IMG/VR virus record: IMGVR_UViG_3300030450_002349
Span: 1 to 20,412 of that record
From: a virus
Direction: 5' to 3' (one strand)
Length of the DNA stretch: 20,412 bases
The notes beneath the pieces were generated by a model. The model saw only the letters and a program-made list of their open reading frames with translations, was not told the DNA's origin and did not search any database. How positions within the stretch are numbered: position 1 is the first letter of the stretch; each line of letters starts with the position of its first letter. The position numbers were made by a program, and so were the translations under genes. Of this stretch, positions 1-20,412 are shown in pieces.

Positions 1-1365
1 ATACTATGGGACATGAACGCAGCCATGTTTGCAGACATACCACCAAGTCTGCACCAGGTTAAAAGCATACCCTTAGAAACTCTGATATTACAGTTTCCTG
101 AACGCGAAGAAGAACTGCGTTATGTCGCAGAAAAAAAGGATGACAATATGATGAGCAGCGAAGAAGGGCATGAAGCAGAAATGGTGGAATGCGTGGAATC
201 CTGGCACTTGCCAAGTATGAATGGAGCCGATGATGGCAGGCACGTTATTCATTGCGACACTGTGATCTTAACTGATGAGCAATACACATACACAAGTTAC
301 CCTTTTGTGTTTATGACTTGGGGTGATGCGTGCGTTGGATTTGCAGGCATATCCCTGGCAGAGCAGCTGAAGAATATCCAGATGGAAATTAACAAACTGG
401 CACTTAGGATTCAGCAGAGTATGCACCTGCTAAGTGTTCCCTGGTTATTTGTGCAGCATGGTTCCAGGGTTGTAGAATCCAGACTCAGAAACGTACCAGG
501 AACAATTGTTAATTATGTAGGACAACCACCTCAGAGTTACACACCAACTGCAATGCACCCTGAAGTTTATTCACACATGGAAAGGCTTTACCAAAAAGCC
601 TATGAAATTGCAGGGGTTTCAGAACTGAGTGCATCTGGCAAAAAACCAGCAGGTCTGGAATCTGGTGCAGCTCTGAGGACATACCACGATATTGAAACTG
701 AAAGATTCATTTCAGTAGGACAAAGGTTTGAGAAAGGTTTCATGGATGCAGCGCAGTGGTTCTTTGATCTTGCGAAGGAGATTGTCGCAGAGTCAGGGTC
801 ATTTCCGGTTAGGGGGATTAAAGGCCACGCGCTAGAAACTACAGATTTTAAAGACATTGAACTTGCCCAGGAAGACTATATCCTGCAAGCCTATCCTGTA
901 TCACTTTTGCCAAGCACTCCTGCAGGCAGGTTGCAGGCAGTTACAGAACTAATCCAGAATGGAGTGATCAACCAAAGAGAGCATATTGTAAGGCTGCTGG
1001 ACTTTCCAGATTTGGAGAGTGTGACAAGTCTTTACGATGTTCTGGAACGTGATGTTGAGTGGCGAATTCAAGAAATAATAGACAACGGAATTTACCATGC
1101 ACCGGAGCCTGTAATGGACCTTGCATTTGCGAAGGAACGCATGACAATTGCGTACCTGGAAGCACAGCAGGATGAGCTGGATCTGGATAAAATAAACATG
1201 ATGATTCAGTTTATAGAAGAGTGCGATGCACTCACACAATCAGAAGCACCAGAGGGTGAAGCACCTGGAGGGGAAGCACCTGCAGGACCACCAGGAATGC
1301 CACCCGAAGGCGCACCACCAGGTATGCCACCAATGCCGGAAGGTATGCCACCAATGCCATCATAA
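1..1365 (+). CDS. Phage portal protein, 5' end outside window
   Basis: The reading frame is open from base 1, so the first ATG at 13 is internal and the N-terminal part of the gene is missing. Portal proteins form the twelve-subunit ring at the capsid vertex through which DNA is packaged and ejected. The 454 residues seen contain the helix-rich portal core, including a segment around bases 655-790 (GAALRTYHDIETERF, then an aromatic-rich helix) that resembles podovirus-type portals. The last 40 residues are a low-complexity tail of Pro, Gly, Met and Glu. Position supports the call: scaffold and major capsid genes follow directly in the usual order. The identification rests on recollected family resemblance plus synteny, and no search was run. 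Confidence 0.8.
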   Translation: MLWDMNAAMFADIPPSLHQVKSIPLETLILQFPEREEELRYVAEKKDDNMMSSEEGHEAEMVECVESWHLPSMNGADDGRHVIHCDTVILTDEQYTYTSYPFVFMTWGDACVGFAGISLAEQLKNIQMEINKLALRIQQSMHLLSVPWLFVQHGSRVVESRLRNVPGTIVNYVGQPPQSYTPTAMHPEVYSHMERLYQKAYEIAGVSELSASGKKPAGLESGAALRTYHDIETERFISVGQRFEKGFMDAAQWFFDLAKEIVAESGSFPVRGIKGHALETTDFKDIELAQEDYILQAYPVSLLPSTPAGRLQAVTELIQNGVINQREHIVRLLDFPDLESVTSLYDVLERDVEWRIQEIIDNGIYHAPEPVMDLAFAKERMTIAYLEAQQDELDLDKINMMIQFIEECDALTQSEAPEGEAPGGEAPAGPPGMPPEGAPPGMPPMPEGMPPMPS

Positions 1366-1383
1366 CCTTAAACAAAAACGGAC

Positions 1384-2286
1384 ATGGAAGTTCAACAAAC
1401 GGAAACAGTAGAAACACCAGAAGTACCAGTAGTAGAAGCAGAGCAACTAAATGAAGTTGACGCAGCACAAATTAATGAGTGGATGGATGACAAAATCGGC
1501 CCATTAGAAACAGAAGAAACAGAAACAGTAGAAGCAGAAGCAGAACCAACAGAAGATCCAGAACCAGAACCTGAAGCAGCAGCTGAACCTGAAACACCAA
1601 AAGTTAGTAAGGCATTTTCTAAAGTTGCAAAAAAAGAGAGAGATTTACAACGTGAAAAGCAGGAACTGAACAGGCTAAAAGCAGAACTGGAACCATTACG
1701 CCAGGCAAAAATAAGAGCAGATAAAGGTGATATGCTTGGTGCTTTGGATGGTATTGGGTGGAATTACGAATCTGCCACTAACCAGGTACTGCAAGATGGA
1801 AAAGTACAACCGAAAAATGAACCAGCTACACTCACTCCAGAGGTGGAAGAACGTCTGGCAAAGCTGGAAACTATGGAACGTCAAAAACAAGTTGACAATT
1901 ATATTAAAAAAATAAAAACTAAGGTTGAAGCGGACGAGCGATTCGAATTAGTTAAAGATAATTGGGATAATGCTTGGCCCACAATTTTAGAAATGCAAAA
2001 GATTGTTGCCCAGGAAACTGGCACAATAAAACCAGAAGAAGAAGTGCTTCTGGAAGTAGAAAATTTCTATGAGCAACAGGCTCAGAGTCTTGCTAAAAGC
2101 AGCAAGATGAAAAAACTGTTCCAGCCCGATGCTGGCTCACCGGAAAAACCATCGGATTCTCCACGGACTACCAGAAAAACTCTTAGAAACAAAGTCACTG
2201 CATCGCAGCCCGCAGATAAAGGCACGCCCAAATCGCGAAGGGAACGCCTGGAAGCTGCACTAGCTACATACAGTAGCAACCTGTGA
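1384..2286 (+). CDS. Capsid scaffold protein
   Basis: This 300-aa protein probably directs capsid shell assembly inside the procapsid and then leaves. Residues 1-72 are extremely rich in Glu, Thr, Pro and Ala. Residues 75-112 form a charged heptad-like coiled coil. A second helical part covers about 150-240, and the last 60 residues are Lys/Arg-rich. An acidic front, central coil and basic coat-binding C-terminus are usual for scaffolds, whose sequences are otherwise poorly conserved. The gene lies between portal and major capsid protein, the standard scaffold position. The start at 1384 has only a weak upstream CGGA. No protease motif is visible, so this is a scaffold only and not a protease-scaffold fusion. 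Confidence 0.8.
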   Translation: MEVQQTETVETPEVPVVEAEQLNEVDAAQINEWMDDKIGPLETEETETVEAEAEPTEDPEPEPEAAAEPETPKVSKAFSKVAKKERDLQREKQELNRLKAELEPLRQAKIRADKGDMLGALDGIGWNYESATNQVLQDGKVQPKNEPATLTPEVEERLAKLETMERQKQVDNYIKKIKTKVEADERFELVKDNWDNAWPTILEMQKIVAQETGTIKPEEEVLLEVENFYEQQAQSLAKSSKMKKLFQPDAGSPEKPSDSPRTTRKTLRNKVTASQPADKGTPKSRRERLEAALATYSSNL

Positions 2287-2316
2287 TGCCTAATTTAATT
2301 TATATGGAGAATTCAA

Positions 2317-3531
2317 ATGGCAACAGCAACAACGCTGAGTGCCTGGGATAACGCATTAAAACAATATTACAGGGGTGCAGAAGTAGAAAAACTTGTCTAC
2401 GATAGTCATCCTTTCATGGAACTTGTCCCAAAGGACGAAAAGTTTCGTGGTGTAAATGCGCCAATTCCAGTGTATTACACACGTCCACAAGGACGTTCTG
2501 CCACTTTTGCAACAGCTCAATCAGCAGCTAGTGCTTCAAAAATTGGCGAATTTCTATTAACCCGAAAAGCAAACTATGGAGTTGCAACTATTTCAGGAGA
2601 GGCAGTCGCAGCCTCAGAGGGAGATAGGTATAGTTTCCTAAACGCAATGACTACCGAAATTGACGGTGTGATGCGTTCCGTAGGAGATTCAATCTCAAGA
2701 AACCTTTACCGTGACGGTTCTGGTGCAATCGGAAGAATTAACAACTCTTCATTTTCAACAACTGCACTTGACCTGGTTACAGACATGGACTCACTTAACT
2801 TTGAAGTCGGAATGACCCTGCAAGTCTCAGGTACTAAATCCGGTGGATCAGTTAGGTCAGGAACCTTAACCGTAGCAGGCGTGAATCGCGGAGCTTCCAG
2901 CAACCAAATTACCATGAGTGGTAACTTGAGTGGTTGGTCCTCAGTCGCGCAGAATGACTATATTTATCAGTCTGGTGATTATGACGGTGCGCTTACCGGC
3001 CTTGCAGGTTGGTTGCCAGCAACAGCACCATCATCGGCTGCATTCTTTGGTCAGGACCGTACTGCTGATATAACCAGATTATCTGGTCAACGCTATGATG
3101 GTTCCAGCGGAACTATTCTGGAAGCAATCATCGAAGGAGCAGCATTAGCAGCTCGCGAAGGTGGCAAGCCAGATTATATGTTCTGTTCATTTGCTGATTT
3201 TGTCAGCATTGAAAAAGCCATGAACGCCCAGGTACAGAGAGATGTTAAAGCATCTGATTCAGTTTCCGGTTATCGGAGTTTGGAATTTTACGCACCTCAC
3301 GGTGTTGTTAAGATTGTTCCAGATAAGGATTGTCCTGGAGGCACAGCTTATATGCTTCAGCTGAATACAATGTCACTTATGAGCATTGGATCTTGCGTAC
3401 AACTCACAGAGTTGGATGGCAACCGTGTTCTGAGACAGTCTGCAGATGATGGCATAGAAGTTAGGGTGCATTCCTACTCTCAACTTGCGTGTACTGCGCC
3501 AGGCAAAAATTGTGTCGTAACTCTTCCATAA
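2317..3531 (+). CDS. Major capsid protein
   Basis: The 404-aa product is the likely shell protein. It directly follows the scaffold gene and has a clear ribosome site, GGAGA at 2306-2310, seven bases before the ATG. The N-terminal 130 residues look like a phage coat of the HK97 fold: an N-terminal arm, a segment matching the E-loop/P-domain style (IPVYYTRPQGRSATFATAQS), then the long spine-helix region with SGEAVAASEGDRYSFLNAM. Residues about 150-215 are Ser/Gly/Thr-rich and beta-like, probably an inserted surface domain. The length is typical for coat proteins that do not need proteolytic maturation. Function is inferred from gene order and overall character. Confidence 0.88.
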   Translation: MATATTLSAWDNALKQYYRGAEVEKLVYDSHPFMELVPKDEKFRGVNAPIPVYYTRPQGRSATFATAQSAASASKIGEFLLTRKANYGVATISGEAVAASEGDRYSFLNAMTTEIDGVMRSVGDSISRNLYRDGSGAIGRINNSSFSTTALDLVTDMDSLNFEVGMTLQVSGTKSGGSVRSGTLTVAGVNRGASSNQITMSGNLSGWSSVAQNDYIYQSGDYDGALTGLAGWLPATAPSSAAFFGQDRTADITRLSGQRYDGSSGTILEAIIEGAALAAREGGKPDYMFCSFADFVSIEKAMNAQVQRDVKASDSVSGYRSLEFYAPHGVVKIVPDKDCPGGTAYMLQLNTMSLMSIGSCVQLTELDGNRVLRQSADDGIEVRVHSYSQLACTAPGKNCVVTLP

Positions 3532-3547
3532 ATGAAAGGAGGACCAT

Positions 3548-3928
3548 ATGGCAGAAAAAATATTCTTTGATGTGCAGTCGCTTAATCCGCACGTCAAAAT
3601 TATTGCTGGTACGTTTAAACCTAACGGTTCAAGCGCAATCGACAATACAGCAAATAAAGGTGCAGGGTGGACTGTAGCACGAAGTGGAACTGGACATTAC
3701 GTTGTCACATTAGATGACGCATATCCAGGTTTGCTAAGTGCGCAAGTTACACTCCAGCACAATGGAGCAGGTGACAAAAAAGTGCATTTAGGTGCAATTG
3801 ATGTTTCGTCAGCAAAGACCATCGCAATATATAATATTGAAGGTGCTTCTGCTGCTGACTTAGCTGCTCATGCAAATAACCATGTTCACTTCACTTTGAT
3901 ATTACGCAACACTGATATGACCAAATAA
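3548..3928 (+). CDS. Small capsid-associated (decoration-like) protein
   Basis: A 126-aa protein begins six bases after a perfect AAAGGAGG (3535-3542), the strongest type of ribosome site in the window, which implies high expression. The sequence is mostly predicted beta strand with short polar turns. It lacks cysteines, membrane segments and a signal peptide. Its place directly after the major capsid gene is where phages often encode head decoration or stabilising proteins, so a head-surface role is the best guess. No catalytic motif is visible and I do not recognise a named family with certainty. An alternative is a second minor head or head-completion protein. Confidence 0.7.
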   Translation: MAEKIFFDVQSLNPHVKIIAGTFKPNGSSAIDNTANKGAGWTVARSGTGHYVVTLDDAYPGLLSAQVTLQHNGAGDKKVHLGAIDVSSAKTIAIYNIEGASAADLAAHANNHVHFTLILRNTDMTK

Positions 3929-3939
3929 AGGAGGTATCT

Positions 3940-4170
3940 ATGATGGGTAATGGAAAAGAAACTGCCATGATTATCCTGGGGAAGAAGGGCAAAAAACACT
4001 CTGAACCCCACGATGACATGGATGAATATGAAGATGAATATGAAGATGAAGAAATGGGAGAGTATTCCGAAGAGCAATTTGAGATGGCAGACGAGTTAAT
4101 TTCCGCTGTAAAAGGTGGAGATCCTGAAGCTGTCCTGGATGCAATTCACGGAATTTATAACAGTTATTGA
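3940..4170 (+). CDS. Small very acidic structural-region protein
   Basis: This 76-aa protein has its own AAAGGAGG at 3927-3934, overlapping the stop of the previous gene, and starts at the first of two adjacent ATGs. A short basic N-terminal part (GKKGKKH) is followed by an acidic stretch at residues 22-47 built from repeated DEYE units. It ends in an amphipathic helix of the form ADELISAVKGGDPEAVLDAI. Comparable small acidic proteins with a C-terminal helix occur next to capsid genes in other phages. The function is unknown, but the strong ribosome site and location suggest a virion component or an assembly helper for capsid or connector. Confidence 0.7.
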   Translation: MMGNGKETAMIILGKKGKKHSEPHDDMDEYEDEYEDEEMGEYSEEQFEMADELISAVKGGDPEAVLDAIHGIYNSY

Positions 4171-4180
4171 AGGTAGAGAA

Positions 4181-5056
4181 ATGACTGATATTGTAAGTTT
4201 GTCAGAGCTGCGTCTTTTAGCGCAGCAGCGTGCAGACATGGAGAATAGCCAATTCATCACAGACGATGAGTGGCGCAGAATGATTAACAGAGGGTACGCT
4301 GAACTGTATGATCTGATTGTAACATCAGCAAACAGTGAAGATTACTTTCTAAGTTCTGGCACAATTTCCCTGGTCAGTGGCACTGATACTTACGATCTTC
4401 CTACAGATTTCTACAAATCTCGCGGAGTGGATCTGAACACTGGAGGTGCAAAGATCCCTCTGCGCAGATACAATTTCTCTGAACGTAATATTGGCGGGCT
4501 ATATTCTGTAGCTTCCGATATGCGTTACCACATACAAAGTAATTCAATAGTATTTAATCCCGAACCAAGCAGCCCTGACACAATCACAATTTACTACATT
4601 GCAAACCCCAGGAAATTTGTAGAGTACACAACAACAGCAATTTCACGCGGAGCAACAACAACCTGGACAATCGGCACTCATTCACTGCAAATTGGTGACT
4701 TGCTGGATGCAAAAAACTTCCTGGCTGCAGATTATAATGTAACACAAACAGTAACTGCAGTAGCTGCAACAACTGTCACTACGGACCTTAATTCTTCTGC
4801 ACTATCAGATCCATCAATCTATGGGAGTATTGAAAGCAGGTATGACTTCTACAGTGGATGGGATGAGTTTGTTATCATTGCCACAGCAATCCTGGCACTT
4901 ATAAAAGAGGAAGCAGATGTATCTGCATTGTTTGCACTCAAACAGCAGGTCCAGGAAAGAATTATCGCAGTCAGTGAAATGCGTGACCTGGGAGAACCAA
5001 CAACAGTTACAGATGTAAGTAATTACAATTCACTCTGGCACACAGCAACAGCATGA
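4181..5056 (+). CDS. Head-to-tail connector / adaptor protein
   Basis: The frame is open further upstream to 4115, but the ATG at 4181, preceded by AGGTAGAG and lying ten bases after the previous stop, is the credible start and gives 291 aa. The N-terminus is helical (SLSELRLLAQQRADM, with a following DDEWRRMINRGYAELYDL helix). It leads into a beta-rich middle with the pattern GTxSLVSGTDTYDLPTDFYKSRGV, which I associate with phage neck or tail-tubular-A-like adaptors. A second helical part near residues 225-270 closes the protein. In podoviruses such a protein sits between portal and tail. The next gene overlaps by four bases (ATGA), indicating translational coupling. Confidence 0.75.
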   Translation: MTDIVSLSELRLLAQQRADMENSQFITDDEWRRMINRGYAELYDLIVTSANSEDYFLSSGTISLVSGTDTYDLPTDFYKSRGVDLNTGGAKIPLRRYNFSERNIGGLYSVASDMRYHIQSNSIVFNPEPSSPDTITIYYIANPRKFVEYTTTAISRGATTTWTIGTHSLQIGDLLDAKNFLAADYNVTQTVTAVAATTVTTDLNSSALSDPSIYGSIESRYDFYSGWDEFVIIATAILALIKEEADVSALFALKQQVQERIIAVSEMRDLGEPTTVTDVSNYNSLWHTATA

Positions 5057-5367
5057 GCAGAATTACATTTACTCAACTGGCAAGCGGGAATGAACAAACA
5101 GATCAGCAAATGGGTTATATTGCAACTGCGCTAAATCCATTATTTCAGCTGCCTTTTGCTTCAGGCAATCGGGTCCAGGATCAGGAACTGAATACTACAG
5201 ACACCATTGTGGATCATGGACTTGAGCAAAAACCAGAAGGGTGGATAGTTTTAAAGCAAGATGCTGCAGTAGTTATATATGAGAGTGTGACCACAAATGA
5301 TTTCCCTGAAACAACAATTATCCTGAGAGCAGGCGGGACTGTAATTGCAGATTTATTCTTTTTCTAG
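5053..5367 (+). CDS. Conserved small tail/adaptor-region protein
   Basis: This 104-aa protein starts in the ATGA overlap with the connector gene. It has a short helical N-terminus (QMGYIATALNPLF) and a beta-sandwich-like remainder with the pattern VDHGLEQKPEGWIVLKQDA followed by TTIILRAGG and a hydrophobic C-terminus ending LFFF. I recall the HGLxxKPxGWIV pattern from small conserved proteins in tail and connector regions of many podoviruses. The exact role is not known. Coupling to the connector gene and position just ahead of the fibre argue for a structural tail or neck component rather than a regulator. Confidence 0.65.
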   Translation: MSRITFTQLASGNEQTDQQMGYIATALNPLFQLPFASGNRVQDQELNTTDTIVDHGLEQKPEGWIVLKQDAAVVIYESVTTNDFPETTIILRAGGTVIADLFFF

Positions 5368-5376
5368 GTAAAAACT

Positions 5377-6609
5377 ATGAGTACATCAGGCACTAATATT
5401 ACCAGTATTGCAAAACCAGGTATAGGTACAACAGCAGGTCCACAATGGGCAACAGATATAAATGCTTCCTTGGATGCAGTAGATGGACACGATCACAGCA
5501 CTAACAAGGGTGTTCGCATTACACCTGCTGGAGTTAATATAAATTCTGACCTTGAGTTTAACCAAAATAGTGCCAGTGAATTAAAGAACGTGATTTTTGA
5601 TAGTTCTGTTACAGCTGCAACAACATCATATTCTATGTACCAGGCAAGCGGGAATTTATACTGGCGCAATGGTTCTGGAACTGCAGTACAGATCACGACT
5701 GGATCTAGCGTTAATGCAGGTGCAGGATCAATTTCTGGTATGTCAGGCACAGATGCAGGTGTAACATACGCAGACAGCTCAAAAACTTTCAACTTCTTTA
5801 CGGATTCAGCAAATGAAGATTATGGAAAAATGGCACACGCAGATTTGCTGCTGTTTAAATATACCAATGATAATACTGGTGATACGGATTATGTAACAAT
5901 TGCTGCAAATGCAGGTGTGTCTGGATCTTCTGGAACCATATACGTTCCTTCAGAAAACGGCACGTTTCTGACTACTGCAACCAATTATGCAGGTGCAATT
6001 AATATTGCCACAAGCAATTCAAATAATAACATTGCACTAAAGCCACACGGTACAGGATTTGTCCTTGTAGGTAATGGAGGTGCAACCGGCAAAGTTACTT
6101 CCAACGGTGCGTATGATTTGATCCTGGACACCAACAGTGGAACCAACAGCTCATATATCACCATTACAGATGCAGCCAATGGTAACATTTCCCTGGTCAA
6201 TAATGGTACTGGTGAAGTAGTTATAGGTAGCGGATCAGCTGCAGGCAAACTCACAACTTCAGGTGCGCATGATCTGGTACTGGACACAAATGCAGGAACC
6301 GATAGTTCAAGTATCAAAATTGTTGATGCTGCTAATGGGGATATTGAACTTACACCAAATGGAACTGGTAATGTAAAAATCGACAATATATCAATTTCAG
6401 ATAATGCAATTATTTCTTCCAACTCAAATGGCAACATTGCACTTACTCCAAATGGTACTGGTGATGTTGATTTAGGAAATGGCACTGGTAATATTAATTG
6501 TAGTTCTTCATTTGCAACAGATATAAAAACAACTAACACTAAAAAAGTTTATTCAAAAGGAAACTGTGCGCAGACTAATCTGGTTGCCAGTTTAATTCAT
6601 GGTTTTTAA
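5377..6609 (+). CDS. Tail fibre protein with repeated beta modules
   Basis: The 410-aa product is a likely receptor-binding tail fibre. Residues 1-65 contain a phage fibre N-terminal pattern (GPQWATDINASLDAVDGHDHS, then VRITPAGVNINSDLEF), expected to attach to the tail. Residues 66-200 are Ser/Thr/Asn/Gly-rich. Residues 217-370 carry repeats of the form NGxIxLxPNGTGxV at about 217, 268, 320 and 351. A longer duplication of about 50 residues (235-285 and 287-336) has a GxxAYDLxLDTNxGT core. The C-terminus after residue 361 is nearly identical to the end of the next ORF. No cysteine-rich or S74 chaperone end is present. The ribosome site is weak (AGGT). Confidence 0.8.
   Translation: MSTSGTNITSIAKPGIGTTAGPQWATDINASLDAVDGHDHSTNKGVRITPAGVNINSDLEFNQNSASELKNVIFDSSVTAATTSYSMYQASGNLYWRNGSGTAVQITTGSSVNAGAGSISGMSGTDAGVTYADSSKTFNFFTDSANEDYGKMAHADLLLFKYTNDNTGDTDYVTIAANAGVSGSSGTIYVPSENGTFLTTATNYAGAINIATSNSNNNIALKPHGTGFVLVGNGGATGKVTSNGAYDLILDTNSGTNSSYITITDAANGNISLVNNGTGEVVIGSGSAAGKLTTSGAHDLVLDTNAGTDSSSIKIVDAANGDIELTPNGTGNVKIDNISISDNAIISSNSNGNIALTPNGTGDVDLGNGTGNINCSSSFATDIKTTNTKKVYSKGNCAQTNLVASLIHGF
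6453..6568 (+). repeat. Fibre-tip direct repeat, copy 1
   Basis: A 116-base stretch inside the fibre C-terminus recurs 249 bases downstream at 6702-6817 with a single difference (A at 6523, G at 6772). Beyond base 6568 the two copies remain collinear to their stop codons but differ at many bases. The unit therefore covers the conserved stem of the tip, and the divergence sits at the extreme C-terminus. Confidence 0.95.
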
Positions 6610-6858
6610 ATGACTCAGACAGTAGTTAGAGGATATACCGAAAATTCAGGTTCAATTACAATACAAGATGATTTGAATGGTGATATTACAATTGTTCCAA
6701 GTGGTACTGGTGATGTTGATTTAGGAAATGGCACTGGTAATATTAATTGTAGTTCTTCATTTGCAACAGATGTAAAAACAACTAACACTAAAAAAGTTTA
6801 TTCAAAAGGAAACTGTGTGCAAACTGGTTTTCATTCGTCATTAATCTTTAGTTTTTAG
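6610..6858 (+). CDS. Stop-separated extra C-terminal fibre module (82 aa)
   Basis: This ORF begins with ATG directly after the TAA of the fibre gene, in the same frame, and has no purine-rich ribosome site of its own. Its length including stop (249 bases) equals the spacing to a near copy of the fibre C-terminus. Residues 23-69 match the fibre end almost exactly (PSGTGDVDLGNGTGNINCSS and following), whereas the first 22 and last 14 residues differ. It may be made by termination-reinitiation, or as a read-through extension giving a 493-residue fibre. It could also be a relic or silent alternative tip. Its own reading frame is intact, which argues against long decay. Confidence 0.55.
   Translation: MTQTVVRGYTENSGSITIQDDLNGDITIVPSGTGDVDLGNGTGNINCSSSFATDVKTTNTKKVYSKGNCVQTGFHSSLIFSF
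6702..6817 (+). repeat. Fibre-tip direct repeat, copy 2
   Basis: This is the second copy of the 116-base fibre repeat, lying inside the 82-aa ORF. The offset of 249 bases is a whole number of codons, so both copies are translated in the same frame. Such a repeat could support homologous recombination that deletes one module and swaps the C-terminal 14 residues of the fibre. Confidence 0.95.
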
Positions 6859-6862
6859 GAGG
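6856..6862 (+). promoter_or_regulatory. Ribosome binding site overlapping the 82-aa ORF stop
   Basis: TAGGAGG at 6856-6862 includes the TAG stop of the 82-aa ORF and lies seven bases before the GTG at 6870. It fixes the GTG start of the next gene. By contrast, the 82-aa ORF has no such site before its own ATG. Confidence 0.75.
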
Positions 6863-6869
6863 TACAAAA

Positions 6870-7223
6870 GTGGCTATCCCTTCCGGTTCCGGTTCAGAAG
6901 TTTTGAAGCGTGGAACATACACCGTTACTAACACAAGTGATACAAAAATATTGGATGGTGTGGCAAATCACATCTACACCGTCCTTTCAATCATAATAAC
7001 TGAAACAGCTGGTGCTGCTGAAACCTTTGGATTGTTTTTAGATCCAAGTGCAAGTGGAACTGATTATGAAATAATTTCATTAGCAACCGCATTGGGGGCA
7101 GATGAAACCTTTATATTCAATGACCGTCTGGTGCTAACTGGTACAGATGAGCTTAACTTTAAGGCAGGCGGGACTTGTGATATTGACATTGTAATAAATT
7201 ATGTGGACCAAGATTGGACTTAA
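6870..7223 (+). CDS. Small beta-rich tail-region protein
   Basis: This 117-aa protein starts at GTG after a good TAGGAGG. The N-terminus (SGSGSEVLKRGTYTVTN) and the alternation of hydrophobic and polar residues throughout suggest a single beta-sandwich domain with no membrane segment or cysteine pair. The pattern resembles small accessory proteins I have seen next to fibre genes in marine phages, possibly fibre or baseplate decoration, but I cannot give a named function. The gene sits between two fibre-type genes with only short gaps on either side, so co-transcription is nearly certain. Confidence 0.65.
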   Translation: MAIPSGSGSEVLKRGTYTVTNTSDTKILDGVANHIYTVLSIIITETAGAAETFGLFLDPSASGTDYEIISLATALGADETFIFNDRLVLTGTDELNFKAGGTCDIDIVINYVDQDWT

Positions 7224-7240
7224 TTGAGAAGAGGTAAATT

Positions 7241-7696
7241 ATGAGTGGAATTGTTGGTAGTATTCCAGTTTCTAGTACAAGACAACATACAGTTTTTGCT
7301 TCTGGCACAAAAATGCTTTTTAACCAGACAGCAGCACCTACTGGATGGACTAAGGTTACTGGATCAGGTAATGATACTGCTTTAAGAGTAACTACTGGCA
7401 CAGTTGGAACAGGTGGATCAGTAGCATTTGAAACTGCATTTGCATCGCAGGATATTGCGGATCATACGCTAACTCTAGCTGAAACTCCGGCACATGGACA
7501 TTCATTCTACTTATATACTGTGGCTGGTTCAGGTGGTTCTACTGGAAATAGAGTTACAAATGCTGGTTCTGGTTACTATTCTAACAATTCGTCATTTGGT
7601 TCGATTAATAATGCGGGGGGTGGTTCAGCTCATAATCACGGGGCGATCAATTTAGATGTTTCTTATGTAGATGTAATTATAGCAACAAAGGATTAA
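7241..7696 (+). CDS. Tail collar / fibre-tip-like protein
   Basis: The 151-aa product has the layout of a phage tail collar or fibre-tip domain. There is an N-terminal FNQTAAPTGWTKVTGSGNDT segment followed by ALRVTTGTVGTGGS and ETPAHGHSF. A variable Gly/Ser/Asn-rich loop covers about residues 98-128, and a histidine repeat (SAHNHG) precedes a beta-strand finish. The two HxH motifs (HGH and HNH) are typical of metal-coordinating trimeric fibre tips. The variable Gly/Ser region between them is where receptor contacts usually lie. The ribosome site is GAAGAGG upstream of ATG 7241. It is probably an adhesin at the fibre tip or a separate short spike. Confidence 0.75.
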   Translation: MSGIVGSIPVSSTRQHTVFASGTKMLFNQTAAPTGWTKVTGSGNDTALRVTTGTVGTGGSVAFETAFASQDIADHTLTLAETPAHGHSFYLYTVAGSGGSTGNRVTNAGSGYYSNNSSFGSINNAGGGSAHNHGAINLDVSYVDVIIATKD

Positions 7697-7700
7697 TGAT

Positions 7701-7964
7701 ATGGCAGCAGGATATACAGTTATAAAAGCAGACAAAGCAATTTATAAAGACGGAGTTAGCATTGCTGGTTGTGATATGTCAGAACTTCCAGAAGATTTTC
7801 ATGCACTACAATGGGATGGCACAAATGGTCATATTGAATACACTGGTTATGAAAAACCAAATTTAGCTGTTTCATCAAAATCCGAAATTGAATCAGCATT
7901 AGGTGTTTCACTTCCAACTTTAATTGAAAGGCGAGATGCAAGGATTTTAGAGTTAGCAGAATGA
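7701..7964 (+). CDS. Conserved small protein of the fibre block
   Basis: This 87-aa protein is preceded by AAAGGA and lies four bases after the collar-like gene. The middle carries HALQWDGTNGHIEYTGYEKP, a pattern I recall from small proteins beside fibre genes in marine myo- and podoviruses. The C-terminal 25 residues form a charged helix (SLPTLIERRDARILEL). A role as fibre-assembly chaperone or fibre-associated protein is plausible from its place, size and helix, but nothing in the sequence proves it. It overlaps the next gene by four bases (ATGA). Confidence 0.6.
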   Translation: MAAGYTVIKADKAIYKDGVSIAGCDMSELPEDFHALQWDGTNGHIEYTGYEKPNLAVSSKSEIESALGVSLPTLIERRDARILELAE

Positions 7965-8206
7965 GTGATTTTTGTCCATTGATTAAAAAAAAATGTAAGC
8001 AATATGACTGCAAGTTTTACATTCAAGTTTTGGGAAAGAACCCAAATACAGGACAGGAAATCAACCAATGGGATTGTGCAGTTTCTTGGTTACCAATGCT
8101 ACTGATTGAAGGATCACAACAAACTAGACAGGCAGGATCAGCAATTGAAAGTTTTAGAAATGAAATGGTAAAAGCAAACGAGAATATTTTAATGCTTAAT
8201 AATTGA
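7961..8206 (+). CDS. Four-cysteine small protein, possible metal or Fe-S site
   Basis: The 81-aa product starts in an ATGA overlap. Four cysteines, at residues 5, 12, 17 and 39, form a C-x6-C-x4-C-x21-C arrangement ahead of a helical C-terminus (GSAIESFRNEMVKANENIL). No other cysteines occur in the protein. I recall similar small cysteine proteins in the tail regions of marine podoviruses, without known function. The spacing could hold a zinc ion or an iron-sulfur cluster, which is inference. A run of nine A lies within codons 8-11 and could cause sequencing or transcript slippage, but the frame shown is intact. Confidence 0.65.
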   Translation: MSDFCPLIKKKCKQYDCKFYIQVLGKNPNTGQEINQWDCAVSWLPMLLIEGSQQTRQAGSAIESFRNEMVKANENILMLNN

Positions 8207-8207
8207 C

Positions 8208-8381
8208 ATGGAAAAAAAATCACTGGATGAAAAAATCCAGGCAGCGGACCAAGAGTTAGAAAAAATATCAGCAAACATAAATGAATTAGCAACCCGCCAG
8301 CAAAGACTAATCGGTTATCGTCAGTGCCTGGTTGATATGAAAGAAAATAATGCCACTACAAAAAGCACTGGTTCCGGTTGA
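8208..8381 (+). CDS. Short helical protein (57 aa)
   Basis: An ATG one base after the previous stop opens a 57-codon frame. The product is almost wholly helical with heptad-like spacing (DEKIQAADQELEKISANINEL), consistent with a small coiled coil. It overlaps the start of the large tail gene by 32 bases in another frame, so the two would be translationally coupled. There is one cysteine (residue 40) and no membrane segment. Tight packing and coding-like composition support a real gene, but no function can be given. Confidence 0.5.
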   Translation: MEKKSLDEKIQAADQELEKISANINELATRQQRLIGYRQCLVDMKENNATTKSTGSG

Positions 8382-11300
8382 TATTGTTTCAGGATTAGAT
8401 ACTAAAAATGATCCCAAACTTACACCTGCACTTACAGATTTACAAAATGGCAGATATACGGTAGGTTCTCAAATATCAAAACGTCTAGGTTATTCAGCAC
8501 TCCCACAAACAATTTCTGGCACAACTGACCTGCTTTCTACAGGTGATGGCCTAACCTCATTCCAGGATGAGTTGCTTGAGTTTAGCGGATCTAAATTATA
8601 CAGCTATTCATCATCAGTAAGACGTTGGACTGACAAAGGCGCATTTCAGTCAGTAAAAATTGATTCAGATGACGTAATTAGAAACACTTCTGAAGCAAAA
8701 AATCAGGATAGCTGTATTGCAAGTGGGCTTCAACTCTTTGCCTGGGAACAATACGATACTTCAGGTACTCTTGAAGGTATTTATGCTTCAGTTTTTGATT
8801 CAGTAAGTGGAGCAATCTTTCAAGCATCTACTTTAATTGATGCAACTGCAATAAATCCCAGGTGCATTGCTCTTGGTCCAAACCCTACTTTATGCTACCT
8901 AGACACAAGTTCAACACCATACCTATTAAAGACTGTTCAAGTTGATACAAATAATCCGGTGGCGTTTAAATCAGCAGAAACCGTTTCCTCAGTAGTTAAT
9001 AATACAAATCCAGTTTATGACGTTGCAGTATATTCAGATGACTTGGATTTTGGTAATGGTATCTTTGCCTATAACAATTCAGGCGCAACCAGGATTGATG
9101 TAGGTTACTTAACAACTGAAGGTGCTGTTGGCACTCCAGGTACAGGTTATCCAAGTGTTACCACTATCACATCCACAAATGCCTCTGATGGTATTTCAAT
9201 TTGCGCAGATAAAGTTAATACTGCACCTACTGAAGAAGAACGTATCTATGTGGGATATTCAACTACAGCATCTTCTGCAGGTCTAAAGATTAAAAGGTTG
9301 CAAAGTCTTTTGACCGTAGAAGCAACCCATACTGTTGAAAGCACTGCAACTAAAATTGATAACAGCAGTATGATTGTCACCCAGGCAGGTGATCTTCAAA
9401 TTATCTACACCCTAAATGCTACTAATTCTTATGACCACCTAATTAAAGGTGCAGTTTATAATGTTACTGATAATTCTATGGGGACTCCTGCAGTTATTAA
9501 ACGCAGCGTTGGGCTTGCTTCTAAAATATGGGAATATAATACAGTTAAATATTTTGTAGTGGTACATGATACTAATTTGCAGCCTACTTATTTTGTCTGC
9601 AATACAGACGGTCTAATTTCAGCAAAAATACTACCTGGAACTGCAGGCGCACTTCCTACGAAAACTTTTCTAAGTTCAGCAAATGCTAGTGCAACTGGTG
9701 TCTACAAATTTGGTGGATTGGTACGCACCAGGTTAATATCTAAAAACAATGACCTTTACAGTTTAACTGGTGTTTCAAATATTACAATTGACTTTACTTC
9801 CGTTGAAAGATTTGAAGCAGCAGAATTAGGTGGAAATCTGCATATTGGAGGTGGTTTTGTCAGTATGTATGATTCACAGCAAATCGTGGAACTTGGGTAT
9901 CATTTATATCCAGAAAATGTAAGTGCAGCAATAAATAACAGCTCTGGTTCCCTGGCAGCAGGTACATATTTATACCAGGTAATCTGGAAATGGACAGATG
10001 CAAAAGGTCAGGATCATAGAAGTTCGCCAAGTGTAGCAGTTTCCGCTGCACCTACAGGTGGATCTTCAACTGTAACACTAACGATACCGTCACTACGTTT
10101 AACACAGAAAAGTGATGTAATCTGCGAAGTTTACCGAACCACAGACACTGGCAGGCTGCTTTTCAAAATTGGTACAGTAGACAATAATACAGCAGCAGAT
10201 TCAATTAGTTTTGCAGATGCAGGTGCATTAAATGATACAAACCTGGTTGCAAAGGAATCACTCTACACAAATGGCGGGCAGATCGAAAACATACCACCAC
10301 CCGCAAGCCTTGTTTTGACCACATATAAAAACAGACTTGTTTGTGTAAGTTCAGAAAATCCAAAAAAACTAATTTATTCTAAAAAAAGATCACCACTTGG
10401 TCCTGTCGAATTTTCAGATGTTTTTTCTATTGTTCTAAATAAAGCAACCAAGATTACTGCACTCTCAGAATTTGACCAGAAACTGATTATATTTGAACCA
10501 AACAAAATTTTTTACATAACTGGCAACGGCCCAACTTCTACTGGTGCGCAAAACGATCTCTCACCCCCTCAAGCTGTAACAGGGGATGTGGGGTGCAGCA
10601 ACACAAATTCCCTGGTATTAATGCCATTAGGTTTAATGTTTCAGTCTAATAAAGGAATCTACCTTTTAGACAGAAGTTTGCAGACTGTTTACATTGGGGC
10701 CGAAGTAGAAGCATACAATGATTTAACAATTACTTCTGCAGAATTGATCCAGAATGAAAACCAGATCCGCTACCTTACCAGTGATGGTAGGTGCTTGATT
10801 TATGATTATTTTTATAAGAAATGGGCCACCTGGACAAACCACGAAGGAAACGGAGCAACTATTTGGAATGCTACTGGAGATTATGTTTACCTACGGACCG
10901 ATGGCAGGATATTCCAGCAATCTTCCACTTCATACAAAGATGACAATGATCCAATTGAAATGAGCATTACAACTTCATGGGTGAAGACAAATGGCATCCA
11001 GGGGTTCCAGCGGATCAGGAGAGCATTGGTCCTGGGAGATTTTAAAAGTACCCACACGTTACAGCTGGAAATTGGACATGATTACCAGGATTACTTTAAT
11101 GAGCTGCACAAGTTTAATTACATCAATGACCTGGAAGTAATTAATTATGGAGACAGCACGCCTTTTGGTGATGCAAATTACTATGGGACAAATTCAGGTG
11201 TAGCAGATGGAGTGTATCAATTTCGCGCCCACTGCAAAAAACAGAAATGCCAAAGTGTAAGATTTAAAATTTCAGATATTGATGAAGCGGAGCCAGGACA

Positions 11301-11382
11301 AGCATATTCAATTTCTAGTCTCGTCTTAGAAGTAGGAGTGAGACAAAATTCCATGAAACTACCAGCACAAAAACTAACATGA
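8350..11382 (+). CDS. Large tail/stabilisation protein (tail-tubular-B or P22 gp10-like)
   Basis: This 1010-aa protein is beta-rich throughout. The N-terminus has VDIVSGLDTKNDPKLTPA, then repeated strand-turn units. Around residues 650-815 lie segments such as TYKNRLVCVSSENPKKLIYS, ITALSEFDQKLIIFEPNKI and LGLMFQSNKGIYLLDRSLQ. I associate the pattern 'data are plotted, device shows X, look for source Y' (propeller-like, with FEPNKIFYITG) with podovirus tail stabilisation or nozzle proteins of the P22 gp10 or T7 gp12 kind. Size and place, between the fibre block and the ejection-protein genes, fit a nozzle or hub. The start overlaps the 57-aa ORF, and the end overlaps the next gene by four bases (ATGA). 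Confidence 0.75.
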   Translation: MPLQKALVPVDIVSGLDTKNDPKLTPALTDLQNGRYTVGSQISKRLGYSALPQTISGTTDLLSTGDGLTSFQDELLEFSGSKLYSYSSSVRRWTDKGAFQSVKIDSDDVIRNTSEAKNQDSCIASGLQLFAWEQYDTSGTLEGIYASVFDSVSGAIFQASTLIDATAINPRCIALGPNPTLCYLDTSSTPYLLKTVQVDTNNPVAFKSAETVSSVVNNTNPVYDVAVYSDDLDFGNGIFAYNNSGATRIDVGYLTTEGAVGTPGTGYPSVTTITSTNASDGISICADKVNTAPTEEERIYVGYSTTASSAGLKIKRLQSLLTVEATHTVESTATKIDNSSMIVTQAGDLQIIYTLNATNSYDHLIKGAVYNVTDNSMGTPAVIKRSVGLASKIWEYNTVKYFVVVHDTNLQPTYFVCNTDGLISAKILPGTAGALPTKTFLSSANASATGVYKFGGLVRTRLISKNNDLYSLTGVSNITIDFTSVERFEAAELGGNLHIGGGFVSMYDSQQIVELGYHLYPENVSAAINNSSGSLAAGTYLYQVIWKWTDAKGQDHRSSPSVAVSAAPTGGSSTVTLTIPSLRLTQKSDVICEVYRTTDTGRLLFKIGTVDNNTAADSISFADAGALNDTNLVAKESLYTNGGQIENIPPPASLVLTTYKNRLVCVSSENPKKLIYSKKRSPLGPVEFSDVFSIVLNKATKITALSEFDQKLIIFEPNKIFYITGNGPTSTGAQNDLSPPQAVTGDVGCSNTNSLVLMPLGLMFQSNKGIYLLDRSLQTVYIGAEVEAYNDLTITSAELIQNENQIRYLTSDGRCLIYDYFYKKWATWTNHEGNGATIWNATGDYVYLRTDGRIFQQSSTSYKDDNDPIEMSITTSWVKTNGIQGFQRIRRALVLGDFKSTHTLQLEIGHDYQDYFNELHKFNYINDLEVINYGDSTPFGDANYYGTNSGVADGVYQFRAHCKKQKCQSVRFKISDIDEAEPGQAYSISSLVLEVGVRQNSMKLPAQKLT

Positions 11383-13967
11383 TGATGAACCAAGGAATGA
11401 AACCACAAATGCAGCCACAAATGGGTGGAGGTGGAACAGATTTGAGTGAAGAAGAACTCAAAAAACTTGCCATGCTCTTGCAGCAGATGCCTGCCAATGA
11501 AGGTATTATGACAGGCACCCCCACTGAAATGGGTGCTGTTGAAGAAGAGATTGGTCCTGGTAATCCGCTGCCTGGCACACAAGGTTTAGGTCCAGCTGGA
11601 GGTATGGTAAAAAGTTATGCAAAAGGCAAGGGTGAGGAAGATGGAAGAATAGACTCAGATCACCGCGTAGTTGTAGCAACAGATGCAGAAGTTGCTGCAC
11701 TAAATTACCTCAAACACCAGGACAAGGCACAAGGATTTTCCAGTGGTAATGGTCCAATAATTCAAGCCCTGGCACAGATGAATACTGATGACCTGGATTA
11801 CATTAATTACAGAGGTGAGGAAATTCCTACTCTGAATGATTCAGATGATGGCACCTCTGGTTCGGGGTGGTCTGATAAAGGTGAATCGGTAGGTTCAAGT
11901 TCAGGCGCAAGTTATACAGGTGGTGGTGATTCTTCCAGCTCATCTTCAAGTAGTTCTTCAGGTAATCGTTCAAGTAGTTCAAAATTGGCAAGGTTGGCAG
12001 CTGCAAAGAGAGAATCTAGATACCAATCAATGTCAGACGCACATTATGGGCCACCAGGAGAAGGTGGAACAGGGGATGAGTACGGTAGAAAATATTATGG
12101 ACCTCCATCAAGTGGAGACACATTACACAAACGATCTGATGAAACAGCTGCAGAATATCATGCACGGATGGGTGGAAATGTAGGAGATCGTGGTGGTTCA
12201 GGAGGTTCAGGAGGTTATCAACCACCACCACCACCAAAGTTTAAGGATATGAATGGTACAGAGTGGAATACCCAGGCAGAAGCAGATGCGTCAAATGAAA
12301 AGATTAAAGCAGCAATGTCAGGTATCGAAGGACAAACACTTACCAGTGATTCAACTTATGAAAGGTGGCTTGCCAGGAACAAAGACAAAGAAGAATATGC
12401 AGGATTAACTGATGAGCAGAAAGAAAAAGCATATAACACTGCACTGACCAAATCCCAAGAAGATGCGTCTAGCCAGGTGCCGAAAATGGTTGAAAGCATG
12501 AACAGCTATTTCAAAGGTGCAGATGTTGACGAAAATGCAACGTATGAGGAATTTGCAGCTAAACTTGGTGATAGTATGCCTGCAAACTTATCTGAAGCAA
12601 CAATGCGGGATATGTACGAAAATGCCCGCAAAAAGTTCCAACGCGGTGAAGCATTTACACTGACTCCAGAAGAGGTTGCAGAGTTTGAACGTGAAGCAAT
12701 CCAAACTGCAACAGTAGATGATGCAGAAAAGGTTGAATTAGGTGAAGTGGCAGACGCAGAGTCTACAACTGTTGGTGAGGTAGAAGATGTTACGCCTGAA
12801 CAAATTGAAGCAATTAAAGACGTTACAGATGAAGAAGTAGACAATATATTCTCAGGTGGAATAGACAAAGCAGAGCAGATGCTTTTAGCCAGGATTAACG
12901 GCACTGCCACTTCACCTGCAGAGCAGCAGTTAAAGCGTAGTAGTGAGCAGAACTTACGGATGATGCTTGGCGCAACTACTGGAGGTGACGCAGATCCAGC
13001 GAAGGTGCGTCAACTACGGAACGTATGGCAGGATATGACTCAATTTGCTGTTGGAGAAGCAGCAGATTTGCGTTCTAAAGAATCCCTTGCAGCAGAGCAG
13101 CAGCTAATAGAAGTGTACAAGTTTAAAGACACTAAAAAGCTGGACACCAAACTGGCTAATATGGAGAAGGATAAACAAGCTGCATTTAAGCAGGGTGATT
13201 TAAACCTGGCAGCTAAACTGGCAAATCAGCAAAGCAAACTCCAGAGAGTAATTGTCGGAGCAAATATTGAAAAAGACACCAAACTTGCGAATCTGGAAAA
13301 AGCAAAAACTATGGCAGTGGAGCAGGGCAAAACTGACCTGGCAACTAATATTGCAAACCTGCAGAAAAACCTCACCATTGCAAAAGTGGATGCAGATTTA
13401 GCAGTTAAGCAGCGTTCAATGGATGATGCACTTGCAATGAATGCGTACAAAGGACAGCAGGCACTGCATGGCATTGAAGCAGAACTTGACACTGAAAGTA
13501 TGAAAGCAGATTTAACCACAATGGGATTTGATCTGCAGCGTGACCTGGCAGAGCTGGATAGTGCAACTCAGATTAAGGTTGCAGAAATGACTAAACAGTG
13601 GAGACAAGCACAAGGTGATGATGCGAAACAGGCAGCAATTATTGGTGCAATTGGAACTATAATTTCAGGGTTTGCTTCTTCAGACATACGCGCAAAAACA
13701 AACATTGCACCAGGCGCAGGTGAAGTTGAGTCATTCCTGGATGCACTGAACAGTTACAAATACGAATACAAAGATCCATCCGGTTCTGATGAAGCTGGAA
13801 TGTTTGTTGGAGTAATGGCGCAGGACTTAGAAAAAACACCTATGGGAGCATCTTTTGTGAAAGACACCCCACGCGGAAAGATGGTGGATTATGGTCACGG
13901 ACTAGCAGCAATCCTGGCAAGCCAGGCAAATATTCACGATAGACTAAGACATTTGGAGGAATTTTAA
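11379..13967 (+). CDS. Putative ejection (internal virion) protein with C-terminal peptidase S74-type domain
   Basis: The 862-aa product has several parts: a Met/Gln-rich start, a Ser-rich linker (about 180-205), a Gly/Pro linker near 265-285, and a helical region including long coiled coils (about 570-748) with repeated KLANLEK-type units. A short hydrophobic glycine segment (about 751-767) precedes a C-terminal 95-residue domain. That domain begins SDIRAKTNIAPG and continues with SYKYEYKD, GVMAQDLEK and a final helix. These match the intramolecular chaperone (S74) family. Ser768 and Lys773 have the S/K spacing of five known for the self-cleaving dyad. The coiled-coil body and the neighbouring LysM and glycine-rich proteins suggest an ejection protein rather than a fibre. 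Confidence 0.7.
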   Translation: MMMNQGMKPQMQPQMGGGGTDLSEEELKKLAMLLQQMPANEGIMTGTPTEMGAVEEEIGPGNPLPGTQGLGPAGGMVKSYAKGKGEEDGRIDSDHRVVVATDAEVAALNYLKHQDKAQGFSSGNGPIIQALAQMNTDDLDYINYRGEEIPTLNDSDDGTSGSGWSDKGESVGSSSGASYTGGGDSSSSSSSSSSGNRSSSSKLARLAAAKRESRYQSMSDAHYGPPGEGGTGDEYGRKYYGPPSSGDTLHKRSDETAAEYHARMGGNVGDRGGSGGSGGYQPPPPPKFKDMNGTEWNTQAEADASNEKIKAAMSGIEGQTLTSDSTYERWLARNKDKEEYAGLTDEQKEKAYNTALTKSQEDASSQVPKMVESMNSYFKGADVDENATYEEFAAKLGDSMPANLSEATMRDMYENARKKFQRGEAFTLTPEEVAEFEREAIQTATVDDAEKVELGEVADAESTTVGEVEDVTPEQIEAIKDVTDEEVDNIFSGGIDKAEQMLLARINGTATSPAEQQLKRSSEQNLRMMLGATTGGDADPAKVRQLRNVWQDMTQFAVGEAADLRSKESLAAEQQLIEVYKFKDTKKLDTKLANMEKDKQAAFKQGDLNLAAKLANQQSKLQRVIVGANIEKDTKLANLEKAKTMAVEQGKTDLATNIANLQKNLTIAKVDADLAVKQRSMDDALAMNAYKGQQALHGIEAELDTESMKADLTTMGFDLQRDLAELDSATQIKVAEMTKQWRQAQGDDAKQAAIIGAIGTIISGFASSDIRAKTNIAPGAGEVESFLDALNSYKYEYKDPSGSDEAGMFVGVMAQDLEKTPMGASFVKDTPRGKMVDYGHGLAAILASQANIHDRLRHLEEF

Positions 13968-13968
13968 A

Positions 13969-15690
13969 ATGGCAATTGAAACCCCTGAAGCGGAAGACGC
14001 GGAATTAGCAGCACTGTTAGATGATGCACCAGGTGAAGCTGGAGCAACACCAGACGCAGCTGCACCAGAAGCACAAGATGTTAGAGTGGTCAAAGAAGGT
14101 GACACCCTATTTGCAATTTCCCAGGAAGTTGGCGTGCCACTTCAAAAACTTGCTGAAGATAACGGCATTACAGATGTAAATGTTATCACACCAGGGCAAG
14201 AACTCAAAATTGTTAAACCTGGAGCAGCAGATACAGATATTAGTGCTGCACCTGAAACTGAGGGGTTAGATATAAATGGTGAGACACTAACAATTGAAGG
14301 TGAAACAACTACAGCTCTTGACGCAGCTACTGGTGGAAGTACACCTATTTTACCAAATGAAGCAACTGAAGATAAAAGGAAACAACAACTACAACTGGCA
14401 ACAAGTGATGAAGGAACACCAACAGATACTGAAACTATAAGTGAATTAGATTTTCAAGCACAACCTGTTGCTGAAGCAAGTCTTGATGGAGAACCAGTTA
14501 CTGAAGAAGTAATTGAAGAACCAGCTGGACCAGTAGATACAATGCCAGTTAATTATGAGCAAAAAAGGGAAGTAGTTGAAGCAACTTTGCCAGAAGATTC
14601 AAAACCAGTGTTTAAGGATGTTATTGATGAAATTGACAAACTTGAAATTAAGCCTGAAGGTGAAGATTTTTATGAAAAGATTGCAGACACTATCAATAAT
14701 AATATTGATGCCTACAACACTAAAATTAGCGAGATTGCAGAAGAAAAACAGAAACCTACTTTTGAAGGTTGGAACAAGTTTTTAGCAGTTTTAGGTGCAG
14801 CTATGGGAGCCTATGGGTCAGCAATGACAGGCACACCAAACTTTGCCCTGAAAATAATGAATGATGCAATTGACAGAGATGCACAGGCTTTTTTGAAGTC
14901 TAAAGAAGTACGCACAAAATCCCTGGAAAATCAACGTATGGATTTGATAATGCGCAGGGGTGAGTTACTTCAAATGGCACAAAACCGCACAAGCCAGTTA
15001 ATGCAGGCAGAAACATTTAAACTGGCAAAAGCTGAAGCAAAGGCAAATGTTGAGAATTTAGCCCAAAAACTACAAGAAGCACAAGATCAGAATAAGCAAA
15101 ATTATCAGCTGGTGATGGCAGGCATGATTAAAGACTTTATAGTTGCAGATGCTAGTCTTAGATCCTCGTTGAATAAAGAAAATAAAAAGAAGTATGTCAA
15201 TTCTTTTAGCACAACAGATGCGGATGGTAATACAGTCATAATTCCTGGTTATATTGCAAGAGACACAAAAACTGCAGAAAAATTAACTGAAGATCAAGTA
15301 ATGACTGAAAAGGCATTAGAATATATAGCTGAATTAGATGAATTATATTCTTCACCTGAAAAGTATGTACCTGCATGGGCTGGTGGCAAAGTTTCACAGA
15401 GAATTGATTATATTACTAGCAGGTTAGAACTGACATTTAAAAGACTTGAGGGTATGGGCGCAAACTATACTCAGTACGAGCAAGCACTTATTAGGGGCAT
15501 ATTACCTACTTCAACCTTAATCGACAAAATTTCAAAATATAAAGTTAAATCTGCTTCATTAAAAGAAGCACTAATAAGAGGTCTTAAAACTTCTGCAAAA
15601 GTGCGAGGTGCGCAAAGTGTAACAGCACCTATTTTAGCAAATCAATCAAATATTGAAAAATTTGGCGGGACAAAAGGCGTATCTAACTAA
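13969..15690 (+). CDS. Putative ejection protein with N-terminal LysM domain
   Basis: A ribosome site GGAGGA (13955-13960) precedes this 573-aa gene. Residues 38-82 form a LysM domain (VKEGDTLFAISQEVGV, then LAEDNGI and VITPGQELKIV), a family that binds peptidoglycan or chitin. Residues 85-215 are an acidic Thr/Glu linker. A short Gly/Ala hydrophobic segment lies near 271-288 (FLAVLGAAMGAYGSAMTG). A long coiled coil covers about 300-385, followed by a helical C-terminus. The layout resembles an internal virion protein that engages the cell wall during DNA entry. No lytic catalytic motif is evident, so the wall-binding part may simply anchor or orient the ejection channel. It joins the next gene in a TAATG overlap. 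Confidence 0.7.
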   Translation: MAIETPEAEDAELAALLDDAPGEAGATPDAAAPEAQDVRVVKEGDTLFAISQEVGVPLQKLAEDNGITDVNVITPGQELKIVKPGAADTDISAAPETEGLDINGETLTIEGETTTALDAATGGSTPILPNEATEDKRKQQLQLATSDEGTPTDTETISELDFQAQPVAEASLDGEPVTEEVIEEPAGPVDTMPVNYEQKREVVEATLPEDSKPVFKDVIDEIDKLEIKPEGEDFYEKIADTINNNIDAYNTKISEIAEEKQKPTFEGWNKFLAVLGAAMGAYGSAMTGTPNFALKIMNDAIDRDAQAFLKSKEVRTKSLENQRMDLIMRRGELLQMAQNRTSQLMQAETFKLAKAEAKANVENLAQKLQEAQDQNKQNYQLVMAGMIKDFIVADASLRSSLNKENKKKYVNSFSTTDADGNTVIIPGYIARDTKTAEKLTEDQVMTEKALEYIAELDELYSSPEKYVPAWAGGKVSQRIDYITSRLELTFKRLEGMGANYTQYEQALIRGILPTSTLIDKISKYKVKSASLKEALIRGLKTSAKVRGAQSVTAPILANQSNIEKFGGTKGVSN

Positions 15691-18119
15691 TGGCAAAACT
15701 TTACGATAACAGAATAAACGCAGGTGTCCTGGTTGCAGATGAAAGAGTAGATGAGCTGATTCAAACTGGCAATTACTCATTCATTAAAGGCCCAAATATA
15801 CACTTAACTGATGAAGCAGGCGAGCTGTATAATGTTCCACCTGAAAATGCAAAAGCTGCAATTGAAGCAGGATATTTCTATGCGCCTGCACACGTTGTCC
15901 AGGATGGAAGATTAAAGCAGGAAATTGAAGAAACACCACTACAGTCTGCAGGTTATGGATTGTTGCGTGGTGCTACTTTTGGTATTTCTGATGCGTTTGG
16001 TCCTAAACGTGAGTTGCAGCTGCGCAGGCAAATGCAACCTGGTTGGACAGCAGCTGGTGAGATTACTTCCCTGGTTACTCCAGGAGGACTGACAGGACTT
16101 GCTGCTAAAGGTGCTAGAAATGCTGCAACTGCATTATTCAAGTCTGGTGTTAAAGCAACCCAGGCAGCAGATAAAGCAAAGCGAGTTGGTTCAGTATTAA
16201 ATTCCAGAGTGGTGCGCGGATCGGTAGGAGGTGCAGCCGAAGGTGCAGCTGTAGGTACGATGTATGGAGTAAGTGGACAGCTGTTGGATGATCCAAAAAA
16301 CTATCCAACATTTGCAGATCATGTCTATGCGGGTGCGAATTTTGGTGCATTAGCAGGAGGGGTTGTCAGTGCTATTGGAGGTGCATTAAGTGGCGCAGGT
16401 GGATATTTTAAGAAAATGCGGGATAAGGCATATCTTAAAGTTTTAGATCCAAAGCAGGCACAAATTAAGAAGGTTGCAGGGAAAGATTATGCACACATGG
16501 ACAGGCTGGAAGAATTAGGCAGGATCATGTCCAAACTGGATGCAAAAGATCCAAAAACAGGGCAACGCATAATGCAGAACCTGGATGATCCAGAAGAACT
16601 GATAAAGGAAATTGGCAAGAAATGGGAAGAAGGAAGTTTGCTGCATACCTGGGGTAATAAACTTGGTGATCTGAAAAAAACAGTAGAAGGAGCAATAAAA
16701 AAATCCGGTCAGTCAGTAGATGATTTACAGTTTAATGTTGACAAAATGGTCACAAGGCTAGAAGAACAAATCCTTACTCCATTAAGACAAAGAATTGGAT
16801 CATCCACAAAACCAGAATACAAAAAGGCAATTAGGAACGTAGAAAGGGAAATTGAAGATTTTAGAAGGTTTGCCCTGGAAAAAACTGGAGGTAAAAAAAC
16901 AGCAACTTTTACACAGGCAGAAGAAATTAAATCTGAGTGGGGATTCAGAGCATATCAAGATCCAAACACACCAGAAGCAAGCAAACTTTTCATGCGTGAG
17001 ATTGCTGGAATCCTTAAAAGAGAAAATGAGGAATTTCTGGAAGCATTAGGTGGAAGATTAAACCAGGTAGATGAAGCATTATTGCCACCATCAACTTATG
17101 CAGAATTTCTGGAAGCAAAAGAAATTTATGGTGCATTAAATACAATCCAGTATTGGGCGAGAGTAGCCAGAGGAAGGGAAATTTCAAATGCCAGGATTCC
17201 ACTTACTTCCTGGATAACTGGAGCAGGATTAGGTGGTGGTATAGCATCTACAGCTGATAGTGTACTAGCAGGTGGGGCATTAGGTGCAGCCACTTTTGCA
17301 AGCACTGCACTTTTAAGGAAATATGCAAAGGATTCAGGGGATCTGCTTTTAGCCAGAACAATGAACCGTGTCACGGATTATGGTGAGATGCTGAACAGTG
17401 CAAATGTTTCTCAGGCAGCAATCCATAAGTTTGTGGACCTACTGGTTAGGGGTGGATCTGCAACAACAGTAAAAATTAAAAATCCGTTTCCAGATAATGA
17501 TAAAAACACAGTCAAAAGATTTAAACAAATAAAGAAAGATGTTGAGCTGCTAAAGACGAACCCGCAGACATTATATGTACGATTGAATGAAATGCTGCCA
17601 GATGTTCAGGGTGATCAAACTATTAACCAGGAACTTGCTCAAACTATGGCAAATATTGTGGGGTTCCTTAGTGAAAAGATGCCTGGGAACACCTCTACAA
17701 GCCAGCTGCTGTTCAATAATGACCAAGTGCCACCAATGAACCAGATTCTAAAGTTTATGCGCTATGTGGACATCCTGGACAGTCCAAACAAGATTCTGCA
17801 ATATGTGGCAGGCGGGCAGCTGATGCCTGAACACGTTGAAGCTATTAAAACCATATTTCCCAGGTTGCACCAGGCACAGATGGAAGCAGTGCTTGATGGA
17901 CTTACGGAGCAGGGCTTGCCAATTAAATTGGACCTAGCACAACGTGCAAGCCTGGGCCGTTTCCTGGGTACTTCAACAGACCGGATCTTTAGTCAGCAGT
18001 TTGTGGCAAAAACTCAAGGTGATTACGCAGAAGCCAGGAAAGCACAGCAAGGTGAAAAAGGCATGAATATTAAATTCCCTGAACTTGGAACAACGCATTC
18101 TGGTGCAGCTGAATTGTGA
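15690..18119 (+). CDS. Large glycine/alanine-rich putative ejection protein
   Basis: This 809-aa product starts in TAATG with the LysM gene. Residues about 85-110, 180-240 and 510-545 are rich in Gly, Ala and other small hydrophobic residues (GAAEGAAVGTMYGVSG; GALAGGVVSAIGGALSG), as in membrane-inserting channel segments. Regions about 245-420 are charged helices. The C-terminal third has a helical pattern (KRFKQIKKDVELL, LAQTMANIVGFLSEKMPG, VDILDSPNKILQYV) that I recall from large internal core proteins of phages and prophages. No transglycosylase or transferase motif is seen. Its length and last position in the trio fit the channel-forming ejection protein. The next gene overlaps through GTGA. 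Confidence 0.68.
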   Translation: MAKLYDNRINAGVLVADERVDELIQTGNYSFIKGPNIHLTDEAGELYNVPPENAKAAIEAGYFYAPAHVVQDGRLKQEIEETPLQSAGYGLLRGATFGISDAFGPKRELQLRRQMQPGWTAAGEITSLVTPGGLTGLAAKGARNAATALFKSGVKATQAADKAKRVGSVLNSRVVRGSVGGAAEGAAVGTMYGVSGQLLDDPKNYPTFADHVYAGANFGALAGGVVSAIGGALSGAGGYFKKMRDKAYLKVLDPKQAQIKKVAGKDYAHMDRLEELGRIMSKLDAKDPKTGQRIMQNLDDPEELIKEIGKKWEEGSLLHTWGNKLGDLKKTVEGAIKKSGQSVDDLQFNVDKMVTRLEEQILTPLRQRIGSSTKPEYKKAIRNVEREIEDFRRFALEKTGGKKTATFTQAEEIKSEWGFRAYQDPNTPEASKLFMREIAGILKRENEEFLEALGGRLNQVDEALLPPSTYAEFLEAKEIYGALNTIQYWARVARGREISNARIPLTSWITGAGLGGGIASTADSVLAGGALGAATFASTALLRKYAKDSGDLLLARTMNRVTDYGEMLNSANVSQAAIHKFVDLLVRGGSATTVKIKNPFPDNDKNTVKRFKQIKKDVELLKTNPQTLYVRLNEMLPDVQGDQTINQELAQTMANIVGFLSEKMPGNTSTSQLLFNNDQVPPMNQILKFMRYVDILDSPNKILQYVAGGQLMPEHVEAIKTIFPRLHQAQMEAVLDGLTEQGLPIKLDLAQRASLGRFLGTSTDRIFSQQFVAKTQGDYAEARKAQQGEKGMNIKFPELGTTHSGAAEL

Positions 18120-18388
18120 GTAAGAAAGATGAAATAATTGACGCACTGGTTCCAGACAAACCAGTAGAAGATGAAGAACGCAGGAAACTACTACATTTTG
18201 GTGCTAGGTTTTTAATAACACTCTGCCAGTTTTGTTTGTTAATTTTGATGTTATTTTTGTTATTTTACCGGATGGTTCCTGAAGGTTCCAGGGATCTCAT
18301 TAGTGCTATAACCGGAATGCTGGTAATCAGTCAAAAAGATGCTGTTCAATATTGGTTTAACACTCACTCACAAGACAACAAATTATAA
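18116..18388 (+). CDS. Small single-span membrane protein, holin candidate
   Basis: A GTG in a GTGA overlap with the 809-aa gene opens a 90-aa frame. Residues 1-27 are highly charged, residues 32-52 are a strong membrane span (FLITLCQFCLLILMLFLLFY), and the tail includes a weaker hydrophobic segment at 60-73. A small membrane protein ahead of an endolysin is usually a holin or antiholin. One definite span with a charged cytoplasmic start fits that only loosely, so the assignment is tentative. No other start codon with a better ribosome site is present upstream of the span. Confidence 0.6.
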   Translation: MSKKDEIIDALVPDKPVEDEERRKLLHFGARFLITLCQFCLLILMLFLLFYRMVPEGSRDLISAITGMLVISQKDAVQYWFNTHSQDNKL

Positions 18389-18397
18389 AGGAATAAA

Positions 18398-18667
18398 ATG
18401 CCAATAAAGCAAATGGAAAGCATTGCAGAGCAGCAGCTCATCAAAGCAATATTGCCACCTCTTTTTTTGGGGTTATCGGCAGTAACCGGATGGTTATTTT
18501 CAACAGTTATGGAACTGGAAAAAACGACATTAAAAAACGAGCAAGCAGTTATTGTTTTACAGTCTGACAGCAACGATGTTTGGGATGATATAGAAAGACT
18601 TCAACGTGATGTAACAAATATTAGAATTTATATAGGCAACGGATCTCGAAATCCGCACAACAATTAA
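18398..18667 (+). CDS. Membrane protein with helical tail, spanin/holin candidate
   Basis: The 89-aa product follows AAAGGAATAAA and ATG. Residues about 17-38 form a membrane segment (ILPPLFLGLSAVTGWLFSTV), followed by a polar helical region (VMELEKTTLKNEQAVIVLQ, then DDIERLQRDVTNIRI). A single N-terminal span with a coiled tail is the layout of inner-membrane spanin subunits and of some phage membrane helpers. A lipoprotein partner (outer spanin) is not seen here. Its place between another membrane protein and the endolysin supports a lysis role, although the subtype cannot be settled from sequence. Confidence 0.58.
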   Translation: MPIKQMESIAEQQLIKAILPPLFLGLSAVTGWLFSTVMELEKTTLKNEQAVIVLQSDSNDVWDDIERLQRDVTNIRIYIGNGSRNPHNN

Positions 18668-18673
18668 AGGAGG
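18666..18673 (+). promoter_or_regulatory. Ribosome binding site setting a 58-aa start
   Basis: A perfect AAAGGAGG lies four bases before the ATG at 18678 and overlaps the stop of the preceding gene. This is the main reason to accept the short 58-codon frame as a gene, since it matches the sites before 3548 and 3940 in strength. Confidence 0.75.
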
Positions 18674-18677
18674 ATAT

Positions 18678-18854
18678 ATGCCAATCGTAATCGCAAGTGT
18701 CGTAAAATCTATGGCACTAAGTTTCCTGGGGAATAGCGGAGTTATAGAAAAAGCAATCATCATTCTCGCTGAATCACTTGCTGCCAAAAGTGACTCAAAA
18801 ATAGATGATAAGCTGGTTGCTCTTCTGAAAAAATCCTTAGAAGAAAAAGCGTAG
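18678..18854 (+). CDS. Small amphipathic lysis-region protein (58 aa)
   Basis: This 58-aa frame has a consensus ribosome site (18666-18673). The sequence has a hydrophobic N-terminal half (IVIASVVKSMALSFLG, then AIIILAESLAA) and a charged helical C-terminus (KIDDKLVALLKKSLEEKA). Small proteins of this form occur between membrane proteins and endolysins in phages. A role in the lysis set is inferred from position. It could be an antiholin, a pore helper or an unrelated small protein. It contains no cysteine or lipobox. Confidence 0.6.
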   Translation: MPIVIASVVKSMALSFLGNSGVIEKAIIILAESLAAKSDSKIDDKLVALLKKSLEEKA

Positions 18855-18856
18855 TC

Positions 18857-18931
18857 TTGGATTTTAAGACAGCTGTTATACTTATAATAATCGTGGCACT
18901 AATGGCTGCTATTATTTGGGTTTCCCACTGA
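18857..18931 (+). CDS. Possible 24-aa hydrophobic membrane peptide
   Basis: A TTG at 18857 opens a 24-codon frame that is almost entirely one membrane span (KTAVILIIIVALMAAIIWV) and ends eight bases before the preferred endolysin start. There is only a weak purine stretch upstream and the start codon is rare, so coding is uncertain. It fills the otherwise unexplained 85 bases between the 58-aa gene and the endolysin. If real it could be a tiny lysis or membrane peptide. Confidence 0.3.
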   Translation: MDFKTAVILIIIVALMAAIIWVSH

Positions 18932-18939
18932 GAAGATCC

Positions 18940-19407
18940 GTGTGGATTTCCAGGCGTAAATTTATTAAAGATACAACAATTTTAATAGTGGGGGGTATTG
19001 TGGCTACTAAACATTTTTCAGACAAAGAACTAGAATGTAGATGTTGTAAAGTTGCTACGATGCAACCAGCATTTATGGAAATACTTGAACGCATTAGGGT
19101 GGAGATGAATCGGCCCTTAAAACTCAGCAGTGCTTTCCGCTGCTCCAAGCATAATTGTGAGGTAAGCTCAACTGGTCCTAATGGTCCTCATACGGATCAT
19201 GGTGAGGGTGGACAAGCAGTGGATGTACAAATTAGTGGAGCAGATGCTTTAAGGCTTGTGGAGGTTGCTAAGAAGTACGGTATGACAGGTATAGGGGTGA
19301 AACAGAATGGTCCTGCAGGCAAGCGTTTTATCCACCTGGACAACCTGGGAATTTCTTACACCAAATTGACCGGTGGACCTCGGCCCTGGTTGTGGAGTTA
19401 TGCCTAA
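18940..19407 (+). CDS. Endolysin, M15-family peptidase, with Tat-like N-terminus
   Basis: The product cuts peptidoglycan peptides at lysis. The M15_3 pattern is clear: KHFSDKELECRCC, LKLSSAFRCSKHN, a metal motif with H87 and D95 (H-GEGGQAV-D, one residue longer than the usual spacing), and the closing FIHLD with H132. Three starts are possible. TTG 18916 gives 163 aa, GTG 18940 gives 155 aa, and GTG 19000 (after GTGGGGGGT) gives 135 aa, the usual size for cytoplasmic forms. I chose 18940 because the first 22 residues then read SRRKFIK plus a short hydrophobic stretch, as in twin-arginine signals. The function is secure; the start is not. Confidence 0.85.
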   Translation: MWISRRKFIKDTTILIVGGIVATKHFSDKELECRCCKVATMQPAFMEILERIRVEMNRPLKLSSAFRCSKHNCEVSSTGPNGPHTDHGEGGQAVDVQISGADALRLVEVAKKYGMTGIGVKQNGPAGKRFIHLDNLGISYTKLTGGPRPWLWSYA

Positions 19408-19410
19408 TCG

Positions 19411-19461
19411 TGTTGTACCAATTGTTGTACCATTTGGGGTATGTTGTACCATGTTGTACCA
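19411..19461 (+). repeat. Four integrase arm-type repeats, left of att core
   Basis: TGTTGTACCA occurs four times in direct orientation at 19411-19420, 19423-19432, 19442-19451 and 19452-19461, beginning three bases after the endolysin stop. Start spacings are 12, 19 and 10 bases, near helical turns. Two more copies lie on the far side of the tRNA fragment. Short direct repeats on both sides of a core next to a tyrosine integrase gene are the expected arm-binding sites for its N-terminal domain. Confidence 0.85.
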
Positions 19462-19473
19462 CTTTTTAGCACT

Positions 19474-19491
19474 TTTTGGGAATCCCTAAAA
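19474..19491. repeat. Small imperfect palindrome in the att left arm
   Basis: TTTTGGGA, A, TCCC, T, AAAA reads as an inverted repeat with one looped-out T. It lies after two direct CACTTTTT copies (19460-19467 and 19470-19477). No T-run follows the stem on either strand, so it does not look like a terminator. A binding site for an excision factor is possible but unsupported. Confidence 0.35.
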
Positions 19492-19513
19492 CCCTGTAAT
19501 CCGTTGGTATTGC

Positions 19514-19558
19514 TGGTGGCGGGGGAAGGATTTGAACCTTCGACCTTCGGGTTATGAG
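19514..19558 (-). other. attP core: 3' half of a CAT-anticodon tRNA
   Basis: Read on the minus strand, this gives an anticodon loop CTCATAA, the 3' anticodon stem CCCGA, a five-base variable loop, a complete T arm (GAAGG/CCTTC around TTCAAAT), the acceptor strand CCCCGCC, discriminator A and CCA. No 5' half with GGCGGGG exists nearby, and the bases preceding the loop pair poorly with the stem. It is therefore a tRNA 3' end carried by the phage, which restores the host gene on integration. The anticodon indicates tRNA-Met or tRNA-Ile(CAT). Position 72 is C, unlike the usual A of initiator tRNA. Confidence 0.85.
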
Positions 19559-19589
19559 GCCAACGGACTACTTTGGACATATTTAGTTT

Positions 19590-19602
19590 AATCAATAGGT
19601 TA
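19590..19602 (+). promoter_or_regulatory. IHF consensus site in attP
   Basis: AATCAATAGGTTA agrees at every fixed position with the integration host factor consensus WATCAANNNNTTR. It lies between the tRNA-derived core and the two right-hand arm repeats, where a DNA bend is needed to bring arm-bound integrase to the core, as in lambda. Sequence agreement is exact; binding is inferred. Confidence 0.6.
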
Positions 19603-19631
19603 GAGTTATAATTGCTTTAAAAAATGGCATT

Positions 19632-19652
19632 TGTTGTACCATTGTTGTACCA
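19632..19652 (+). repeat. Two integrase arm-type repeats, right of att core
   Basis: TGTTGTACCA occurs at 19632-19641 and 19643-19652 in the same orientation as the four copies left of the core. The second ends four bases before the integrase stop codon. The four-plus-two arrangement around a tRNA core marks a complete attP rather than a recombined attL or attR. Confidence 0.85.
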
Positions 19653-19655
19653 TTA

Positions 19656-20412
19656 CTAACTTTTATACATCCTTTTAGTTAATATATCTGCACCTTCCTC
19701 AGAGTTGCTTTCATCAAAATGCGCATAGCGTTTAGTGCTTTGAATACTCTTTTGTCCCAGGTATTCGCCAGTTTTTTCTAGGGACCATCCACCCTGCACT
19801 AAATAACTTCCACAACAATGCCTGAGTCCGTGGAAACAAAATCCTTTAGGAATTATAACCCCATCAAATCTTCCTTCCTTATCTGGCGTTTCAAGCACTT
19901 TTAACAAACTCTTCCAGGATCTTGTGCTATCTTCTGGAAATATAAGTTCTGACTTACTCGCCAATTGTCTTTCTGCCAGTAGCTTTTTTAGTGGTGCTTC
20001 CATTTTGAGAATCTTCAAATCAGATCCGTTTTTTAAACCGTCTGTGATTATATTTGTAACGTACTCAGCTACAAGTTTTCCATCCACAATTTCTGCCCTG
20101 GTATTTTTTGCTCTCCGCTTTGCTTTAGTGAAATTTATGGTGGACCTTTTGCGGTCTATATCTTCCCAATATAACCCCTGTGCTTCTGAAATTCTGCATC
20201 CTGTATTTAAACCAAAATGTACCAAATCAGATAAACTGTTTGATGCTTTTTTATAATACGGATTTACACACTTAACTTCTTTACCACGGTAATCTTGTGT
20301 AAACTCTTTTACATGGGAAGTTCTAATTGCAAGTTCAAAAAATAACCGTTCACGTTGAACATCATTTAATATTATATCGCGCCCATTTTCTACTTTTTCT
20401 GGTTGCACATCT
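19656..20412 (-). CDS. int: Tyrosine integrase, catalytic domain; N-terminus outside window
   Basis: The frame is open to the window edge, and the apparent GTG start at 20406-20408 is probably an internal valine. The arm-binding and core-binding N-terminal parts therefore lie beyond the window. The 250 residues counted from that codon carry the catalytic set: Arg72 (NTGCRISEA), His193 and Arg196 (FHGLRH), and nucleophile Tyr228 (TKRYAHF). The position before the tyrosine usually holding His or Trp is Gln219 (YLGQKS), a tolerated but less common variant. The enzyme joins attP to the host tRNA gene. Its stop codon sits beside the attP arm repeats, and the gene converges with the late operon. 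Confidence 0.93.
   Translation of the reverse strand, partial: DVQPEKVENGRDIILNDVQRERLFFELAIRTSHVKEFTQDYRGKEVKCVNPYYKKASNSLSDLVHFGLNTGCRISEAQGLYWEDIDRKRSTINFTKAKRRAKNTRAEIVDGKLVAEYVTNIITDGLKNGSDLKILKMEAPLKKLLAERQLASKSELIFPEDSTRSWKSLLKVLETPDKEGRFDGVIIPKGFCFHGLRHCCGSYLVQGGWSLEKTGEYLGQKSIQSTKRYAHFDESNSEEGADILTKRMYKS

Follow-up and report, generated by a model that had tools for sequence, protein, structure and literature searches.

In T4-like phages, the C-terminus of the gp37 fibre is capped by the gp38 adhesin, whose gene is found directly downstream. In the T5-like phages DT57C and DT571/2, two neighbouring genes encode the fibres LtfA and LtfB, whose C-termini are related and which share long direct repeats at the nucleotide level; LtfB, a large receptor-binding fibre (residues 288-767 in one fusion) whose chaperone domain is autocleaved, depends on LtfA for its attachment to the virion (PMC4728585). 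Additionally, recombination at the C-terminal repeats of ltfA and ltfB was found to have fused the two genes, with one fibre crippled and another working (PMC4728585). In SU10, the long tail fibre sits after the adaptor gene, and the proximal gp12 is accompanied by a single distal fibre protein, gp13 (PMC9509320). Finally, small genes directly behind the fibre genes of Alteromonas phages encode cognate chaperones or transient caps, which resemble intramolecular chaperones in having an alpha-helical core and beta-hairpin 'tentacles' (PMC10579305).

The locus analysed here lies in IMG/VR record IMGVR_UViG_3300030450_002349, which constitutes the window of 20,412 bases to which all coordinates refer, and which represents an uncultured, short-tailed virus of bacteria, probably marine to judge by features of its relatives. 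Its portal and adaptor match the SU10-type families PF23899 (E 2.6e-9) and PF24175 (E 2.4e-10), both above the curated Pfam cut-offs, as in SU10-like short-tailed phages. The capsid matches a PHROG major head protein (E 4e-20), while its match to SU10_MCP (PF17236) is weak and under the Pfam cut-off. A 1010-aa protein with only weak library matches (8350-11382) occupies the position of the SU10 nozzle gene. A tyrosine integrase at the right end (19656-20411, minus strand) suggests a temperate phage, and no tRNA marking an attachment site was found in the window. Neither a megablast with the window nor tblastn with the capsid and fibre detected relatives among isolated phages, none were found in bacterial and archaeal genomes, and the fibre matched no solved structure. 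For comparison, 33 viral loci were fetched (designated by L-numbers), in 32 of which the N-terminal 200 aa of the fibre were 51-90% identical to a local fibre, the last one giving a fibre match of 64% over 70 aa.

As in SU10, the fibre gene comes after an SU10-type adaptor gene and the order is adaptor, proximal fibre and distal pieces, whereas the distal part appears here to be spread over a small ORF, a member of a 117-aa gene family found behind fibre tips and labelled d117, and a protein termed MSGI (Table 1). The locus resembles gp37/gp38 in having a putative separately encoded cap right behind the fibre gene; however, gp38 does not duplicate the end of its fibre, while the window's small protein does, and two more probable tip proteins come after it. 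The likeness to LtfA/LtfB is one of layout; the second protein has only 69-82 aa, and no domain of the LtfB type was found in it. In Pfam searches, the autocleavable chaperone domain (pfam13884) was absent from both the fibre and the small ORF, neither of which had any Pfam match. Likewise, the small gene directly behind the fibre recalls the Alteromonas phages, but its product copies the stem and tip of the fibre. Among the literature titles and abstracts listed, nothing directly comparable was found for tail-fibre read-through or for tandem marine fibre tips, and work on fibre duplication and coupling yielded the LtfA/LtfB paper. The arrangement is a real and conserved variant of multi-part tail-fibre ends that, as far as these searches show, was previously undescribed.

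Table 1. Coordinates of the fibre gene, the repeat and the downstream genes in the window.
Feature	Coordinates	Strand	Remarks
Tail fibre (proximal/stem) gene, 410 aa	5377..6609	+	ends in tip A, ..KKVYSKGNCAQTNLVASLIHGF; from the ORF list
Repeat copy 1, inside fibre	6427..6576	+	150 nt, 93% identical to copy 2
Tip A, final 22 fibre codons, KKVYSKGN..NLVASLIHGF	6541..6606	+	confined to the window and 7 contigs from 3 lineages, small ORF always next
Fibre stop TAA adjoining small-ORF ATG	6607..6612	+	TAA-ATG also in L039 and L052; TAA-TA-ATG, in another frame, in L055
Small ORF, 82 aa	6610..6858	+	own leader MTQTVVRGYT..SGSI, shared linker, tip B ..KKVYSKGNCVQTGFHSSLIFSF
Repeat copy 2, inside small ORF	6676..6825	+	150 nt, spacing 249
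d117, 117-aa beta-sandwich virion protein	6870..7223	+	strong ribosome site; usual gene right behind fibre tips
MSGI..SSR protein, 151 aa, tail-collar-like C-terminal domain, probable adhesin	7241..7696	+	PHROG tail protein match

A preliminary description, made from the window alone, had taken 6610-6858 for a second copy of the fibre end at 6361-6609, and had noted 116 nearly identical bases. This stretch was recovered at 6453-6568 and 6702-6817, with one mismatch at 6523, and when the offset is set to exactly 249, no longer stretch has one mismatch or fewer. The extended repeat of Table 1 is not due to chance, given a BLASTN E-value of 1.7e-59. Identity across the full 249 bases is 181/249; 249 is the spacing of the copies rather than a clean repeat length. 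Since the first 66 nt of 6361-6609 are ordinary fibre stem, with no relation to the leader of the small ORF, this segment does not form a discrete cassette. The final 14 residues of the two units do differ, as had been stated, yet they are homologous, with the pattern ..QT....SLI..F common to both. The adjacent, in-frame TAA and ATG were confirmed in the window.

Several other sources of such a repeat were considered. An assembly artefact joining two strain variants was ruled out, as the layout recurs in 7 other contigs from three lineages. A diversity-generating retroelement was rejected because, of 11 mismatches in 150 nt, only 3-4 (depending on the copy) fall at A, which does not follow the template-adenine pattern; the major ORFs that were compared with Pfam and PHROGs included no reverse transcriptase. 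An invertible tail-fibre cassette of the Mu/P1 type was also discarded, the repeats being direct and not inverted; the sole recombinase found is the integrase, about 13 kb from the repeats.

The pair of fibre gene and small ORF was identified in three further IMG/VR lineages, comprising 7 contigs and represented by L039, L052 (also fetched as L053 and L071) and L055 (to which the L056-L058 contigs are identical over the region). The N-terminal DNA of the fibre is about 69-73% identical among the four lineages, except for 86% between L052 and L055. When 2.9 million viral contigs were scanned with a degenerate tip-A pattern, those 7 contigs only were retrieved, each with a small ORF, and a query built from the small-ORF leader and linker revealed no additional two-gene locus. 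The products in the three other lineages have 69-74 aa and are 74-81% identical to that of the window. Relatives with a degraded second unit, which had been named as evidence that would speak against the earlier interpretation, were not found, all frames being intact in the four lineages.

In these lineages, the leader, which is absent from the fibre copy, shows a pairwise pS of 0.23-0.44. The pooled pN/pS was 0.42 for the leader, in a test that covers only 28 codons, and 0.04 for tip B, synonymous exceeding nonsynonymous change in both, which indicates that the small ORF is under purifying selection. The junction in L055 is TAA-TA-ATG, so that the fibre frame reads TAA TAA TGA and the small ORF lies two bases off. 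Taken together, conservation in four lineages, purifying selection and the other frame in L055 argue that the small ORF encodes a separate, conserved protein of 69-82 aa, in agreement with the earlier proposal of a separate product made by coupling. The absence of a ribosome-binding site also held, the best anti-Shine-Dalgarno pairing being -2.2 kcal/mol for the small ORF versus -11.5 for the next gene. In the relatives, pairing of the small ORF with the 16S tail was -3.1 kcal/mol, and the overlapping genes of the contig at 5053, 11379, 15690 and 18116, which are evidently coupled, gave +1.2 to -3.7. Since the pairing of the small ORF is as weak as that of these overlapping genes, termination-reinitiation is the natural inference, and the small protein is probably made by translational coupling. 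A single-chain AlphaFold model of it was uninformative (pLDDT 55).

The two end types differ in what lies next to them. In the four fibres that finish in tip A (..NLVASLIHG[FY]), the small ORF is always next and d117 never directly follows, while tip B (..FHSSL[IV]F[GS][FY]) is directly followed by a d117 family member, whether it stands on the small ORF or on the main fibre, as it does in the single-gene relatives L045, L046-48, L059, L074, L089 and L126. A d117 member is also found directly behind the commoner end ..SSTHQALxLG. Among the KG-type ends, all four tip-A fibres (three distinct ends) carry V at a position at which the other 28 distinct ends carry H (26), N (1) or T (1). Every KG-type end other than tip A has a d117 family member behind it; two of the 28 had no follower in the tabulation, and d117 relatives were seen at those loci. 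Comparison across the lineages indicates that both tips are strongly conserved and not variable. In addition, 118-aa proteins starting with MSKKITELG.. (L118:3595-3951 and L122:2301-2657) have a QSSTHQ-type end directly before d117 and are possibly another short carrier of a docking end.

For the d117 family, IMG/VR gave at least 353 matches, and Pfam and PHROGs gave none. Its AlphaFold model is a beta-sandwich (pLDDT 90.5), for which the closer fold matches were in BFVD (predicted viral proteins, mostly unnamed, some named as virion structural proteins), those in the PDB being generic beta-sandwiches with a TM-score of about 0.6 or less on the query. In most of the loci examined, d117 stands behind a tip-like C-terminus, and it appears to be a general partner of fibre tips among uncultured phages. 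The small-ORF leader does not mimic the d117 N-terminus, no significant likeness being detected (shuffle p 0.32). The third gene is the MSGI..SSR protein with a collar-like domain in 4/4 two-gene lineages, and this collar type was seen at no other examined locus with a tip-B or HQAL-type fibre end, the MSGI genes at other loci having different C-terminal domains. In L122, a short unrelated protein is followed by a collar-type gene that is similar in part and whose N-terminus differs. Three tandem collar-type, adhesin-like MSGI genes are present behind d117 in L055:2455-3782 (2455-2895, 2899-3336 and 3333-3782), where the window has one.

Exchange between the two copies and between lineages has left traces. 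The window's two linkers show 1 difference in 116 positions, while the 42-nt linker core has at least 6 differences between the window and every relative, and the window's tip A carries KGNC as in tip B, where other tip As have KGNF. With leaders and tips that are old, such near-identity of the linkers is best accounted for by a recent gene conversion from one copy to the other and not by recent duplication. The same trend is weakly seen in L039 (3/75 differences within the genome, at least 4 to others) and is absent in L055 (9/75 within the genome). Furthermore, tip B of the window's small ORF agrees at 64/66 nt with the tip on the main fibre of L045, compared with 83-89% identity to other small-ORF tips, and therefore tips have moved between the two positions, the small gene and the main fibre, across lineages; recombination is thus real on an evolutionary time scale. 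The fibre stems of the window and L045 are only 71.5% identical, so that the swap is one between lineages.

The reading that we favour, with a probability of roughly 60%, is a distal fibre built of several parts, where the small protein would serve as a connector or cap that re-creates the docking end. A separately translated and conserved second component appears to stand beside the fibre, as expected of such a structure. The fibre ends look like docking plugs because they are conserved and predict the next gene, and because diverse C-terminal domains are found instead in the MSGI gene. The 3' end of the fibre gene was long ago duplicated into a small gene with its own leader, ending in tip B. 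According to this model, the small protein, produced by termination-reinitiation on the fibre message, would form an oligomer that connects or caps the distal end of the fibre. Its leader or stem would meet tip A, and tip B would dock the d117 beta-sandwich protein, which in turn would bear the MSGI-type adhesin; the shared homology would have allowed tip B to pass from one of the two genes to the other across lineages. The docking steps are inferred from gene order and co-occurrence in a small sample of four lineages, in which modules may also travel together by linkage alone. A more specific version, in which the fibre is segmental and is lengthened or re-capped by a self-derived mini-protein (its own end copied behind a new start) that plugs onto the altered end, tip A, and re-creates the original docking end, tip B, is tentative and stands somewhat below even odds.

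Instead of forming a connector or cap, the small protein could join the fibre chain through the shared linker, forming mixed A/B trimers, or could act as an assembly helper. This would accord with a linker that is kept alike at least in the window and, less clearly, in L039, and production in cis by coupling would suit a fixed ratio; tail fibres followed by a small cognate chaperone or cap are also known (PMC10579305). However, the two linkers of L052 differ in both length and sequence, so that a matched linker is not required, and the small ORF has no chaperone family match in Pfam or PHROGs, which makes such a role unlikely.

Somewhat less probable still is a recombinational switch in which a 249-base deletion joins the stem to tip B and alters host specificity, the small ORF being a stored tip. 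The repeats are indeed direct, in frame and nearly identical over 116 nt, tip B is found on the main fibre of single-gene relatives, almost unchanged in L045, and an ltfA-ltfB fusion by recombination at C-terminal repeats is known from DT57C/DT530 (PMC4728585). That fusion offers a precedent for losing the 249 bases by accident, with selection acting on the outcome, rather than through a programmed switch. The stored copy has a selected start and leader, needless in a silent store, the tips are conserved between lineages, a deletion within a population was not seen, the swap being between lineages, and the diverse C-terminal domains lie in the MSGI gene. Thus, of the earlier idea that recombination would swap the tip in a simple host-range switch, the recombination part is borne out by traces (the homogenised linker and tip B on main fibres), whereas the switch is not, as no programmed mechanism was seen, the tips are conserved and the diversity of adhesin-like domains lies two genes downstream.

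The small ORF could also be a decaying, functionless relic of a fibre duplication, considering its small size, its missing ribosome site and its similarity to the neighbouring gene end, but it is open in four lineages with a diverged leader and the pN/pS values given above, and no degraded copy was seen, so that this is very improbable. Programmed read-through of the stop codon, which would add 82 residues to the fibre and had been raised on the basis of the in-frame TAA and ATG (shared by L039 and L052), is hardly credible, as the stop in L055 is followed by in-frame TAA and TGA with the small ORF two bases off, which rejects it there and leaves it unsupported elsewhere.

These findings separate two ideas of the extreme C-terminus of a tail fibre, namely that of a receptor-binding tip and that of a docking plug for separately encoded tip proteins. 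They also call for caution, as direct repeats at fibre ends need not mean host-range switches. In this sample, the ends predict the next gene without exception, which provides a testable docking rule for uncultured viruses that have no isolate match. If the segmental arrangement is true, a dedicated docking code, in which tip A pairs with the leader of the small protein and tip B with d117, would let distal modules, such as the collar adhesin, be swapped as sets.

Follow-up and report, generated by a model that had tools for sequence, protein, structure and literature searches.

A full-length S74 domain behind a hydrophobic segment on a putative ejection protein of a virus contig

The S74 domain is known chiefly as a chaperone of fibres and spikes. 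The pairing of this domain with an ejection protein is already on record in other phages. In phage H6/1, gp17 bears the annotation 'putative ejection protein, pfam13884', and two further proteins labelled as putative ejection proteins come after it. Gp20 of Salmonella phage 7-11 is annotated as 'DNA ejection protein', and its S74-type end scores 20.5 bits, just below the curated PF13884 cut-off of 22 bits. Proteins of similar place and build stand under other names in RHph_N2, PAE2, AH02 and Octadecabacter DB2. In the literature searched, that is, titles, abstract openings, passages and few subscription papers, we found no discussion of the pairing.

Self-cleavage has been described for several S74 proteins. 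According to PMC8326128, R897 of endosialidase takes part in the cut and lies 14 residues before its Ser911. The same source reports that MyRF has to be a trimer to be cut, that the cut falls between P586 and S587, that a C-terminal coiled coil drives its trimerisation and that no stalk residue takes part, as a lysine elsewhere in the domain seems to replace R897. Since MyRF cuts without a stalk residue, the upstream arginine is not essential to every S74 domain. For Bdellovibrio Bd3182, self-cleavage is reported at S782 and no cleavage for the S782A form. As to ejection proteins, T7 gp14-like proteins are described as having four or five predicted hydrophobic segments (PMC8954989), and gp20-24 of SU10 are reported to be components of virions that genome-release particles lack (PMC9509320).

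The stretch analysed here, the window, is a whole virus record of 20,412 bases, which is possibly a fragment; the virus is known from contig sequence alone. Its genes suggest the structural part of the genome of a short-tailed phage. The order is an SU10-type portal gene (PF23899), a scaffold-like gene (1384-2286, named by its position between the portal and capsid genes only), a major head protein gene (phrog_14242), an SU10-type adaptor gene (PF24175), a block of fibre-like and small genes, and then four large genes, P0002, P0001, P0003 and P0004. On the 3′ side of P0004 there are two small open reading frames, an M15 peptidase and then an integrase gene on the opposite strand. As this integrase gene (PF00589, 19656-20408, minus strand) is located at the contig end, the phage may be temperate. 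A scan of genome contigs for the host returned one distant match, an Aurantimicrobium MAG contig (L132).

P0001 (11379-13967, plus strand) encodes the 862-aa protein with the S74 domain. The preceding P0002 (8350-11382, plus strand, 1010 aa) is nozzle-like by position and size. We do not accept it as a confirmed nozzle, as neither hhalign comparison with SU10 gp17 (nozzle family) and four others nor a search of solved structures gave a match. P0003 (13969-15690, plus strand, 573 aa) has a LysM domain (PF01476, 1.7e-12) and is by its position probably the second ejection protein. P0004 (15690-18119, plus strand, 809 aa) matches weakly (8.5e-5) phrog_342, an internal virion protein with endolysin domain which is matched by two of six members of the P0004 family, and is probably the third. 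Tblastn searches of INPHARED with P0001, P0004 and P0002 gave no match. Between P0002 and the open reading frame after P0004 there are four junctions, of which three are overlaps and one has a single intergenic base; the start codon of P0001 overlaps the stop codon of the preceding gene (ATGA). These genes are therefore probably translated together.

The order around P0001 fits the scheme of three ejection genes in the part of PMC8954989 consulted, the identities of P0002, P0003 and P0004 being derived from gene position and from matches that are weak or partial. The gene order favours an ejection protein, that is, an internal virion protein, over a fibre. The first-pass annotation had placed the gene in the ejection-protein block. 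This agrees with its place after fibre-like genes and before two large genes for internal-protein-like products, but homology of the body to ejection families was not found. With hhalign, 17 sequences of the P0001 family gave nothing significant against five CRP-3-type bodies. Against five other bodies (7-11, two from SU10, L036 and H6/1) the probability was 0.1% with E 0.61. Membership of the body in the phrog_4287 family of 7-11 and SU10 is rejected on this result. A search of the window with phrog_4287 itself gave no match, and as the controls were equally silent it carries no information.

Two further observations concern the genes upstream. A second copy of the C-terminal end (6427-6576) of the fibre-like gene (5377-6609) is located at 6676-6825 with 93% DNA identity; this copy falls in the next small open reading frame (6610-6858) and resembles a spare fibre tip. 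In a related contig (L001:4283-5610) three tandem reading frames resemble the single reading frame 7241-7696 of the window. This is a change of copy number in what may be a host-binding part.

The S74 domain was confirmed where the first-pass annotation had seen it, on the 862-aa protein at 13680-13964 (plus strand), exactly residues 768-862. PF13884 is the sole Pfam family found in P0001 (33.7 bits, E 4.7e-8, residues 768-819), and the alignable domain extends to the last residue; it is the one S74 match in the record. The predicted nucleophile Ser768 (13680-13682) and its predicted dyad partner Lys773 (13695-13697) are indeed kept at these places in the window and in all of the 16 relatives aligned with it (17 of 17); the relative L011 is cut by its contig end inside the domain. 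Asp769 is likewise invariant, and positions 770, 771 and 772 vary. The predicted scissile bond is located just before Ser768. No other region of P0001 is as well conserved: mean identity to the window is 83% compared with 23-66% elsewhere. No counterpart of the endosialidase R897 is found at the equivalent position, where residue 754 is an isoleucine. Because MyRF uses another basic residue, P0001 might nevertheless be cleaved.

Searched alone against solved structures, the P0001 sequence gave no S74 match. A profile of 50 S74 domains, 18 from the P0001 family and 32 chosen from contigs with a shorter form of the domain, matched the MyRF ICA domain (7dc3, 8.9e-9), a long tail fibre (6f45, 1e-5) and a neck appendage chaperone (3gud, 3.7e-5). 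The chain of 3gud starts at the residue equivalent to the S74 serine. The serine is present in all 50 domains, which is no census since the 32 were drawn from 56 distinct short tails and neither of the two cysteine-bearing tails was chosen. The AlphaFold model of the domain (mean pLDDT 52.1) has strands and, after them, a long helix at the C-terminus (residues 94-115 of the domain model). Fold searches with this model gave weak matches, 7dc3 by Foldseek (E 0.026) and 3gw6 (Z 3.4), and S74 structures top both lists. With mean pLDDT values of 53.6 and 52.1 for the full-length and domain models these searches are weak support. The predicted helix corresponds to residues 838-861 (13890-13961, plus strand), as suggested by the low-confidence models and the alignment, and is missing from the short-form tails.

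Directly before the predicted cut is a hydrophobic segment (residues 752-766, 13632-13676, plus strand), as the first-pass annotation had noticed. Its 15-residue Kyte-Doolittle maximum is 1.99 within the 30 residues before the serine. By this measure the P0001 family ranges from 1.11 to 2.07 (18 of 18), ejection-type S74 copies of phage records from 0.98 to 1.64 (10 of 10) and fibre-type copies from 0.20 to 0.90 (6 of 6), so that fibre-type values overlap with neither of the others. We note, however, that the sets compared are small and hand-picked. Among the six fibre-type controls L135 is almost identical to L136, L135 and L138 are annotated as hypothetical and L134 as baseplate wedge initiator; L139 was left out of the analysis. 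Three of the ten ejection-type copies are annotated as ejection or internal proteins (7-11, H6/1, MW202675), and the others are labelled chaperone, structural or hypothetical or carry no annotation. The S74 reading frame of PVA1 (L041:6419-7249) is without annotation in its record; the name shown with this match belongs to the next gene. A hydrophobic, potentially membrane-inserting segment is expected of an ejection protein, and P0001 has one, against the four or five predicted in T7 gp14-like proteins.

The body of P0001 is predicted to be helical. In the full-length AlphaFold model (mean pLDDT 53.6) residues 299-768 contain helices only, apart from loops and coil at about 437-473. Strands in the body are short (141-150 and 288-296), and no beta-helix is predicted in this model of low overall confidence. 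The pLDDT blocks are 74-87 for residues 281-420, 52-72 for 491-670, 37-49 for 671-700 and 58-78 for 701-760; the S74 part is mostly below 50. A helical domain is predicted at residues 299-422 (12273-12644, plus strand; blocks of 76-87, the last 63). It is preceded by a fast-changing low-complexity stretch at residues 91-285 with 23% identity at 47% coverage. The PHROGs gave no match to the body. Among six relatives of P0001, L032 had two sub-threshold matches (E 0.012 and 0.062) and the other five had none.

Residues 581-700 (13119-13478, plus strand) form a rod with 22-residue repeats, as judged from motif spacing and length steps. Its LAN-type motifs are mostly spaced by 22, 33, 44 and 55 residues. 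Self-identity of the rod is 0.29 at lag 44, which is clear, 0.19 at lag 22, which just reaches the threshold of 0.19 (95th percentile of the shuffled maximum), and 0.09 at lag 11, which is below it. The claim of an 11-residue unit therefore rests on length steps, five distinct lengths among related sequences. From the SPA to the MGF/AGF anchor, 14 of the 17 sequences have a distance of 203, 214, 225, 247 or 302 residues, all equal to 5 modulo 11; the remaining three, which are related, share 202 and thus depart from the rule by a single residue. We conclude from the 14 that the rod changes its length by whole 11-residue units. The coiled-coil body of the first-pass annotation was thus right in kind, as the body is predicted to be helical, but its repeat has 22 residues, with 11-residue length steps, and is not a heptad.

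The first-pass annotation had regarded an S74 domain on an ejection protein as odd. This view is not supported: annotations of named phages show an arrangement of this kind, and similar domains are found at many viral-contig loci. A scan for one such domain gave 100 relatives in viral contigs, of which 80 loci were kept, with 56 distinct ends. Of these ends 54 have SD...K and two CD...K (L100 and L127). A regular expression found the motif in 44 ends and the other 12 were read by eye (10 SD...K, 2 CD...K); the scan patterns favour conserved motifs. In L100 and L127, where a cysteine stands for the catalytic serine and Asp and Lys are kept, the sequences would fit either a swap of the nucleophile or its loss. 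The short-form tails are 63-77 aa long counted from the serine, in the 44 of 56 measured, and the ejection-type copies of phage records 64-85 aa (9 of 10; the tenth is an internal S74 domain). The same length is 94-96 aa in the P0001 family (18 of 18) and 95-102 aa in fibre-type copies (6 of 6). The additional piece of the P0001 domain is the predicted C-terminal helix.

Taken together, the S74 end and its hydrophobic segment have matches in 14 PHROGs (E up to 5). First comes phrog_6121 'virion structural protein' (4.2e-8), and the third is phrog_4287 'DNA ejection protein' (4.4e-7), a match confined to the S74 end and the preceding segment; phrog_8003 is a head family and 11 of the 14 are tail families. 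In INPHARED, tblastn with the S74 region gave only two matches (E 1), both to fibre-type proteins of Klebsiella myophages. We also inspected the next large reading frame upstream of the S74 gene in six contigs of the scan. In L054 and L097 it belongs to SU10 nozzle families (phrog_3287 and phrog_14417), in L057 and L065 to an 'internal virion protein' family and in L113 to an amidase family; in L062 it belongs to no family. As judged from these large reading frames, an S74 protein after a nozzle has therefore a precedent. A separate case is L040:6179-9736 (MW202675.1), where by eye a reading frame of 1185 aa consists of a gp7-like part, an internal short-form S74 domain with SD at residue 277 and a transglycosylase-like part. 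If the domain cuts there, two ejection proteins would be split from one chain.

The distribution of the domain among homologues is also informative. SU10 gp21 and gp22 match phrog_4287 'DNA ejection protein' and have no S74 domain; read by eye, their ends are hydrophobic and rich in Gly and Ala. In 7-11 gp20, another member of this family, a stretch of this sort is closely followed by the S74-type end. Among the proteins of the CRP-3 type, those of CRP-3 and CRP-235 have the domain. Those of phiM6 and CRP-1 are without it and stop near the hydrophobic segment, and the homologue in HMO-2011 has a different tail. As S74-less homologues of these two other families end at or near the hydrophobic stretch, the domain looks like an optional cap. 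In the P0001 family itself no S74-less member was seen, and the relatives without the domain are cut by contig ends.

We suggest, as on balance the probable reading, that P0001 is the first of three ejection proteins and that its S74 domain is a trimerising, masking and self-removing cap. This proposal draws on the domain with its dyad and hydrophobic segment, on the 11-residue length steps of the rod, and on gene order as well as the pattern of presence and absence in two other families; from these we infer the location in the head, the trimer, the masking and the cleavage of P0001 with its timing. The body would be a long helical rod with a membrane-seeking hydrophobic segment as its end. 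The S74 domain would bring three chains together and keep their hydrophobic ends covered and in register through synthesis and head assembly. It would then cut the chain between residues 767 and 768, and the cut protein would end in the hydrophobic segment much like the S74-less members of the two other families. It is mainly because cutting before the serine would nearly restore the end of these S74-less relatives that we think the cut happens. A wider version is possible but doubtful. Here the self-removing trimer cap would nucleate a DNA conduit: hendecad rods, three or multiples of three, would be set in register, their tips covered in the head and the caps cut off, and the bare tips would enter the host membrane on ejection. 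The rod would be a ruler in 11-residue steps and the cap a module which is gained and lost.

Other readings have to be weighed against the self-removing cap. The domain on an ejection protein could be unable to cut and could serve as a fixed trimerisation and anchoring module that enters the host with the protein. The lack of an arginine at the R897 position speaks for this, and the high conservation of the domain (83% against 23-66%) also suits a lasting structural role. Yet neither Ser nor Lys changes in the alignment, unlike the drifting residues that separate Asp from Lys, and by the account of MyRF in PMC8326128, which uses no stalk residue, the upstream arginine is dispensable in some S74 domains. 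We consider a non-cutting domain unlikely.

We give still less weight to P0001 as an external trimeric part of the tail, a needle or central spike encoded after the nozzle gene, with the S74 domain as an ordinary fibre chaperone. In SU10 the nozzle gp17 is indeed followed by gp18, the needle, which is trimeric and contains a coiled coil; the P0001 domain is full-length like the fibre-type copies, and tail families prevail among its PHROG matches (11 of 14). On the other hand, the hydrophobic segment fits ejection-type and not fibre-type S74 copies, and L054 and L097 show an S74 protein following a nozzle-family reading frame. The two specific forms of this reading are rejected. For an SU10-type needle, P0001 lacks the PF09327 domain of gp18 and shows no similarity to it (best E 3.0). 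For an S74-tailed fibre or tailspike, in place of a beta-rich trimeric stalk helices are predicted for residues 299-768, and the hydropathy is outside the range of the six fibre-type copies. Finally, it is very improbable that P0001 is a scaffold-like or assembly protein which does not remain in the virion. The fast-changing low-complexity stretch (residues 91-285; 23% identity, 47% coverage) would agree with such a role, but P0001 is located after the tail genes and a separate scaffold-like gene, named by position only, is present at 1384-2286.

Compared with known systems, the nearest solved relative of the S74 profile is the ICA domain of MyRF (7dc3), which as described in PMC8326128 cuts without a stalk residue and in a membrane-associated protein. 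Unlike P0001, MyRF is a eukaryotic transcription factor with its membrane segment after the domain. The S74/IMC domains of fibres and spikes (3gw6, 3gud, 6f45) share with P0001 the full-length domain and the SD...K dyad, and 6f45 and 3gud also a sequence relation. In contrast, the stretch before the domain is more polar in the six fibre-type copies, and the triple beta-helix of tail fibres and spikes is not predicted in P0001. For the rod, the tube of the phiX174 DNA pilot protein H offers hendecad (11-residue) helices in a DNA-conducting protein (PMC7354561). This is an analogy only, and no homology is claimed.

Among phage proteins, Roseobacter phage CRP-3 gp24 and CRP-235 gp25 (HMO-2011 type) resemble P0001 in the long repetitive body, the hydrophobic segment and the S74 tail; they have S74-less homologues. 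They differ in that their domain is of the short form (73 and 71 aa) and they are annotated as hypothetical, and the profile comparison with P0001 was not significant. Gp17 of the Pseudoalteromonas virus H6/1 and 7-11 gp20 are like P0001 in that the gene follows the tail genes and the hydrophobic segment is directly before SD...K. Their bodies have no detectable relation to P0001, and their domains, with 70 and 85 aa from the serine, are without the C-terminal helix stretch. The position of S74 domains just after the hydrophobic ends of ejection-type proteins suggests a second job for this domain, the handling of membrane-seeking ends in assembly, and the idea of a cap offers a simple test of how such proteins could stay soluble and avoid early membrane insertion. 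New compared with all these systems is a variant, the full-length S74 domain on an ejection-type rod protein with 11-residue steps.
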